Shown one piece after another: positions 1-64,000 of a stretch of DNA of 64,000 nucleotides; the first letter of the stretch is position 1, and each line of letters opens with the position of its first letter. The position numbers and the translations under genes are program-made. The stretch covers positions 1 to 64,000 of the forward strand of contig JAIQGL010000030.1 in assembly GCA_020072585.1 (NCBI GenBank), read 5' to 3'. The notes below the pieces were generated by a model that saw only the letters and a program-made list of their open reading frames with translations, ran no database searches and had not been told where the DNA came from. Origin of the DNA: Terriglobia bacterium (lineage in GTDB: Bacteria > Acidobacteriota > Terriglobia > Terriglobales > Acidobacteriaceae).

Positions 1-98
1 ATCCCGTGCCGCCGGCACAGCTCTCCCGTTTCCACTCCGGCCTCTGATTCCTTCAGAATGCCGATGATCTGTTCTTCGTTGAATCGACTCTTTCTCAC
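1..98 (-). CDS. IS3-family transposase OrfA, N-terminal part (cut by window edge)
   Basis: The minus strand gives a GTG start at 98 preceded by a strong GGAGGAGGAG ribosome-binding site. The encoded start is M-R-K-S-R-F-N-E-E-Q-I-I-G-I-L-K-E, followed by a segment ending in C-R-R-H-G. This is the typical beginning of the helix-turn-helix OrfA subunit of IS3-family transposases, which binds the element ends. Only 32 codons are inside the window. Whether the element is intact or active cannot be judged. Confidence 0.75.
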   Translation of the reverse strand, partial: MRKSRFNEEQIIGILKESEAGVETGELCRRHG

Positions 99-177
99 TT
101 CTCCTCCTCCGCCCTGGCGGGCCATCTTAATGGAGAAGTTCTCATTCAGTCTGGACTATTTCTGGGGGAGCAGGTCA
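1..177 (-). mobile_element. IS3-family insertion sequence, terminal fragment
   Basis: Read on the minus strand, this stretch starts with a TGACCTGCTCCCCC-type end at about 177, an IS3-like terminus beginning TGA, and leads through a short leader into an OrfA transposase start at 98. The rest of the element lies left of the window, so neither the other inverted repeat nor the target duplication can be seen. It abuts the tyrosine recombinase frame to its right with no room for that gene's N-terminal half. The exact outer end (about 172-177) is inferred from the sequence type alone. Confidence 0.7.
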
Positions 178-190
178 GTTTCGGTCAATC

Positions 191-733
191 GTGGAGTGCG
201 GGCGGACCTACGGATGGCGAATTTCGGAGCTGCGTAATATTCAGGTTGGCCAGATCGATCTTGCGCAGCGCGTTATCCGATTGGAACCGGGCACAACGAA
301 GAACGGGGAAGGCCGCGAGGTCGTTATGACGGACTCTGTCCTTACGTTGTTAACGGCTTGTGTTTCCGGCAAAGCTGGCGACGAGTATGTTTTCACCCGT
401 CCAGACGGAAAGCGCGTCCGCGACTTCCGAAGGACCTGGGCGAAGGCTTGCGCGGCTGCCGGTATCCCTCGACTACTCTTTCACGATCTGCGCAGGACCG
501 CAGCGCGAAACCTGCGGAGAGCTGGCGTCCCCGAGACAGTGATAATGAAAATCGGCGGATGGCGGACCCGCAGCGTGTTTGAGCGTTACGCGATTGTCAG
601 CAGGACGGATATTGCGGATGCAATGCTGAGGTTACAGCAGAGCGAAAAACTACACGATCAACCGATAAGTCACATTATTGGTCACAGTAAGGTTCCCGCC
701 AAGAATGAAGCCCACCTGCGCAATGTCAACTAA
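191..733 (+). pseudogene. Tyrosine recombinase (phage/island integrase), catalytic half only
   Basis: This is the C-terminal catalytic domain of a tyrosine integrase. Visible catalytic residues, numbered from the GTG at 191, are R10 in YGWR, K37 in TKNGEGR, H98 and R101 in HDLRR, W124 at the second His/Trp position, and the nucleophile Y133 in ERYAIV. The family normally has 300-400 residues. The N-terminal core-binding half is missing because the frame runs directly into the end of an IS3-type element at about 177. The GTG has no convincing Shine-Dalgarno and is probably not a natural start. The gene ends 22 bp before the 3' end of a tRNA-Leu, the usual place for an island integrase, with the island to the left. 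It is probably inactive unless the remainder is fused or expressed from the IS side. Confidence 0.8.
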
Positions 734-755
734 CCCTTCCGCATCAGTGGTTTAA

Positions 756-845
756 TGGTGCCGAGAGGGGGACTCGAACCCCCACGCTCCTTTTAAGAGC
801 TGCGGATTTTAAGTCCGCTGCGTCTGCCAGTTCCGCCATCCCGGC
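756..845 (-). tRNA. tRNA-Leu (anticodon TAA)
   Basis: The minus strand folds as a class II tRNA. The acceptor GCCGGGA pairs with TCTCGGC. The anticodon stem GCGGA/TCCGC carries the 7-nt loop CTTAAAA, giving anticodon TAA, which reads UUA leucine codons. A long variable arm is present, then a T arm GGGGG-TTCGAGT-CCCCC and an encoded CCA at 756-758. An apparent reading frame through it is the usual tRNA artefact and was discarded. Its 3' end faces the truncated integrase, so it is the likely attachment site of the island. Confidence 0.97.
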
Positions 846-975
846 GCGGGATTGATTCATTTTATATGGCCTTGCTGCAATCCGCGAAGTCTGCCGTTGA
901 TCCTTTACAAATCGACAAGACCTAAGAGCACAGATTTTGTGCAACCAGACGGGCCGCCGTGCGTCCAATCAGTCT

Positions 976-2595
976 ATGCAGATTGTGGAGAACCAACCTT
1001 TGGAAACCGAGTGTCTGCCTTTTTCCAGTATTCCCCATACCACGCGCTTGTTTGATGATTTTCTCCACAGCTTTGACCGGGTCAAGCAGTTTTATGCGCG
1101 GCCGCCGCTCAGCCAGGATTGGTGGGCGGAAGAGATACAGAAGATACAGTATCCCGCGGAGCGACGGCAGGCAGTGGCAGCGATCCTGGAGCGGCAGAAT
1201 CGTGAGCTTGGCGTAGGGGAAAAAGTTTTAGCCAACATTCAGCGGCTGCGTGAAGGCGCTCCTGCGGTGGTAACGGGACAGCAGGTCGGCCTGTTTGGCG
1301 GCCCCATGTTCTGTCTTTTGAAGGCCCTGACTGCGGTCATCATGGCAGAGAAGGCTGGGGCTGTACCGGTGTTCTGGCTGGCGACTGAAGACCATGATCT
1401 GGAAGAGGTGAACACGGTTAATCTGCCTGCCGGCGATCATCTGAAGAAATTTACGGTAAACGTGCCGCACCGCGAGGGCGCGCCGGTGGGCACAATTGAA
1501 TTCACTGATGAGATCACGGCAGCGGTGCAGCAGCTTGAAGGGCTTTTTGGCCGGTCAGAGATCAGTGAATTGCTGGCAGCAAGCTATCGCAAAGGCGAGA
1601 CGTTTGGAACGGCCTTTGCCAAACTTTACGCCAATGTGTTTTCTGATCTGGGCATAGTCCTACTAAACCCACTGGACGCAGAGCTGCATGGCATTGCACA
1701 GCCGGTTTTTCGCGCAGCTCTCGAACGATCTGAAGAGATCAATCAGGGATTACTCGAGCGGACTAAAGAACTGGAAGCGGCGGGATATCACGCGCAGGTC
1801 AAGGTCACGCCTTCGCATACACTATGTTTCTATTTTGAAAATGGGGCAAGAACGCCGGTTAAGCACCACGGTGGAGAGTTTTTTATTGGCGAGCGCAAAC
1901 TTGCAACCTCAGAGTTGCTCAAAGAGACAGAGCAATGCCCGGAGCGGTTCAGCGCCAACGTGCTGCTGCGTCCGGTGTTGCAGGATTATTTGCTGCCGAC
2001 ACTCTGTTACATAGGCGGCCCCGCGGAGATTGCGTACTTTGCCCAGATCGAGGTGGTCTATCGCAAGCTGGCGGGCCGGCTGACGCCGGTTGTTCCACGT
2101 ATCTTCACAACACTTATCGAACCCCGCCAGGCCAAGCTGTTGGACCGCTATCAACTTTCCTTATCAGATCTCTTTCAAGGACCAGAAAAGACGCGTGAAC
2201 TGGTCGGCTCACGTGCACTGCCAGACAGTATTCTCAAGAGTTTTGATTCCGCGGCAGAACATCTGGAGAAAGCGCTGGCGCTGATTCAGGGGCCATTGGA
2301 AAAGCTGGACAAAACATTGCTTGACGCTGCAGAGAACGCAGGAACTAAAATGCGCTACCAGTTGCAGGCCGTCCGCGACAAAGCAGCACGCGCAGAAGCG
2401 CGAAAAAATACTGAAGTAATGCGCCATGCCGACGAACTGGTGACCACACTCTATCCTAATAAAGACCTGCAGGAGCGGGAGATAGGCGCAATCTACTTCC
2501 TGCTGAAGTATGGAAAAAACGTTGTGGAGCAGATCAAAGCTGCGGTACAGCCAGGATGCGGTGAACATCAGGTCGTGCGAATAGTGGCGGGGTGA
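976..2595 (+). CDS. bshC: Putative cysteine ligase BshC (bacillithiol biosynthesis)
   Basis: BshC catalyses the last step of bacillithiol synthesis, adding cysteine to glucosaminyl-malate. The 539-residue length fits the family. Recognisable blocks are an N-terminal LPFSSIPHTTRLFDDFL segment, the nucleotide-binding-like VVTGQQVGLFGGP with a following lysine, VPVFWLATEDHDLEEV, and a C-terminal coiled coil. I chose the ATG at 976 rather than an earlier TTG at 937 because homologues begin shortly before the IPHTTRLF block; no clear ribosome-binding site decides it. Acidobacteria and Bacillota are known bacillithiol users. No bshA or bshB lies nearby. Confidence 0.9.
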   Translation: MQIVENQPLETECLPFSSIPHTTRLFDDFLHSFDRVKQFYARPPLSQDWWAEEIQKIQYPAERRQAVAAILERQNRELGVGEKVLANIQRLREGAPAVVTGQQVGLFGGPMFCLLKALTAVIMAEKAGAVPVFWLATEDHDLEEVNTVNLPAGDHLKKFTVNVPHREGAPVGTIEFTDEITAAVQQLEGLFGRSEISELLAASYRKGETFGTAFAKLYANVFSDLGIVLLNPLDAELHGIAQPVFRAALERSEEINQGLLERTKELEAAGYHAQVKVTPSHTLCFYFENGARTPVKHHGGEFFIGERKLATSELLKETEQCPERFSANVLLRPVLQDYLLPTLCYIGGPAEIAYFAQIEVVYRKLAGRLTPVVPRIFTTLIEPRQAKLLDRYQLSLSDLFQGPEKTRELVGSRALPDSILKSFDSAAEHLEKALALIQGPLEKLDKTLLDAAENAGTKMRYQLQAVRDKAARAEARKNTEVMRHADELVTTLYPNKDLQEREIGAIYFLLKYGKNVVEQIKAAVQPGCGEHQVVRIVAG

Positions 2596-2818
2596 AGGAC
2601 TTGTCGCAGGTCGGCGCATGCGAGCAGATCAGATTTACGGCGGGCAGGCATTCAAATGCAGTCCTCTTCTTTATCTGCCCCCTCCAAGCCACAAAGCTTT
2701 TCCAGGTATGGCCGTTCAGATCAGGCCCTGATGAGACGCTCCGAGCTCTGCGCTGGGCGTGTGACCCTAATCACGGCAAGAAGCTGGCCACCACGGTTTA
2801 ATAGAAAAGGAGGTCTTC

Positions 2819-3709
2819 ATGACTCAAAGCAACACGGAAATAGCCATATTGAATGTGTTGCTCGCTACCGATTTTTCGGCCGAATCGGTCCAGGCCGTGG
2901 ATTGTGCACGACGAGTATGCAACCAGCATAATGCAAAGCTATTCGTTGTTCACGTGATGGATGTATTCCCGTTTGCCTTGAGCGATGATCATGCCGCCAA
3001 GGCCAGAATCAAGGAGATTCGCGGCAAGGCGGAGGCGCAAATGAAAGACTTTGTGCGCGCCAATCATCTGGAACAAAGCAGAGTCGAGCCCGCCCTGATC
3101 GAAGGAGAGCCATCTACGGCCATAGAAAAATTTATTCGGGAACATGAAATTGATCTCATTGTTCTTGGAAGCCGCGGCGACACGGGGATCAGCCGTTTAT
3201 TCGAGGGCTCGATGGCGGAAGAGGTTTTTCGCACAGCGCAATGTCCCGTGATGATTGTGGGGCCAGAAGCGAAAGCTCAGCCCGAAACCGCACTGTTCAA
3301 CCGATTGCTGTTTGCCACGGACCTAAGCCGCTTTTCAAAGATTGCACTTCCCTATATTGAATTCCTGCTGGATGAAAACCCATCCGCCAAGCTGACGCTG
3401 GCGCATTTTGTGGAACAAGAAGTTGCCAACGTGCATGAGCGACATCAGTCGCGGCGACGCCTTGAACACGAGTTGACAGAGATGATTGGGAACAAGTTTC
3501 GCAGTCAGATTCAAGATGTAGTTGTAGAGTCAAGTGCGCCGCATGAAGGAATGCTCAAGATGGCTGAAGGGCTAAACGCCGATCTGCTGGTTCTTGGGGT
3601 CCGTTCCGGCGGCGCCTTTACCAGAGCAGCTACACACGGGTTTTGTTCCACCGCCATCCGTGTGATCTCAGAGATACCCTGTCCGGTGCTAACCGTTCGT
3701 ACTGCTTAA
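2819..3709 (+). CDS. Tandem-domain universal stress protein (UspA family)
   Basis: This 296-residue protein holds two UspA domains of about 145 residues each. Domain one begins VLLATDFSAES and ends with the ATP-binding loop GSRGDTG-x9-GS and CPVMIVG. Domain two begins RLLFATDLS and ends CPVLTVRTA, with a less canonical GVRSGG loop. The start is fixed by AAAGGAGG eight bases before ATG. USP proteins are cytoplasmic stress or energy-status proteins. The gene lies immediately upstream of a P-type ATPase on the same strand, so co-expression under stress or low energy is plausible but inferred. Confidence 0.92.
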   Translation: MTQSNTEIAILNVLLATDFSAESVQAVDCARRVCNQHNAKLFVVHVMDVFPFALSDDHAAKARIKEIRGKAEAQMKDFVRANHLEQSRVEPALIEGEPSTAIEKFIREHEIDLIVLGSRGDTGISRLFEGSMAEEVFRTAQCPVMIVGPEAKAQPETALFNRLLFATDLSRFSKIALPYIEFLLDENPSAKLTLAHFVEQEVANVHERHQSRRRLEHELTEMIGNKFRSQIQDVVVESSAPHEGMLKMAEGLNADLLVLGVRSGGAFTRAATHGFCSTAIRVISEIPCPVLTVRTA

Positions 3710-3753
3710 TCGAGCCTCATCGCATCAAGATGTACAAGGAAGACGATGGCGTA

Positions 3754-6396
3754 ATGAAAAGAGATCTCCAAGACGTAGCACCTGAGGCCCATTCCCAGCC
3801 TGGCAAGAGGGTCGCGGAGGAAAGTGCTACGCCTCAATGGCAAGGTCTCAGCGAAGAAGAAGCAGCGAAGCGACTCCTTCGCGACGGATTCAATGAACTC
3901 CCATCTTCACAAGCTCGCAGCCTTTGGGGTCTCGCAATCGACCTGGTCCGCGAGCCCATGCTGCTTCTCCTCATTGGAACGGGCGCCGTGTATCTGGTGT
4001 TGGGTGATCCCACGGAAGCTGCTGCGTTGCTGGTAGCCATTTTTGGGATCATCGGAATCACACTCTACCAGGAACGCAAGACCGAGCGCGCTTTGCATGC
4101 TTTACGCGATCTTTCAAGCCCTAGAGCTCTGGTTATCCGCCAGGGTACGCGTAAGCGGATTGCCGGACGTGAGGTAGTGCCGGGCGATCTAGTGGTCATC
4201 TCAGAAGGTGACCGGATTCCAGCGGATGGAATCATTCTGGAATGCAGAAACGTTCATGTGGATGAATCGCTGCTAACAGGCGAATCCGTTCCCGTACCAA
4301 AGCTGGCTGGCACCCCAAATGCCGCCCTGGGGCGCCCCGGTGGCGACAACACACCGAATGTCTTCTCCGGAACATTGGTGGTGAAAGGGCGCGGCATCGT
4401 TGAAGTACGTGCTACGGGGCTAGGCAGCGAACTGGGCAAGATCGGTACCAGCCTGGCGAGCTTGCGCGCGGAAGACACTCAAATCCAGAAGGAGACAAAC
4501 AGGCTGGTCAAGATATTCGCTGTACTCGGCGTACTACTCTGCGCGATTGTGGTGCTGGTATTTGGCTACACACACTCCAACTGGCTGCGAGGAGTGCTGG
4601 CAGGGCTGACATTGGCAATCTCCATGGTTCCGGAAGAATTCCCTGTAGTGTTGACAATTTTTCTTGCCATGGGGGCCTGGAGAATTTCACGACAAAGGGT
4701 GCTTACCCGCCGTATGCCGGCAATTGAAACACTGGGAGCGGCAACCGTGCTGTGCGTGGACAAGACCGGCACATTGACCATGAACCGGATGAGGGTGCAA
4801 ATGCTCTACAGCGGTGGTCTTGATTCCAGAGCTCAGTGGTGGAATCTCCGCGACATGGGCAATCGCATACCGGATGCATTCCACGAGACGGTTGAATACA
4901 GCATCCTGGCAAGCAGTCGCGATCCGTTCGACCCAATGGAAAAGGCCTTCATTGATTTAGGGCAGGACCTGCTGCAATCAACAGAACATCTCCACCCTGA
5001 CTGGGAACTGGCACGCGAGTATGCATTGTCACCGAAGCTGCTTGCCATGTCGCGAGCATGGAATGTGCCGGACACAACGACTCGCTGCATTGCCGCAAAG
5101 GGCGCTCCTGAAGCCATTGCGCAACTTTGCCGGCTATCGCCAGATAAGACCGCGCAACTGACGCTGGCCACCGCGCAAATGGCGGGTCAAGGGCTGCGCG
5201 TTCTTGGCGTAGCGAAAGCGGCGGTGCAGGGCGACCTGCCCATTGATCAGGAGATGATCCCATTTCAACTTGTTGGCCTGGTCGGCCTTGCCGATCCGGT
5301 GCGTCCTTCTGTTCCTGAGGCGATCCAGGAATGTTATCGCGCGGGCATTCGCGTGATCATGGTTACCGGAGATTACCCGGTAACGGCCCAGAACATTGCT
5401 GCGCAAATCGGGTTGCAGCATCCTGATCTCGCAATCACAGGCGCTGAGCTGGAAGAAATGGACGATGCACAACTGGCGCAGCGTGTGCGTAACATAAACG
5501 TGTTCGCGCGCGTAGTTCCTGAGCAGAAACTGCGGCTAGTCAACGCACTTAAATCGTCCGGTGAGGTGGTAGCCATGACCGGCGATGGAGTGAACGATGC
5601 ACCTGCGCTGAAGGCAGCTGACATCGGGATCGCCATGGGCAGTCGCGGCACGGATGTGGCCCGCGAAGCGGCAGCGCTGGTCCTGCTGGATGATGATTTT
5701 TCCTCGATCGTAAACGCCATTCGGCTGGGCCGCCGCATTTATGACAATCTTAAGAAGGCCACTGCATTTGTGCTTGCGGTCCACGTGCCCATTGCGGGAG
5801 TCACGCTGGTTCCGTTACTCCTGGGATGGCCATTGCTTCTTATTCCCGTGAATGTGGTCTTTCTTGAACTGATCATCGATCCGGCATGTTCGATTGCTTT
5901 TGAGGCCGAACCTGAAGAGGCCAATGTAATGGCCCGGCCACCACGGAGGGCCACTGAGCGGCTTTTTGAACGCAAGAGAGTCATGTTGAGCCTGTTGCAG
6001 GGATTCGGGGTCTTGGTAACCACCTTGGCGGTTTATGGGGCTTTTCTGTATTTTGGACACTCCGAAGCTGACTCCCGCGGCGTCGGATTCTCTGCTCTGG
6101 TCATGGGCAATTTGGCCCTGATCTTTACGAACCGATCCTGGACACGGACGATCTGGCAAAGTATACGAGCCATGAACACTTCTCTCTGGGTAATCTCAGC
6201 TGGGACAACTCTTTCTCTCCTTCTGGTGCTATACGTGCCGCTGCTGAGGAACCTATTTCATTTTTCCGTTCTACATCCCAGTGACGTCTTGATTGCCGTG
6301 CTTGCGGGATTCTTTGGCGTGATGTGGTTCGAAACCCTTAAGCTTGTCCACAGACGTGGACGCATCACCAAAAACCCAACCGAGGCAAACAAATGA
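3754..6396 (+). CDS. P-type cation-translocating ATPase (P2-like)
   Basis: An inner-membrane ATP-driven cation pump of about 880 residues. It has an N-terminal cation ATPase domain (GLSEEEAAKRL), the actuator motif LLTGES, the membrane motif PEEFPVV in place of the Ca-pump PEGLP, the phosphorylation site DKTGTLT (Asp336 from this start), MTGDYPVTA and the hinge TGDGVNDAPALKAADIGIA. M5 and M6 follow with LELIIDPACSIAFE. The nucleotide-binding domain is compact. Ion specificity cannot be read with certainty; Ca or Mn is possible. The start is uncertain: ATG at 3730 or 3754, the latter with an AAGGAAG about 13 bases upstream. Its last codons overlap the next gene (ATGA), indicating translational coupling. 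Confidence 0.93.
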   Translation: MKRDLQDVAPEAHSQPGKRVAEESATPQWQGLSEEEAAKRLLRDGFNELPSSQARSLWGLAIDLVREPMLLLLIGTGAVYLVLGDPTEAAALLVAIFGIIGITLYQERKTERALHALRDLSSPRALVIRQGTRKRIAGREVVPGDLVVISEGDRIPADGIILECRNVHVDESLLTGESVPVPKLAGTPNAALGRPGGDNTPNVFSGTLVVKGRGIVEVRATGLGSELGKIGTSLASLRAEDTQIQKETNRLVKIFAVLGVLLCAIVVLVFGYTHSNWLRGVLAGLTLAISMVPEEFPVVLTIFLAMGAWRISRQRVLTRRMPAIETLGAATVLCVDKTGTLTMNRMRVQMLYSGGLDSRAQWWNLRDMGNRIPDAFHETVEYSILASSRDPFDPMEKAFIDLGQDLLQSTEHLHPDWELAREYALSPKLLAMSRAWNVPDTTTRCIAAKGAPEAIAQLCRLSPDKTAQLTLATAQMAGQGLRVLGVAKAAVQGDLPIDQEMIPFQLVGLVGLADPVRPSVPEAIQECYRAGIRVIMVTGDYPVTAQNIAAQIGLQHPDLAITGAELEEMDDAQLAQRVRNINVFARVVPEQKLRLVNALKSSGEVVAMTGDGVNDAPALKAADIGIAMGSRGTDVAREAAALVLLDDDFSSIVNAIRLGRRIYDNLKKATAFVLAVHVPIAGVTLVPLLLGWPLLLIPVNVVFLELIIDPACSIAFEAEPEEANVMARPPRRATERLFERKRVMLSLLQGFGVLVTTLAVYGAFLYFGHSEADSRGVGFSALVMGNLALIFTNRSWTRTIWQSIRAMNTSLWVISAGTTLSLLLVLYVPLLRNLFHFSVLHPSDVLIAVLAGFFGVMWFETLKLVHRRGRITKNPTEANK

Positions 6397-7508
6397 TTGA
6401 GCGCAAAGACACCGCCACTCTGTTTCTGGCCGGCGTTACGGCGATAGCTCTTTATTTGTGCTATCTGTTGATACGGCCATACACGACGCCGATCCTCTTT
6501 GCTTCCGTCATTGCAATCATTTTTTATCCCCTGCATAGACGCACACAGCAGATGTTTCGCGGCCGCAATCTCAGTGCGGCAATCAGCACTTTTGCGACAC
6601 TCATACTTACTGTTGTTCCCTTAACCTTCCTTCTGGTGGCAATCAGCCATGAGTTGTCAGACCTATATCAATCTCTTGCGACCAAAAGCGCTGGTTCAGG
6701 CGGTGTACTCGCCTATTTGCTCCATGGGGCAGAAAAGATTATTAGTTGGGCTTCATACCGCTTCGGAGTACCTTCAGTTGACCTGCACGACATTCTGGCG
6801 CGGAGACTTGAGAGCGCGAGTGCTCAACTGGTGGGGCTGGGGGCCGGTCTGGTGAGCAATGCGTTTTCATTTGTCGCCAAGTCAGTGATTGCTCTGGTCA
6901 TCCTCTTTTTCTTGTATCGCGACGGGGACAAGAGCTTATCCAGGATCATGGCTGCCCTGCCTTTGCCAGAGGACCGACTCGCTGAATTGAGTACTCGTGT
7001 CACGTCCACTGTCGTCGCGAATTTTTATGGCGGCGTGGCCGTGGGGGCGCTTCAGGGAACACTTACTGGCCTGAGTTTCTGGGCGCTCGGTATAGATTCT
7101 CCAGTGCTTTGGGGAGTGGTAACGGGATTCTTTTCCCTGGTTCCTATCGTTGGATCTGGCCTGGTGTGGGTACCAGCCTCCCTTGTGTTGGCGCTGACCG
7201 GCCACCTGGGAAAAGCTGCGATTCTGGCCGGCCTGGGGTTGGCCGTGATAGGAACGGTCGACAACATAGTGCGCCCGTTAATCATTCACAAGAGCGTCCG
7301 TTTGCATACGGTGTTTGTCCTCTTTGCTCTGCTGGGCGGTGTGCAGCTATTTGGAGTGTTAGGCCTGTTCGTTGGCCCGGTGATCCTCTCGGTTACGGCA
7401 GCGTTGGTCATGATGCTGCATGAAGATATGGCTGGCAAGAAAAAGCCGGTAGCTGGAGGCGTTGAAAGTACTGTGCCGACAAAGTCACAAGTTGCAGGGG
7501 AAAAGTGA
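6393..7508 (+). CDS. AI-2E family transporter (YdiK/TqsA/PerM-like permease)
   Basis: This 371-residue polytopic membrane protein shows the family layout. Two or three N-terminal helices carry the typical RPYTTPILFASVIAIIFYPL stretch. A soluble segment (about 90-150) is followed by a cluster of helices containing FFLYRDGD, GVVTGFFSLVPIVGSG and the C-terminal FALLGGVQLFGVLGLFVGPV. Members export autoinducer-2 or act as Na/H antiporters; which applies here is unknown. The ATG overlaps the stop of the upstream P-type ATPase, so the two are probably made from one transcript. Confidence 0.9.
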   Translation: MIERKDTATLFLAGVTAIALYLCYLLIRPYTTPILFASVIAIIFYPLHRRTQQMFRGRNLSAAISTFATLILTVVPLTFLLVAISHELSDLYQSLATKSAGSGGVLAYLLHGAEKIISWASYRFGVPSVDLHDILARRLESASAQLVGLGAGLVSNAFSFVAKSVIALVILFFLYRDGDKSLSRIMAALPLPEDRLAELSTRVTSTVVANFYGGVAVGALQGTLTGLSFWALGIDSPVLWGVVTGFFSLVPIVGSGLVWVPASLVLALTGHLGKAAILAGLGLAVIGTVDNIVRPLIIHKSVRLHTVFVLFALLGGVQLFGVLGLFVGPVILSVTAALVMMLHEDMAGKKKPVAGGVESTVPTKSQVAGEK

Positions 7509-7659
7509 AAGGCGGCGTCCCTGTGGGAAAGAAGTGAATCGTACATTCTGGGCGAAGCCGGACATGATTGGCGCGGTATATTCACGGACATCTATTCGCT
7601 GTTCTGTCTCCGCCTGAGGAGTTCAGGGCACCAATGCGCTGGTTTGATATGTAGGCAGT

Positions 7660-8733
7660 TCACGCATTTGGCACAAAGAATCGAATCGCCCAGAAAGTAA
7701 GGGCCGCCACGACGGCTGAAGCTGGGATGGTCAGCCCCCAGGCCCAGACAATCTGTTTGGCCACACCCCAGCGCACAGCAGAAAGGCGCGTAGTTGATCC
7801 TACGCCGACGATCGCCCCGGTAATTGTATGCGTGGTGCTTACGGGAATGCCGTGATAGGCAAGGAAGAAGAGTGTAATAGCGCCTGCACCTTCAGCGCAG
7901 AATCCACCAACCGGCCTCAGCTTGGTAATTTTTGATCCCATGGTGTGGACGATGCGCCAGCCGCCGAAATAGGTCCCGAGTGCGATGGCCGCATTTGCTC
8001 CGAGTATGATGAACCACTTGTACTGTCCCCACCCTTTGGCAAACTCAGCCTGGGTCAGGTAACCGCCGGCGAGCAGAGCGCCAGCCATGATGCCCATGGT
8101 TTTTTGTGCGTCATTACCGCCGTGGCCAAGGCTGTACGCGGCGGCGGAGAAAAGCTGCAATTTTCTGAAAAGCTTGTCCACAGTGCGAGGCGCAGTGCGT
8201 TGAAAGATCCAGGAAACAGCCACCATCAAACCGAGTCCAATGACCAGGCCGATCATCGGCGCAAGCACAATGAAAATGAGAGTGGACATCCACTTTTCGC
8301 CCAGGCCGGGTATGGTGCCGATGATAGGCCAATGCAGTTTGGGCTCGCGGATCAGAACCTGCCAGCCGGCTTTCGCAATCGCAGCCCCGGCTAGTCCGCC
8401 GATGAGAGCGTGAGAAGAAGAAGTCGGCAGGCCCCACCACCAGGTAAGCAGGTCCCAGATAATGGCGCCGGCAAGAGCGGCAAGAATTACGTATTGCGTG
8501 ACCTGTTTGGGATCGACCAGGCCGCTGGCAATGGTTTTGGCAACCGCGGTCCCAAAAACAAACGCAGCAACAAAGTTAAAGACTGCCGCCCAGATAACTG
8601 CCAGGCGCGGCGAGAGAACGCGGGTGGAGACCACAGTGGCAATGCTGTTGGCGGCATCGTGAAAACCGTTGATAAAGTCAAAGGAAAGCGCGATCAGAAT
8701 GGTAACAACAACCAATAATCCGCTCAGGTGCAC
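7660..8733 (-). CDS. PiT family inorganic phosphate transporter
   Basis: A low-affinity metal-phosphate/H+ or Na+ symporter of the inner membrane, 357 residues. The family signature is repeated: FDFINGFHDAANSIATVVSTRVL in the first half (about 15-35) and SLGHGGNDAQKTMG in the second. The typical GxPxSTTHTITGAIVGVG is near the C terminus. The start is GTG at 8733 with a GAGG-type ribosome-binding site. It lies 43 bp downstream of the DUF47 gene on the same strand, the usual bacterial pairing. Confidence 0.95.
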   Translation of the reverse strand: MHLSGLLVVVTILIALSFDFINGFHDAANSIATVVSTRVLSPRLAVIWAAVFNFVAAFVFGTAVAKTIASGLVDPKQVTQYVILAALAGAIIWDLLTWWWGLPTSSSHALIGGLAGAAIAKAGWQVLIREPKLHWPIIGTIPGLGEKWMSTLIFIVLAPMIGLVIGLGLMVAVSWIFQRTAPRTVDKLFRKLQLFSAAAYSLGHGGNDAQKTMGIMAGALLAGGYLTQAEFAKGWGQYKWFIILGANAAIALGTYFGGWRIVHTMGSKITKLRPVGGFCAEGAGAITLFFLAYHGIPVSTTHTITGAIVGVGSTTRLSAVRWGVAKQIVWAWGLTIPASAVVAALTFWAIRFFVPNA

Positions 8734-8776
8734 TTAGCTCGCCTCGCGCAGGAAAAGTTTTTAAGGGACCACATGC

Positions 8777-9394
8777 TTACGCGCTCTTGAGGACCACGCC
8801 TTCCAAAACATTGGCAGCGTCTTCAGCTTTGTCAGTGGCGGTTTCCAGAACTTCGTACAGTTCTTTGAGTTTGATCAGTGAAATCGGGTCCTTTTCTTTT
8901 TCGAACAATACGGCGATGGCAGCTCGGGCTACGCCGTCAGCTTCATTTTCCAGCCGGTTGATTTCAACACAATTTTCGAGCACGTTGTCATGCTTCTTGC
9001 CCAGGCGAGCGAGGGCGTCAGTAAGCTGGTCAGATTGCTTGACGATAATGCCAGCGAGTATGGAGGCGGCTGGAGGGGCACTGGTGATTTTGTACATCAC
9101 GAGCCGGACGCCCGCAGCATAAACAAAATCCAGAACGTCATCGAGCGAAGAGGCCAGACGGTAAATGTCTTCGCGGTCAAAAGGAGTGATAAAAGTCTGG
9201 TTGAGCTTGGTCAGAATATTGTGCGTCATGTCATCGCCACGGTGCTCAATGTCCTTTAGCTGCTGGACCCGGGCGTCAACGTCCTGGAAATCTTCCAGTG
9301 TTTGCTTGAGCAGCCGGGCGCCATCGCCCAGGTTGCTGGCCATTTCGGCGAACATGTCGAAGAACTTTATGTCTTTGGGGATGAGGCGAACCAT
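8777..9394 (-). CDS. DUF47 family protein (PhoU-like partner of PiT)
   Basis: A 205-residue all-helical cytoplasmic protein of the PhoU-related DUF47 family. It begins MVRLIPKDIKFFDMF and contains ITPFDREDIYRLASSLDDVLDFV and a C-terminal EVLETATDKAEDAANVLEGV, both characteristic. Members are encoded just upstream of PiT permeases and are thought to modulate phosphate uptake. The spacing to the PiT gene (43 bp) supports an operon. An AGGAG lies about 12 bases before the ATG. Confidence 0.93.
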   Translation of the reverse strand: MVRLIPKDIKFFDMFAEMASNLGDGARLLKQTLEDFQDVDARVQQLKDIEHRGDDMTHNILTKLNQTFITPFDREDIYRLASSLDDVLDFVYAAGVRLVMYKITSAPPAASILAGIIVKQSDQLTDALARLGKKHDNVLENCVEINRLENEADGVARAAIAVLFEKEKDPISLIKLKELYEVLETATDKAEDAANVLEGVVLKSA

Positions 9395-9504
9395 GTATGG
9401 GCGCGTTCTCCTACAGTGTTAATAAACGGTTAAAGTCAACGGAGAAATATCGCATGCTGTGCGCAATCAGGTCAAACCAGAGCATTCGCAGCTAAAAAAG
9501 AAAA

Positions 9505-9522
9505 GGTCGCCGAGCGGCGACC
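9505..9522 (-). terminator. Rho-independent terminator of the 9552-9779 gene
   Basis: GGTCGCC-GAGC-GGCGACC forms a perfect 7-bp hairpin. On the minus strand it is followed by TTTTCTTTTTT, and on the plus strand by TTTATT, so it could work in both directions. It sits 30 bp past the stop of the 75-residue minus-strand gene and before the promoter region of the DUF47/PiT operon. Confidence 0.85.
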
Positions 9523-9551
9523 TTTATTCTAACCTACTTATTTTAAATAGC

Positions 9552-9779
9552 TTACAGCGTACTTTCTATCTCAAACCCCCAGGCTTCCAGTAAAGGTTCA
9601 GGAATGTACTTGCTGTTTTTATTGCGGCGTGCCCACTCGCGCAGACGAGTAGACCGGATGTATTGATCAGGCGTCAGCTTGAATTCCTTGACAGCCTGTT
9701 CAAAAGAAGTTACAACGGGGATGACTGGCCCGATGGGCTCAGGCTTGCCCCAGTTAGGATTACCGCGTCGCCTTGCCAT
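9552..9779 (-). CDS. Small conserved basic protein, unknown function
   Basis: A 75-residue cytoplasmic protein with a basic N terminus (MARRRGNPNWGKPEP) and a helical segment SFEQAVKEFKLTPDQYIRS, followed by LREWARRNKNSKYIPEPLLEAWG. I do not recognise a named family. A dedicated downstream terminator and the absence of a better overlapping frame support a real gene. The compact, charged sequence would suit a nucleic-acid-binding or regulatory protein, but nothing proves that. It appears to be monocistronic. Confidence 0.65.
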   Translation of the reverse strand: MARRRGNPNWGKPEPIGPVIPVVTSFEQAVKEFKLTPDQYIRSTRLREWARRNKNSKYIPEPLLEAWGFEIESTL

Positions 9780-10063
9780 AGTAGGTTTCGCCCTGCCTTT
9801 GGATAGAGAAATGCGTACGATTATGATCTCTTAATTTAGATTCCTGAAAGCTGCTTTTGGTTTCAAAACCGGACTGAAAAAACCGTCCCCCGAATGCACT
9901 CTAATAGGAACTTATACGTGTCACAAAAACCATTCATTATAAAGTTTTTTTTTGCGATTTGCAACGGTTTTTAAGCTCGATTCTGCTCTTTCTCAAGACC
10001 AAACGTTTTCCTCGCCCCAGATCAAATTTTTTGCGATAACTCATGCACCAGCCTATAGATAGC

Positions 10064-10516
10064 TCATTTTGCCTGTAGCGGTATTACCAGCAGCTGGGAT
10101 GTAGCGCTACAAACCAGTGTCTGATTTTGGTCAAAAACCTGGGCTTCGCAGAACAGGACGCTTTTCCCGGCCTTTAGACATTGCCCTACCGCCCTGAACC
10201 GGCCCTCAACCACCGGTTTCAGGTAGGCGACCTGAAGATTGATCGTGGTGGCGTAATTCGCCGGAAACACGTGTGAGATAGCCGCCACGGCACAGGCTGA
10301 ATCCGCAATCGACGCCAGCACGCCTCCGTGCAACACTCCGTTCTGCATGAGCTGCGGGTGTACGTCGGCTTCAAACACGGCGCGTCCTGCTTCAACTTCT
10401 AGCAGCTCCAGTCCCAGCGTTTGCCAGTACGGAACAACGCCAACAATAAATTTGCGCAGGTCATTCAATTTGCGCGAGTCATCGATCCGCGGATCATTTA
10501 TTCGAAGATCATCCAT
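10064..10516 (-). CDS. PaaI-type hotdog-fold thioesterase
   Basis: A 150-residue hotdog-fold acyl-CoA thioesterase. The family core is clear: MQNGVLHGGVLASIADSACAVAA (HGG active-site loop with downstream acidic residue), then ATTINLQVAYLKPVVEGR and GKSVLFCEAQVFDQNQTLV. The N-terminal 20 residues come from an AT-rich stretch with several ATGGATG repeats (10495-10555), so the true start is uncertain and could be up to 15 codons further in. No neighbour identifies the substrate. Confidence 0.88.
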   Translation of the reverse strand: MDDLRINDPRIDDSRKLNDLRKFIVGVVPYWQTLGLELLEVEAGRAVFEADVHPQLMQNGVLHGGVLASIADSACAVAAISHVFPANYATTINLQVAYLKPVVEGRFRAVGQCLKAGKSVLFCEAQVFDQNQTLVCSATSQLLVIPLQAK

Positions 10517-10680
10517 TCTTAAAGACCATCCATTTTTAGCTCATCCATTCTTGGTTGTTTACCATATCATCACCCTCTGCCGCAGGCTCCTTGTTGTTCT
10601 GAACAATGCGGGTTCATCCGGCAGCTTCTTTAGTATGATGGTGTGCCGAGTGGTACACCCGCTCGCGCAGGAGGACGAGA

Positions 10681-12627
10681 ATGAGGTTTGTGGCGCGTGT
10701 TGTTGCGACAGTGATTCTGGGGTCCCTTTGTTTGACATCAGCTTTTGCGGTAGACGATGCAAAAGCGCTGGCAACTTTGACTAGTTCTGAGGCCAGCGCC
10801 CCAAACGCTACCGCCAGCTCCACCGCCTATCTGGCGCCTGCTGTTCCCATGATGCCGCAGGCCAAGGCTGCTTCCAGCAGTGACACCCATCCCGTGGCGG
10901 ATCTCTTTGTGGGCTACTCCTTCGTACGGTTCAATACCAACGCCGGCACCAAAGAAAATTTCAACTGGCATGGCGTGACTGGCGCGATTGCGGGCAATGT
11001 GAATCGCTGGTTCAGCCTTGTGGGTGATTTGAGCTATTACACAATCAGTGATCTTCCGCAGGGAGTGAAAGGCAGGGCCTCCACCTATCTGTTTGGCCCG
11101 CAATTTTCGCATCGCGGCGAACGCTGGACACCGTTTGTGCACGTACTGTTCGGCGCTGCCCGCCTTTCTGACATCAGAATAACCGGCACTCCCACCGGCT
11201 CGGCTTTCTTCAATCGTGCATTCTCGGCGAATGCTTTTGCTACCGCGCTCGGAGGTGGCGTCGATCTCAACTTCAATAAGCACATTGGCTGGCGCCTGTT
11301 CCAGGGCGAGTATCTGCTGACCAAGTTCCATGACGGCTTTGATAACTCACAGAATAATCTGCGCGCTGCCACTGGACTGGTTTTCCACTTCGGCGGCAAT
11401 CCGCCTCCACCACCGCCAAATCATCCGCCTACAGTCACGGTTGCCGCCAATCCCACAAAGGTCTTTGCCGGCTCCGGTGACAGCATTGTTCTTCAGGCGC
11501 AGGCTGCTGATCCTGACAACGACACTTTGAATTACAAGTGGACCGCCACAGGCGGCAGCATTGAAGGCAGCGGACCTGAAGTGCGCTGGAACTCCAGTGG
11601 CGTGAATGAAGGCACATATAAAGCTACCGTCGCTGTTGACGATGGCAAGGGCGGTACTGCCAACGCCTCCACTGACGTGAACGTGGAAAAGAAACCCAAC
11701 ACGGCGCCTACCATCACCTGCGCTGCCAATCCCGCAACCATCACCGTGGGGCAGCGCTCCAGCATCGCATCCACTGCCAGTGACGCGGATAATGACACTC
11801 TCACCTATAGCTACACGTCGAGCGGCGGCAAAATAACAGGTTCAGGCGCCAATGTACAATTTGATTCCACCGGCGTCGCGCCTGGAAATTACACCGTGAC
11901 CTGCCACGTAAGTGATGGCCATGGTGGTGAGGCCGATGCAACCACTCAGGTTGCCGTACAAGCAGCTGCTCCGCCCAAGGAACAAGTACAGCTTGAGCAG
12001 AGGCTCTCTCTGCACAGCATCTACTTCCCCACCGCGCAGCCCACAGTGGGCAGCCCGGTCACCAGCGGACTGCTGGCCAGCCAGAAGCGGACCATGCTCA
12101 CCCTTGCTGAAGACTTCAAGAAGTATCTGGCCTTCAAGCCCGATGCTCACCTGATCCTGCAAGGCCATGCCGATCCTCGCGGCGGCCCGGAATACAACAA
12201 GAAACTTTCTGAACGTCGCGTGGAGCGCACCAAGGCGTATCTGGTGAGCCAGGGCGTATCTGCCGACGCCATTGAAACCCAGGGTCTCGGCGAAGAAGAG
12301 CCCATGAGCGCCGAACAGGTCAAGCAGGCCGTTGACCAGGAGCAAGGCATCACCGCGGCGCAAAAAGCGCAGCTCAACCGCAACGCCAAAGTCCTGGCCA
12401 TGGCCCAGAACCGCCGCGTTGACGTCACCCTCAGCACCACGGGACAGACTTCAGTGCGTCAGTTCCCATTCAACGCTGAGGACGCTCTCAACCTGATCAA
12501 CCCCAAAGGCGTGGGCGGCGCGGCGGCAAAGAAACCCGCTCCAAAAACTGGAACGCCCAAAGCTGGAACACCGAAGGCAGGCGCCAGCAAGGCGGGAACG
12601 AAAAAAGCCCCGGCAAAAAAGCAGTAA
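10681..12627 (+). CDS. OmpA-family outer-membrane protein with two PKD/Ig-like domains
   Basis: A 648-residue envelope protein. Order: signal peptide (1-24, cut near AFA), an OmpA-type beta-barrel (about 70-235, opening VADLFVGYSFVRF), a poly-proline hinge near 240, two PKD/Ig-like domains (about 248-336 and 340-430, each with a DxDxDTLxYxW/Y core), and an OmpA C-terminal peptidoglycan-binding domain (about 440-605) with the LILQGHADPRGGPEYN block. A Lys/Ala/Pro-rich tail ends it. It probably links the outer membrane to peptidoglycan, with the Ig modules as spacers. AGGAGG before the ATG fixes the start; a strong terminator follows. Confidence 0.92.
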   Translation: MRFVARVVATVILGSLCLTSAFAVDDAKALATLTSSEASAPNATASSTAYLAPAVPMMPQAKAASSSDTHPVADLFVGYSFVRFNTNAGTKENFNWHGVTGAIAGNVNRWFSLVGDLSYYTISDLPQGVKGRASTYLFGPQFSHRGERWTPFVHVLFGAARLSDIRITGTPTGSAFFNRAFSANAFATALGGGVDLNFNKHIGWRLFQGEYLLTKFHDGFDNSQNNLRAATGLVFHFGGNPPPPPPNHPPTVTVAANPTKVFAGSGDSIVLQAQAADPDNDTLNYKWTATGGSIEGSGPEVRWNSSGVNEGTYKATVAVDDGKGGTANASTDVNVEKKPNTAPTITCAANPATITVGQRSSIASTASDADNDTLTYSYTSSGGKITGSGANVQFDSTGVAPGNYTVTCHVSDGHGGEADATTQVAVQAAAPPKEQVQLEQRLSLHSIYFPTAQPTVGSPVTSGLLASQKRTMLTLAEDFKKYLAFKPDAHLILQGHADPRGGPEYNKKLSERRVERTKAYLVSQGVSADAIETQGLGEEEPMSAEQVKQAVDQEQGITAAQKAQLNRNAKVLAMAQNRRVDVTLSTTGQTSVRQFPFNAEDALNLINPKGVGGAAAKKPAPKTGTPKAGTPKAGASKAGTKKAPAKKQ

Positions 12628-12653
12628 ACCCACACCGGGGTTCATTCGTAGAC

Positions 12654-12689
12654 AAAAAGCGGCAGGCTCAAAAGGCCTGTCGCTTTTTT
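12654..12689 (+). terminator. Rho-independent terminator after the OmpA-family gene
   Basis: AAAAA-GCGGCAGGC-TCAAAAG-GCCTGTCGC-TTTTTT: a 9-bp stem with one G-U pair, a 7-nt loop and a run of six T. It starts 27 bp after the stop codon. Confidence 0.93.
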
Positions 12690-13187
12690 GCGCCCTTCCG
12701 AGAAGCGACAAACCAAATTCATGAATCAACGACGCTCTACGGATGTTCGGCCAACGTTTAATGGAACGCCAATGCAGTGGAATTAAGAGTGAACTAAGGG
12801 TGGTTCGGTGATTGACCAGCTGAACAAACCGCATGGTGGCCCATACGGAATCCGAAGTTGACCCTAGCGGCAGTTACAATGATGCGCTGGTATGGAGCAA
12901 TTCATAGATGCTGTTGATCGGAAGGCCACGCACCACTCAAGACAAGAACTTCGATGAGTGATTCTTAGAAATATCTAATTCGCGGCAAGTTTACCAGGCA
13001 TCAGGGACCACTGTTCCAAGACAGAACGTCATTATAATGGTGATCGACGTCACGTTCGGATTGCCTTCCGCAATGATAACTTAAATACCCATGCCAAGTT
13101 TCATGAGATGGCTGGACATTCGCATTTAATCCCGGCTGGGACATCAAGAACCAGCATTCAGGGTCGGTTTAGTTGGAGTTCGACAGT
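12690..13187 (+). other. Intergenic region without recognisable gene
   Basis: About 500 bp between the OmpA-gene terminator and the SARP-like regulator. I find no convincing coding frame, RNA gene or insertion-sequence end. It presumably contains the regulator's promoter (a TATAAT hexamer sits near 13034, without a clear -35 partner), but no element could be assigned with confidence. Confidence 0.4.
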
Positions 13188-14138
13188 ATGCCCACGTTGA
13201 ACATCAGGCTTTTCGGACAATTCAGCGTTTATTGCGATGACGAGTCCCTCGAAGAGTTGATCCCAGGCAAGGCCAAGGAACTAATCTGCTATTTGCTGAT
13301 ACATCGCCAACGTCCTCTTGTGCGTGAATTCCTGGCCAACATTCTCTGGGACGATTGCACCACAGAACACTCAATGCAATATCTCCGCAAGGCCCTTTGG
13401 CAGCTTCACCGTACTTTCTGCAAATGTGCAGCCACAGCTGAACCCATCTTGCAAGTCAACTCACACTGGGTTTCGATAAATCCAAGGGCGGACATTTGGG
13501 TCGATGTCGTGGAGTTCGAGCGCTTTTGCGCGGGTGCTCTGAATCCTTCATTGCCCCCGGAAGCATCACGCCTGGATCTATTGGAGGCCGCTGTCAATAT
13601 TTATCGAGGAGACCTTCTTGAAGGGTGGTACCAGGACTGGTGCCTCTGCGACCGGGGACGATTGCAGAACCTGCATCTCATGGTACTCGACAAACTTGTC
13701 GCCCACGCTGGGGCAAATCATGAATATGAAAAGGGGATAGATTACGCTACGCGAATCCTGCGCTGTGATCGGGCCCACGAAACCGCTCACCAGCACCTCA
13801 TGCAATTACTCTACCTCTCAGGTGATAGAGCGGGAGCTCTTCGTCAATATGACAATTGTGTAACAGCCTTGAAGGAAGAACTGGGCGTGCAGCCGTCGGA
13901 ACACATCCGTCTACTCTACCAGCAAATTTGTGAAGACCACGCACCATTACTGACAGCCGGAACGAACGGCAACCATCGCGAGTCGGAGAAAGAGCATTCC
14001 CTGCTCCAAGGCACTTTGAATGGGCTTGTAAATGTGAAGAAAACACTGAATGTTTTGCAGGCCGCTGTCGATGAAAGTTTGGAACGTGTCCGCCTGGCCT
14101 TTCAGGCATCGAATCATACGGCTGACCCTAAGCGCTAA
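13188..14138 (+). CDS. SARP/AfsR-like transcriptional regulator with BTAD domain
   Basis: This 316-residue protein begins with LNIRLFGQFSVYCDDE, the typical start of the OmpR-like winged-helix domain of SARP regulators (about 1-95). A bacterial transcriptional activator domain of TPR-like helices follows (about 100-245), ending GALRQYDNCVTALKEELGVQPS. The last 70 residues form an extra helical region. The ATG at 13188 has TTGGAG nine bases upstream, so the earlier TTG at 13173 is not needed. It stands directly before the M4 protease cluster and is a candidate activator of it; that link is inferred from position only. Confidence 0.88.
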   Translation: MPTLNIRLFGQFSVYCDDESLEELIPGKAKELICYLLIHRQRPLVREFLANILWDDCTTEHSMQYLRKALWQLHRTFCKCAATAEPILQVNSHWVSINPRADIWVDVVEFERFCAGALNPSLPPEASRLDLLEAAVNIYRGDLLEGWYQDWCLCDRGRLQNLHLMVLDKLVAHAGANHEYEKGIDYATRILRCDRAHETAHQHLMQLLYLSGDRAGALRQYDNCVTALKEELGVQPSEHIRLLYQQICEDHAPLLTAGTNGNHRESEKEHSLLQGTLNGLVNVKKTLNVLQAAVDESLERVRLAFQASNHTADPKR

Positions 14139-14381
14139 ACCCTCTTTCAATATTACTTTTCAGCAACCATCTAAGATCTCGTGGGTAATTCTGCGGGAAA
14201 CCTCATCTGATTTTTCACTAGATATGCGATCGGAACATATAAAGATACGCTCCAGGAATCTCTGCCTATCTATCTTGCTTAAGGAAACGCTCTGATGACT
14301 CTCCCACCACGGCTAACCAGTCATCGAAAATCGCAGGTATGGATTTTTTAAACTAGCAACGGAATTTACAGGAGGATCAAA

Positions 14382-14717
14382 ATGAGTATGAATGGCGGTT
14401 GGGTGCTCCATTACAGTTGGGGACCCACAAATAGTTATTCGCAGGTGAATATCACATTCAACCCTGATGGCAGTTTTGCCGGACCCGGCGCCGGGCAATG
14501 GCGTCAGCGGGACGGTACGCTCATGCTGAGCTTCAATACGGGACCCGCTAAGTATGGCGGCAACGTTGACAGCAACATTGCATCGGGAGCAATGTCTACT
14601 TTCCAGGGATTAAACGGCTGCTGGTATTTGATCAAGCAAGGCACAACCGGGCTCCACGTTGAACATGGCAAGGCAACCATTGACGCGTCCGGGATCTCTG
14701 TGAAGGGAGGAAACTAG
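14382..14717 (+). CDS. Stand-alone copy of the M4 protease C-terminal accessory domain
   Basis: A 111-residue protein whose first 90 residues match the C-terminal domain of the next gene's M4 protease (residues about 364-455) at roughly 60% identity by eye. Shared blocks include the SWGPTN, DGTxxLSF, GPAKY, GAMSTFxGL and GCWYLxKQGT motifs. There is no signal peptide. ACAGGAGGATC precedes the ATG, and the stop is one base before the protease ATG, so the two are translationally coupled. The domain looks like an all-beta module; its function is unknown. It could bind the protease, shield its accessory domain, or bind the same ligand. Confidence 0.85.
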   Translation: MSMNGGWVLHYSWGPTNSYSQVNITFNPDGSFAGPGAGQWRQRDGTLMLSFNTGPAKYGGNVDSNIASGAMSTFQGLNGCWYLIKQGTTGLHVEHGKATIDASGISVKGGN

Positions 14718-14718
14718 T

Positions 14719-16194
14719 ATGGATCCGCTAAATCGTTCGCACTCCATTTTCGGGATCGTTCCACCTCATATCCTGGAAGCAATTGTCAGGTCGGGGGAGC
14801 CCAAGGAAAGAGAATGGGCACTCCGTGCTTTGGCGGCTGACACCACCATCCGCAGTTCGCGCATGAGTCTTCACTTAATGAAGGCTCTTACCAGGGTGAC
14901 TCCGGTACCGGCGATCGCGCCTCACAAGCAGCGCAATGTGTACACGGCGAACAACACGACGACCCTGCCGGGGACTCTGGTCCGCTCGGAAGGGCAAGGT
15001 CCAACCAGTGACGTCTCCGTGAATGAGGCTTATGACGGTCTTGGCGCCACATTCGATCTGTACTGGAACATCTTCCAACGTAACTCGATTGACGATGCCG
15101 GAATGAACCTGCCCGCAACCGTCCACTATGACCAGAAATACGACAACGCATTCTGGGACGGCTCGCAGATGGTTTTCGGCGACGGCGATGGAATTTACTT
15201 CAATCGCTTCACGATTGCAGTAGACGTGATAGGCCATGAGCTTACTCATGGCGTCACTGCGCATGAAGCCAATCTCGCTTATCATGATCAGCCTGGAGCG
15301 CTCAACGAGAGTGTCTCGGACGTCTTTGGGTCCTTGGTAAAACAGTATGTGCACTCTCCACAGCAGACGGCCAGCCAGGCCGATTGGCTGATTGGCGCGG
15401 GGCTCTTCACTGCCAAAGTGCAGGGCGTCGCGCTCCGGTCCATGAAGGCGCCGGGAACCGCATACAACGACAGGGTGCTGGGCAAAGATCCACAACCGGC
15501 ACACATGAATAACTACGTCAACACGACGGCGGACAATGGCGGTGTGCACATCAACTCCGGGATCCCGAACCATGCTTTCTATCTGGCCGCGGTGGCCTTG
15601 GGAGGCCATGCCTGGGAGAAGGCCGGGGCGATCTGGTATGCCACCATATGCGATTCGCGCCTCTCTGCGAATGCGCAGTTCCTGGACTTCGCCAACCTGA
15701 CAGCGGAAAATGCCGCCAAGCTTTTTGGCGCGGCGGAACAGCAGGCTGTTATTAATGCCTGGCAGCAGGTTGGGATCAATATTGTCCCCATACCGCTGAA
15801 GATCTTCGGTAACTGGACACTCCATTTTAGCTGGGGTCCCACCAATAATTATTCTTCAGTCAACCTCATGTTTAACAGCAACGGAACGTTCTCCGGCGGA
15901 GCCAATGGCAAGTGGTCTCAGCAGGACGGTACGATCTTGCTGAGCTTCGACTCCGGCCCGGCGAAATATGCAGGCACGGTGGACGGCAATATAGGTACTG
16001 GCGCCATGTCAACTTTCAGCGGGCTTGAAGGTTGCTGGTATCTCTCAAAACAGGGGACGGTCGGCGTTTTGCCTGAGCTTGGCGCTGTGAGCCAACCAAA
16101 GATAATCGACGTAAATGGAAACGTCGTCAGCGGAGAGTTGGAGCTGACAGGCGTTGGTACCAAAGGTACACGCGTTGTGAAACGCGCTGGCTGA
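14719..16194 (+). CDS. M4 metallopeptidase, protealysin-like, with extra C-terminal beta domain
   Basis: A thermolysin-family zinc protease of 491 residues. No Sec signal is present; instead a short protealysin-type propeptide starts with IFGIVPPHILEAIV. Catalytic residues are H173, E174 and H177 in HELTH, third zinc ligand E197 in ALNESVSD (20 residues on, as in thermolysin), and the proton-donor His277 in DNGGVHINSGIPNHAF. The peptidase domain ends near 355. A further domain at about 364-455 is nearly duplicated as the upstream 111-residue protein. An emfourin-like inhibitor gene follows, the arrangement known for protealysin. The lack of a signal suggests cytoplasmic storage or non-Sec export. 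Confidence 0.94.
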   Translation: MDPLNRSHSIFGIVPPHILEAIVRSGEPKEREWALRALAADTTIRSSRMSLHLMKALTRVTPVPAIAPHKQRNVYTANNTTTLPGTLVRSEGQGPTSDVSVNEAYDGLGATFDLYWNIFQRNSIDDAGMNLPATVHYDQKYDNAFWDGSQMVFGDGDGIYFNRFTIAVDVIGHELTHGVTAHEANLAYHDQPGALNESVSDVFGSLVKQYVHSPQQTASQADWLIGAGLFTAKVQGVALRSMKAPGTAYNDRVLGKDPQPAHMNNYVNTTADNGGVHINSGIPNHAFYLAAVALGGHAWEKAGAIWYATICDSRLSANAQFLDFANLTAENAAKLFGAAEQQAVINAWQQVGINIVPIPLKIFGNWTLHFSWGPTNNYSSVNLMFNSNGTFSGGANGKWSQQDGTILLSFDSGPAKYAGTVDGNIGTGAMSTFSGLEGCWYLSKQGTVGVLPELGAVSQPKIIDVNGNVVSGELELTGVGTKGTRVVKRAG

Positions 16195-16437
16195 AACTTT
16201 AGCCGCCGGAGCGGCCCTCGCCGCTCCGGCGGAGCCCCTTACTGCGTCTGCGGCGCCGCAAGCGCAATAGGGTCGGCCCCTGGAGGAGTGGTGATTCTGG
16301 CAAGGATCAATCGGGGACTCGTTGAAACCATATTCGCAGCCGGCCTGCTGGTTTTCGCGGCGGGAACACAGTTATCATGCAATCATCGTACTCATTCTCC
16401 CGCGAAAAACCACTCACAGCCCACAAAGGAGCGAGTA

Positions 16438-16791
16438 ATGAAATTCACTTTCATTCGAAGTGGAGGTTTCGCAGGTCCTGCTACAGCGCTAAAAGGCGAG
16501 GTCTCTTTTGAAGGCGGCTCTGCTAAAGCCACATCCGATTTCGGCTATCATCGCGATCTTGCACCGGAGGAGATTCAGACGCTGCAATCGAGCTTCATGC
16601 ATCTCCCCCAGCAGCAGCCAGCATCCCGCCCCCGGCCTGACCAATATCAATACGACATTACGCTCGCCTGGGATGACGGCCGCGTGCAAAACCTGACCGT
16701 ATATGGTGACGCATCCCCCGGGACCGAAAACCTGCTCGACTGGGTTCGTCACGAATGTGACCGTATCTGGACGCATCGCACTAATCAATGA
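16438..16791 (+). CDS. Emfourin-like protein inhibitor of M4 peptidase
   Basis: This 117-residue protein begins MKFTFIRSGGFAG, the signature start of emfourin, the protein inhibitor encoded next to protealysin. It continues with LAPEEIQTLQSSF, PDQYQYDITLAW and a C-terminal LLDWVRHECDRIW helix. AAAGGAG six bases before the ATG at 16438 sets the start. The frame stays open upstream to GTG codons at 16288/16291, next to a GGAGGAG, and would add a hydrophobic N-terminal segment (ETIFAAGLLVFAAG) followed by a cysteine. A second, exported form is therefore possible. It lies 243 bp after the protease gene, so it likely controls that enzyme's activity inside the cell. Confidence 0.85.
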   Translation: MKFTFIRSGGFAGPATALKGEVSFEGGSAKATSDFGYHRDLAPEEIQTLQSSFMHLPQQQPASRPRPDQYQYDITLAWDDGRVQNLTVYGDASPGTENLLDWVRHECDRIWTHRTNQ

Positions 16792-16868
16792 GTCGATCAA
16801 CCAATTTACGTTCTCGGGCTTCGGCCGGATGCCCCGGCGGGCGACACCCCAATGTAAACTAGAAACCC

Positions 16869-17090
16869 ATGGAAAACGGTAACTCTCCGCGCGCCATATC
16901 AATCCTGTCGGGCGTTTTTATCTCCGCGGCAGCTTTTATTTTCTTACTCTGGGCCCTTGCCTGGTTCATGCCCAGGTTCCTTCACTTCGCCGATACCCCA
17001 TACGCAAAATTGCTGCCCTTCATTGCGATTTTCTTCATCCTCTCGGGTGGAGCGCTTCGGATCCGGCGTAGCCGCCGAAGCCATCTTTAA
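16869..17090 (+). CDS. Small two-helix membrane protein
   Basis: A 73-residue protein with two predicted membrane helices (about 10-32 and 46-62) and a basic C terminus (RIRRSRRSHL). The first helix begins ISILSGVFISAAAFIF. I recognise no family. It lies 77 bp after the emfourin-like gene on the same strand and may share its transcript. Confidence 0.55.
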   Translation: MENGNSPRAISILSGVFISAAAFIFLLWALAWFMPRFLHFADTPYAKLLPFIAIFFILSGGALRIRRSRRSHL

Positions 17091-17119
17091 TCACTGCCTG
17101 CGCGGCTGAGGCTCCTGGT

Positions 17120-17215
17120 CACATGGTCACCTTGATTTCTCCGTGCCTCTGTGCCTCCGTGGCACAAAAACATCATCGTCCCAGCGCTTGCATTACCGCG
17201 GATGAACGCGGATTT
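17120..17215 (+). repeat. Two short dispersed-repeat-like sequences
   Basis: Within the 187-bp gap after 17090 are TCTCCGTGCCTCTGTGCC followed by TCCGTGGC (about 17140-17163), an internally repetitive CTC(T/C)GTG motif, and ACCGCGGATGAACGCGGAT (about 17195-17213). The second resembles a sequence at 46515-46592 read on the other strand. Neither is coding. Their repetitive make-up suggests intergenic dispersed repeats, but copy number elsewhere in the genome is not visible here. Confidence 0.4.
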
Positions 17216-17277
17216 GGGCCAAAAAGGCCGCCCAGACGGCGAGAAATAACAGGTCTTTGACAAATTAAATTTGCGCG

Positions 17278-17928
17278 TTACTGCGTCGCTTTGACCGCGG
17301 GAGATGCATTTCTCTTCAAGGTGGCAATCGACTCGGCGTAGGCCTGGCGCACTTCCGGGTCGGGTTCTTCCGTCATGTTTCGCTCCAGGAGAGCGATCAT
17401 CCGCTTTTTCTCCGCGGAAGAATCACCCAGCAACAGTTCCCGCAATGTCAAATGATACGGCGGAGGTGCGAACCCTTTCCAATAGAACGCAAAATTGGCG
17501 GAAACCCACCAAAAGAACATCCAGTAGTGATATGCCAGATCAGGTCTGTAACGCCAAAGCAATCCAAAAATTGCCGCTATTAACAAGACCACTAGCGCCC
17601 TTAGCTTGCCCTGCATCATGCCAGGAACAAAGAAGCTGGCACAATAAACCACCGTGATCACCGCCATGTCTAACTGCCAGCTTAGGACAAATGAAGTGTG
17701 GCCCAGAGTGGGTGAGGTCACCAACCACCCCACAAACGCTGAGCACAGCAGGGCATAAAGCAATCGACGCCACCGGACCGCCGCCAGCACCTGGCGCCAA
17801 TACCATGCCTTCGAGCGTCCTTGCTGGAAGGCCTCGTTCAAGTCACCGGCCAGCGCTTCCTGGTTAAGCTCGGGCCCAAACTCCTGCAGGATCCGTGCCG
17901 CCAGACGAGGTGGTTTCGCTGAATTCAT
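17278..17928 (-). CDS. Membrane protein coupled to a PadR regulator
   Basis: A 216-residue protein. The N-terminal cytoplasmic part (about 1-50) contains ALAGDLNEAFQQGRSKAWYW and RQVLAAV, a segment resembling the prefix domain found on acidobacterial permeases. At least four hydrophobic helices follow (about 55-170), then a charged C-terminal helix ending in LLERNMTEEPDPEVRQAYAES. The exact function is unknown. It overlaps the preceding PadR gene by four bases (ATGA), so the regulator and membrane protein are co-translated and PadR probably controls the pair. Confidence 0.75.
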   Translation of the reverse strand: MNSAKPPRLAARILQEFGPELNQEALAGDLNEAFQQGRSKAWYWRQVLAAVRWRRLLYALLCSAFVGWLVTSPTLGHTSFVLSWQLDMAVITVVYCASFFVPGMMQGKLRALVVLLIAAIFGLLWRYRPDLAYHYWMFFWWVSANFAFYWKGFAPPPYHLTLRELLLGDSSAEKKRMIALLERNMTEEPDPEVRQAYAESIATLKRNASPAVKATQ

Positions 17929-18260
17929 AAGTTCTCTCCTTCCAGCTCAGGCAGCCCCCGCCACAATTTGATGAGCGCCTGCCGTGTCTCCCGCGCTTTG
18001 CGCAGCCCGTTGGACGTCACGCGGAAATATCGCTTGGCTTTGCCGCCCCGCTCGGCAGTCGCCTTGCCCAGATAGGACGAGACCAACCCCCGAGTTTCCA
18101 GCCGCTCCAGAGTCGCGTACACACTGCCCAGGGCGACCTCGCGGCCCGATTGCAGTTCGATCTCCCGTGAGATGGGGACGCCGTATGCATCGTCGCCCAG
18201 GCGCATCAGCGCCAGCATCACCATCAGTTCGAAATCGCCGAGATTACTCCGCTTTGGCAT
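17925..18260 (-). CDS. PadR family transcriptional regulator
   Basis: A 111-residue winged-helix repressor. It begins MPKRSNLGDFELMVMLALMRL and continues with AYGVPISREIE and GSVYATLERLETRGLV, the PadR recognition helix and wing. A C-terminal dimerisation helix ends the protein. The ATG at 18260 is preferred over a frame extending to 18311 because homologues start with this LGDFEL block. Its stop overlaps the start of the membrane-protein gene. PadR proteins usually repress their own operon and are relieved by a small molecule. Confidence 0.92.
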   Translation of the reverse strand: MPKRSNLGDFELMVMLALMRLGDDAYGVPISREIELQSGREVALGSVYATLERLETRGLVSSYLGKATAERGGKAKRYFRVTSNGLRKARETRQALIKLWRGLPELEGENL

Positions 18261-18326
18261 TTCTTCAATTATGATGAAGAAATCCTCTTGTTGGCAAGGG
18301 GTTTTGAGCAAAATTTTTTTGTCGGG

Positions 18327-19547
18327 CTACGGTCCTGGTTCGTAAACGACGCCGGCGAACAGGATTGCGTTGGTCTGGGTGTCGCACAGCAGCAGGGCGA
18401 AGGGACGATTGAAGACCAGGGTCTTCACGCGGGACACTGAGGCTGAAATTAACCCGCCGGTTGCGGCGGCGGCGGTGGTGCCCTCTTCATCCACTTCCAG
18501 GCGGGTCTTGTGTACTACGCCTCCGAGGAAAAAGCTGGGCGAACCCATGGGAGCAAAGTCGGCGCCGGAGTGGAAAGCGGCGCTCATGCCCATGCGTGAG
18601 AGAGATTCTTCAAGCTCTTCTTTATAGTCGAGCGTGAAGCGCGGCAGGCGCAAATCCAGCTCGATCTCCCTCGGGCCGGACCGTAGCTGCTGCATGGAGA
18701 TTTTTGCCAGGACCTGCTCCGGGCTGCTCCCCGGCGAGGGCAGAATGGCGTAAAAGCGTATATGCGACGAGCGGTAATCGAGCGCGGCCGCCTCAAAGCC
18801 ATCGCCTTTGCGATAAGCCCCGGAAATGGAAGGATTGTGCATCATCTGCACCTTCTTCCCGCCGCCGGAAGCCAGGCGAAAATTCTCCTGATGGGTTTCG
18901 TTCTTGGGGAACTGGTCGCTCCACGTGCCGTGAAAATAGACCGCGTTGGTGAGCAGGGCGCGCATGCTGCGGAGTTGCTCGGGAGAGATAAGGCCGGAGA
19001 TCTTGCCATGGGTCTTCTCTTTTACCCATTTCTCGATCTCTGCGGCAGCTGAGGGCTGCCCGAAATTGAGCGTGGTGGCGTCTGCCTGGTAAGATTCGCG
19101 GCACCGCTTCACGAATTCCGCCGACATGGGCAAACTGCGGTCTGACCATAAGCCATTTGCGATGGAGAGCTCAGCTCCTCGCTCCGCTTGTAGCACCTTC
19201 ATCAGGGCCGATGCGGAGCCGCGCAACTGGTCGTCGGTGAGGTTTTGCGGAATGGCCAGCGCCTGCCGCATGGCATTGCGCGTGGCGCCGCCAGCGCCGC
19301 TCTCGGTCATGGCCAGCGCCATGAAGATGCTGAGCGGAGAAATAAAGACGTTTTGCTGCCGCCGCTGCGCGGCAAGATCAACGACCATCCTGATTCCCAT
19401 ATCATTCACAGCCGCCGAAGCGGCTTTGCCTTGCGCAATGAATGCGGGGTCAAGCGGTTTGTCAGAGGGCCGGAAGGTGAATCCCAACGCGGCTGCCGCC
19501 AGCCCGATCACAACCATGCCGCACCACAGGTAAGTCTTGCGTTTCAT
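18327..19547 (-). CDS. Serpin family protease inhibitor
   Basis: A 406-residue serpin with an N-terminal membrane/signal segment (MKRKTYLWCGMVVIGLAAAA). Serpin landmarks include FISPLSIFMALAMTESGAGG, LLTNAVYFHGTWSDQF, the reactive-centre hinge EEGTTAAAATGG (about 350-362) and the closing FNRPFALLLCDTQTNAILF. The small-residue hinge is the pattern of inhibitory serpins, which trap serine (sometimes cysteine) proteases by loop insertion. The start is set by AGGAGG before the ATG at 19547. It probably acts in the periplasm or anchored outside. It lies near but outside the M4/emfourin cluster on the opposite strand; serpins do not normally target metalloproteases. Confidence 0.93.
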   Translation of the reverse strand: MKRKTYLWCGMVVIGLAAAALGFTFRPSDKPLDPAFIAQGKAASAAVNDMGIRMVVDLAAQRRQQNVFISPLSIFMALAMTESGAGGATRNAMRQALAIPQNLTDDQLRGSASALMKVLQAERGAELSIANGLWSDRSLPMSAEFVKRCRESYQADATTLNFGQPSAAAEIEKWVKEKTHGKISGLISPEQLRSMRALLTNAVYFHGTWSDQFPKNETHQENFRLASGGGKKVQMMHNPSISGAYRKGDGFEAAALDYRSSHIRFYAILPSPGSSPEQVLAKISMQQLRSGPREIELDLRLPRFTLDYKEELEESLSRMGMSAAFHSGADFAPMGSPSFFLGGVVHKTRLEVDEEGTTAAAATGGLISASVSRVKTLVFNRPFALLLCDTQTNAILFAGVVYEPGP

Positions 19548-19840
19548 ACCTTGCGCCTCCTGATCGCGCATGATGAATCAGCTTTAAGCCGTACAAACCC
19601 CGACGGCTCGTCAACACGTGTGCCCTGATGCCATTAGAATGCAGAGCGCCCAGGCTTTATGCGGTTCCAGGCTTTAGGCCCAGGACTTATGCGTGAATCT
19701 CTGCCTTGGCCTTTATCATCTAATCATTGACTTAGTCGATGATCGTGGCTAAGGTGAATACAGATCTTTGACAAAAAGGGACGGCCAAAAGTTCCTTTTC
19801 CGTAGGCTCTTTCCGCGTTTCTCGCCGGAATGGCCGAAAT

Positions 19841-20213
19841 GGGGGCGTCACGGCTTCGACGGAAATGCTTGCGGCCAAGAGGCATACCGGGGCGCATTCC
19901 CCCGTAAGTGGTGCAAAAACAATAATTGCCAACTCTAATCAGTTTGCATACGCAGCTTAATTAAATAAGTTGCCGCTCTCCGCAGCTTCGCCTACGGGCT
20001 GCGAAAGGGCGTCACACAGTAGGCTGGCTTGGTGACCCTATGTCCGGGGGCCTCCGGCGAGAACCACGGGCTAGCGGTTTGCGTTTCTTGTCCGTTCTAA
20101 GCGCAACACGCGAATCTGGCGGGGTAATTCCCGTTGGGTGAACTGGACTAAGTATGTAGGCTCTTGACCAGTAACATTTTCGGACGTGGGTTCAACTCCC
20201 ACCGCCTCCACCA
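19841..20213 (+). ncRNA. ssrA: Transfer-messenger RNA (tmRNA)
   Basis: A 373-nt tmRNA. The 5' end GGGGGCGTCACGGCTTCGAC and 3' end CCGCCTCCACCA pair as an alanine-type acceptor, and a T arm lies near the 3' end (GTGGGTTCAACTCCCAC). The resume frame at 19913-19960 encodes the tag AKTIIANSNQFAYAA then TAA, ending in the expected AA degradation signal. Several pseudoknot-forming GC stems lie between. tmRNA with SmpB rescues stalled ribosomes and marks the incomplete protein for proteolysis. CCA is encoded. Confidence 0.97.
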
Positions 20214-20347
20214 ATTTTTCTCAAAGTCCCGACCCGAAGCGTAGTTGAGGGCCGGTAGCCTTCTCGGTTCGATACGACCAGGTATTTTCAAGAGAATGCA
20301 AAGGCTTCAATCTCCTCCCCGATTTTCCTGCATCCTTGGAGCATAGA

Positions 20348-20599
20348 ATGAAAATTGAGATACGTTCCTGCCCCACATGAGAGAACAACAAAGCCAAGGT
20401 CACGAGTCTCGTGGCCCTCATTAAAAAGCAGCTCGGCATTGAAGCCGTGGTTACACCTGGCAAGACTGGTCAATTCGAAGTGCTCGCCGATGGGGAGAGA
20501 ATTGCCGGGCGCGGTGGAAACTGGCTCACAAGAAGTTTTGGCGCAGGCTATCCCGATCTCGATGGCGTGATTGAGCAACTCCAGAAGCGCCGCAGCTAG
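20348..20599 (+). CDS. Rdx/SelW-like selenoprotein with in-frame UGA (CxxU)
   Basis: Reading from ATG 20348, with GGAG six bases upstream, the frame gives MKIEIRSCPT, then TGA at 20378, then 72 more codons to a stop at 20597. Taking TGA as selenocysteine produces an 83-residue thioredoxin-like Rdx protein with the redox motif C8-P-T-U11 after the first beta strand, exactly where the SelW/SelT/SelH family carries CxxU or CxxC. Downstream are LIKKQLGIEAVV, PGKTGQFEVLADGE and a C-terminal GYPDLDGVIEQLQK helix, as in the family. A hairpin starting at the UGA (20378-20420) matches bacterial SECIS geometry. Automatic callers would report only a GTG-started fragment from 20411. Family members are probably thiol/selenol oxidoreductases. 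Confidence 0.8.
20378..20420 (+). promoter_or_regulatory. Candidate bacterial SECIS element
   Basis: From the UGA, TGAG (20378-20381) can pair with CTCA (20417-20420). An upper 8-bp stem GGTCACGA/TCGTGGCC (20398-20405 with 20409-20416, one G-U pair) carries the loop GTC about 26 nt after the UGA. A 40-nt-class hairpin at the UGA with a GU in its apical loop is what SelB recognises in E. coli fdhF-type elements. The lower part has a 16-nt unpaired 5' side. Recognition by a SelB is inferred; the pairing is seen. Confidence 0.6.
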
Positions 20600-20648
20600 C
20601 TTGGCCCGTATACCTCCTATCCAACTCAGCTCTAGAAGAACTTAAAAT

Positions 20649-20742
20649 GTCGGACACCGAAAGCTGATGTTCGGCCGATGCGCGGTGCTCAGCCGGCTAC
20701 CAGTTTCGGTGCCCGACTTTTTGCCGGAAATATGGTTCCGGC
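20649..20742 (+). terminator. Long hairpin with T-run plus a second hairpin, after the selenoprotein gene
   Basis: GTCGG-a-CACCGAAA (20649-20662) pairs with TTTCGGTG-c-CCGAC (20704-20717), 13 bp with one mismatch, followed at once by TTTTT. The loop is unusually long (about 41 nt) and GC-rich. Immediately after comes GCCGGAA-ATATGG-TTCCGGC (20723-20742), a 7-bp perfect hairpin. It begins 50 bp after the selenoprotein stop and may terminate that transcript. The big internal loop and double structure leave room for a small structured RNA instead. The surrounding 20600-20868 holds no coding frame. Confidence 0.5.
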
Positions 20743-20868
20743 TCCTTACCATCTTTTTGTGACGGCAAGGAAAGTCAGAAAAAATTAAGCGACCAATTTA
20801 AATTGAAACGCTATCTCTGGCAGGCCAGAAGCGTTTGAAACAGCGACTAAAGATTTGGGGTGTGATAT

Positions 20869-21195
20869 TTAGCGTCGAAGAGGTATGACCATGTGCGAGC
20901 GGTTCTGGCTGAACGCCGGAGCGCCATGGTTATCGAGCAATGCAAGGCTTATTGCAGCATCCTGTTGGCGAAACACTCTTGAAACAGTCGCCTGTAGCTT
21001 TCTGAAGTGAACATTTGAGGACCGGATACTTGCGCAGCTGGGAACCACGTAATTGAAGTCAACGGTCACCACCGGCGGCGTGTTGTCATACGGATCAGGG
21101 TCGTATGCGTCTGACCAGCAGCATGCCGTGCCGGCCAGAAGAAACATAAAGCCGAGGACCGTACCGCGCAAAAATCTGTGACCCAGCAAATGCAT
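20869..21195 (-). CDS. Hypothetical exported protein
   Basis: A 108-residue frame with a basic N terminus and a hydrophobic segment (GTVLGFMFLLAGTACC) that could be a signal peptide. The cysteines at its end do not form a canonical lipobox. The mature part has a DPDPYDNTPP stretch, a short beta-like VVTVDFNYVV and a basic helix. I recognise no family, and no good ribosome-binding site is evident. It may be genuine but orphan. Confidence 0.4.
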   Translation of the reverse strand: MHLLGHRFLRGTVLGFMFLLAGTACCWSDAYDPDPYDNTPPVVTVDFNYVVPSCASIRSSNVHFRKLQATVSRVFRQQDAAISLALLDNHGAPAFSQNRSHMVIPLRR

Positions 21196-21397
21196 TTCGT
21201 GCCTGATCTTTCATTGCCTGAACCTGGTGGCGCTTCCGCGCGGACCAGCTCTGACACCTGAATACTAGCAGAACCCGGCTAGACACTAAAGATGAAAAGC
21301 CTGCCATCCACTCAAAATGTTTCAGGGTGCGGCCCTTGAGGCTGCACCCTGATTCAATTCGCTCATCGCAATCCCGATTGCGGTTTGAGTCAGCGGG

Positions 21398-24300
21398 TTA
21401 GTGATTGATGGTCAGGTTCAGATTGATGCTGGCGCTCTGCGTGCCGCTGGTGCCAGTCACCGTAATCACCGCGTTGGTCGGCGGACGCACTGTGGGAGTG
21501 CCCGGACCTGATCCTCCACCGCAGGCGCTCAGGCCTGCGATCAGGCCTATCGCCAACAGCATGAACACAACCTGCTTGCGTTTCCGTCGCAGGCCGAAGA
21601 GCACTCCGGCAAAGACGCCGGCAAACGCGAATAGCGTCCCGTATCCAGAGTGCGGCAAACCGGCGCTCTGCGTTCCAGAAACCGTCACCGTGATGGGAAC
21701 ATTGCTGGAAGCGGCGTTTACATGCACTGATCCCGGGCTCACACTGCACGTGGCTCCAGCAGGCGCGCCAGAGCAGGCAAACACAATGGTTCCGGTGAAT
21801 CCTTGCGGGTTAAGCGCAATGTTGAACGTTGCGTTCTGTCCTGCCTGGATCGTTGCGCTGGTTCCGCCCGTGCCGGCTACAAGACCAAACGCCGGAGCTG
21901 GGCCAACCGTTACATTCACCGCGGACGTGGTAACCGCCTTGTAAGTACTGTCGCCTATGTAGGCAACGCTAATGGCATGGTTCCCTGCCGCCAGTGCCGC
22001 CTGGATAGAAGCTTCCGGCGCTGCGCCTGGCGTTGGCGAAGCAATCGCTACGGGAGATCCCAGCGCCGTAGCTCCGTCAAAGAACTGGACCGTGCCAGTG
22101 GGCAAAATCGCCCCGGCATTCTGCACTCGCACCTGCAAGAGCGTGGTGGGCTGGCCCGCCACTGCACTCACGGTAACTACCGGTGTGGCCTGCCCGACGG
22201 TCAGAACGCCATTCACTGCCGTCACGCTGTAGTTGCCGAGCTTGGCCGTGGGGTCTACCAGCGCAGGAATGACGGGATAAGTCCCGATCAGGCTGGCAGG
22301 GACTGCGGTGGTGGAGAACGTTGCACTGATGCTGTCACCGTTCTTAATACCAACAATAGAGCCGTTCAACAGCGGGTTCGGATCGCCATAAGCCCGCGTG
22401 ACATTCGCCGCCGTGACCGAAAGCGCCGCAACAGTCACGGTAAGTGTGCCATTCGTCTTTGAAACGTTGTAGTTCCCTGCCTTGAGACCAGGATCAACCA
22501 GCGATGCCACAATCGCATAAGTGCCGATCGGACTTGCTGGGCTGGCGCTGCTGAAGGTGAGTGTAATCACGTCACCATTCTTCAGGCCGTTGATTGCGCC
22601 GGTGAAAGCCGGGTTGGGATCGCCATAGAGGCGCGTGGCATCTGCGGCGGAGACGCTCAGGGCCGCAGGGCTCACGATAAGAGTTCCATTGTTCGATGTC
22701 ACGGCGTAATTGCCAAGCTTTGCTCCCGGATCAGCCAGCGTACCCACGATTGGGTAAGAGCCTGCCGAGCTGCCGATCACAGCGGCGCTGCTGAAAGACG
22801 CCGTGATGTCATCGGCGAGCTTCACACCGCTCAGCGTGCCGGTGAACACCGGGTTAGGGTCGCCATACAACCGGCTGGCGCTGGTTGCCGTTACCGAAAG
22901 CGGCGCCTGGCTGACCGTGAGCGTTCCGTTGTTCAACGTAACCGTGTAGTTGCCGAGCTTGCTGGTTGGATCCACTGGAGCAGGAATAATCGCGAACGCT
23001 CCCACCGCACTGGCCGGTGTGGCTGCCGTGGTGAATGAGGCCGTAATGTTGTCTGCATTCCGTAAGCCGGCGAAGGTGGCGGTGAATGCCGGGTTGGCAT
23101 CTCCGTACAAACGCGTTGCATTGTTGGCGGAGATCGAAAGCGCTGCCGGTGTAATGGTCAGCGTTCCGTTGTTCAACGTCACTGCATAGTTCCCGGCTTT
23201 GCCCGTTGGATCCACCAATGCCGGTACCAGAACGTAAGAGCCTACCGGACTGGTCGGGGCGGCTCCGGCTCCGGAGACCGTAGCTGTAATGTTGTCATTG
23301 TTCTTCAGCCCAACGATGGTCCCTGCAAATGCCGGGTTCGGATCGCCATAAACGCGGGTTGCGCTACCGGCTGATATCGTCAGAGGCGCAGCGGTAATCG
23401 TGAGCACTCCGTTATTGGAAGTTACCGCATAGTTACCGGCTTTGGCGGTTGGATCGACCAGTGTTGGCACAATGGAGAAAGTTCCCACCGGGCTGCCCGC
23501 AGTCGCCGGGCTGATAAATGTTGCTGTGATGTTGTCCGCGTTCCTGATTCCCGTGATTGTCCCGGTGAAAGATGGATTCGGATCACCATACACGCGGCTT
23601 GCGTTGGTTCCGGTCACGGTCAGCGGAGCAGGATTGATGGTAAGAGTTCCGTTCAGTGACGTAACCGCGTAGTTGCTGAGTTTCGCCGTTGGGTCCACCA
23701 GCGTGGGCACGATTGGTGAAGTTTCAGCCGGGCTCGTCACCGTGGCGGCGCTGGCAAAAGTGGCTGTGATGTTGTCAGCGTTCTTGATGCCGGTGATTGT
23801 GCCGGTAAAGCTCGGGTTTGGATCACCGTACAAGCGGTTTGCATTCGCTCCAGCCACCGTAAGCGGAGCAGGAGAAACCGTGAGCGATCCGTTGTTGGAG
23901 GTCACAGTGTAGTTAGCCAGCTTCGCCGTGGGATCCACGAGTGTGGGCACAATGGTGAAAGCTCCCACTGGGCTTGTAACCACGGCCACGCTGGCAAAAG
24001 TTGCGGTGATGTTGTCAGCGTTCTTGATTCCCGTGATCGTGCCTGCCAGTGTCGGGTTAGGATCGCCATACGCGCGGCTGGCGTTAGCGGCAGTCACAAT
24101 CAAGGCGGCAGGCGTAATCGTAAGGGCACCGTTGGTGCTGCTCACCGTGTAGTTAGCCAGCTTTCCCGTCGGGTCAACCAGCACGGGCACCAGGGGATAC
24201 GTTCCCACAGCGCTCAGTGCGTCCGCTCCGGAAACGGTTGCGGTAATGTTGTCGCCATTCTTCAGACCAACAATCGTGCCTGTAAACGCCGGATTGGGAT

Positions 24301-27300
24301 CGCCATAGATCCGGCTGGCGTTGCCTGCGGTCACAGTTAGAGCGGCCTGCGTAATTGTGAGCGTGCCATTGCTCGAAGTCACCGCATAGTTGCCCAGCTT
24401 GCTCGTAGGATCAACCAGCGTGGGCACAATCGCAAAAGTTCCTGCATTGCTGGCTGGTGTGGCTACGCTGGCAAAAGTCGCGGTGATCGCGTCACCGTTT
24501 TTGAGTCCTGTTACGGTGCCGGCAAAGGCCGGATTAGCGTCGCCATAGATGCGCGTGGCATCCGTGGCGGTTACGGTCAAGGGCGCTGCTCCAATCGTGA
24601 GCGTGCCGTTATTCGAAATTACCGTGTAATTGCCGAGCTTGGCCGTTGGATCAGCCAGAGTTGGCACAATCGCAAACGTGCCTACGGGGCTGGTGACCAA
24701 TGCCACGCTGGCGAACGTTGCCGTAATGTTGTCTGCGTTCTTGATTCCAGTGATGGAGCCGATGAAAGCAGGATTCGCATCACCATAGATGCGGCTTGCG
24801 TTGGCGCCTGTGACGGTCAGTTGCGCCGGCGCCACGGTGAGCGTTCCATTGGTTGACGTGACCGTGTAATTGCCGAGCTTCGATGTTAGATCCACCAGGG
24901 TCGGCACGATGGGGAAAGCGCCAACCGGGCTGCCTGCCACCGCGGTGCTGGCAAAAGTTGCCGTGATGTTGTCAGAGTTCTTGATCCCCGTGATTGTTCC
25001 TGCAAAGACCGGGTTGGCATCGCCATAAATGCGGCTAGTGCTGGTGGCGCTCACACTCAAAGGTGCGGGGTCCACTGTGAGCGTTCCATTGGTGGAAAGC
25101 ACGGTGTAGTTGCCCAGCTTGCTGGTTGGATCAACCAGAACAGGCACGATTGAAAATGTTCCAACAGAGCTCGCGGGTGTTGCTGTGGTAGTGAAAGTCG
25201 CGGTGATGTTGTCAGCGTTCTTGATTCCGGTGAGCGTGCCGTTGAAAGCCGGGTTTGCATCACCGTAACCACGGCTGAAATTGTCCGCTGCTACCGCCAG
25301 TGGCGCTGGAGTAACAGTCAGTGTTCCGCTGGTGGAAGTAAAGGTATAGTTCCCTGCCTTGTTGTTCGGATCAACCAGGGAAGCCACAATGGGATAAGCC
25401 CCCACCGGACTGCCCGCGACTGCGGGACTGCTGAAGGTAGCTGTAATAATGTCGCCATTCTTCAGTCCAACCAGCGTGCCGGTCAACGCCGGGTTCGGAT
25501 CGCCATAAAGGCGGCTGGCGTCTGGCGCGGTTGCAGACAAGGATGCGGGAACCACGGTCAGAACACCGGTCGCGACCACCGTATAGTTGCCAAGTTTATT
25601 TCCCGGATCGCTGAAGGTTGCCGTAATGGGATAGGTCCCCACCGGGCTTGTGGCATCGGCTGTCGAGCTGAAGATTCCGGTGATGGCGTCGCCATTCTTG
25701 AGTCCAGTGACGGTTCCGGTGAAAGCAGGATTAGCATCGCCATAGGCGCGACTCACGTTTGTGGCAGCAGCCGTCAAGGGCGCAGGGGTCACGGTCACAT
25801 TGCCGCTTGAAGTGACTGTGTAATTGTTCACGTTGAAGCCGCCCACGGGCACCAATACTCCAGTAATGGGATATGTGCCTACCGGGCTAGTTGAAACCGC
25901 CGTGCTGGAGAAGGTGGCAGTCGCCTGGTCTCCCGCTTTCAGTCCCACCACTGTGCCCGTAATCGCCGGGTTAGGATCGCCGTAAAGACGGCTCACGTTA
26001 GTTCCCGTAAGCACCAGAGGCGCTTTGGTGATCGTTAGCACCCCATTGACGAACGTGAAGATATAGTTCGTCGCCGCCAGTGTGCCAATGGAGCAAGTAA
26101 TTGTCTGCGTCCCTGCGGGCGTATTCACGCCAGCAGATGAAGTGCAGTTGGCGGTCCCAGTGACAACGGCGGTCGTCTCGTTGTTCAGGAAACCTGAAAT
26201 CACAAAGGTGAAAGGCGGGTTCGCGTCGCCGTAGACTCGTGTGGCGGGTTGCGTCGTCACCGTCAGAGTCGCTTTGGTCACGGTAAGGGTCGATGTGCCA
26301 CTGCTGGCACCGAACTGATTGTCCCCGGCAAAGCTGACACTTAATGCTCCCACATAGGTGCCGGCGTTAATCGGAATCGAATTCTGCACCAGGCTCACAT
26401 TGGGGAGCGTGGCTACACCCGTTGCGTTGGTCACTGCCGTACCCACAACCAGCCCGTTGACTGAAAATGTGATCGTACGTCCCACCACTGCGGTGCCGTT
26501 TGAAGTCCGATGCAATGTGGTTGAGAGCGTTGTGGTCCCAAAATATGTTCCGGTGGAATTGGCAACAATGAAATTTGTAGCTGATTGCGGCGCGGAGACG
26601 CTCACAACCGTTGTCGCCGAGTTGTTGACTGGATTGGTATCAACAGCAGATGAGTTGCTCGAGGCGGCGGTGTTGCTGATGGTATCGCCATTCAGAAGCG
26701 TGCTGAGGGTCGATCCAACAAGGGTAACTGTGCCCGATTGCCCGCTGGCCATTGAAGCAAATGTGATAGTGCGGTTTAGACCGGCGCCTTTGTCGCAGAC
26801 GCCGCCTGGCCCGGCTGTGCAGGAAACAAAAGTCATACTGGCCTTGGGCAGCAAATCGTTGATTGCAACTGAAGCGGTGCTGGGGCCGTTGTTGGTGATC
26901 GTGATGTTATAGGTGATCTGATTTCCGGCTGTTACCGGGTTGGGAGAAGCGGTCTGTGTGACCGATAAATCCGTATGCGCGCAGCTTCGCGGTGGATAAG
27001 CGGCAACGCTCTGGATCTGCCCTGCTCCTGCAATGGCTGTATCGCCAACCAGTGTGGGAACAACTCCGGGAAGGATGTTAAAGACCGCCAGGCCGAAAGC
27101 ATCGTCCGCGGAGTAAAGGAACAGTCCGGAATTGTCGCTGCCCATTCCTGCCGGGGTATGTCCTGTTGCAATATTGGCCAGGCCGATGCTGGTAAGGCTG
27201 CCGTCCGGATTGACGGTAAAAGAATTCAGGTCTTGGCTGCCCTGGTTACTCTGATAAAGGATTGTGTTGTCAGGCGTTAGAAACACCACGTTCGAATCAT

Positions 27301-28156
27301 TGCCGGCCGCTGAAAACGGGCTGCCCAGGATCGGCGTTAAAGCGCCACTCGGCGCCACCGTCCACGCGTCAGTGATGGAAGACGTTGTACCGCCTTCTGC
27401 GGCGTACAGCAAGGTCCCGTCGCAATTAAAATCCAATCCACCCACAAGCCCAGTGCCGCCCTTGGCAAACGGAGAACCGGTTACTGCTGTCAGCGAACCA
27501 TCAACGCCGCTGATGGTAAAGACTGAAACTGATGCCTGGTGTGAGACAGCCAAAAAACGGCCATCGCCCGAAATCTTCATGCCCACCATGGGCGTTGGCA
27601 ATAAAGTGGCGGTGGCAGATGGGCTCAGTGATCCGTTCACTGCGACGCTGAAGGTCTTGATCGTACCGTTGCTTGAGGCCATCAGGAAGTGGCCGTCAGG
27701 TGTTGCTGCTAATGAAATCCCAGCACAGCTATCCAGGGTCAGTCCCGTGGCAAATGGAGAGCCTGCGACTGCCGTCAACGCGCCGGTGCCCGGTGCGATG
27801 CGAAACACACTCACGGTCTGGTCGCCGCTGTTGGAGACAAACAGAAGGTTGCTCGCCAGATTGGTTGTGATGCGGTCAATGCCGGCGCAGGCAACTGTAG
27901 CTCCAGTGCCGCCTGTATTCACGTTTCCAATCGAGGTGGCTACGCCGCCGGTGTCAACTGAAAATATTGAAATGGTATTGGACACGCCGCTCTGATTATT
28001 GACGTAGACAAAGTTGGTCTGGGCTTGCAAGCCCAGCGGGCATAGCATGGCCAGAATGCACAAGAGTGCTGCGAAAGGCCAAAATGAGCCAGCGACGTTT
28101 TGCTTTCCTCGCATGGCAGGTTCGGCACAAATCAAGTTCGCATCGTGAATGCTCAT
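21398..28156 (-). CDS. Giant exported protein with propeller, DUF11, Ig and 17 MBG repeats
   Basis: A 2252-residue secreted protein. Domains in order: signal peptide (about 1-46), a lactonase/YncE-like beta-propeller (about 47-395), a DUF11 conserved-repeat domain (about 396-510), an Ig-like domain (about 525-620), 17 MBG domains of about 80 residues (about 625-1986, each with YGDxNPxFxG), an Ig-like domain, a further Ig-like segment, and a C-terminal hydrophobic helix with RRKRK plus a lipobox-like LSACGGG region. AAGGAG precedes the ATG. Such proteins are probably adhesive or structural surface proteins; the propeller might bind or hydrolyse a ligand, but no active site is evident. A structured leader lies upstream. 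Confidence 0.9.
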   Translation of the reverse strand: MSIHDANLICAEPAMRGKQNVAGSFWPFAALLCILAMLCPLGLQAQTNFVYVNNQSGVSNTISIFSVDTGGVATSIGNVNTGGTGATVACAGIDRITTNLASNLLFVSNSGDQTVSVFRIAPGTGALTAVAGSPFATGLTLDSCAGISLAATPDGHFLMASSNGTIKTFSVAVNGSLSPSATATLLPTPMVGMKISGDGRFLAVSHQASVSVFTISGVDGSLTAVTGSPFAKGGTGLVGGLDFNCDGTLLYAAEGGTTSSITDAWTVAPSGALTPILGSPFSAAGNDSNVVFLTPDNTILYQSNQGSQDLNSFTVNPDGSLTSIGLANIATGHTPAGMGSDNSGLFLYSADDAFGLAVFNILPGVVPTLVGDTAIAGAGQIQSVAAYPPRSCAHTDLSVTQTASPNPVTAGNQITYNITITNNGPSTASVAINDLLPKASMTFVSCTAGPGGVCDKGAGLNRTITFASMASGQSGTVTLVGSTLSTLLNGDTISNTAASSNSSAVDTNPVNNSATTVVSVSAPQSATNFIVANSTGTYFGTTTLSTTLHRTSNGTAVVGRTITFSVNGLVVGTAVTNATGVATLPNVSLVQNSIPINAGTYVGALSVSFAGDNQFGASSGTSTLTVTKATLTVTTQPATRVYGDANPPFTFVISGFLNNETTAVVTGTANCTSSAGVNTPAGTQTITCSIGTLAATNYIFTFVNGVLTITKAPLVLTGTNVSRLYGDPNPAITGTVVGLKAGDQATATFSSTAVSTSPVGTYPITGVLVPVGGFNVNNYTVTSSGNVTVTPAPLTAAATNVSRAYGDANPAFTGTVTGLKNGDAITGIFSSTADATSPVGTYPITATFSDPGNKLGNYTVVATGVLTVVPASLSATAPDASRLYGDPNPALTGTLVGLKNGDIITATFSSPAVAGSPVGAYPIVASLVDPNNKAGNYTFTSTSGTLTVTPAPLAVAADNFSRGYGDANPAFNGTLTGIKNADNITATFTTTATPASSVGTFSIVPVLVDPTSKLGNYTVLSTNGTLTVDPAPLSVSATSTSRIYGDANPVFAGTITGIKNSDNITATFASTAVAGSPVGAFPIVPTLVDLTSKLGNYTVTSTNGTLTVAPAQLTVTGANASRIYGDANPAFIGSITGIKNADNITATFASVALVTSPVGTFAIVPTLADPTAKLGNYTVISNNGTLTIGAAPLTVTATDATRIYGDANPAFAGTVTGLKNGDAITATFASVATPASNAGTFAIVPTLVDPTSKLGNYAVTSSNGTLTITQAALTVTAGNASRIYGDPNPAFTGTIVGLKNGDNITATVSGADALSAVGTYPLVPVLVDPTGKLANYTVSSTNGALTITPAALIVTAANASRAYGDPNPTLAGTITGIKNADNITATFASVAVVTSPVGAFTIVPTLVDPTAKLANYTVTSNNGSLTVSPAPLTVAGANANRLYGDPNPSFTGTITGIKNADNITATFASAATVTSPAETSPIVPTLVDPTAKLSNYAVTSLNGTLTINPAPLTVTGTNASRVYGDPNPSFTGTITGIRNADNITATFISPATAGSPVGTFSIVPTLVDPTAKAGNYAVTSNNGVLTITAAPLTISAGSATRVYGDPNPAFAGTIVGLKNNDNITATVSGAGAAPTSPVGSYVLVPALVDPTGKAGNYAVTLNNGTLTITPAALSISANNATRLYGDANPAFTATFAGLRNADNITASFTTAATPASAVGAFAIIPAPVDPTSKLGNYTVTLNNGTLTVSQAPLSVTATSASRLYGDPNPVFTGTLSGVKLADDITASFSSAAVIGSSAGSYPIVGTLADPGAKLGNYAVTSNNGTLIVSPAALSVSAADATRLYGDPNPAFTGAINGLKNGDVITLTFSSASPASPIGTYAIVASLVDPGLKAGNYNVSKTNGTLTVTVAALSVTAANVTRAYGDPNPLLNGSIVGIKNGDSISATFSTTAVPASLIGTYPVIPALVDPTAKLGNYSVTAVNGVLTVGQATPVVTVSAVAGQPTTLLQVRVQNAGAILPTGTVQFFDGATALGSPVAIASPTPGAAPEASIQAALAAGNHAISVAYIGDSTYKAVTTSAVNVTVGPAPAFGLVAGTGGTSATIQAGQNATFNIALNPQGFTGTIVFACSGAPAGATCSVSPGSVHVNAASSNVPITVTVSGTQSAGLPHSGYGTLFAFAGVFAGVLFGLRRKRKQVVFMLLAIGLIAGLSACGGGSGPGTPTVRPPTNAVITVTGTSGTQSASINLNLTINH
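22197..26280 (-). repeat. Tandem array of 17 MBG-domain repeats (about 240 bp each)
   Basis: Seventeen in-frame units of about 240 bp lie head to tail. Each encodes a beta strand, then R-x-YGD(A/P)NP-x-(F/L), GxKN(G/A)D, ITATFxSxA, SPVGTxPIVPxLVDP and KLGNYxVTSxNGTLT. Units differ at most positions yet keep length and frame, pointing to old duplication with some later exchange. The first unit (nearest 26280) is the most divergent. The array causes many regularly spaced false frames on the opposite strand. Confidence 0.93.
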
Positions 28157-28174
28157 GACTCTCCTTCGGGGCCG

Positions 28175-28345
28175 CAGCCTCGTGATGACGATCCATTTTT
28201 TGGGAAAACGTCCCGGAAGGGAGTCCGGCTTTCGGGCCGAACCATACGCTTCTGAGGGAATTCGGAAACGGCCAGACGGCGCGCTTACATCATGAGCGCG
28301 AAACCTCGCTGGTGTTTTCCCTCAGGGAGAAGCCTTCGCTTCTCT
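28175..28345 (-). promoter_or_regulatory. Structured 5' leader of the giant MBG gene
   Basis: On the minus strand, between 28345 and the gene start at 28156, several helices can form. GAGAAGC-GAAG-GCTTCTC (28327-28344) is a perfect 7-bp hairpin. CTGAGGGAA/TTCCCTCAG (28317-28325 with 28252-28260) is a 9-bp long-range helix enclosing GCGCT...AGCGC. GTTCGGC-CCGAAA-GCCGGAC (28223-28242) is a 7-bp hairpin. The layout of nested helices before a start codon suggests a cis-regulatory RNA or riboswitch, but it matches no class whose conserved core I can recognise. The rest of 28157-28558 shows no gene. Confidence 0.45.
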
Positions 28346-28558
28346 TGTAAACAGAGCACATTCAGAATCCGTGGTTTGAATTAACGGGGGATTAGAGAAA
28401 GATTAGATTTCATAATATTTTCTGGATCTGGGATTAGTTGTAGGCGGGCATTAGCAAAAATTTGCCTGATTTTATAAAAAGCCTGCCGATCACTGATGGT
28501 TGTGCTGGTGGATGTTATCTTTGAGGCAGCTGGATTCGAACCTGAATTGTCTAAATGA

Positions 28559-30067
28559 ATGTCCATTGAAGTCCTAAAAAAACTTTTCGAGCGGCATTTT
28601 CACTCGCCGGTGGAGCAGGTGCGCCCGTTGCAGGGGCAGCTCGGAGGCTCTGGGCGCACGATCGTGCGCCTTGAAGGCGGCAATCACAGCGCTATTGGTA
28701 TTTTGTACGACGTGCGCGAAGAGAACGTGGCCTTTCTTGAATTCTCGCGGCACTTCCGCCGCTATGGCCTTCCCGTACCGGAAATCTATGCTGACGATCT
28801 TACTCACGGCGCTTATCTTGAGGAAGACCTTGGCGACACAACACTCTTTGAATTTCTTGTAAAAAACCGTAGCGGTGAAGATATTGCGCCCGCAGTAGTA
28901 GAGGCCTATCGAAAAGTTGTGGCCACTTTGCCGCGATTTCAGGTTGAAGCCGGCCGCGACCTCAACTACAAAGTGTGCTATCCGCGGTCCAGCTTTGACC
29001 GCCAGTCGATTGCCTGGGACCTGAACTATTTCAAATATTATTTTCTCCGGCTTGCTGGTATCCCCTTCAACGAGCAGGCGCTTGAAAACGATTTCAGCCG
29101 GCTGACGAAGTTTCTATTGACCGCTCCCCGCGATTTCTTTCTCTATCGCGACTTTCAGTCACGCAACGTCATGCTGCGTTATGGACAGCCGGTCTTCCTC
29201 GACTATCAGGGCGGACGTAAAGGCGCGCTGCAATATGACATTGCTTCCCTTTTGTATGACGCCAAGGCCGATCTGCCTCCCGCGCTGCGCCAGAGCCTGC
29301 TCGATCATTATCTTGAAGCGCTGAAGAGTTACATTGAAGTTGATCGCGAAGCATTCATGCAGCATTATTACGCCTTTGTTTACGTCCGCATCATGCAGGC
29401 ATTGGGCGCGTACGGGTTTCGCGGTTTTTATGAACGCAAAGCCCACTTCCTGCAAAGCGTGCCGTACGCGCTGAAGAATGTGCGCTGGCTTCTTGAGAAC
29501 GCCACCCTGCCTATCGCTCTGCCGGCGCTCACGGCCGCATTCAGGAGCATTGTGGCTTCAGAGAAATTGCTGGCTCTGGCAGCGGAATCAGAGAAGCGCG
29601 GGGCTGCTGTTTCACCAGAGAAATCGCAGGAGCAGGCTACCCTTGCAGATACGCTTACGGTACGGATTTTCAGTTTTTCATTTCATCGCGACGGTCCGCC
29701 CAAAGACGAGACCGGGCACGGCGGGGGCTTCATTTTTGATGTTCGCAGTCTCCCCAATCCCGGGCGCGAAGAGCGCTTTAAGGCGCTTACCGGCAAGGAT
29801 GCGCCGGTGATTGACTATCTCAACCAGCAGGAGAGCGTGCACGAGTATCTGTCTCATGCAGTGTCGCTGGTCGATGCAAGCATCAGCAACTATCAAAGCC
29901 GCGGATTCAAGAACCTAACGGTGTCATTCGGCTGCACCGGAGGCCAGCACCGCTCCGTGTTTCTGGCGGAGCAACTGGCAAAGCATTTGCGCGCGACAGG
30001 CGGAACGCAAGTTGTGCTTCGACACGTTGAGCTGGAAAAGATGGAATTGGAGAAAATCGGCAAATGA
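28559..30067 (+). CDS. AmgK-like sugar kinase fused to a RapZ C-terminal domain
   Basis: A 502-residue two-domain protein. The first part (about 1-340) is an aminoglycoside-phosphotransferase-fold kinase with YLEEDLGDTTLF, the catalytic loop YRDFQSRN (about 196-203) and the metal-binding FLDYQGG, most like AmgK, which phosphorylates MurNAc/GlcNAc at C1. The second part (about 365-500) is a RapZ C-terminal domain: GGFIFDVRSLPNPGRE, TGKDAPVIDYL and FGCTGGQHRSV (about 457-467). In E. coli that domain binds glucosamine-6-phosphate. The stop overlaps the next gene, a MurU-like nucleotidyltransferase. Together they suggest cell-wall sugar recycling with built-in metabolite sensing; the substrate is inferred. 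Confidence 0.88.
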   Translation: MSIEVLKKLFERHFHSPVEQVRPLQGQLGGSGRTIVRLEGGNHSAIGILYDVREENVAFLEFSRHFRRYGLPVPEIYADDLTHGAYLEEDLGDTTLFEFLVKNRSGEDIAPAVVEAYRKVVATLPRFQVEAGRDLNYKVCYPRSSFDRQSIAWDLNYFKYYFLRLAGIPFNEQALENDFSRLTKFLLTAPRDFFLYRDFQSRNVMLRYGQPVFLDYQGGRKGALQYDIASLLYDAKADLPPALRQSLLDHYLEALKSYIEVDREAFMQHYYAFVYVRIMQALGAYGFRGFYERKAHFLQSVPYALKNVRWLLENATLPIALPALTAAFRSIVASEKLLALAAESEKRGAAVSPEKSQEQATLADTLTVRIFSFSFHRDGPPKDETGHGGGFIFDVRSLPNPGREERFKALTGKDAPVIDYLNQQESVHEYLSHAVSLVDASISNYQSRGFKNLTVSFGCTGGQHRSVFLAEQLAKHLRATGGTQVVLRHVELEKMELEKIGK

Positions 30068-30810
30068 AAGCCATGGTCCTGGCAGCCGGCCTGGGCACGC
30101 GTTTGCGCCCACTCACCAATGATCGCCCCAAAGCCCTAGTAGAGGTCGGCGGACGCACGCTGCTGGAAATCACTCTCACGCGCCTGCGCGAATCGGGAGT
30201 TCGCGAAGTGATCGTCAACGTCCATCACTATGCTGACATGATGGTGGACTATCTGAAAGCCGCTGGAAATTTTGGAATGCACATAGAAATTTCCGCCGAG
30301 GACATCCTGCTTGACACGGGAGGCGGCCTAAAAAAAGCCGCCTGGTTTTTGAGCGAAGGTGCCGGCAGCGCAGGGACGCCATTCATCCTGCACAACGTGG
30401 ATGTCATCAGCAACATCGATATTCAGCGCATGGTGCAGTTTCACGTGGAGAAAAATGCGCTGGCGACGCTTGCCGTCCAGGAACGGACAACCTCCCGCTA
30501 CCTGCTCTTCGACGAGCAGCTTCAGCTCTGCGGCCGGAGGGCAGTGAGCGACCAGAAAACTGAAATGGTTCGTCCTTCACAGAAGACGCAGGCATTTGCC
30601 TTTACCGGTATTCATATCATCTCGCCGCGGATCTTTCCCTTGCTGACGGAGGAAGGCGTCTTCTCAATTATTCCTGCGTACCTGCGTCTGTCCGGGCAGG
30701 GTGAAAGAATCATGGCTTCCCCCGCCGACGGCTACTACTGGCGCGACCTGGGCAAGCCGGAAAATATTCAACAGGCAGAAAAAGATATGCGGGAAAAGAT
30801 TGTTACCTAA
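30064..30810 (+). CDS. MurU-like sugar-1-phosphate nucleotidyltransferase
   Basis: A 248-residue nucleotidyltransferase. It begins MKAMVLAAGLGTRLRPLT followed by RPKALVEVGG, the nucleotide-binding signature. It has HNVDVISNID (metal-binding Asp), FTGIHIISPRIF and a C-terminal YYWRDLGKPENIQQAE. The size and lack of a left-handed beta-helix fit MurU (MurNAc-1-P uridylyltransferase) rather than GlmU. Its ATG overlaps the stop of the AmgK-like kinase gene, matching the kinase-then-uridylyltransferase order of the AmgK/MurU peptidoglycan-recycling route. Other sugar phosphates remain possible. Confidence 0.85.
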   Translation: MKAMVLAAGLGTRLRPLTNDRPKALVEVGGRTLLEITLTRLRESGVREVIVNVHHYADMMVDYLKAAGNFGMHIEISAEDILLDTGGGLKKAAWFLSEGAGSAGTPFILHNVDVISNIDIQRMVQFHVEKNALATLAVQERTTSRYLLFDEQLQLCGRRAVSDQKTEMVRPSQKTQAFAFTGIHIISPRIFPLLTEEGVFSIIPAYLRLSGQGERIMASPADGYYWRDLGKPENIQQAEKDMREKIVT

Positions 30811-30817
30811 GCTGGGA

Positions 30818-31771
30818 TCACGCCAGATTCGCGGTTACCCAGGCAACGTCAGTCGGATCGGCTAGCGGATAGCCCAGTTCCTTCCAGCCGCCAAAGCCTC
30901 CCTGCAAAGGCCGCACTCGCGTGATGCCCAGTTTTTGCAGCTGCTGTGCCACCCGGGCACTAGTCGCTTCATTAGGACAAGTACAGTAAAGAATAATCTC
31001 CTCATCCTTGGGCAGAGTATCGGCGCGGCTGGTGACTTCATCAGGCAGCACCCGGACGGCGCCCGGAAGTGTCCGCGGATCGGCCACGGAGTCGAGCGGG
31101 TGACGGAGATCAAGAATCACCATTCTTTCTCCCGAATCCAGCATCCGGCGCACGTCCTCAGGAGTAATGCGTGACTTGTAGAGTTCTTTCAGGAATTTGC
31201 GCCGCCGCGCATATTTGACCCCGATGTTCGCAGCCAGCACGACCAGACTGGCTTCAAACACAATAGGAGCTACGGCGGAAGCAACGTGTGTGCGCTCCAC
31301 CGGCAAATATCCTGCGAGCATCAGGACTAGAATCCATATGGCTGATCCGGCCGTGTTGATGACAAAGAAATGCTGGCGCTCAACCCCTGACAAGCCAGCC
31401 ACAGCCGGCACCACGTGGGATACGCCCGGCAACCACTTGGAAAGAAGCAAAGTGCGGTTGACGCCTCTTTCAAAAAATATTTTTGAACGCCGGACGCAGG
31501 TATCCGGCTCCAGGGAAATGCGGCATAGCATGGAAAGAACGGAGTCACCTTTTTTTCTGCCCAACTCGTACCATAGAGTGTCACCGCCAATGCAGGTGGC
31601 AAGGGCAATCCAGACGGCCACATCAAAACGCAGCTGGCCCCCGGCAGCCAGCGATCCGGCAGCAACCAGGACCGGAGAAAATAACAGGGGTGCACCCATC
31701 CGCTCCAGTAACCCGGAGCCCAGTAGCACAACGTAGGGATGGCCTAGCACCAGATGCAGGATTGATTTCAC
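30818..31771 (-). CDS. DedA-family membrane protein fused to a rhodanese domain
   Basis: A 317-residue fusion. The N-terminal 200 residues form a DedA/SNARE-associated membrane domain with the GGDTLWYELGRKKG and FFERGVNRTLLLSKWLPGVS blocks typical of DedA undecaprenyl-phosphate/lipid flippase relatives. The C-terminal 100 residues are a rhodanese domain: RMVILDLRHPLDSVADPRTL, the active-site loop ILYCTCPNEATS with a candidate catalytic Cys, and VRPLQGGFGGWKELGYPL. The rhodanese would lie in the cytoplasm. The start is GTG at 31771 without a strong ribosome-binding site. It is convergent with the MurU-like gene, 7 bp away. Confidence 0.88.
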   Translation of the reverse strand: MKSILHLVLGHPYVVLLGSGLLERMGAPLLFSPVLVAAGSLAAGGQLRFDVAVWIALATCIGGDTLWYELGRKKGDSVLSMLCRISLEPDTCVRRSKIFFERGVNRTLLLSKWLPGVSHVVPAVAGLSGVERQHFFVINTAGSAIWILVLMLAGYLPVERTHVASAVAPIVFEASLVVLAANIGVKYARRRKFLKELYKSRITPEDVRRMLDSGERMVILDLRHPLDSVADPRTLPGAVRVLPDEVTSRADTLPKDEEIILYCTCPNEATSARVAQQLQKLGITRVRPLQGGFGGWKELGYPLADPTDVAWVTANLA

Positions 31772-31859
31772 GTGGAAAGGGTCCTCTGGAGCTTCCTGAA
31801 TCAGTAAAAGCTGCGTTCTTTTCCTAGTTTAGATACTCTAATGCCTGCGGAGATTCCGG

Positions 31860-33008
31860 TTGCTGAAAATATTTGCGGTATTTCTTGGTGTTTTACTCAT
31901 TTTACTGGTGTTATGGGAGACATTTGAAACCATTGTGCTCCCCCGCCGGGTCACGCGCCAGTTCCGGCTGACCAGAATGTTCTATCGGTCCACGTGGCGA
32001 CCCTGGGCCGCATTGGCGGCAATACGCGGTTCCAAAAAGAAACGCGATTCCCTCCTGAGCTATTACGGCCCACTCTCATTATTATTGCTGCTGGCTTTCT
32101 GGGCCGTCACTATGGTACTGGGATTTGGTCTTCTGCACTACGGGCTGCATGACAAGCTGTCCGGCGCTCTTTTTGCCAGCGACCTTGGCAACGCACTCTA
32201 CCTGAGCGGCACAACATTCTTCACCCTGGGCCTGGGAGATATTCTGCCCGCCTCTCCTTTAGGGCGCTTCATTACAGTGCTGGAATCAGGAATCGGTTTC
32301 GGCTATCTGGCGCTGGTGATTGGTTACCTCCCGGTGCTCTATCAGGCATTTTCGCGCCGTGAAGTGACTATCTCCCTGCTTGACGCACGCGCCGGTTCGC
32401 CCCCCACGGCCTATGAGATGCTGCGCCGGCAGAGCGGCGTACACGGTATGGAAGCCCTCACGGAGTTGCTGCACGATTGGGAGGGTTGGTCAGCCGACCT
32501 GATGGAAAGCCATCTCTCCTATCCCGTACTGGCATACTTCCGCTCGCAGCACGATAACCAGTCATGGATCGCATCGCTCACGGCCATTCTTGATGTCTGT
32601 GCGCTAGCTATGGTCGGTCTGGAAGGCATGTGCCAGTATCAGGCGCGGATGACGTTTGCCATTGCCCGGCATGCCCTGGTGGATCTGAGCCAGGTGTTCA
32701 GCGCTCCACCGAACAAAGACGCCTCCATTAACCGGCTGCCGCCGGAAACCCTGGACGCGTTGCGCAAGGGGCTGCATGCCTCCGGCTTTGTTCTGGCCGA
32801 TGGCGATGAGGCAGCCGAAGAGCTGCGGCGTTTGCGATCGCTCTATGAGCCTTACGCTCTTTCACTGGCAGGATACCTGCGGCTGGAACTTCCTCCGTGG
32901 ATCAAGGGCGCTACGGCAGCAGCAAAAGACAATTGGCAGACCACGGCCTGGCAGCTAAGCCAGGCACAACAACAACAGAAAATTCCGGCGCATGATGATC
33001 ATGGATGA
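31860..33008 (+). CDS. Two-TM-pore ion channel family protein
   Basis: A 382-residue membrane protein with an N-terminal helix (about 2-22), a second helix (about 68-92), a pore loop with FFTLGLGDILP (T122-L-G-L-G-D127, a TxGxGD-type selectivity filter) and a following pore helix, as in Ion_trans_2 potassium channels. A 220-residue cytoplasmic helical domain follows, without recognisable RCK nucleotide-binding motifs. It starts at TTG 31860 with GGAG seven bases upstream; no ATG in frame would keep the first helix. It may be a potassium-selective channel, though the filter is not the canonical GYG. Confidence 0.82.
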   Translation: MLKIFAVFLGVLLILLVLWETFETIVLPRRVTRQFRLTRMFYRSTWRPWAALAAIRGSKKKRDSLLSYYGPLSLLLLLAFWAVTMVLGFGLLHYGLHDKLSGALFASDLGNALYLSGTTFFTLGLGDILPASPLGRFITVLESGIGFGYLALVIGYLPVLYQAFSRREVTISLLDARAGSPPTAYEMLRRQSGVHGMEALTELLHDWEGWSADLMESHLSYPVLAYFRSQHDNQSWIASLTAILDVCALAMVGLEGMCQYQARMTFAIARHALVDLSQVFSAPPNKDASINRLPPETLDALRKGLHASGFVLADGDEAAEELRRLRSLYEPYALSLAGYLRLELPPWIKGATAAAKDNWQTTAWQLSQAQQQQKIPAHDDHG

Positions 33009-33081
33009 AGCGGCTTTTCCAGGTTCCGAGCGAGCAAAGAGAACCCTGTTGTGCGGAGATGCTATGGACAACTCGATTCCA

Positions 33082-34038
33082 TCATCTCCTGATATAACGC
33101 ACCTCATAATCCTTGCCATCGACTCTGCTGACTCTTAGCAGGTAAAGGCTTTCCGCCCACGTTCTTCCTTCATCCTTGCTTTCTTCTTCAAGCCTGAAGA
33201 ATCCAGTTTCAGGATTATTCTTCTGGTCGTCTGGCATTAACGTAATGGTGTTTTCCCGCAGTGTGTAAGCCCCATTGCCGAAGTATGCCTGCGTTGTCTG
33301 CAACACCTGAGTATTGGAAATCCGGTTGTATTGCTGGGCGGCAGCAGCGCCTCCATAGCGGCCATTGGGGGCAAAGGTAAACTGGTCTGAGGCGGTAGCA
33401 GTGGCGATCGTCCAGACTCCAACCAACTTCTTACGGATCTCGGGAACCTCGGCCGGAGGCTTCCAGCTTCTAAATCTCAAACTGTGGAAAAATCTGGGCC
33501 AGGCATTGCCAGCGAGCTCGCCCAAACATGTGCTCACCAGAGGGTCTTTGGAAAGTCCGGAGATAACTGCCAGATAATTGCCCAGCCTGGCTACCATTAC
33601 GAAACCAAGCAGCGATGCATACATGCCCGGCGGGTTGCTGGGTTTACCAATGCCTCTTTTCAGAATCAGATAATCCCATCCCTGTCCTGAGGTGCCGCGA
33701 ACAACAGAGGGCGTCAATGGCGTGCCGCGGCTGGTCTGGTTACGAGGCTCATAGGTCTTGAAGATATCCCGAAAGAGATCATTGGCATCGACCTGCAAAC
33801 TGGGCCCCGCCGGACGCATGGGCCACATGCTGATCAGGCATCTCTCGCCTGTATTGGAGACAGGCGAGGTGAGCACGATTCCATCCGGATACTGTGCGGC
33901 CGTCCATCCTGCCGGGGTGGAGTACAGATATTCACCCAGAGTGGCCGGGTTGCCGCCTTGACCGAAAGCTAAAACGGATCCTGCACTACCCACCCAAAGA
34001 ATAAAGAAGAGCCCGCGACGCAAGCGCTCTGCAATCAT
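33082..34038 (-). CDS. Hypothetical exported protein
   Basis: A 318-residue protein beginning with a signal peptide (LRRGLFFILWVGSAGSVLAFG). The mature part opens with YLYSTPAGWTAAQYPDGIVLTSP and has a C-terminal beta-rich region (LVGVWTIATATASDQFTFAP and onward). This resembles secreted proteins carrying a lipocalin-like 'amount of X remaining' module, but I cannot name a family. GGAGG four bases before the ATG at 34038 selects this start over a frame open to 34128. It is divergent from the isochorismatase-like gene. Confidence 0.75.
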   Translation of the reverse strand: MIAERLRRGLFFILWVGSAGSVLAFGQGGNPATLGEYLYSTPAGWTAAQYPDGIVLTSPVSNTGERCLISMWPMRPAGPSLQVDANDLFRDIFKTYEPRNQTSRGTPLTPSVVRGTSGQGWDYLILKRGIGKPSNPPGMYASLLGFVMVARLGNYLAVISGLSKDPLVSTCLGELAGNAWPRFFHSLRFRSWKPPAEVPEIRKKLVGVWTIATATASDQFTFAPNGRYGGAAAAQQYNRISNTQVLQTTQAYFGNGAYTLRENTITLMPDDQKNNPETGFFRLEEESKDEGRTWAESLYLLRVSRVDGKDYEVRYIRR

Positions 34039-34139
34039 GCTGCCTCCGGAAGTGGCATGTGTTTCGTGGCCCTTGATACGTTTACTGGCTGCGGATTTTA
34101 CCCTTTGAACATCGCGAATACCAGCCATACAATTTCACC

Positions 34140-34733
34140 ATGGTCACTACGCCTATTGATACCGTTACGTACTCTGCATTTGCGCGTCGTCCTCTTCGTC
34201 CTGAAGACTGTGCTCTTGCCGTCATCGACATTCAGGAGAAACTGTTGCCGCCCATCCATGAGAAAGAACGGCTGGTGCGAAATTCGCAACTTCTGGTCAG
34301 GCTGGCTGACATCCTGTCACTGCCGGTGATAGTAAGCACGCAGTACGAAAAAGGCCTGGGGCAAACGGTGGCAGAGATCACCTCTCTTCTGCCTGACGTA
34401 AAGCCCGTGGACAAACTGGAGTTTGGCTGCTTTGGCAATGGCGAATATTGCTCTCAAGTCGGCAAGCTGGCAAACCGGAACACGCTGCTTCTATGCGGTA
34501 TGGAAGCGCACATCTGCGTCATGCAAACAGCGCTGGGAGCCTTAAACCAGGGGTTGAATGTTCACGTTGCGGCGGACGCAGTGAGTTCTCGCACTGAGTT
34601 GAACTGGAAGCTTGGGTTGAACCGCATGCAGGCAGCAGGAGCGGTGCTCTCATCAGCAGAAATGATGATTTATGAGTTGCTGGGCAAGTCTGGAACACCC
34701 GCCTTCAAAGAGATGTTGAAACACTTAAAGTAA
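34140..34733 (+). CDS. Isochorismatase-family cysteine hydrolase
   Basis: A 197-residue alpha/beta hydrolase of the isochorismatase family. The catalytic triad is D30 (AVIDIQEK), K92 (VDKLEFGCF) and C126 (GMEAHICV), followed by VAADAVSSR. Short single-domain members are usually YcaC-like or nicotinamidase-like amidases; true isochorismate cleavage is unlikely without a menaquinone or siderophore context. It appears monocistronic. Confidence 0.9.
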   Translation: MVTTPIDTVTYSAFARRPLRPEDCALAVIDIQEKLLPPIHEKERLVRNSQLLVRLADILSLPVIVSTQYEKGLGQTVAEITSLLPDVKPVDKLEFGCFGNGEYCSQVGKLANRNTLLLCGMEAHICVMQTALGALNQGLNVHVAADAVSSRTELNWKLGLNRMQAAGAVLSSAEMMIYELLGKSGTPAFKEMLKHLK

Positions 34734-34875
34734 AACTTTACCAGCAGGTCAATGTATAATCATGGCTGGTTCAGCAGTCTTTTCCCCTTGTATTCGCGGG
34801 AAGAATCGGCAGTGATTTTCTGAAAGTGTGCTTTATTGCACAGCTACTCTGGATGCGGGGTGTTCTAATCAGTGA

Positions 34876-35094
34876 ATGGCCCTGAAAGTCCTGACCTGTG
34901 GATCAACCCAAAAGTCCAATCTGGGTGGCGGAACTACAGTAACGCTTTGCCGAAGGCCAAAACACATAACAATTTCGCAGTTCCTGGAGCTGGCTGATGG
35001 TGCCATCGCCGTCAAAAAGCCAGTGAAGAAAAAAGCCGTGATTGGCGCGCCTGACGCGGCATCTTCAATCAGCAACCATTGGCAAAACGATTAA
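34876..35094 (+). CDS. Small hypothetical protein
   Basis: A 72-residue frame with LGGGTTVTLCRRPKHITISQFLELADGAIAVKKP. Two cysteines (TCGS and TLCRR) and a lysine-rich tail are visible. No ribosome-binding site or family is evident, and an opposite-strand frame of similar length exists. Composition and helix-like central part favour this strand. The rest of the 490-bp gap (34734-35226) holds nothing recognisable beyond a TATAAT at about 34755. Confidence 0.4.
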   Translation: MALKVLTCGSTQKSNLGGGTTVTLCRRPKHITISQFLELADGAIAVKKPVKKKAVIGAPDAASSISNHWQND

Positions 35095-35226
35095 AGAACA
35101 ATGAACGGGTTCCAAAGCGGTTTAAGAAAGTACCACATCCTGGATAAAAACGCTGGTCTGGCAAACAACTATACTCGGCTGGCACATCAGCCATGATAGA
35201 CAACATGATTTTCTAGAAGAGGCCTC

Positions 35227-36774
35227 ATGAGAGTCCACCTTGTGAACCCGAGCGACACCTCGTTTGGAACGGCAGTGATTACGCCCCGCTGGCTATATGT
35301 TCTGGCTGCGGCCACGCCCTCCGCATACGGCGATCCGGTTATTTGCGATGAAACCCTTGACCAGCTTGATCCTCTCACGATTACCCCTGGTGACGTGGTT
35401 GGCATCGGCGTGCACACCGGCAACGCGCTGCGTGGATATGCGCTTGGGCGCATCGCCAGGGAGCGCGGCGCTACCGTTATCTTTGGCGGTATCCACCCCA
35501 CTCTTTACTCAGAAGAAGCCTTTGAAAGAGGCGGCGCCCACGCGGTGGTGAAGGGTGATGGCGACCAAGCCTGGCCGGATGCTCTAAGGGACAGCGCCAA
35601 TGGCACGCTCAAACGAATCTACGAAGGTGGAAGGGTTGGCCCCGAACAATTCAAATCAGCGCGCTGGGACCTGCTGCCGCAGGGACGATACATGTGGGCC
35701 TCAGTCCAGACAGTACGCGGCTGCCCCAAACATTGCTCTTTCTGCTCAGTATGGCGCACGGATGGCCAGAAGCCCCGGCAGCGCGCGTCTGACACGGTGA
35801 TTCAAGAGATCGTAGAACTGCGGCGGCTTGGTTATCGTTACATCGCTCTGGCTGACGATAATTTTTATCCGGTTTCGCTCACGGATATCCGCCTGGCGGA
35901 GCGGCAGAACAACCAGCATCGAGTGGCGGAGCTGAAAGCGATCCGCAATGAGCGCTTTGAATTGATGTCACGCTTGGCGCATTTGCCCAAAGATATGGTT
36001 TTTTTCACTCAGATCACCATGGAAGCTGCCGAAGATCCGCAGTTTCTTGACGCGATGCATGCAGCCCACATCAAGGGCGCACTTGTCGGCGTGGAAGCAG
36101 TAACCCCGGCTGGTCTCAAGGACGTGTATAAGGATTTTAATTTTTCCGGAGAGGAACTGGTTCGCCGGCTCCAAGAATTTAAGAGCCACAACATACACAT
36201 TCTCGGCTCGTTTATCTTCGGGCTTCCGTCAGACCGGCAAGCCACGTTTGAAGCCACGTTGGATCTGGCGCAACGCGCGGAGGTGACCTTCGCGCAGTTT
36301 GTCATGCTCACGCCTTTTCCGGGAACGGTGGATTTTGAGAAATGGGAAAAAGCGCAGCCTGATAGCGCGCGCGTGCACGATATCCCTCTCAGCCGCTTCT
36401 GGCTGATTCCTGCCCAGTTTCGCCCAAAAATGTTTATGGAGCACCCGGTCATGAGCTGTGACGAAATCCGTATGCGGACGCAGGGTGTATGGGACAGGTT
36501 TTACAGCTTTAAGTCCATCTGGAAGAGGTCCAGCTGCACTCCTAACTTCAAATCGCGGCTGGCGTTTGTCTTTATTTCCAAACTGTACCGGCAGATGTAT
36601 GCGGGAACCGGCATCTCCACGGACAGCGCACGGCGCAACAGGTCCAGTTCCTGGGCGCGATTGCTGGCAAAACCCTGCCGCCGCCTATTTAGCTCCAGCC
36701 CCATGCCTGGATTGCAGGTTCCACCCGCGGTGGCGCAGCCAAAGATCAGGCAAGAAGTTGAGGCAAGAGCTTAA
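35227..36774 (+). CDS. B12-binding-like radical SAM protein
   Basis: A 515-residue enzyme. The N-terminal Rossmann-like segment (about 1-130) resembles the cobalamin-binding domain of class B radical SAM enzymes (GDVVGIGVHTGNALRGYALG and FGGIHPTLYSEEAF), but lacks a clean DxHxxG. The radical SAM core follows with the [4Fe-4S] ligands C166, C170 and C173 in RGCPKHCSFC, then LADDNFYPV and LVGVEAVTPAGLKDVYKDF. A C-terminal 100 residues resemble hopanoid/lipid-type radical SAM methylases. The substrate is unknown. The ATG lies after GAGGCCTC. No neighbour suggests a pathway. Confidence 0.9.
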   Translation: MRVHLVNPSDTSFGTAVITPRWLYVLAAATPSAYGDPVICDETLDQLDPLTITPGDVVGIGVHTGNALRGYALGRIARERGATVIFGGIHPTLYSEEAFERGGAHAVVKGDGDQAWPDALRDSANGTLKRIYEGGRVGPEQFKSARWDLLPQGRYMWASVQTVRGCPKHCSFCSVWRTDGQKPRQRASDTVIQEIVELRRLGYRYIALADDNFYPVSLTDIRLAERQNNQHRVAELKAIRNERFELMSRLAHLPKDMVFFTQITMEAAEDPQFLDAMHAAHIKGALVGVEAVTPAGLKDVYKDFNFSGEELVRRLQEFKSHNIHILGSFIFGLPSDRQATFEATLDLAQRAEVTFAQFVMLTPFPGTVDFEKWEKAQPDSARVHDIPLSRFWLIPAQFRPKMFMEHPVMSCDEIRMRTQGVWDRFYSFKSIWKRSSCTPNFKSRLAFVFISKLYRQMYAGTGISTDSARRNRSSSWARLLAKPCRRLFSSSPMPGLQVPPAVAQPKIRQEVEARA

Positions 36775-36794
36775 AGAGTGATCTTGAACGGTGC

Positions 36795-37103
36795 TTAGCT
36801 GACAGCTAGATATTTTTCCACGAATGCCGGATCGAGCGTCCGCCGTTTGGTATGGTCGAAGACCACATCCTTCACTGATATTTCACCGAGTAATCGGGCT
36901 CCAATATCCTCTTCCAATACCTGCCACGACGAATCTGCAACCTTCTGCTCTACCCACAATGGCAAAGTTTCGATTGAATAATTGTCCTCGTAATCATCCC
37001 TTACCTCATCAAAGTGACTCGCCAATAAAAAAAGATGGTTGTGGTAGCGGAACATGATTATGCGTGGAACATCATAAAAATCGACGTATTTAAACGGTAC
37101 CAT
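36795..37103 (-). CDS. Small hypothetical protein downstream of the AAA ATPase
   Basis: A 102-residue cytoplasmic protein from ATG 37103 (a TTG at 37121 is also in frame). It opens MVPFKYVDFYDVPRIIMFRY and contains HFDEVRDDYEDNYSIETLPL and a C-terminal DPAFVEKYLAVS. It is acidic and has no membrane segment. No family is recognised. It lies 84 bp after the AAA ATPase gene on the same strand and may be its partner. Confidence 0.7.
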   Translation of the reverse strand: MVPFKYVDFYDVPRIIMFRYHNHLFLLASHFDEVRDDYEDNYSIETLPLWVEQKVADSSWQVLEEDIGARLLGEISVKDVVFDHTKRRTLDPAFVEKYLAVS

Positions 37104-37186
37104 CTGGAGTATTGTCCTCAATAAGCCTGCTGCAATGAAGAGTGCTCCTCGGCAAGGGCTAAAGGCTAAGAGCTAAAAGCTGGTTT

Positions 37187-38335
37187 TTATCCTGCTTCCT
37201 CTTCACTCTCTTCGACTGTCCGCTGGCCCATCACGCGCGTCTCACCGCCGATCAGCTCCAGCTTGATAGGCGATTCACCGGAAAACTTTTCCACCAGCTC
37301 AGCCAGCCGTTGTGAGTGCGTGACCACCCATAGTTGCGAATACTTTCCCGCATTGACCAGCTGTTTGGCCAGCGGCTCCAGCAGATCGGGGTGCAGGCTG
37401 GTCTCCGGCTCATTCAACGCCAGCAATGACGGCGGATGCGGGCTCAGCAGCGCAGCCAGCAGACACAGATAGCGCAGTGTGCCGTCTGAAAGTTCCCGTG
37501 CTCGCAAAGCGCGCCGCAGTCCCGGCATGCGCAGTAGCACGGCAAACATCCCTGTGTCTTCGTCGTGTTCTATCTCAAGTGATGCTCCCGGGAACGCCTG
37601 CCGGATGGCCTCATGCAGGTCCTGCGATTGCCCGACTTCATTGATGGTCTGGAGCGCCGCGGCCAGATCGCGGCCATCATGGGCCAGCACCGGTGTGCGA
37701 ACGCCGACTTGCGGATGCCGCAAGGGAGACTCTGGGTCTGTGCGGAAGTGATGATAGAAGCGCCAGCGGCTGATTTCGGTGCGTAGCGACGAAAGCTCAG
37801 GGTAGAGGTGCGGCTCGCGCAGCTGTGAAAGCACGGATTCGGTAGGCAGCAGCTCCCCGGTATAGTCGGCCAGGCGCTCGTCATTGTCCAGAATCCATGC
37901 GCCTTTGGGGGACCGCTCAAAGAACGTGACCTTGAGGCCGTGCGGAGCGTCCATCCACACGCGTTCTTCTTTAACTTCAGGATCAAGAGAGAACGCAGAC
38001 TTTTCGTTACCGCTCTGCTTGGGCAGACCGCATACCAGCTCGTACGAAAAAGTGTCAGTCTTAATGCCCAGGGTCATGCGCACCGGCTCCATTCGGATGG
38101 AGCCCATAGACCGGCTTTTACGCGCACCGGCCCACAAGACTGAAGGCATTCCGCCCTCTTCCGCAACCACCTGGGCAAAGCCGCCGGCAGCTGCTTTTGC
38201 CAGCAGGAATACGGAGTTATAAAGGTTGGTCTTGCCTGTAGCGTTCGCGCCGGTGAGAACGTTGATCTGGCTCAAATGCAGCCGCAGGCTGCGCACCGAA
38301 CGGTATCCAGTCACATGAATTTCACGTATGGCCAC
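37187..38335 (-). CDS. AAA family (AAA_21/RecF-like) ATPase
   Basis: A 382-residue SMC/RecF-type ABC ATPase. Walker A is LTGANATGKTNL (G29-T36), a signature-like RELSDGTLRYL lies in the C-terminal half, Walker B is LLALNEPETSLHP and the H-loop is WVVTHSQRL. There is no fused nuclease (no TOPRIM or HNH). Such proteins occur as stand-alone chromosomal genes and as parts of defence systems. Only one small unrelated gene sits downstream, so no known defence set can be assigned. Confidence 0.87.
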   Translation of the reverse strand: MAIREIHVTGYRSVRSLRLHLSQINVLTGANATGKTNLYNSVFLLAKAAAGGFAQVVAEEGGMPSVLWAGARKSRSMGSIRMEPVRMTLGIKTDTFSYELVCGLPKQSGNEKSAFSLDPEVKEERVWMDAPHGLKVTFFERSPKGAWILDNDERLADYTGELLPTESVLSQLREPHLYPELSSLRTEISRWRFYHHFRTDPESPLRHPQVGVRTPVLAHDGRDLAAALQTINEVGQSQDLHEAIRQAFPGASLEIEHDEDTGMFAVLLRMPGLRRALRARELSDGTLRYLCLLAALLSPHPPSLLALNEPETSLHPDLLEPLAKQLVNAGKYSQLWVVTHSQRLAELVEKFSGESPIKLELIGGETRVMGQRTVEESEEEAG

Positions 38336-38451
38336 GGAGGAATATTAAATGAATCCTGCCGAATCGTGACAAATTACAAACCTGAAATGACAAAAGTTTT
38401 TGATGGTTCCTGTTGCCATGGGCAGCCACCTTCTTGAATACAATATCCTCA

Positions 38452-38922
38452 ATGCCGCAGGAATCTCCATCTTGGGCGCTGGTGCATGATGACACCTTCC
38501 GCCGCCTGTGCCGGGCACGTGATCTGCTTGCCGCCGAATACCAGTCACAGATCCTGCTGGATACCGCCGCTCGCGAGGCCTGTCTTTCTCCATTCCATTT
38601 CCACCGGCTGTTCCGCTCGACTTTCGGTGAAACGCCGCATGACTTCCTCACCCGCAGACGCATGGACCGCGCACGCCACCTGCTTGCTTCCGGTGAAATG
38701 ACGGTCACCGAAGTCTGCATGGAGATTGGCTACTCCAGCCTGGGTTCGTTCAGTACAAAGTTCCAGTCGCTCGTCGGGCAGACGCCCACGGAATATCAGC
38801 GGGCCGTCCGGAGGGTCTTCGGTTACCAGCGGCCATGGAAGATCATGCTGGTTCCCGCCTGCTACTTTTCCGCCTATGGCGCAATACAGCAAGAATTGAG
38901 AAGCGGGCCCGCACCTCTCTAA
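38452..38922 (+). CDS. AraC-family transcriptional regulator
   Basis: A 156-residue regulator. An N-terminal helix is followed by two helix-turn-helix units: LLDTAAREACLSPFHFHRLF then FGETPHDFLTRRRMDRARHLL and TEVCMEIGYSSLGSFSTKFQ with GQTPTEYQR. The ligand-binding part is very short. The start is ATG 38452; a TTG at 38413 is in frame but has no ribosome-binding site. A VOC gene follows 26 bp on, so the two form an operon; such pairs often have the VOC protein as substrate-binding or detoxifying partner. Confidence 0.9.
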   Translation: MPQESPSWALVHDDTFRRLCRARDLLAAEYQSQILLDTAAREACLSPFHFHRLFRSTFGETPHDFLTRRRMDRARHLLASGEMTVTEVCMEIGYSSLGSFSTKFQSLVGQTPTEYQRAVRRVFGYQRPWKIMLVPACYFSAYGAIQQELRSGPAPL

Positions 38923-38948
38923 TTAGGATGTGAAGCGAAGGAGGACGC

Positions 38949-39386
38949 ATGATTCAGCGCATGTCCCATTCCGCTATCTTTGTCCTTGATCAGGATGTGG
39001 CCAAGGATTTTTATGTGAACAAACTCGGGTTTGAAGTGAGTATGGATGAATCGATGCCTAACGGCTTTCGCTGGCTCACGGTAAATCCCAAGGGCCAGCC
39101 CGATCTTCAGATTATCCTGATGAAAGTTGCTCCCTCGCCATTTGAGGGCGCGGGCGTGCAGAAGATCCAGCCGCAAGACGTGGAAACGATCCGCGAGTTG
39201 ATGAAGAAGGGCGCATTCGGCGCTGGCGTCTTTCAGACCGCGGACTGCCGCAAAACTTACGAAGAGATGAAGGCCAAGGGCGTTGAGTTCCTGTCTCCGC
39301 CAAAGGAGCAGTTCTATGGAATTGAAGCGGTCTTCCGCGATCCGTTTGGCAACTGGTTCAGCATGACCCAGCCCAAGAACATGTAA
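38949..39386 (+). CDS. VOC (glyoxalase/bleomycin resistance) superfamily protein
   Basis: A 145-residue vicinal oxygen chelate protein. Two beta-alpha-beta-beta-beta units are visible: MSHSAIFVLDQDVAKDFYVN with KLGFEV and FRWLTV, then KGVEFLSPPKEQFYGIEAVF and RDPFGNWFSM. The metal ligands are not certain: an early His and a late Glu/Asp in the usual places are candidates. GAAGGAGGACGC precedes the ATG. It is the second gene of an AraC operon. Substrate unknown. Confidence 0.9.
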   Translation: MIQRMSHSAIFVLDQDVAKDFYVNKLGFEVSMDESMPNGFRWLTVNPKGQPDLQIILMKVAPSPFEGAGVQKIQPQDVETIRELMKKGAFGAGVFQTADCRKTYEEMKAKGVEFLSPPKEQFYGIEAVFRDPFGNWFSMTQPKNM

Positions 39387-39647
39387 CGGCAATCTGCGGC
39401 AAGCGCTGCCTGTCATGCCTTGCCGCTTGTGGCCTCGCACGTCCTCTCCTACCCTGCATTTGTAGAAGAGGAGGCTTGGCGGCATAATGTCAGCGATTGA
39501 TTGGCTGCAGATTGTTCGAGGCTTTCGCTATTGCCTGCGCTGGAGCATAGCGGTGTTCGTCAGCGCCTTCGCGACAAGGCCGCGAAAGAAGCATCGCTGC
39601 TCGCGACCCAGATTGAATGAAAGTTCTTGATTTGAATAGCTAAGAAC

Positions 39648-42365
39648 TCACTCATACCTCAAGGCCACAATCGGGTCTACCTTCGTCGCGCGGCGTGCCG
39701 GCAAATAAGACGCCAGCAGCGCCACGGCAAATAGCAGCATCGCCACTGCGGCAAAAGTGAGCGGATCGGCAGCGCCAATTTCATACAACATCGTCCGCAG
39801 AAAACGCGTGAGAACAAACGAACCCGCAAGGCCCAGCGCCACGCCAATGGCCGCAGTGACCGTTGCCTGGCTCAGCACAAGGCGCAAAACATTGCCGGCG
39901 CTTGCGCCCAGGGCCATACGGACCCCCATTTCGCGGGTTCGTCGCGCCACGGAATATGCCAGCACGCCGTAAATTCCCGCGATCGCCAAAAGCAGCGCTG
40001 TCCCGGCAAAGATTCCAAACAAAACAAGGTTGAAGCGGCGAGCATTGGTGGATGCCGCGAATATCATGGCAAATGTGTTCGTGCTTGGCGGCACGTCAGG
40101 GGCAAGATCGCGGATGATCTTGCGCGCCGAAGCGATCACGGTCGCCGGCTCACCGGCAGTGCGCGCTACCACGCTGAAGTGGCTGGTGGCCTGCGGCCTC
40201 TGGCGATAATTAACGTAGATTGTAGGCCGCGGCGGAGATTCCAGGTTACGCTCGCGTACGTCGCCCACAACCCCGATCACAGTCAGCAGACGCGGATCGC
40301 CGTCCATGTTGCCGAACTCAATGGTGTGGCCGATCGGGTCCTGATTGTGCCAGACCTCTTCCCGCGCGAGTGACTCACTGATGACCGCCACATGCGGCGC
40401 ATCCGCTCCGTCGCGGTCATCAAACAGACGCCCGCGCACGAGAGGAATCGCAAGGCTGCGGAAGTAGCCTTCATTCGCCACGGCATAGTCGGCGTATCCG
40501 CCCTGCTTGGGATCGCGAAAGAGCTGGCCGAAAAAGTCTGACAGCTCCTTCATCAGCGCAGGATTCTTATCAAGATCGCCATGAGCGGCGCGATTGATCA
40601 TCGCCTGAACCTGTGGAGTGAGCTGCTGCGGGTTCACCGTGGCGAAACCGCCATTCGACGAGATGCCCGTAGCCAGCGGAAGAGCGTTCGTACCGCCGAC
40701 CTCTTCCACGCCCGGAAGTGCGCGCATGCGGCCAAACAGATCAGTGAGAAATTGCGCGCGGCGAATCTTTAAATCATTTTCAAAAGCTGACGGCAGCGCC
40801 AGGTCAACAGTAACGATTTTTTCGGTGCGAAATCCGGGATCAACCGAGAGCACATGCATCAAGCTCCGGCCCAGCAGTCCCGCGCCGACGAGAAGAGTAA
40901 GTGTGATGGCCAGCTGTAAAACAACAATGCTGCGCCCGATAAACTGCGTGCTGAAGCTCCCAGCATTACCTCTGCCGCCCTCCGCCAGTGAGGCGCGCAC
41001 GTCACCTGCGCTGGCGCGTATCGCCGTGAAAGTTCCCAGGGTTACCGCCACCAGCAAAGAGAGTCCCAGGGCAAAAAACAGGACCGGCAGGTTCAAAGAC
41101 ACACCGGCAATCCCGGGCGTTTCCGGTGGCGCCAGGGCAATCATCCATCGCACGCCCCAGAACGCGGCTATCACGCCAATCACGCCGCCGGTCAGCGAGA
41201 GCAATAACGTTTCCGCCATAAACTGGCGCACCATCCGGCTGCGGGAAGCGCCCAACGCGGTGCGGACAGCAAGCTCAGCTTCGCGCGATGCGGCCTGCGC
41301 CAGCAAAAGGTTCATTACGTTGGCACACGCTACCAGCAGCAGAAAGCCGACCGCGCCCAGCAGGATCAGCAACGATTGCCGCACCGAACTGGTCAGGGCT
41401 TCCTGCAAGGGAGAAACCGCTGCGCCGACCAGATCCGCGTCGTCGCCGTATTGTTTCTTGATGCCTTTGGCAATCGCGCCCAGGTCTTCTCTTGCCTGCG
41501 CCAGGGTCATGCCATCGCGCATGCGCGCAATCGCCTGCCAATTGTGGGCGCTACGGCTGGGCAGTGGTAGAGAGAGCTCACGGGGGATCCATACATCGGC
41601 GTTTTCAGGGAAACGGAACCCGGGCGGCAGCACGCCGACGACAGACGCTACATCGTTGCCCACATGCAACTTTACTGCGGACAGATCCTGCGTCGCGTTT
41701 AAATATTGCTGCCAGTAGCTGTAGCTCACCAGCACAACTGCGCCAGAGCCGGGATGCTGATCTTCGGCGGCAAAGCTCCGTCCTCGCACCGGCGCTACCC
41801 GCAGCAATGGAAAGAAATCGCTGGAGACGGTGGCCACCATCACGCGCCGGGGCTCCGAACCGCCGCTGACTGACTGAAGCCACGCACTAAACTCAGCCAG
41901 CCCCTGCAAGGAATGATTTTGCTGGCGCAAGTCAGTGAAGTTTGGATCAGCCAGGTCCATGTTGTGCCCCTGAGCACTTTGTTCCGAGACCTGGACCAAT
42001 TGTTCCGGCTGCGCATAAGGCAACGGCCGCAGCAAAACGCCGTACACCACACTGAAGATCGCCGTGGTGGCGCTGATTCCCAGCGCCAGTGTGAACACCG
42101 CAATCAGGCTGAACCCCGGATTCCGCCTGAGTACGCGCAGACCGTAACGCAAATCCTGAGACAAAGCGCTCATCCAATTCCCTCCCCAGATGTTGCGAGT
42201 GACTTCCTTGATCAGGCTCACGTTGCCCATTTCACGCCGCGCGGCATAGCGCGCTTCTTCCGCTGACTGGCCGCGTTCGCGGCGGTCCTGCTCGGCCATG
42301 CGCAAGTGGCTGTCAATTTCTTCGTCCAGCTCCTGCTCGCGTCTTTCCCGGTCACGGAAACTCAT
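39648..42365 (-). CDS. ADOP-type ABC transporter permease (MacB/FtsX domains)
   Basis: A 905-residue inner-membrane protein. It has a cytoplasmic N-terminal domain (REQELDEEIDSHLRMAEQDRRERG), a first membrane helix (SLIAVFTLALGISATTAIFSV), a MacB periplasmic core, a helix triplet (SLLILLGAVGFLLLVACANV and onward), a second periplasmic core and a C-terminal triplet. The size with doubled MacB_PCD-FtsX modules is that of the acidobacterial ADOP family. It has no ATPase domain; the partner ATPase is not visible nearby. It is translationally coupled to the upstream PadR gene (ATGA overlap). Confidence 0.93.
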   Translation of the reverse strand: MSFRDRERREQELDEEIDSHLRMAEQDRRERGQSAEEARYAARREMGNVSLIKEVTRNIWGGNWMSALSQDLRYGLRVLRRNPGFSLIAVFTLALGISATTAIFSVVYGVLLRPLPYAQPEQLVQVSEQSAQGHNMDLADPNFTDLRQQNHSLQGLAEFSAWLQSVSGGSEPRRVMVATVSSDFFPLLRVAPVRGRSFAAEDQHPGSGAVVLVSYSYWQQYLNATQDLSAVKLHVGNDVASVVGVLPPGFRFPENADVWIPRELSLPLPSRSAHNWQAIARMRDGMTLAQAREDLGAIAKGIKKQYGDDADLVGAAVSPLQEALTSSVRQSLLILLGAVGFLLLVACANVMNLLLAQAASREAELAVRTALGASRSRMVRQFMAETLLLSLTGGVIGVIAAFWGVRWMIALAPPETPGIAGVSLNLPVLFFALGLSLLVAVTLGTFTAIRASAGDVRASLAEGGRGNAGSFSTQFIGRSIVVLQLAITLTLLVGAGLLGRSLMHVLSVDPGFRTEKIVTVDLALPSAFENDLKIRRAQFLTDLFGRMRALPGVEEVGGTNALPLATGISSNGGFATVNPQQLTPQVQAMINRAAHGDLDKNPALMKELSDFFGQLFRDPKQGGYADYAVANEGYFRSLAIPLVRGRLFDDRDGADAPHVAVISESLAREEVWHNQDPIGHTIEFGNMDGDPRLLTVIGVVGDVRERNLESPPRPTIYVNYRQRPQATSHFSVVARTAGEPATVIASARKIIRDLAPDVPPSTNTFAMIFAASTNARRFNLVLFGIFAGTALLLAIAGIYGVLAYSVARRTREMGVRMALGASAGNVLRLVLSQATVTAAIGVALGLAGSFVLTRFLRTMLYEIGAADPLTFAAVAMLLFAVALLASYLPARRATKVDPIVALRYE

Positions 42366-42727
42366 GCCTTGTTCTCCTCTCCGGACGGATTCAGGATGCC
42401 GGCCATTCCCTCCATGACCTGCTTCCAGCGCGACCGCTCCGTAGCCAGCTGCTTTCTACCCAGCGCCGTTAACCGGTACGCTTTCACTCGCTGCTTGTTT
42501 TCAGAGACCTTCCATTCGGAATCAATCCATTCCTGCTTTTCCAGCCGGTGTAGCGCCGGATAGAGCGAGCCTGTATCCACCTGAAAGACTTCACCGGAAT
42601 TGTCTCGGATGGCCTGGCTGATGCCGTACCCATGTTGCGGCCCCCAGCGGAGCGTCTGCAGGATCAGCAGGTCAAGCGTGCCTTGCAAGAGCTCGATTCG
42701 ATTCTGATAGCGTTCTTTCCTGGACAT
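42362..42727 (-). CDS. PadR family transcriptional regulator (ADOP operon)
   Basis: A 121-residue winged-helix repressor with LLQGTLDLLILQTLRWGPQH, GYGISQAI, VDTGSLYPALHRLEKQEWID and a C-terminal KQRVKAYRLTALGRKQL wing. It overlaps the ADOP permease by four bases and presumably represses that operon. This PadR-plus-ADOP layout is common in acidobacteria. Confidence 0.94.
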   Translation of the reverse strand: MSRKERYQNRIELLQGTLDLLILQTLRWGPQHGYGISQAIRDNSGEVFQVDTGSLYPALHRLEKQEWIDSEWKVSENKQRVKAYRLTALGRKQLATERSRWKQVMEGMAGILNPSGEENKA

Positions 42728-42916
42728 GTAGAGAGCCTACACCCATGGGGGTAGGTTGTCTACAGCCAAGAGGCTCGCGCTCTTATCGGGAGAATAGAGG
42801 GAAGAAAACAGCAGATAATTTCTTTAATGTAGATCCGCTGGTGCTAGGCGCGGGGCCAGCCAAAATCGCCGGGAATTGTAAATAGTGGGCGTTCCAAGCT
42901 CCGCCTTTTCTGTCGC

Positions 42917-43501
42917 TCAATCATCGTTTTCTCCGCCGGGCGAGGGGAGCGCTTCCACTTCAACGTCGGATTCCACATAGACTGAGATGACCGTGCCTTC
43001 CTTGATGGTAACGTGCCTGGCCGAAAGAACACCCAGCACTCCGGCGAGCCCGAATACAAGTCCTCCTGCCACCACGTCGCCGGCATCAGTTTTGGCTTTC
43101 TCCCGCAGACCGCCCGCTATTGGCACTGGCTTGCCGCCAAGCAACAGGCTGTCGAGTTCGATCACGAGCTTCTTGGCCGACTCACGTTTCTTCTCCGCCG
43201 GCCTTCCTTCGGTCACCCTGGCAAGGGCGCGTAGCCCCTTTCTTGCCACCAACTGGCCGTCAGCTTTTACATCTTCATGCAGTACCAGCTCCACAAGATC
43301 GCCCACCACGGCGGTCTTGGAGTCTACGGTCTGCGCAAACCTGAGCTTTAACTCGCTTCCTGCCTTGAGGGTAACTTTGTTCGTGGCCACAGGGCCCGCC
43401 GGCGGCGGCTGCCCGGTCTGGGTCTGGCTTGCCAGACGGCCCGCACAACAGAGCGCGAGAATGATTGCGCAGCAACCAGGCAAGTTGAAACGCACGTTCA
43501 T
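42917..43501 (-). CDS. Hypothetical exported protein
   Basis: A 194-residue protein with a signal peptide (LPGCCAIILALCCAGRLAS) and a Pro/Gln-rich linker. A beta-rich core follows: VTLKAGSELKLRFAQTVDSK, VGDLVELVLHEDVKADGQLV and a GGLVFGLAGVLGVLSARHVT hydrophobic segment. It ends in an acidic tail. This resembles a family common in acidobacteria whose role is unknown. Its ATG overlaps the stop of the upstream gene at 43498, so both are made together. Confidence 0.7.
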   Translation of the reverse strand: MNVRFNLPGCCAIILALCCAGRLASQTQTGQPPPAGPVATNKVTLKAGSELKLRFAQTVDSKTAVVGDLVELVLHEDVKADGQLVARKGLRALARVTEGRPAEKKRESAKKLVIELDSLLLGGKPVPIAGGLREKAKTDAGDVVAGGLVFGLAGVLGVLSARHVTIKEGTVISVYVESDVEVEALPSPGGENDD

Positions 43502-44175
43502 AGAGAACCTCCGGGGTGCTCAGCCGGCTTTCCCTGGCCGCCGATGATGATCAACGGGAGCCCCGGACCGCCCACCTTGCGATTCAGCCGCTTGCCCAGC
43601 TCATTCGTGACTTTATCCAGGCTCTGGCTGCTGTTCCATCCTCCTCCGTGCGCAACCTCTTCCTCCCAGAGCTTTTTGCCGTTGAGGTCATAGCACTGCA
43701 ATTGGATTTTGAGCCACTTGGTCACCGGCCGGTCGATTTGTACATATAGCAGGTAGGTAGCGCCCGCCTCTCGTGCCAGTTTCAGCACGCTCTCCATAGA
43801 GAACGTCTCGGAGGTCTCAATCGTCCCGCGCAACGGATCCTCAAAGATTGATACCTGCTGCTCACGCAGGAGATTGCGCACGGCCTTGGCCGCATTATGG
43901 AACGCGTTAGGATCGCTAAGCTTCAAGTGCCCGGGGGTGCGATAGATAAACAGATAGCTGCCTTCCTGTAATCTGGGCAATTGCCCGGGTACTTGAGGAA
44001 ACTGCGGCAGTATCCGAGGGGACTGTAAGAACGGAGGAACCGGAACTTGCTCTTGTTGAATTGCTTGCTCTTGCCGTGACAACAGGCTGGTTTTCTCTTG
44101 CGCCCGGCTTGCCAGACTGACCAGGACCATGACCGCGCACAACAAATGCAGTGAATAACAGCGAACGTTGGCCAT
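43498..44175 (-). CDS. Hypothetical exported protein
   Basis: A 225-residue protein with a signal peptide (CYSLHLLCAVMVLVSLASRA), a Gln/Pro-rich linker (about 25-65), and a globular domain with AAKAVRNLLREQQVSIFEDP, ATYLLYVQIDRPVTKWLKIQ and LWEEEVAHGGGWNSSQSLDK. The C-terminal part resembles periplasmic proteins of the FlgO/LpoB-like fold, but this is an impression. It is coupled to the downstream exported-protein gene by a four-base overlap. Confidence 0.7.
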   Translation of the reverse strand: MANVRCYSLHLLCAVMVLVSLASRAQEKTSLLSRQEQAIQQEQVPVPPFLQSPRILPQFPQVPGQLPRLQEGSYLFIYRTPGHLKLSDPNAFHNAAKAVRNLLREQQVSIFEDPLRGTIETSETFSMESVLKLAREAGATYLLYVQIDRPVTKWLKIQLQCYDLNGKKLWEEEVAHGGGWNSSQSLDKVTNELGKRLNRKVGGPGLPLIIIGGQGKPAEHPGGSL

Positions 44176-44495
44176 ACTTACCTCCCGGGAACAGGCTCAT
44201 CTTCATCGCACAGGAACAACCGTTACTCGTTACTACTGCGCATGATTCGAACAATTCCCTTGTCCGCTGTTGCAATCGTCTCATTTCCGGCCCTGGCCTG
44301 ATGGTGATCGTTGTCACTCATGCATGTGATTCAGCAACTACCCCGATTACTTCTGTAATTTTTCGGTTTGATCTTTTCGCCCTACTATCTGTCCAGTCAT
44401 TCCCCGGCAACGCCCCTGATACGAATTTTGATTCCCCGACGTGCAAGCCAGGCTGTCTGAACAATGTGCCTGAGTCAGTCGATGAGGTAAAGACT

Positions 44496-45680
44496 ATGCT
44501 ACGTACGTTCAAATTTATTCTTATGATTCTTTGCTCCGGACAGCTTGCATTGCAGGCGCAGGAGTTCAAGCTTTTCGAGCGAAAGGTCCAGGTGCACGGC
44601 TGGGTTTCGCAGGGTTTTGCCAAAACCGACAACAACAACTGGCTGACCATGGACACCAGCTCCGGCAGCGCCGGAATGACTGACATGGGCCTGAATATGT
44701 CCATGCAGATTTCCGACAATCTTCGTATCGGCGCTCAGGTCTACGATCGCAATCTGGGCGAACTTGGCCAGTATCATCCTTCATTAGACTGGGCGGTTGT
44801 CGACTTCAATCCCAAATCATGGCTAGGATTTCGCGGCGGCAAAGTCAAAACTGTTTTTGGCCTTTATAACGATACCCAAGACCAGGACTTCATTCACACC
44901 TTTGCGCTCCTGCCGCAGAGTATTTATCCGACAGACCTGCGCGATGCCACAATCGCCCACGCGGGTGGCGACGTTTACGGCAGCATCCCATTGACGCACG
45001 GCGCCGGGAGCCTGTCTTATACAGTTTTTGCGGGACATCGCACCGACACCGTTTATAGCGGCTATCCATATCTCCTGACCCAGTTCGGCGTACGCTTCAC
45101 GGAGTATGGCGGCCTGCAATACGGCGGCGATCTTCGTTGGCACACGCCCGTGAATGGTCTGGTGGCTGGATTCTCACGCCTGGACCAGGATACGCAGGGC
45201 ACCGGCACACGCGCGGGACTTTTCGCCGAAGAACACTCAATTCAGGACTGGACCAACCAGTTTTATGCCCAGTACACGCACGGCCGTTTTCGAATTGACA
45301 GCGAATACCGGCGCTATCTTCGCGACCAGAGGATTCAAAACGGCACAAACGAAGACGAAGACGATGTACGCGGCTGGTATATCTCCGGGGCGTACCGCGT
45401 CAAGAAATGGCTTGAGGTCGGTTCCTATTATTCGCGCTACTCCATCACTTCAACAGCGCGAAAACTCCTTGATCGTGACCTGCCTCAGGCCCATGATTAC
45501 GACAAGGTGGTCACGGCAAACTTTGACGCGAATCGCTTCTGGAACATAAAGGTCGAGGGGCACTTTATGGCGGGATTCGGCAATGCGCCGTATCCCAACG
45601 GCTTTTACCCGCAAGTGAATCCCACCGGGTTCAAACCCGACACGAACGCGCTGGTGCTGAAAACCAGCTTGAAATTCTAG
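44496..45680 (+). CDS. Porin-like outer-membrane beta-barrel protein
   Basis: A 394-residue outer-membrane protein with a signal peptide (MLRTFKFILMILCSGQLALQA). Alternating aromatic/polar strands end in a C-terminal Phe (LVLKTSLKF), the outer-membrane insertion signature. Barrel strands such as VHGWVSQGFAKTDNNNWL, LRIGAQVYDR and WLEVGSYYSRYS are visible. GAGGT seven bases before the ATG at 44496 sets the start inside a longer open frame. A substrate-binding/TonB fusion gene follows 30 bp on, suggesting an uptake pair. Confidence 0.85.
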   Translation: MLRTFKFILMILCSGQLALQAQEFKLFERKVQVHGWVSQGFAKTDNNNWLTMDTSSGSAGMTDMGLNMSMQISDNLRIGAQVYDRNLGELGQYHPSLDWAVVDFNPKSWLGFRGGKVKTVFGLYNDTQDQDFIHTFALLPQSIYPTDLRDATIAHAGGDVYGSIPLTHGAGSLSYTVFAGHRTDTVYSGYPYLLTQFGVRFTEYGGLQYGGDLRWHTPVNGLVAGFSRLDQDTQGTGTRAGLFAEEHSIQDWTNQFYAQYTHGRFRIDSEYRRYLRDQRIQNGTNEDEDDVRGWYISGAYRVKKWLEVGSYYSRYSITSTARKLLDRDLPQAHDYDKVVTANFDANRFWNIKVEGHFMAGFGNAPYPNGFYPQVNPTGFKPDTNALVLKTSLKF

Positions 45681-45710
45681 GTGAGAGGCGGAACAGCCGA
45701 AAAGGAAACC

Positions 45711-46400
45711 ATGACCCGATTTAACACAAGAATCGCCAGCGTTGCAGCCTTAATCGTCGTGCTCTCATCCCTCGCCGCGCGTGCCGACAGCGTGAAAATC
45801 ATCGCCAACAGCGCTGTACAGGCAAATGAGATCTCCGTGCACGAGCTCAAAGGAGTTTATCTAAGGGAAAGAAACTCGCTCAATGATGGAACGCACGTGG
45901 AACCGGTCCTGGCCCGCGGCGGGACCGCCCATGAGATGTTCGTCAAGCTTTATCTGAAACAAAACAGCGACGAGCTCCAGCGCTACTACGAGACACTGGT
46001 CTTTTCCGGCAAAGGCTCCATGCCGAAAGCAGTAGCATCAGATGCCGATGTTGTGGCCTACGTTGCAAAAACCAGAGGCGCCATTGGTTATGTGAACGCA
46101 GAAACCAATGCTCCTGGGGTAAAGACACTTGCTGTCATCAATGCCCTGAGCGGCTCTGAGCGGGCGGTCATCACCTATGTTGCTCCAGAATATCCGTCCC
46201 TTCTGCGGCAGCAGCGCATTGGCGGGATTGTTCGTCTTAAACTTATTGCCACACCCAAAGGCGATGTCCGCGACGTTGAAGTCATTGGTGGAAATCCGAT
46301 CCTGGGTGAAGCCGCGGTTGCCGCGGTGCAACGCTGGAGGTTCGCAGCTGGTTCCTCGCAGACGCTGATGGAAGTTAGCATCCCGTTTGAGCCCAACTGA
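45711..46400 (+). CDS. PstS-like binding domain fused to a TonB C-terminal domain
   Basis: A 229-residue periplasmic protein. After a signal peptide (RIASVAALIVVLSSLAARA), residues about 22-135 resemble phosphate ABC substrate-binding proteins of the short kind found beside porins (VKIIANSAVQANEISVHELK, GAIGYVN). Residues about 145-229 are a TonB C-terminal domain with YPSLLRQQRIGGIVRLKL, GDVRDVEVIGGNPILGEAAV and VQRWRFAA. No membrane-anchor/proline-rich energy-transducing part is present between them. AAGGAA precedes ATG 45711. It follows the porin-like gene and probably works with it; the fusion is unusual. Confidence 0.85.
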   Translation: MTRFNTRIASVAALIVVLSSLAARADSVKIIANSAVQANEISVHELKGVYLRERNSLNDGTHVEPVLARGGTAHEMFVKLYLKQNSDELQRYYETLVFSGKGSMPKAVASDADVVAYVAKTRGAIGYVNAETNAPGVKTLAVINALSGSERAVITYVAPEYPSLLRQQRIGGIVRLKLIATPKGDVRDVEVIGGNPILGEAAVAAVQRWRFAAGSSQTLMEVSIPFEPN

Positions 46401-46514
46401 AGTGAATGGATTGTGGTCCTGACGATCTACCGTACAGATGAACTAGCTTGATACTCCGCAGAAATGTCCGGGTGCCTGATGCATTTGTGCCAATCGTACC
46501 GCCCGTTTCATCTA

Positions 46515-46592
46515 CGATCCCTGATCCGTGTTCATCTGCGCAATCTGCGGCCCTCCGAATCCGTGCTGATCCGCATTGATCCACGGTAAGGT
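46515..46592 (-). repeat. Dispersed-repeat-like intergenic sequence
   Basis: On the minus strand this reads ACCGTGGATCAATGCGGATC followed by AGCACGGAT, then CAGATGAACACGGATC: repeated (A/C)GGAT(C/G)AA motifs. It resembles the ACCGCGGATGAACGCGGAT at about 17195. Neither is coding. This looks like a dispersed intergenic repeat of the chromosome; its copy number cannot be seen from one window. Confidence 0.4.
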
Positions 46593-46645
46593 TTTGTATT
46601 CCCGAAAGGTTGTCGCCCTCGTTCTAACCGAGTAAACTTCTGTGC

Positions 46646-47494
46646 ATGAAACGAACCTTCGCTATCACGATTGCGTTGTTGCTCTGCCTGTCCACGGGCT
46701 TTGCCCAGGATTGGGCCAAACAGAAACTGGAAAAGTCACCCCGGCATGGCGAGTGGGTCCAGATCAAGCACGATAACCGCACGGTGCAGGCCTTTGTCGT
46801 CTACCCGGAAAACAAACAGAAAGCGCCGGTCGTGATTGTGATCCACGAGATTTTTGGCCTGTCTGACTGGGCGCGCAGTGTGGCTGACCAGCTGGCAGCC
46901 AACGGCTACATTGCCATTGCTCCAGACTTTCTCTCCGGCATGGGGCCCAACGGCGGCAAGTCCAGCGATTTTCCCAGCGTTGACGCCGCGCGTGAAGCCA
47001 ACTCCAAACTGGATGCCGACCAGGTGACCGCCGACTTAAACGCCGCGGCCGACTACGCCAAGAAGATTCCTGCGGCCAATGGCAAGATCGCCGTCGCCGG
47101 ATTCTGCTGGGGCGGCTCCCAGTCGTTCCGCTTTGCCACCAATCGCAAAGACCTAAGCGCCGCCTTTGTGTTCTATGGGACAGGCCCTGACAACGTCAGC
47201 GCTATTACGGCGCCGGTCTATGGTTTCTATGGCGGCGCGGACGCCCGCGTCGGCGCTACCGTCCCGGGCACAGAGGCTGCCATGAAAGCCGCCGGCAAAA
47301 AATATGATCCGGTAACCTATACGGGCGCGGGCCATGGTTTTATGCGTGCCGGTGAAGATCCCGCAACCGACGCAGCAGCTCAGGCAGCAGGCACCGATCC
47401 TGACAGCCAGAAGAAGCACGATATGGCCGTCGCCAACAAAAAGGCACGCACAGAAGGCTGGGAGCGCTGGCTGACTCTGTTGAAATCGATGTAG
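46646..47494 (+). CDS. Exported dienelactone hydrolase family protein
   Basis: A 282-residue alpha/beta hydrolase with a signal peptide (RTFAITIALLLCLSTGFAQ). Family motifs: VVIVIHEIFGLSDWARSVAD, then the nucleophile C154 in GFCWGG, D199 in YGGADARVG and H230 in GAGHGFM, the Cys-Asp-His triad of dienelactone hydrolases. Export points to action on an extracellular or periplasmic ester or lactone; the substrate is unknown. A terminator follows. Confidence 0.93.
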   Translation: MKRTFAITIALLLCLSTGFAQDWAKQKLEKSPRHGEWVQIKHDNRTVQAFVVYPENKQKAPVVIVIHEIFGLSDWARSVADQLAANGYIAIAPDFLSGMGPNGGKSSDFPSVDAAREANSKLDADQVTADLNAAADYAKKIPAANGKIAVAGFCWGGSQSFRFATNRKDLSAAFVFYGTGPDNVSAITAPVYGFYGGADARVGATVPGTEAAMKAAGKKYDPVTYTGAGHGFMRAGEDPATDAAAQAAGTDPDSQKKHDMAVANKKARTEGWERWLTLLKSM

Positions 47495-47558
47495 GTTTGG
47501 CGACATTTGAAAGTGGCATTTTGAAACGTTACTTCGAAAGACGTTATTTCTAAAAGAA

Positions 47559-47592
47559 GGACGCCGGTCTCCTCCGGCGCCTTTCTATTTTT
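47559..47592 (+). terminator. Rho-independent terminator after the dienelactone hydrolase gene
   Basis: GG-a-CGCCGG-TCTCCT-CCGGCGCC forms an 8-bp stem with one bulged A, followed by TTTCTATTTTT. It starts 65 bp past the stop codon. The remaining gap to 47804 shows no gene. Confidence 0.85.
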
Positions 47593-47804
47593 GCCCTTCC
47601 GCCGCGTTCTTGCATGCCGATTCCCTGCCGGTAACCTTTGCCCCGTCACATCGTCTAAAACGCAACAAGGCTCGGGGAACCACAGAATTAGGGGACCACC
47701 AATAGGGGCAGCAAATCAAAAAGATTGATGGAACCAGTGCTTCTTTCCCCACGTATAGACCAGCAGGAAGAGTCTTGTCCGCAAGATTTTCATGGAGGCG
47801 ATCT

Positions 47805-48683
47805 ATGAATCCACAGAATCAACGCACCGTAGGCTTGCTGGTTGTCATTGTAGGAATTATTGCCCTTGCCGCGCCGAGATTGCGCAGCCAGTCTGCCGGT
47901 ACTGACCAGTCAGAACGCTTCCAGCGGAGTTTCAGCATTACTCCTGGCGGCACACTTGACGTTGAGAATTACAAAGGGACCATCCATGTGGTGGGCTCAG
48001 ATACCAATCAGGTCACGGTGGATGTAACCAAGCGCTTTGAAGGCAATGACTCAGACCGCAAATGGTGGATGGAAAACGTCAAGGTCAACTTCCGTAATGA
48101 CAGCAATCGTGTGTCGGTTGAGGTGAAATATCCTGAGTGGACCTGCACGTTCTGCTGGCCAGGTCATGACTTTACCGCTGCGGTTGAGCTGGAAATTCGC
48201 GTTCCCCGCCAGATCAACGTCAAATTGGAAAGCTACAAACCGGATATCCGGGTCGCATCAATCAACGGTGACATTCGTATCAAAAGCTATAAGTCGCCGA
48301 TTGAGATTGACTCTACTGCGGGTGCAGTCCGTATTGATACGTACAAGGAAACTGTGAAGCTGCGCAACGTAACCATACACGGGCCACTGGAGATCAGATC
48401 TTACAAAGCAGATGCGGAAATCGATGCCAGAGGCCTGGGCGACAGTGTAACCCTGGAAAACGAGAAAGGCTCGATCGTGCTGCGCGTGCCCGCAAATGCC
48501 GGGCTGGATGTTAATTTTGAAGGCGGACGCCGTTCCAGCTTCCACTCTGATTTCCCCATGGCGTCGAATGCCGGGCATCTCGACCACAGCATCCGAGGCA
48601 CAGTGAACCAGGGCGGCACCCGGCTGCGACTGCACACGGAAAAAGGATCGGTCTCGCTGGAAAAAATCTTCGGCAGCCTATGA
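47805..48683 (+). CDS. DUF4097-type beta-helix surface/periplasmic protein
   Basis: A 292-residue protein with one N-terminal hydrophobic segment (GLLVVIVGIIALAAPRL). A beta-rich repetitive fold follows: FSITPGGTLDVENYKGTIHV, LEIRVPRQINVKLESYKPDI, then repeated short VRIDTYKE/LEIRSYKAD units and LENEKGSIVLRVPANAGLDV. This is the DUF4097 beta-helix pattern. GGAGG before the ATG at 47805 sets the start. Many relatives are envelope-associated and of unknown function. Confidence 0.88.
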   Translation: MNPQNQRTVGLLVVIVGIIALAAPRLRSQSAGTDQSERFQRSFSITPGGTLDVENYKGTIHVVGSDTNQVTVDVTKRFEGNDSDRKWWMENVKVNFRNDSNRVSVEVKYPEWTCTFCWPGHDFTAAVELEIRVPRQINVKLESYKPDIRVASINGDIRIKSYKSPIEIDSTAGAVRIDTYKETVKLRNVTIHGPLEIRSYKADAEIDARGLGDSVTLENEKGSIVLRVPANAGLDVNFEGGRRSSFHSDFPMASNAGHLDHSIRGTVNQGGTRLRLHTEKGSVSLEKIFGSL

Positions 48684-48837
48684 TGCCGGATATGCTCTGG
48701 ATATTATTTTCAAACCACGCCGCTCCTGTGAATCATGAGCGGCGGCGGCATATTTATCACGCAGCAAGTGAATGATGAAGCGTTTCTTATGAACTGGGCA
48801 CTTCGTTATGATTATTTCCGTACAAAAAAAGGTAAAA

Positions 48838-50859
48838 ATGCGTTTCCTCAAAATTTCTTTACTCCTGCTCACTAGCTGTGCTTCTCTCTTCGGTCAGGGC
48901 AGTTCCCCCAAAGGCGTGCAAACGGGAGATATTGACCAGAAAGCAGATCCCTGCACGGATTTCTTCCAGTTCGCCAATGGCAAATGGCGCGCCGAAAATC
49001 CCATTCCACCTTCCATGGTGCGATGGAGCCGTCGTTGGCAAGCGGGTGAAGCCGCTAAAGATCAGCTCAAGCTGATTCTTGACGATGTGTCCCGCAAGAC
49101 GGACTGGCCCCACAGCAGTGTGGAGCAGCTAATTGGCGATTATTACGGCAGTTGCATGAATGAGGCGCGTGTCAACAAGCTGGGACTTGCTCCGGCCAAA
49201 CCTATGCTGGCTGAAATCGATGCCATGAAGACGCCGTCAGATCTACAGCGCATGATCCGTCGTCTGCATGAGATTTCTGTTTTCGCGCCTTTTGCGCTGG
49301 GATCAAGTCCTGACAACCACAACCCTGGTCAGGTGATTGCAATGGTAGCCGCCAGCGGTCTGGGACTGCCTGACCGCGACTATTACCTGAAAACTGAACC
49401 GCGCTTTCAGGGGGCCCGCGAGAAGTATCTGTTGCATGTTGCTGCCATGTTCAAACTGGCCGGCTATGATGATGCCAGAGCCAAAAGCGCCGCAGACACA
49501 GTCTTCCAGATAGAAAAGAAGCTGGCGGAAGCTTCTTTGGACAACGTTGCTCTGCGCGACCCTCTAGCCACTGACCACAAGACCACATTTGTCGATCTGA
49601 AGAAGCTTTCGCCCGCTGTCGATTGGGATGGCTACTTCAGTGCAGCCAAGCTCTCCCGCGCTGACCTTAACGTGACCGAGCCCAAGTTTTTTCAGGAGGT
49701 GGATCGCCAGATACGCGAAACGCCAATCGGCGACTGGAAGACTTATCTGAAATGGCAATTTCTGCACGCCGCCGCCGATCAACTATCTGATCCTTTCGTG
49801 AATGAGAACTTTTCGTTTTACAGCAAGTACCTGAACGGCGCCACCGAGCTAAAACCGCGATGGAAGCGCTGCGCTGAATCCACGGATCAGCTTCTGGGTG
49901 AAGCGCTGGGCAAGAAATATGTGGAGAAATACTTTTCGCCAGAAGCCAAAGCGCGGGCCCAGGAGATGGTAAAGAACATTCTTGCCGCCATGCATGACAC
50001 CATCGAAGGCCTGGATTGGATGGGACCTGAAACGAAAAAGAAGGCATTGGAAAAGTTTTCTACTTTTAATCCCAAGATCGGATATCCCGATAAATGGAAA
50101 GATTACAGCAGCATCAATATGGTCCGTGATTCATACTGGGACAACAGTCTGGCGGCGGTGAAGTGGAATATTGCTGAAGACCGTTCGCTGATCGGCAAGC
50201 CCGTGGATCGCGGACGCTGGGGCATGACGCCGCCTACATCCAACGCTTACTACAATCCTCTCTTAAATGAAATCGTATTTCCCGCAGGGATCCTCCAGCA
50301 ACCCTCCTTCAGCGTGGACAACGCGGATGCAATCAACTATGGCAGCATCGGCGTTGTGATCGGTCATGAAATCAGCCACGGCTTTGATGATCAGGGAGCG
50401 CAGTATGACGCGCAAGGCCGCCTCAACAACTGGTGGACTGCCGACGATCTGAAGCGTTTTCAGGATCGGACTTCATGCGTGGTGCGCCAGTTTGATGGAT
50501 ATTTTATCGAGCCGAACATCCATCACAACGGCAAGCTTGTGCTGGGCGAGAGCATCGGCGACCTGGCTGGCGCTAAGCTCGCTTACCTTGCATTCAAAAA
50601 AGCGCAGCAGGCCCACCCCGCTCCAACAATTGATGGCTACACTCCAGACCAGCAGTTCTTTATTGCCTGGGGACAATGGCGCGGCGATGAAATCCGTCCG
50701 GAGACGCAGCGCACCATGGTTCAGGGCGATCCGCACCCGATTGGAAAGTATCGCGTGATTGGCCCTCTCTCCAATCTGCCGGCGTTCAAACAGGCTTTTA
50801 GCTGTAAAGACGATTCGGCTATGGTGCGTCCGCCGGCTGACCGTTGCCAAGTGTGGTAG
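48838..50859 (+). CDS. M13 family metallopeptidase (neprilysin-like)
   Basis: A 673-residue zinc peptidase with a signal peptide (FLKISLLLLTSCASLFGQ). An N-terminal M13 domain begins DPCTDFFQFANGKW. The catalytic domain holds YNPLLNEIVFPAGILQQP, the zinc motif HEISHGFDDQG (H510, E511, H514) and third ligand E571 in GESIGDLAGAKLAY with D575. It ends in CQVW, the usual CxxW terminus. Such enzymes degrade oligopeptides, here in the periplasm or outside. The ATG at 48838 follows AAAAAAAGGT. Confidence 0.95.
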   Translation: MRFLKISLLLLTSCASLFGQGSSPKGVQTGDIDQKADPCTDFFQFANGKWRAENPIPPSMVRWSRRWQAGEAAKDQLKLILDDVSRKTDWPHSSVEQLIGDYYGSCMNEARVNKLGLAPAKPMLAEIDAMKTPSDLQRMIRRLHEISVFAPFALGSSPDNHNPGQVIAMVAASGLGLPDRDYYLKTEPRFQGAREKYLLHVAAMFKLAGYDDARAKSAADTVFQIEKKLAEASLDNVALRDPLATDHKTTFVDLKKLSPAVDWDGYFSAAKLSRADLNVTEPKFFQEVDRQIRETPIGDWKTYLKWQFLHAAADQLSDPFVNENFSFYSKYLNGATELKPRWKRCAESTDQLLGEALGKKYVEKYFSPEAKARAQEMVKNILAAMHDTIEGLDWMGPETKKKALEKFSTFNPKIGYPDKWKDYSSINMVRDSYWDNSLAAVKWNIAEDRSLIGKPVDRGRWGMTPPTSNAYYNPLLNEIVFPAGILQQPSFSVDNADAINYGSIGVVIGHEISHGFDDQGAQYDAQGRLNNWWTADDLKRFQDRTSCVVRQFDGYFIEPNIHHNGKLVLGESIGDLAGAKLAYLAFKKAQQAHPAPTIDGYTPDQQFFIAWGQWRGDEIRPETQRTMVQGDPHPIGKYRVIGPLSNLPAFKQAFSCKDDSAMVRPPADRCQVW

Positions 50860-50974
50860 AGAGATTGTTATAAGCTGGAATACTGGAAGAGTAAAGAGAG
50901 ACGTAATCGCGGGTCTTTCGAACAAGCTCCGAACGGCGTATTCCGGGCAAGCCTCTTTGATCGGCACTATGTTT

Positions 50975-51010
50975 CTAAAAATAAAAAAGCCATACGTTGG
51001 CGCATGGCTT
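50975..51010 (-). terminator. Rho-independent terminator of the Asp/Arg-rich protein gene
   Basis: On the minus strand AAGCCAT-g-CG-CCAA-CG-t-ATGGCTT forms a 7-plus-2-bp stem with one mismatch, followed by TTTTTATTTTTAG. It starts 20 bp past the stop at 51031. Confidence 0.85.
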
Positions 51011-51030
51011 CTTTCATGTTGCGCCGTGCA

Positions 51031-51639
51031 TTACCGGCGCTGATAAACTCCGCTGTTAAAGCCCTGTGAATATCCGCTCTGGTAAGCCTCTCGATAGGCG
51101 TCTTTGTAATAGTTCTTGTTGCCATAGGTTGGGATGTACCCGCGATCAGCATGCCTGAAGTTGTCGCCCTTGGTTGGACGAAAGCTGTGTCCGGTACGCC
51201 GATCAACCGCTCCATCATTCATCCCGTCCTGATAGCCGTTCTGTCGCGCCGCATTCAACCCGTAACCGCCATAGCCGCCTCGGTCGTTTCCGCCACGGCC
51301 CCAGCCATCGTGATCTCTATCTCTGTCTCGATCGCCATCCCTGTCGCGATCTCGGTCATTGCCGTAGTAGCCGCCAACTCCACGGAATCCGCGCTCATAC
51401 CCGGAGCGGAAAGCCCTGCGGTCGTCACTTTCGCGCCAGCGATTGTTGTTCGGGTCAAAGCGTCGGTTGTGCCGTGCGTCCCACTGACCCTGTTTGAATC
51501 CTTCTTTGAATGCCTGCCGGTCATCGTCATCGTGGTATCCCCAGCTGAACTGCACTGGAAGCACGGCCTGCGCCGCTGCAAAAGTAGTGGTGCCCATGAG
51601 TAACGCAGATCCTAACAACATTGCCTTCATGTACTTCAT
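51031..51639 (-). CDS. Exported Asp/Arg-rich low-complexity protein
   Basis: A 202-residue protein with a signal peptide (MKYMKAMLLGSALLMGTTTF). Segments with the motif (F/Y)(K/R)xGxxxG occur repeatedly: FKEGFKQGQWDARHN, FRSGYERGFRG and YQSGYSQGFNSG. Between them is a run of about 20 residues of alternating Asp/Arg, then a Gly/Tyr stretch. GGGAGGG before ATG 51639 fixes the start. It is probably an extracellular or periplasmic binding protein; the fold is unknown. The matching DNA (about 51300-51360) is a GAxCGA-type simple repeat. Confidence 0.75.
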   Translation of the reverse strand: MKYMKAMLLGSALLMGTTTFAAAQAVLPVQFSWGYHDDDDRQAFKEGFKQGQWDARHNRRFDPNNNRWRESDDRRAFRSGYERGFRGVGGYYGNDRDRDRDGDRDRDRDHDGWGRGGNDRGGYGGYGLNAARQNGYQDGMNDGAVDRRTGHSFRPTKGDNFRHADRGYIPTYGNKNYYKDAYREAYQSGYSQGFNSGVYQRR

Positions 51640-51899
51640 ATATTCCCTCCCGTTTAAACCCTTCTCCTGTTCCTGGCATTGAACGTTCAACGCGCTTCTG
51701 TTATTGAGTGCAAACACTGCTGGCCTCGTAACCACTCTCACAGTCGGTTAAGTTCTGTAAACACAGAGTAAGGAATCGTTGGGGCTTTGTTTTCTGAAAA
51801 AAATGTCGCGAAGGTTTTTTAGTGAAGCAATGGGGCTTATTTCAGAGGTATGGGTCGCCAGATCAAACAAAAATCCTGGGTAAAAATGGAAAGCCTCAG

Positions 51900-52910
51900 C
51901 TACTTCGATGGAGCCAGATCAAGCTCAACAGCGCGACGCTCATATCCTTCGATTTTCTTTGCCGGAACGGCCTGATAGTAGCTGACCAGCTTTTTCAAAT
52001 AGGTCGATACCGGAGTGTACTGCATGCCCAATTCTGCTTTGCCGCGAGCGTTCTCCAGTGACGACATCCAGCGTCCACTGAACGGTGAGCAGTCCGGCAA
52101 GAGCCCACGTTGCTCCAGCGTTTCTCGTGACACTCGCGCAATTCTCAGCGGCCGATGCATCAACTCCGCCAGCATCTCCAGGAATTGCTCCAGGGAAAGA
52201 GTCTCGTCCTGTCCAATGTTGTAAGCGCGTCCCTTGCTCTGATCGCTTCCCGCCACCCGCACTATCGCCTGTGTCACGTCCTCGCCATAAACATGGCGCA
52301 ATGGCAGTCTTGCGTCCTCTGTGACCTCCGGAGCAAGGATTGGGCCGCCATCTTGAAGCCGAAGAAAATATCCGTAGATGCGGTCGTAGTGGTCGCGCTC
52401 GCTGTTTACAATCGGCAATCGCAAGCTGGTAAAAGGAAACTTGCGCTCGATCCATGCGCGTGCAAAGACGTCTTCCGCAGCGCGCTTGTCAGCGCCATAA
52501 AGCCAGTTATTGTGCTCACCTTCGTTTGACTTCGGCGGCTCCGCCATTACCGGCCCCGAATAATCCTCTTCCTTGAACGGCCGCTCCACGCCGATACGCA
52601 CCAGGTACACCTGTCCCGTGCTCAGAAAAATGTAACGGCCAACGCGGCTGCTAAACTCTTCCACTACCGCTTTTGCTTCCTCGCCGTTGTAGAGCGTTGT
52701 ATCAACAACCAGATCGAATTCCCTTCCTCCCAGGGCCTTCTTGAACTGTGCTGGATCAGTCCGATCGCCGCGCACCCTCTCCACTTCTTCGGGCAGGTCA
52801 TCGCGCGTCTGGCCGCGATTGAAGACCGTGACTTCATGTCCCTGCTGTAGCAAAGCCTGAACGATTGAGGGACCGAGATTCCGTGTTCCGCCGATGATAA
52901 GGGAGCGCAT
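51900..52910 (-). CDS. NAD-dependent epimerase/dehydratase family protein
   Basis: A 336-residue extended-SDR enzyme. Near the N terminus is LIIGGTRNLGPSIVQALL (atypical GxxGxxG Rossmann loop), then FNRGQTRDDLPEEVERVRGD, VDTTLYNGEEA and RYIFLSTGQVYL. This resembles acidobacterial nucleotide-sugar or isoflavone-reductase-like epimerases. A classical YxxxK is not obvious: YGADKRAAEDVF supplies the Y-x3-K. The substrate is unknown. Confidence 0.9.
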   Translation of the reverse strand: MRSLIIGGTRNLGPSIVQALLQQGHEVTVFNRGQTRDDLPEEVERVRGDRTDPAQFKKALGGREFDLVVDTTLYNGEEAKAVVEEFSSRVGRYIFLSTGQVYLVRIGVERPFKEEDYSGPVMAEPPKSNEGEHNNWLYGADKRAAEDVFARAWIERKFPFTSLRLPIVNSERDHYDRIYGYFLRLQDGGPILAPEVTEDARLPLRHVYGEDVTQAIVRVAGSDQSKGRAYNIGQDETLSLEQFLEMLAELMHRPLRIARVSRETLEQRGLLPDCSPFSGRWMSSLENARGKAELGMQYTPVSTYLKKLVSYYQAVPAKKIEGYERRAVELDLAPSK

Positions 52911-52951
52911 GCCGGATATTGTAACTGTTCTCAGGACGTTCCTATTTCAGT

Positions 52952-54646
52952 TCATCGCCACCCAACAGATGTGAAAAACGCATTGTTTCCCGTCCGCAGG
53001 TCTTTTCCGTAGAGCAGGAGCACATCAACTCCCAGGATTTTGAACTTGGCCTGTGCGCCTGTATCGAATAGCCACTTTTGTGGGCCCAGCGCAGAAGATG
53101 AATCGGTCATCTTTCCCATGTCCAGAAACGGCCCGACTTTTACCGTCAGGTATCCGCCGGAATAAACGATCTTGTCGCTCTCCCCATTGAAAAGAAAGTA
53201 TTCGCGCCCCAGCGGCGCGCTGCCTTTCTCGCCATGGCGAGTGCCGACGTGTGCCCGCATCGGCAGATCATTGTCTCGCTCCACGCCAAGTATAAACAGT
53301 TCATCAAACGGGACCCGCCCAAAAGTTTTGCCGGCCCGAAGATGCCACTGCGTTTCCCAATCGTCGCCACGGGCCCGCGGAAACCAATGCGCCCCTGCCG
53401 TTGCTTGAAGTTTTTCGAACGACTGTCCCGGCTCTGACCAGATGCGCCCTGCTTGTGAATTCACGCTGCTGGAAATGGTGAGCCGCCGTTCCGGCCAACG
53501 CCATAGCTCGTAAGTGAGCCCGGCCTTCTGCTTGACCTGGTAGCCCTGGGCCAGCAGCTCCGGCGTCAGGAATACACCCGCCATAACACTCCGGAAGTCC
53601 CGGTGCGAGATCTCAAGTCCCGTCGTCCAACTCAAGCGCGCGCCCGCCAGCCGCATTATCTCCGCGTTGACACTTTCGCGCTGAAGGTTCAATGCGCCCA
53701 GCACCGTGCTTGGACCGGTGAATGAGGTTTGCACCGTCCAGTTTTCATTCCGCAGGTCCGCGCGCAGGTGATAACGCCATTTTGGATTGTTCTTGACCGG
53801 ACCGGAAACGATCGCAAGCGCCCGCCGTTTGTCTGGGTCTGACCGGAACAGCGAAATAATGTTGGTGCCGGAGCCGCGCAGGTTGTAGTACTCCGGCGTG
53901 ATTTCCTGAAAGAACACGCCGCTGAAAACCCTGAACAGCGCTTCCAGCGTGCTGTTGCCAAAACCGTTGCGTTCCTGTGCGCGAAAGATTGCGTCATACT
54001 TGCCGTCAGGCCGGGCCGCCAGATCGATTTTGTAACTCGGAAAAATCTCCAACCCACGCAACCGCGCTTTACTCGTGAGCAACTCATCCAGCGTCATGGG
54101 GCTGGCTGGTGCAAATGCAAAAGCGTGGTCCAGCAATGCAGGACGAACATGCAGCGCCGGCTCGCTTCGCACTTCCATCAGTTCGGGCTTCCCTTCCCGA
54201 TTCCAGTATTTCAGTGCGGCTTCCAGATTGCCTTCAAGAAAATAAATCGTCGCCAGAAATTCACTGGCATAAGAATCGGCGGCATCCAGCTGTAGCGCCC
54301 GGTGCAGATCTTGTTTTGCCTTGCGATATTTTTTCTGCTTAAAGGCGATGCCCGCCAGCTCAATGGGAAAACGCTTGTCGTTGGGCGCAAGTTGTTGTCC
54401 GGCCAGCAGGGCTCTGCCTGCTTCTTCCCAATGTTCCTGGTGCGCCTGTGCCATGCCGTAGTAATAGTTGAGATCGGCGGAGGCCCGGGGCGCATTGGCC
54501 AACAGATGAGTAAGCTCGGGCCAGCGTTCCTGTTCAAAGAGTTGCTTTGCGGCAGGGCCAAGGTCGGTTTGAGCGGAGCTGGCCAAACAGCAACCCACCG
54601 CAAGCAGAAACAGCACAGCATAAAACCGTTTTCCGGAAAGAATCAT
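52952..54646 (-). CDS. TPR protein with outer-membrane beta-barrel-like C terminus
   Basis: A 564-residue exported protein with a signal peptide (LFLLAVGCCLASSAQ). Residues about 25-170 contain three or four tetratricopeptide-like helical pairs (YYYGMAQAHQEHWEEAGRAL; FKQKKYRKAKQDLHRALQLD). The rest (about 220-564) is beta-rich with alternating aromatic strands ending GNNAFFTSVGWR, like an outer-membrane barrel. It starts at the ATG overlapping the C39 peptidase stop (ATGA). In the Pseudomonas PA2778 family the C39 domain and TPRs are one protein; here they are separate coupled genes. Confidence 0.82.
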   Translation of the reverse strand: MILSGKRFYAVLFLLAVGCCLASSAQTDLGPAAKQLFEQERWPELTHLLANAPRASADLNYYYGMAQAHQEHWEEAGRALLAGQQLAPNDKRFPIELAGIAFKQKKYRKAKQDLHRALQLDAADSYASEFLATIYFLEGNLEAALKYWNREGKPELMEVRSEPALHVRPALLDHAFAFAPASPMTLDELLTSKARLRGLEIFPSYKIDLAARPDGKYDAIFRAQERNGFGNSTLEALFRVFSGVFFQEITPEYYNLRGSGTNIISLFRSDPDKRRALAIVSGPVKNNPKWRYHLRADLRNENWTVQTSFTGPSTVLGALNLQRESVNAEIMRLAGARLSWTTGLEISHRDFRSVMAGVFLTPELLAQGYQVKQKAGLTYELWRWPERRLTISSSVNSQAGRIWSEPGQSFEKLQATAGAHWFPRARGDDWETQWHLRAGKTFGRVPFDELFILGVERDNDLPMRAHVGTRHGEKGSAPLGREYFLFNGESDKIVYSGGYLTVKVGPFLDMGKMTDSSSALGPQKWLFDTGAQAKFKILGVDVLLLYGKDLRTGNNAFFTSVGWR

Positions 54647-55185
54647 TTTGGCAGCGCCAGCAGCGTCCACTGTCCTGTGCCGCTCCACTGTTTCTCAAAA
54701 TCGGCCCGTTCTTGCTTGAGCAGCTTGCGCTGCGCCGCGTCATTCATATAGACGATATTCTGCGCTGGATCAACACCAACCACAACCACATAGTGCAATT
54801 GGATATCGAGCGTGGAAGGTTTCAGTGCAACGATCAGTGGGCGGCCTTTTTCCAGATGCTGCTTCAGGTCCTCCCACTTTCCCGTGAAAGAAAACGTCCG
54901 GAAGCCATGCTGCTGAAAATATCGTTCAAGGTCAGAGGCGCGAATGCCGTGTTCTTTGCTGGAATAAAGAGCACGCTGGATTTCAACCGGATCAGCGGCT
55001 CTGTTTGCCGTCCTGTTCTGCTGCTTCAGCCAATATTGCATTACCATGGCAATGCTGGCAGCGCCGCAGCCATCTTTTTCCTGCCTGAAAAACGGAACAT
55101 CAAGCCAGACGCCGGGTGTGCTGGCAAAGACAAAGCCGCAGAGACACACAATACAAAGGAATCTCTGCGGCCAATATCGGACCAT
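54643..55185 (-). CDS. C39-type cysteine peptidase (PA2778-like)
   Basis: A 180-residue papain-fold peptidase with a signal peptide (RFLCIVCLCGFVFASTPG). The nucleophile is C40 in KDGCGAASIAMVMQYW, the His is in QLHYVVVVGVD, and VYMNDA supplies the Asp/Asn. This is like the C39 domain of bacteriocin exporters and of PA2778-family peptidases. The ATG at 55185 leaves 10 bp after the PA2779-like gene; a TTG at 55212 would overlap it. The gene overlaps the following TPR gene. The substrate is unknown; the small upstream protein is a candidate. Confidence 0.85.
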   Translation of the reverse strand: MVRYWPQRFLCIVCLCGFVFASTPGVWLDVPFFRQEKDGCGAASIAMVMQYWLKQQNRTANRAADPVEIQRALYSSKEHGIRASDLERYFQQHGFRTFSFTGKWEDLKQHLEKGRPLIVALKPSTLDIQLHYVVVVGVDPAQNIVYMNDAAQRKLLKQERADFEKQWSGTGQWTLLALPK

Positions 55186-55195
55186 GAAAACAGTT

Positions 55196-55600
55196 CTAGC
55201 GGACTGCCACAATAATCAGCACCAGTATGGCGATGCCTAAGATAATCAGGATCAAATCGCGTTCGCTCAGATTGCCGGCGGCGAAATCAGCCTGCGCTCT
55301 GTCTGCCCGCGCTGCCAGCTGGGAAAGTTCCTGATCGTTGAGTGTGGAAACAGCGGTCGTCACCTGCCGTGGATCCATCTTCGCCGACTTCAGGGCCTTT
55401 TCCGCGGCCGGCGTAGAGAGCAGATGTCGTACTGAGTCCAGGTTATGCTGCCGTACCTGTGATGCCGCGACCACCTCTTTTTGCAGGTCTGCGGGGCTGA
55501 CCACGTGGCTTTGTGCAAGCGCCTCCGTGGGAACAATGAAGAATGCAACCAACACAACAGCAATCGCCATCCGTAGTGACTGCCGCAAATCAAATTGCAT
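55196..55600 (-). CDS. PA2779-family small membrane protein
   Basis: A 134-residue protein with a signal peptide (LRMAIAVVLVAFFIVPTEALA). A helical segment follows containing VRHLLSTPAAEKALKSAKMD and VSTLNDQELSQLAARAD, then a C-terminal transmembrane helix (ILIILGIAILVLIIVAVR). This is the PA2779 family pattern. GGAGGAG seven bases before the ATG at 55600. It is the first gene of a three-gene operon with the C39 peptidase and the TPR/barrel protein and may be the peptidase substrate or assembly partner (inference). Confidence 0.85.
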   Translation of the reverse strand: MQFDLRQSLRMAIAVVLVAFFIVPTEALAQSHVVSPADLQKEVVAASQVRQHNLDSVRHLLSTPAAEKALKSAKMDPRQVTTAVSTLNDQELSQLAARADRAQADFAAGNLSERDLILIILGIAILVLIIVAVR

Positions 55601-55845
55601 AGTCAAGCTCCTCCACTAATGTTCCGGCCAGACAGAAAGTATACATGACCCGCATTCCACTCTCCTGTAACTGGAGTACGAGTACCTTGGCTGACCTTGC
55701 AAGCAACATGCAGGGAAATCATGCTTTTTGCAAGCGCAACTACAATTCCGCCCGTTGGATGATTCAGTTCACTAGCTTGGAACAATAAAACCAGGGAGCA
55801 GTTGCCTGCCCCCCTGCAATTGGAGTTTCAGATCTCGCCGTTCGG

Positions 55846-56247
55846 TCAGTTGGTCGAGTCTATTTTTGACTGGGCTTTCGCTGACACCGACCCCAGTTCA
55901 AGAGAGTATTTCTTTCCGGAAAATTGCAGTGACGTGAGTTCACGGTCACCCTTTGAACTGTTCTTGATCTCTGCCTGCGTTTCAGGTGCGGCCTGGGTGA
56001 GAGTGACAACTTGCGCCGGTACAGTCGCCAGCACCTTCTTGCCTTGCATGATGCTTACCTGCACCGTGGGCCCCGATCCTTCCCATTTGGCTGTATATTC
56101 GCCGGCGGGAAGTTGCGTGCCATTGACCTGTGTGGGGGCAGAAATCTCGAAGTTGCTCTTGTGCGAATCATCGGCCGCAAACGCGCTTGTTGACAGGGCC
56201 AATGCTAATGCAACGAATATGATCTTGGAAAATAGCGAGGACTTCAT
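55846..56247 (-). CDS. Hypothetical exported protein
   Basis: A 133-residue protein with a signal peptide (SKIIFVALALALSTSAFA). The core has SNFEISAPTQVNGTQLPAGE, YTAKWEGSGPTVQVSIMQGK and KKVLATVPAQVVTL strands. This small beta-rich exported type is frequent in acidobacteria; its function is unknown. AAAGGAG five bases before the ATG at 56247 sets the start. It appears monocistronic. Confidence 0.8.
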   Translation of the reverse strand: MKSSLFSKIIFVALALALSTSAFAADDSHKSNFEISAPTQVNGTQLPAGEYTAKWEGSGPTVQVSIMQGKKVLATVPAQVVTLTQAAPETQAEIKNSSKGDRELTSLQFSGKKYSLELGSVSAKAQSKIDSTN

Positions 56248-56924
56248 TACCGCTCCTTTGTTCTTTCCCGATATGCGTCGGGAACCGGTTAGGGGCGGCC
56301 TGGTTCGGCTGCGGCGAGCTTGCAATTCTTCGCCAATGGCCTACAATTCTTCGCGTGGGTTAAGAAAATGGCGCGCGCAAGCGTACCGTTTTCCGGGGAC
56401 TGTTCTCGCCTGGGGCCGCCAAAACCGTGGGCGCGAACAATCCCTGAACCCCGTGAAATATCTTGCTTTGACCACTTCAGAATCTTTCCGCTGTGCGGTC
56501 CTTTTTATTCCTACTTGCAAAGACGATGCCAATCACAAAAAAGTTTCATCAAACTTTCGATCTTATGGTCTTTAGACGAAATGTGAGATTGCGCGTTAGC
56601 ATTTGGGCTCGCGCACACTCCGAGTCTTTACAACTTCCCTGACGATTCATCCCACATCAGTGTGCGAAAGTGAATTTCGAATGTTCGAAAATGAACAGTG
56701 CACAAGGGCAAAAAACAAGCGAACCCCCGGCAGGAGGAAATTAATTCTTTTAATCTGCATCCAATGAAGCCGTAATCTTCCCCTTTTAAAACTTTAGATA
56801 ACAGATGAGATTGCTCCGAAACGGATGGCACATACGGGGCACTATTCCAGGTTAAGCAGTCTTACAAAATTGGGCTTTCGGGGGCCAGGCAGCCAAAAAG
56901 CATGGCCGGGAAGGAATTCCGCCA
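56248..56924 (+). other. Intergenic region with an operator-like direct repeat
   Basis: About 680 bp without a convincing gene between an exported-protein gene and a small frame. It contains CGAAAGTGAAT (56665-56675) and CGAAAATGAAC (56686-56696), 21 bp apart, with the palindrome-like TTTCGAATGTTCGAAA between and over them. Two helical turns of spacing is typical of tandem operator half-sites. The regulator is unknown. Confidence 0.4.
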
Positions 56925-57227
56925 ATGGAACTCTGTTACATGGTGAGCATCAGTGTTCTGCAGGAAATTTTACAGTCAGAAGCAAAGCCAAACACGCGCT
57001 ATACGTTAATGGCGAGCGGGGAGACAGTCACGGTCGTGCATTTTGGACCGGGCGGACTGATCAGCCAATTCGCCTTCCCTATCGTTCATCGCATATCGGA
57101 CGTGCCCGAAGATGAAGGCACTCTAATGCTCCTGGTCGCCACCGAGCGAAGCCGCGAGGAGCAGAGCTTCTGGCTGCCGCTGGAAAACAAACTGCTGCAC
57201 TGCTGTTCATTGAATACGGTCGCCTGA
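56925..57227 (+). CDS. Small hypothetical protein
   Basis: A 100-residue cytoplasmic frame with VSISVLQEILQSEAKPNTRY, GETVTVVHFGPGGLISQFAF and a C-terminal FWLPLENKLLHCC. AAGGAA eight bases before the ATG at 56925 supports the start. I recognise no family, though the hydrophobic-then-polar alternation suggests a small beta-alpha fold. Confidence 0.5.
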   Translation: MELCYMVSISVLQEILQSEAKPNTRYTLMASGETVTVVHFGPGGLISQFAFPIVHRISDVPEDEGTLMLLVATERSREEQSFWLPLENKLLHCCSLNTVA

Positions 57228-57327
57228 TAAATCACGGCTGGCGTGTGGACAGGCGAAGGAGCACTCTGAGAGCGATCCGGCAATGTAGCTGTTTTCCGAT
57301 TTATGGGACTCAATAATGCATTCATCC

Positions 57328-58113
57328 CTATGACATCCGGTTTGCGGACAAACGCATTCGAACTCTAGAAAGCAGCCAACCCATTATTGTTCCCCAGACA
57401 ATGCCTGGGCCAGGAATTCCAGCGAGCAATATGACCGCTTCCTGGGTACCGCCAACACCTCGAGCCAGCACTACAACAGGAAAGATACAAACTGCGGAGA
57501 TTTCCTGCACAATGAAAGCGCAAGCCATCGACAATAATATCGTATTGCCCTGGCCACTTTTTACCCGTTTATACAGAAGCTTCACTCCAGGTTTTGACCA
57601 TAAGAGAACGGGAACGAATGTAAGCACTTCTGCCCCAAAAAGCGCATCTAACCGTTGCAATTGGCGAGCAGTAATGAGTTCGCAGAGGTGCAGGATAACA
57701 ATCCAAGCGGTGCCCGCGATCCATCCCACACTGGTTTCGTTCAGGATGAATCCATTGTGCGAAAGCGCACTACGCTGCCAGAGACCACCACATGCGATCC
57801 CCGCGACAAGGCTCCACATGGCAATGTGAAATATTTCCCCCGGAAAAGTTTCTATTACTGAAGTGCGCTCAAAGGCGGCGAGCAGCAGAGATACCAGCGT
57901 TACACCAAGAATGCCACCCGCGGCGGAGTGGCCGCGCCGAAGCACATTTAGAATCCAGGTCCCGATCCCAGCGGTTAGCACAATGCAAGCCGTGGCAATG
58001 CCCACGCGCCCCATGCGCCAGAAGCTTCCATCAGACAAAGCCGGCGACACCGCGAAAGCATAAGGGAACGCTATCAAGACCCAAAGTGTTGTACCCTGGA
58101 CGAAATGCTTCAT
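57328..58113 (-). CDS. Hypothetical multi-spanning membrane protein
   Basis: A 261-residue protein with about seven hydrophobic helices (around residues 10-30, 38-58, 66-84, 92-112, 128-148, 190-212 and 226-248) joined by short polar loops. It ends in a basic SRVRMRLSANRMS. No family, transporter signature or enzyme motif is recognisable. Confidence 0.7.
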   Translation of the reverse strand: MKHFVQGTTLWVLIAFPYAFAVSPALSDGSFWRMGRVGIATACIVLTAGIGTWILNVLRRGHSAAGGILGVTLVSLLLAAFERTSVIETFPGEIFHIAMWSLVAGIACGGLWQRSALSHNGFILNETSVGWIAGTAWIVILHLCELITARQLQRLDALFGAEVLTFVPVLLWSKPGVKLLYKRVKSGQGNTILLSMACAFIVQEISAVCIFPVVVLARGVGGTQEAVILLAGIPGPGIVWGTIMGWLLSRVRMRLSANRMS

Positions 58114-58147
58114 CTTTCAATGGCCATGGCAACTATACCACTTCGAT

Positions 58148-61100
58148 TTAGGGCTCCGTAACCTCCGATATCGGCAATGTATAAACATAGTAGTTCTGGC
58201 TGTGGGCTCCTGTAACCTTGTCGGTCAGCTGGACGAACACCGCATAGGGCTTGAGGAAAGACACCGCGGTTGTGAAGTCATTGTCGGTGGCCGTAAGAGT
58301 CCCGGCATCCACACCTACCACGCCTACCGTTGGGTTACCAAAAACGTCCGTGGTAATTGAAAGGACCTCGATGCTCCAGTCGACGTCATGTGAATGCTCG
58401 ATATTGAAGGTAATTGGCCCCAGGACGGGGGTAGTGATCTTGTTAACATAGAGAGTCGAGAACGCGCCGCCATGCAGGAAGAATTTATCCGTAGGTAAAT
58501 GACCTGTGCCGGCATACCAAAATACCGGCTGCGGATTGTCCGAGGCCTTGAGCGATTCGTCATTGGCCAGCGCCTTGAAGTCGAATGGATGTCTCTCACT
58601 ATCGCCTTTGGCCTGAACCAATGCAATATCGACATCCTGGTTTGATCCACCCGGAATAAAGAGCTTTCCGTCATTGTTTTTAAATTGAGGATCAACTCCA
58701 AACACTTTCCCTATGAACGTCTCTGGTTCCAGTTGAGTTGCCCACCGCCAATGAATGTGCACACATCCGGGGCAGCCTGGGAAACCAATCCCTGGCAGAT
58801 CGATACCTTGGTCCGGTTTAGCCGCCGGCTGCGGACTTTGATGATAGTTGTCAACACTTTGGCGCAAGACGCCTATGAAATGAGCGCCGGAATCAGCGAA
58901 TACATTCGTCTTGCCAGCCTCGATCACTCGCACGGACTGTTCTTTCTCGAGAGGATTCTCGCCATGCAAAATTCCTACTCCTGCAACACCCGAGCAGCCA
59001 CTAAGGCCGATGATCCCTCCGGCACTGGCAAGCAAACTATCAGGATCGCAAGTCAGGAGGGTGGCATTCGACGACGCCTTCGCCAGCGGCTGGTTCCCGA
59101 TATCCCGGGCGTCAAAATGGAACCGCTGAGGAAGAGTGATGGAATTAAGCTGCGATCCATCGGAAAAATATTTGTATTCAACCGTGGGGAAGAACTTGCC
59201 TGTAGGCAAAGCGGCATTGGGCTCGAACGGCCTGAGGTTCTCCTTTTCAAATTGATAACGTTGCGTCACCAGGAGACAGCTGTCGGGAACGTTGGGAGTG
59301 GCTGGATCGTCCGGATTCCCGTCAAGACGATCGAGCAGGTATGTGGCTTCCAGCGCAAACGTGTTACCGTCGGAAGGAACATTCTTGAAATCGATAAGCT
59401 GGCTGCGCGATTGCAGCGCGATGTCGCAGGCCCGCAACGCGCCATTGGGGCTTTGCGAATCACCTATGTATCCGGTTCTTTCGCTATTCGGTATTAGTTC
59501 GCATCGAGCCGGAATGGTTTGGTTGATATCCCGGCGAAGCCAATTCATCGTAAGGTACGGCAGGGACATTTCCTTCGCCATATACCGGCGGCCGAGTTCT
59601 ACGTCAGTCAGGACAAGCCCATCGTTTGGAGAAGTCGTCGCGTGCATGCTCCAGCCGAGCTGATTCGAGATATTGAGTGTTTGTGGCGATACGACGGAGG
59701 CGGAACGCCGCAATGCGCCGCACTGGCTACCCAGAACTGCGGTATGGATGCCACCCTCAGCCAGTCCGTAGCCGGTTGAATAGAGAATTGACCCATTCTG
59801 GAGAGTCAGGCGACCGGAAATGCCCGGAATGAGCGGGCTGGCGACACGGGGATGGGCCAGGTCCGTCAGGTCGATCAACAACGTACCTGAGCCCGCTGCT
59901 TCTGACACTGACACGAAAGCCGTAGAATTGCTGATGAGAATGTCGCTACCGTTCCCCGGCAATGCTAGGAAGCTCATCGGTTGTGGCGCCGCCGGGTTTG
60001 TCATGTCCAGGATGGCAAGCACTGGCCCCGACACCAGCTGTTGTGTATTGGAGTCAATCCCGCTTCCCTGACCGATCACTCCCGCAATAGGCACGTCAGA
60101 AACGGTCGCCAAAGAAAGCGCAAAACCGCTATCCAGTTTGCCGAGAGCAGTGGCGGTGCCAGAGATCGGCTGTATCGGGAACAATACCGATTCCTGCAGA
60201 GGATCCACTACAACGATACCGTGGTGGCCGGCTGCCACAGCCAGCCTCTTCACTTGCTGGTTTGGCATTAGATAGTCGGCCACTCCAAGACCAAATAATG
60301 CCTCGGGAGCATCAATGGTGCCTCCATTGCCATTGGGGACGGGCCGGGTGACCGGGATCGTGTGGACCAATTCGTTCTGGTATCCGCCATTACCGTCACT
60401 CACATTGGCGATCTTGCCCCAGACCTGTTGGAACAAGAACAGCGAACCTTCGCCGCTGGCGGCCATTGCATCCAGGTCTGCCTTGAATCCTTTTACAACT
60501 TCAGACAGAGTGACAGTCTGAATGCCTTTCAGGAACGTATTGGTGTAGGCCACGCCATCTTTGACAACTAGACGCAGAACTGTGCCTTGCTGCGACGCAT
60601 CGCCGCTCATCCCAACCACGCCAATCCGTTGCGGCGACGTCGGGTCTGAAACGTCATAGACCCACAAATTAGACGGCTTTGGCAAAGCAGAGACTCCAGT
60701 TGACACCACAACATACGGCCCCAACCCGCCAACCTGGCTGTCCACCTCGCCCGCTATATCAGACGGGGCGCCGGGAACAACCACAGTTCCAATGGGGGAA
60801 CCAAGAGATGCTGGGTTCTTGGTCGAATAAGCCTCCAGCATGCCGTTGCTGCTCAGCAGTCTGACCACATACGCAGTATTGTCGACGATTACCACCCTGG
60901 GCGAAGGGAAAGGATCGCTGGGTGTGGCCAATAATTGCGGAGTAATTGTCTTGAACTGCGAAGTGAAGAGAAGCAGAGACTTCGGTGTAGTATCCAGGTC
61001 GACGATGCCCGAACCTACGCTCAGGGTATAGGTCATGTCGTACTTGAGGCCCTTCTTCGGTTGCAGCGTGACGGCCGTAACCACTGCGGAAGAACTCTGG

Positions 61101-64000
61101 AGGTCGTCAAAAATCGGTGCGATTCCGCTGGCGTCTGTCCGGCCAACGGCAAGCAGTTTGAAGTCGACGGGGGTTCCCTGATCGTCTGCCAAGGTGATGT
61201 TGCCTGGCACGTTGGTGACGGGCTCGGAAAATACAATCTGGGGAAAGACTCCGGGGGATATCCGCTCCGCATGGTTTATCGGGACCACTGAAACCACCGT
61301 TGGAGGATTGTTCTGGTCCGTCGTGCTGTTCGACTCGCCCGACGCGAGCACGCGAAAACTCTTTGTGTCCGTCACGGCCGGCCCGCCAAACGGCGAGAGA
61401 GCGGTAGCCGTCACCGTGTAGGTTCCAGCCTGGGAGGGAACATAGTCCGTGGAAGTTACAGCGAGCAGCGGAGGCGTCCCTCCGGAGTCTGGACCAAAAG
61501 CCAGAGATTGGCCATTCACTGACAGTGAGCGGATATTCAGATTAGGATCCGTCGTCGAAACCACACCGATACTAAGGGAAGTTCCGGTGGACACCAACCC
61601 ATTGATCTCCGTGCGCCTGTTGCTGGCATCGTGGGTAAAGATACGGACGTCCATCTGAGGCGCGGGAGGCACAGGAGCCGTTGGCTCGAAAGTGATGGTT
61701 GCGCGAGCAACGTTCTTATAGAGACGGTAGATGCCAAGAAGCAGGCTGTACTTGGAATCATCCGGCTGCGCTGTATTTTCGACAATGGCGTTCGCTTGCT
61801 GTTCTTCGCCCGTCTGCAACCGCACAGTTACCTTGATGGTGGCAGCGCCCAGCTTGTTGGTGAACATGGTAAACAAACCGTTGCTATCACTGATGGCAAT
61901 GGTTTGCTGATTAACATCGTCCGTCCGCCACGCTTTGGCCCCCGGGATTGGCACAAACGTGGGATTGACTTCTCCCGGTCCCGGCGGAATTGTGCGTAAC
62001 ACTTTGCCAACAATGATGTCCTGCGATGCCACGCCAATAAGGAATTTCTCGAAAGTCCACATCAGCGTGAAATGCTGGTCGGCCAATGAATTGATGACAA
62101 AGCCGCCGACGCCGCCGATGGAAGCCAGGTTGCCATAGCTATCTGAATAGCCGCTGAACGGAGGCGATGCTGTCACCACTTTTGCCGCAGCGCCATCGCC
62201 TTCCACCAAACCGTGGTCGATGGTCTGGAAAGTCACCGTTCCATCAGTATTCGTCATACGGCGATAAACGTAGAAGAAGGCCCCATCCGGAGCATCGGCT
62301 GGCTTGGGGAACACCAGCTTCACTTCCTTCTTGAAAGTGGGTTTTTCCGGTGACGTGATCTTCAGTCCGCCGCCAAAGGTCCCGCCAAGCAGATCAGGAC
62401 GCTCCGGGAACAAATCCGGCCCAAAAGTCTCAATCTTGAAGGTTGCGGCCTGGTTCAGCGCTCCCTCGGGGATCCGCAATTCGACTCCGCCGGATCCGGT
62501 AACAGTCCCGCCGCCTGAGCCAACCGCCACTGTACCATCGGGAGCCACAAACTGGCTCCGCGTAAAGGTTACGGTTTCACCCAGGGGGCTAGTAACGGTA
62601 ATCAGTAGTACGTCATTGACCGTTCCTGGGAACTTCCCCGTCACGGAACCATCATTAAATGCTGTCAGAGACAACACGATCCCGTTGGTCTGGTCCACAA
62701 TCAAGAGCTTGGTTCCAGGTGGCAATGCTCCCGCCGGAGCAGTCACATTTATGTCGCCATTCTCGTCCGGGAAGCTAAAGGTGATCTTGTTGGGGTCAAA
62801 ATTCAGGGGCGTGACGGCCTTGGTTGTAAATGTGGAGACGGGGACAACCACCGCGCCGCCAAAAATGTCTGCAAGGCCCGACACTTGAATAGTGTACTGA
62901 GCGGCTGGATCAAGATTGGTTTGCGGAGCAAAGGAGAGCGTAGTACCGGAAGATGAGAGCACGAACGGCTGTACGGCAACCATCTGGCCACTGGCGGCAG
63001 TTCCCTTCAGCAGCACCAGATTACTTTGCAAAATGGATTGCGGGTTCAGCGGGGCCGTGGTTGTTACGGAGATAACCGTACTTACCGGCACACCGAGCGC
63101 TCCGTCCGCAGGAGCAACCACGGCGTTTGTCACGACTCCGACGAGCACGATGTTTGCCAGTGCAGTCTGTCCCGCGGAGATATTGACTGAAGCAGAACCA
63201 GCCAACGCGGTATGAGGCGCACTGGCCCTCAGGTTCGCGGTTCCAGCAAGTGCCGGGACAATATATTGTCCATTCTGGCCGGAAATTGCCACAATCGGCA
63301 GCGAATCTGTTTGAACAAGGGCCTGTACCGGTCCGGCGCTTGAAGAAACTGTTCCCTGCGCGAACCCGATGGGTGCAGAAATTTCATAGAAGACGTATTC
63401 GCCGCCAGTGGTTACGCCGGGCAAGCCAGGAGAGCTGACAGAAATCAGGTTCGTGCCATTGATCTGTGCCAGTGCCACGGTAACAATGTGCGGCACGCCA
63501 TCCAGCCGCTCAACCTTGGTCAAGAGGAATGCGTCGGCTGGATTCAGTCCGGAAGCAGAAATGGAGAGTTGTGCGGGCGTGTTGAGCGTCTCGCCGGAGA
63601 AATCCACCAGAATCTCCTGCAGGGCGCTGAGCGTGCTTGATACCGGAATGAAATCTTCAAGGGTGGTGCTTTCGACAGAAATGGCGGTGTCGTCACTCAG
63701 AGCGCCGCCGGGAACTGAGAGCGTGGAAGTTCCGTCACTCAGGGTCAGAGGATCGCTGCCGCCCGGCTGGCCGCGTACACCTTCGCGGCCGGCAAGAATA
63801 TCCAGATGGACTTTGCCGGCCAGGAGTTCCGTATTGCCAAATGTGCGGGCCGGCGTAACCGGGAATAGCGCTCCCATGGCTGAATTAGCCGGGGCCAGAG
63901 CACTATAAAGGATGATGTCTTCCGAACGGCTCTCTTCAGAAACCGCGTCCCCGGACTTGAGCGAAAACTTTTCTGAGACGTTGGCCTGAATCACAGTGCC
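58148..64000 (-). CDS. Giant exported Ig/propeller surface protein, N terminus cut by window
   Basis: At least 1950 residues, open to the right edge. From the left side of the protein: Ig-like and carboxypeptidase-regulatory-like modules, a bacterial Ig domain of the SbsA/Big_5 type (PADGALGVPVSTVISVTTTA and FTTK end), ZU5-like domains (GGGTVTGSGGVELRIPEGAL), another Big_5 (NHAERISPGVFPQIVFSEPV), then LVIVD-like propeller repeats (VVIVDNTAYVVRLLSSNGML; VVKDGVAYTNTFLKGIQTVT) and a C-terminal region ending in a DKVTGAHSQNYYVYTL segment. No membrane anchor or sortase motif is visible at the C terminus. It is probably a surface or secreted adhesive protein. Confidence 0.85.
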   Translation of the reverse strand, partial: GTVIQANVSEKFSLKSGDAVSEESRSEDIILYSALAPANSAMGALFPVTPARTFGNTELLAGKVHLDILAGREGVRGQPGGSDPLTLSDGTSTLSVPGGALSDDTAISVESTTLEDFIPVSSTLSALQEILVDFSGETLNTPAQLSISASGLNPADAFLLTKVERLDGVPHIVTVALAQINGTNLISVSSPGLPGVTTGGEYVFYEISAPIGFAQGTVSSSAGPVQALVQTDSLPIVAISGQNGQYIVPALAGTANLRASAPHTALAGSASVNISAGQTALANIVLVGVVTNAVVAPADGALGVPVSTVISVTTTAPLNPQSILQSNLVLLKGTAASGQMVAVQPFVLSSSGTTLSFAPQTNLDPAAQYTIQVSGLADIFGGAVVVPVSTFTTKAVTPLNFDPNKITFSFPDENGDINVTAPAGALPPGTKLLIVDQTNGIVLSLTAFNDGSVTGKFPGTVNDVLLITVTSPLGETVTFTRSQFVAPDGTVAVGSGGGTVTGSGGVELRIPEGALNQAATFKIETFGPDLFPERPDLLGGTFGGGLKITSPEKPTFKKEVKLVFPKPADAPDGAFFYVYRRMTNTDGTVTFQTIDHGLVEGDGAAAKVVTASPPFSGYSDSYGNLASIGGVGGFVINSLADQHFTLMWTFEKFLIGVASQDIIVGKVLRTIPPGPGEVNPTFVPIPGAKAWRTDDVNQQTIAISDSNGLFTMFTNKLGAATIKVTVRLQTGEEQQANAIVENTAQPDDSKYSLLLGIYRLYKNVARATITFEPTAPVPPAPQMDVRIFTHDASNRRTEINGLVSTGTSLSIGVVSTTDPNLNIRSLSVNGQSLAFGPDSGGTPPLLAVTSTDYVPSQAGTYTVTATALSPFGGPAVTDTKSFRVLASGESNSTTDQNNPPTVVSVVPINHAERISPGVFPQIVFSEPVTNVPGNITLADDQGTPVDFKLLAVGRTDASGIAPIFDDLQSSSAVVTAVTLQPKKGLKYDMTYTLSVGSGIVDLDTTPKSLLLFTSQFKTITPQLLATPSDPFPSPRVVIVDNTAYVVRLLSSNGMLEAYSTKNPASLGSPIGTVVVPGAPSDIAGEVDSQVGGLGPYVVVSTGVSALPKPSNLWVYDVSDPTSPQRIGVVGMSGDASQQGTVLRLVVKDGVAYTNTFLKGIQTVTLSEVVKGFKADLDAMAASGEGSLFLFQQVWGKIANVSDGNGGYQNELVHTIPVTRPVPNGNGGTIDAPEALFGLGVADYLMPNQQVKRLAVAAGHHGIVVVDPLQESVLFPIQPISGTATALGKLDSGFALSLATVSDVPIAGVIGQGSGIDSNTQQLVSGPVLAILDMTNPAAPQPMSFLALPGNGSDILISNSTAFVSVSEAAGSGTLLIDLTDLAHPRVASPLIPGISGRLTLQNGSILYSTGYGLAEGGIHTAVLGSQCGALRRSASVVSPQTLNISNQLGWSMHATTSPNDGLVLTDVELGRRYMAKEMSLPYLTMNWLRRDINQTIPARCELIPNSERTGYIGDSQSPNGALRACDIALQSRSQLIDFKNVPSDGNTFALEATYLLDRLDGNPDDPATPNVPDSCLLVTQRYQFEKENLRPFEPNAALPTGKFFPTVEYKYFSDGSQLNSITLPQRFHFDARDIGNQPLAKASSNATLLTCDPDSLLASAGGIIGLSGCSGVAGVGILHGENPLEKEQSVRVIEAGKTNVFADSGAHFIGVLRQSVDNYHQSPQPAAKPDQGIDLPGIGFPGCPGCVHIHWRWATQLEPETFIGKVFGVDPQFKNNDGKLFIPGGSNQDVDIALVQAKGDSERHPFDFKALANDESLKASDNPQPVFWYAGTGHLPTDKFFLHGGAFSTLYVNKITTPVLGPITFNIEHSHDVDWSIEVLSITTDVFGNPTVGVVGVDAGTLTATDNDFTTAVSFLKPYAVFVQLTDKVTGAHSQNYYVYTLPISEVTEP

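Follow-up and report, generated by a model that had tools for sequence, protein, structure and literature searches.

Within the window, by which we mean the whole 64,000-nucleotide stretch of DNA analyzed here, a reading frame starting at ATG 20348 very probably constitutes a real selenoprotein gene, judging from comparative sequence analysis. The translation, MKIEIRSCPTUENNKAKV...QKRRS, is 83 residues long and reads through a single TGA, which is taken as selenocysteine (Sec), before ending at a TAG at 20597-20599. The features of the locus are given in Table 1. The original prediction described this frame accurately: the sole TGA is codon 11 in a C-P-T-TGA context, a GGAG precedes the ATG by six bases, and 72 open codons follow the TGA before the next stop. 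It had further stated that a gene caller which does not read UGA as Sec would return a GTG-started fragment, and the ORF list does contain this fragment, 62 aa long at 20411-20599, from which the active site is missing. Purine-rich sites were found 5' of the ATG in many but not all of the relatives examined, L034 being one without a clear site.

Table 1. Coordinates of the features at the selenoprotein locus.
Feature	Position	Strand	Basis
Probable ribosome-binding site, GGAG, ATG six bases downstream	20338..20341	+	Sequence
Putative coding sequence of the SelW-like selenoprotein, 83 residues, TAG stop included	20348..20599	+	Reading frame and homologue conservation
Cys8 codon of the CxxU motif	20369..20371	+	Cys codon in 49 of 50 distinct sequences
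Codon 11, TGA, read as selenocysteine	20378..20380	+	TGA in 49 of 50 distinct sequences; genomic Sec machinery
Putative bacterial SECIS hairpin within the coding sequence, 8-pair stem GGUCACGA/UCGUGGCC, loop GUC	20398..20416	+	Fold, covariation, published model
Sub-group signature RGGNWLTRSFGAGYP, residues 55-69	20510..20554	+	Alignment; 7-residue gap relative to ordinary SelW-like proteins (hhalign)
Possible transcription terminator, long hairpin ending in TTTTT	20643..20723	+	Fold z-score -3.5; missed by a simple terminator scan

Directly upstream of the gene lies a tmRNA gene (ssrA, 19841-20213) with the tag ANSNQFAYAA. ARAGORN found no tmRNA at 13 other loci, where the available flank was down to 1.5 kb in some. 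Integration at the tmRNA 3' end was considered and rejected, as a search of the window that allowed up to 3 mismatches found no second copy of the last 25 bases of the tmRNA. On the minus strand, a frame of 2252 codons (21398-28156) begins with 352 residues that match a beta-propeller (lactonase) family and continues with many YGD.NP-type repeats, presumably of the MBG/YDG type. The window also encodes a thermolysin-type M4 metallopeptidase (14719-16194, +) followed by an emfourin-type protein (16288-16791, +), a family which we take to be named for an M4 peptidase inhibitor, and a serpin (18327-19571, -) is located near this pair.

For UGA to be decoded as Sec, the organism would need the corresponding machinery, and the original prediction had named the absence of selA, selB, selC and selD as evidence that would count against it. 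A search of the 6.9 Mb genome found all four, on four different contigs. The matches to selA (543 bits), selB (385 bits) and selD (372 bits) are each over the cut-off, and tRNA-Sec was matched at 73.9 bits and called by ARAGORN as tRNA-SeC with the anticodon tca (UCA). One in-frame TGA, translated as AAGUASK, occurs inside the selD match, so this selD (L018, contig C72) is probably a selenoprotein gene too. Of the 25 open frames in the window with 300 codons or more, 12 terminate in TGA, which makes it unlikely that the codon serves as a general sense codon here.

The CxxTGA pattern was not accepted as proof on its own, because a relaxed version of it (an ATG followed within 25 codons by CxxTGA and then by 60 or more open codons) gave two instances on the two strands of the window, at 20348 and at 16673. 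The second (+), with 61 open codons past its TGA, lies out of frame within the emfourin-type ORF and is probably due to chance. The earlier claim that chance placement of the TGA is unlikely thus proved too strong for the pattern itself and holds by virtue of conservation, which, in comparisons of homologous sequences, is what raises the 20348 frame above chance.

Relatives were collected at several depths. With the window protein as the query, matches were found in 6 of 100 genomes, its own included, and each match had one TGA. A scan of named genomes with the same single query, and so of close relatives only, gave 9 loci, all titled Acidobacteria, Acidobacteriaceae, Acidobacteriales or Terriglobia. 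Profile A1 had matches in 16 of 399 class genomes and in 47 of 396 phylum genomes, the first pass over these draws having scored some candidates per genome and the profile search having been confined to the phylum. The gene is patchy, since two genomes of the same genus (G001 and G007) have selB yet are without it. No relative was confirmed on mobile carriers, either among viral contigs or, by tblastn, in plasmids. By automatic count, the TGA is present in 15 of the 16 class matches and 51 of the 53 phylum matches. In the class the exception is L045, where this codon is GGA, and both phylum exceptions fail to cover the active site: G633 is cut past it by a contig edge, and G710 looks to us like part of a dihydroorotase-type protein.

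The 57 fetched rows, once translated, comprise 50 distinct sequences, the window included. Codon 11, where homologues of a bacterial selenoprotein gene would be expected to have UGA or Cys, is TGA in 49 of these and Gly in L045, and codon 8 is Cys in 49 and Arg in L035, the frame of which is disrupted. L058 contains a TAG and is likewise disrupted. A Cys codon in close relatives, which the original prediction had proposed to look for at codon 11, was found in none of the 50 distinct sequences. This absence of Cys forms fits a remark in the consulted part of PMC1794560 that, in organisms with Sec, Cys homologues of SelW-like proteins and of a few other selenoproteins are very rare or absent. 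Across ten sequences that include the window (45 pairs), pN/pS is 0.19 for codons 1-80, 0.16 for codons 1-10 and 0.20 for codons 12-80. By this measure the codons on either side of the TGA are under purifying selection and, because the values are similarly low, the parts 5' and 3' of it behave as one protein. Homologues that align across both parts together (codons 1-10 and 12-80), on which the original prediction depended, therefore do exist. It is accordingly hard to maintain that the TGA is a true stop in a decayed gene, with the downstream 62-codon fragment a product of chance or a remnant. Table 11 reads TGA as a stop, the codon ends many long frames here and a similar pattern recurs once in the window, but a nonsense mutation is not expected to be so widespread, with constraint on both sides, in a genome with complete Sec machinery; we regard this reading as highly improbable.

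As judged by single-sequence HMM comparison, the protein is a diverged relative of the Rdx/SelW-like family and not a curated member, because all of its scores fall below the cut-offs: 16.6 versus 22.6 bits for Pfam Rdx (PF10262, E 0.0093), 13.8 versus 34.2 bits for NCBIfam TIGR02174 and 16.5 versus 88 bits for NF041051. A match to the family was detectable in 20 of 20 members of the sub-group to which the window protein belongs (defined by the loop signature in Table 1 and referred to here as the GGN-loop sub-group) at E ≤ 1, the best being 3.5e-9. Profile-profile comparison gave a much clearer result. An hhalign comparison of these 20 sequences (alignment A6) with eight ordinary SelW-like proteins (A7) returned a probability of 99.5% and E 3e-23 over columns 1-84. 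As four of the eight (L064, L065, L068 and L077) pass TIGR02174, the homology extends over the full length to accepted Rdx/SelW-like members. A profile search of the PDB with alignment A3, which contains six ordinary SelW-like rows, matched 2ljk at E 9.8e-5; with A6, restricted to the 20 sub-group rows, Rdx chains were found at E 0.14-0.84, behind unrelated, chance-like matches such as a glycoside hydrolase at E 0.004. When the structure was re-predicted from A6 alone, SelW-related matches were still at the top. Both predicted models have an Rdx-type thioredoxin-like fold with a strand at residues 3-7 and a helix at 12-29, which places CPTU (residues 8-11) between strand 1 and helix 1, the position of the CxxC/CxxU motif. 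Intermediate sequences also support the assignment. Taken together, the Rdx/SelW-like identity put forward by the original prediction is weak by single-sequence HMM and well supported by profile-profile comparison, predicted fold and intermediates.

The putative SECIS hairpin, a feature absent from the original prediction, starts 17 nt past the TGA. In the portion of PMC13188914 that gives limits for bacterial SECIS elements, the loop is 3-9 nt with a G in the first two places, the stem is 4-16 pairs, the UGA-to-loop distance is 16-37 nt and the energy is ≤ -7.5 kcal/mol. The window hairpin falls within these published limits, with the loop GUC, 8 pairs, 25 nt and a centroid energy of -11.5 kcal/mol. 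Because its fold z-score is -1.0, we did not count the fold energy as evidence and relied instead on covariation, controlled by resampling of synonymous codons. The set used for this consists of 21 distinct sub-group sequences and omits L045 (Gly), the disrupted L035 and L058, exact duplicates and every row that lacks the GGN loop. In it, 164 of 168 cells are paired and four of the eight pairs have changes on both sides. The covariation score was reached by 0 of 500 shuffles, a control that ignores relatedness; in a control that allows for it, pairing fell to 30-54% when the partner was shifted by 1 to 3 columns. RNAalifold recovers the same hairpin. Over 5000 trials of synonymous resampling, the mean was 124.6 paired cells and the maximum 141, and by this comparison the covariation exceeds the expectation from synonymous coding. 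The evidence for the hairpin is comparative and does not come from the window sequence, since resampling the window alone kept all eight pairs in 1632 of 20,000 cases. In minimum free energy folds of 57 nt, neither L043 nor L044 forms the hairpin, and different folds were obtained for several of the ordinary SelW-like rows. The core CGAGTCTCG occurs in 26 of the 50 distinct sequences: it is present in 17 of the 22 that carry the GGN loop and in 9 of the 28 that lack the signature, these nine including the cut-off L035. An Rfam search of 19600-20900 at a lax threshold returned the tmRNA and weak matches, with no SECIS family among them.

UGA read-through exists in bacteria, and the codon might be decoded as Trp or by near-cognate read-through in place of Sec. 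We consider this very improbable here: in the alignment with ordinary SelW-like proteins the position is that of the second redox residue of CxxC/CxxU, a covarying SECIS-type hairpin follows the TGA, the codon ends 12 of the 25 long frames in the window, and tRNA-Sec and SelB are both present.

Our preferred explanation, to which we assign a probability of roughly 0.95, is that 20348..20599 is a SelW/Rdx-type selenoprotein gene in which UGA would be decoded as Sec through SelB and the hairpin, and that the product is most likely a thioredoxin-like thiol/selenol oxidoreductase. The ribosome would initiate at ATG 20348, SelB bound to the hairpin would bring Sec-tRNA-Sec to the UGA, and translation would continue to the TAG. 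The product would adopt a small thioredoxin-like fold in which Cys8-Pro-Thr-Sec11 lies where strand 1 gives way to helix 1. In Rdx proteins, thiol/selenol exchange presumably takes place at the motif ahead of helix 1, and the protein is most likely a soluble enzyme that would alternate between a selenenylsulfide (or a Sec adduct) and its reduced state. Sequence evidence supports the recoding of the frame, the presence of the Sec machinery, the conservation of the TGA, the covariation of the hairpin and the family assignment; we infer that Sec is inserted in the organism, that the protein has this redox chemistry and that no partner gene is dedicated to it.

What sets the protein apart is the loop RGGNxxTRxFGAGYP (residues 55-69); across ten sequences, 14 of its 15 positions do not vary. 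The GGN form was found in ten of the 16 matching class genomes, with the window and L045 counted, and so far only in Acidobacteriota, where the search was mainly made. GGNxx[TS]R is present in 22 of the 47 rows of a tree (window included; L035, L058, L072 and duplicates omitted), and 21 of the 22 cluster (96/89), with L059 outside at an unresolved fork. A tree of the first 53 residues, from which the loop is left out, needs two label changes, with one sufficing in 2% of bootstrap trees, so a single origin of the GGN group was not recovered without the loop columns.

One alternative agrees with our preferred explanation on decoding and differs on function, proposing that the sub-group has departed from ordinary SelW function to serve one dedicated partner, which would dock on the GGN loop. 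The near-invariance of the loop, and its absence from the ordinary SelW-like proteins of the phylum, would suit such a role. However, when 65 ORFs of 70 aa or more were picked mechanically from the 3.5 kb around the gene at ten loci (window included; flanks shorter at some), one family proved common to two loci, at different distances. Because it links two loci only, the context indicates no partner or operon, and we find this alternative unlikely, though clearly less so than the two above.

Loss of Sec does occur, because in L045 (genome G216) the frame is open and a Gly codon stands in place of the Sec codon; its genome retains selB and the gene retains 6 of the 8 hairpin pairs. Its pN/pS against six relatives is 0.26-0.42, compared to 0.13-0.25 among the relatives themselves, which in this single case looks like relaxed constraint after Sec loss. 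A tentative proposal, which we rate at slightly under even odds, is that the proteins with the GGN loop are a selenoprotein sub-family of their own in which Cys is practically never used, that the extra loop confers a substrate or partner unlike that of ordinary SelW, and that decay begins once Sec is lost.

SelW-like proteins are reportedly mentioned in the Sargasso Sea and GOS papers. Among titles on bacterial SelW-like/Rdx proteins, Acidobacteriota, Terriglobia and soil selenoproteins, none describes the GGN-loop sub-group. In the consulted parts of PMC9312934 and PMC13188914, SelW-like is a listed prokaryotic selenoprotein family (PF10262, CxxU), and the deep-Sep paper, in the part consulted, counts three known selenoprotein genes in one Acidobacteriota genome with the names not given (PMC12013277). 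SelW-like selenoproteins are thus already known in bacteria, and the present gene, very probably a real one, adds the GGN-loop variant. The locus is a clear case of a gene that would probably be truncated by automated annotation and that also scores too low for the curated models which could rescue it. The covarying SECIS, with the core CGAGUCUCG common to several ordinary SelW-like genes of the phylum, offers a usable model for finding more, and the function of bacterial SelW-like proteins becomes somewhat more approachable through a family that has a distinctive loop and almost no Cys forms.

In comparison with known systems, the protein has 15-27% identity to the solved structures 2p0g and 2fa8 (SelW-related), 2obk (SelT/selW/selH domain), 2npb (mouse SelW) and 2ljk (MIEN1), as well as 2oka, 2ojl and 3dex, which we take to be Rdx members; relative to solved Rdx structures it has an extra loop. 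The ordinary SelW-like genes of the same phylum (L064, L065, L068, L077 and others) have TGA at the same codon, and the hairpin core is found in L064, L067, L068, L070, L076 and L077, whereas these genes are without the GGN loop and lie elsewhere in the tree. With the bacterial SelW-like families PF10262, TIGR02174 and NF041051 the protein shares the CxxU position and the small thioredoxin-like fold, and it differs from them in scoring below the curated cut-offs and in its longer loop, RGGNxxTRxFGAGYP, on the N-terminal side of the last helix.
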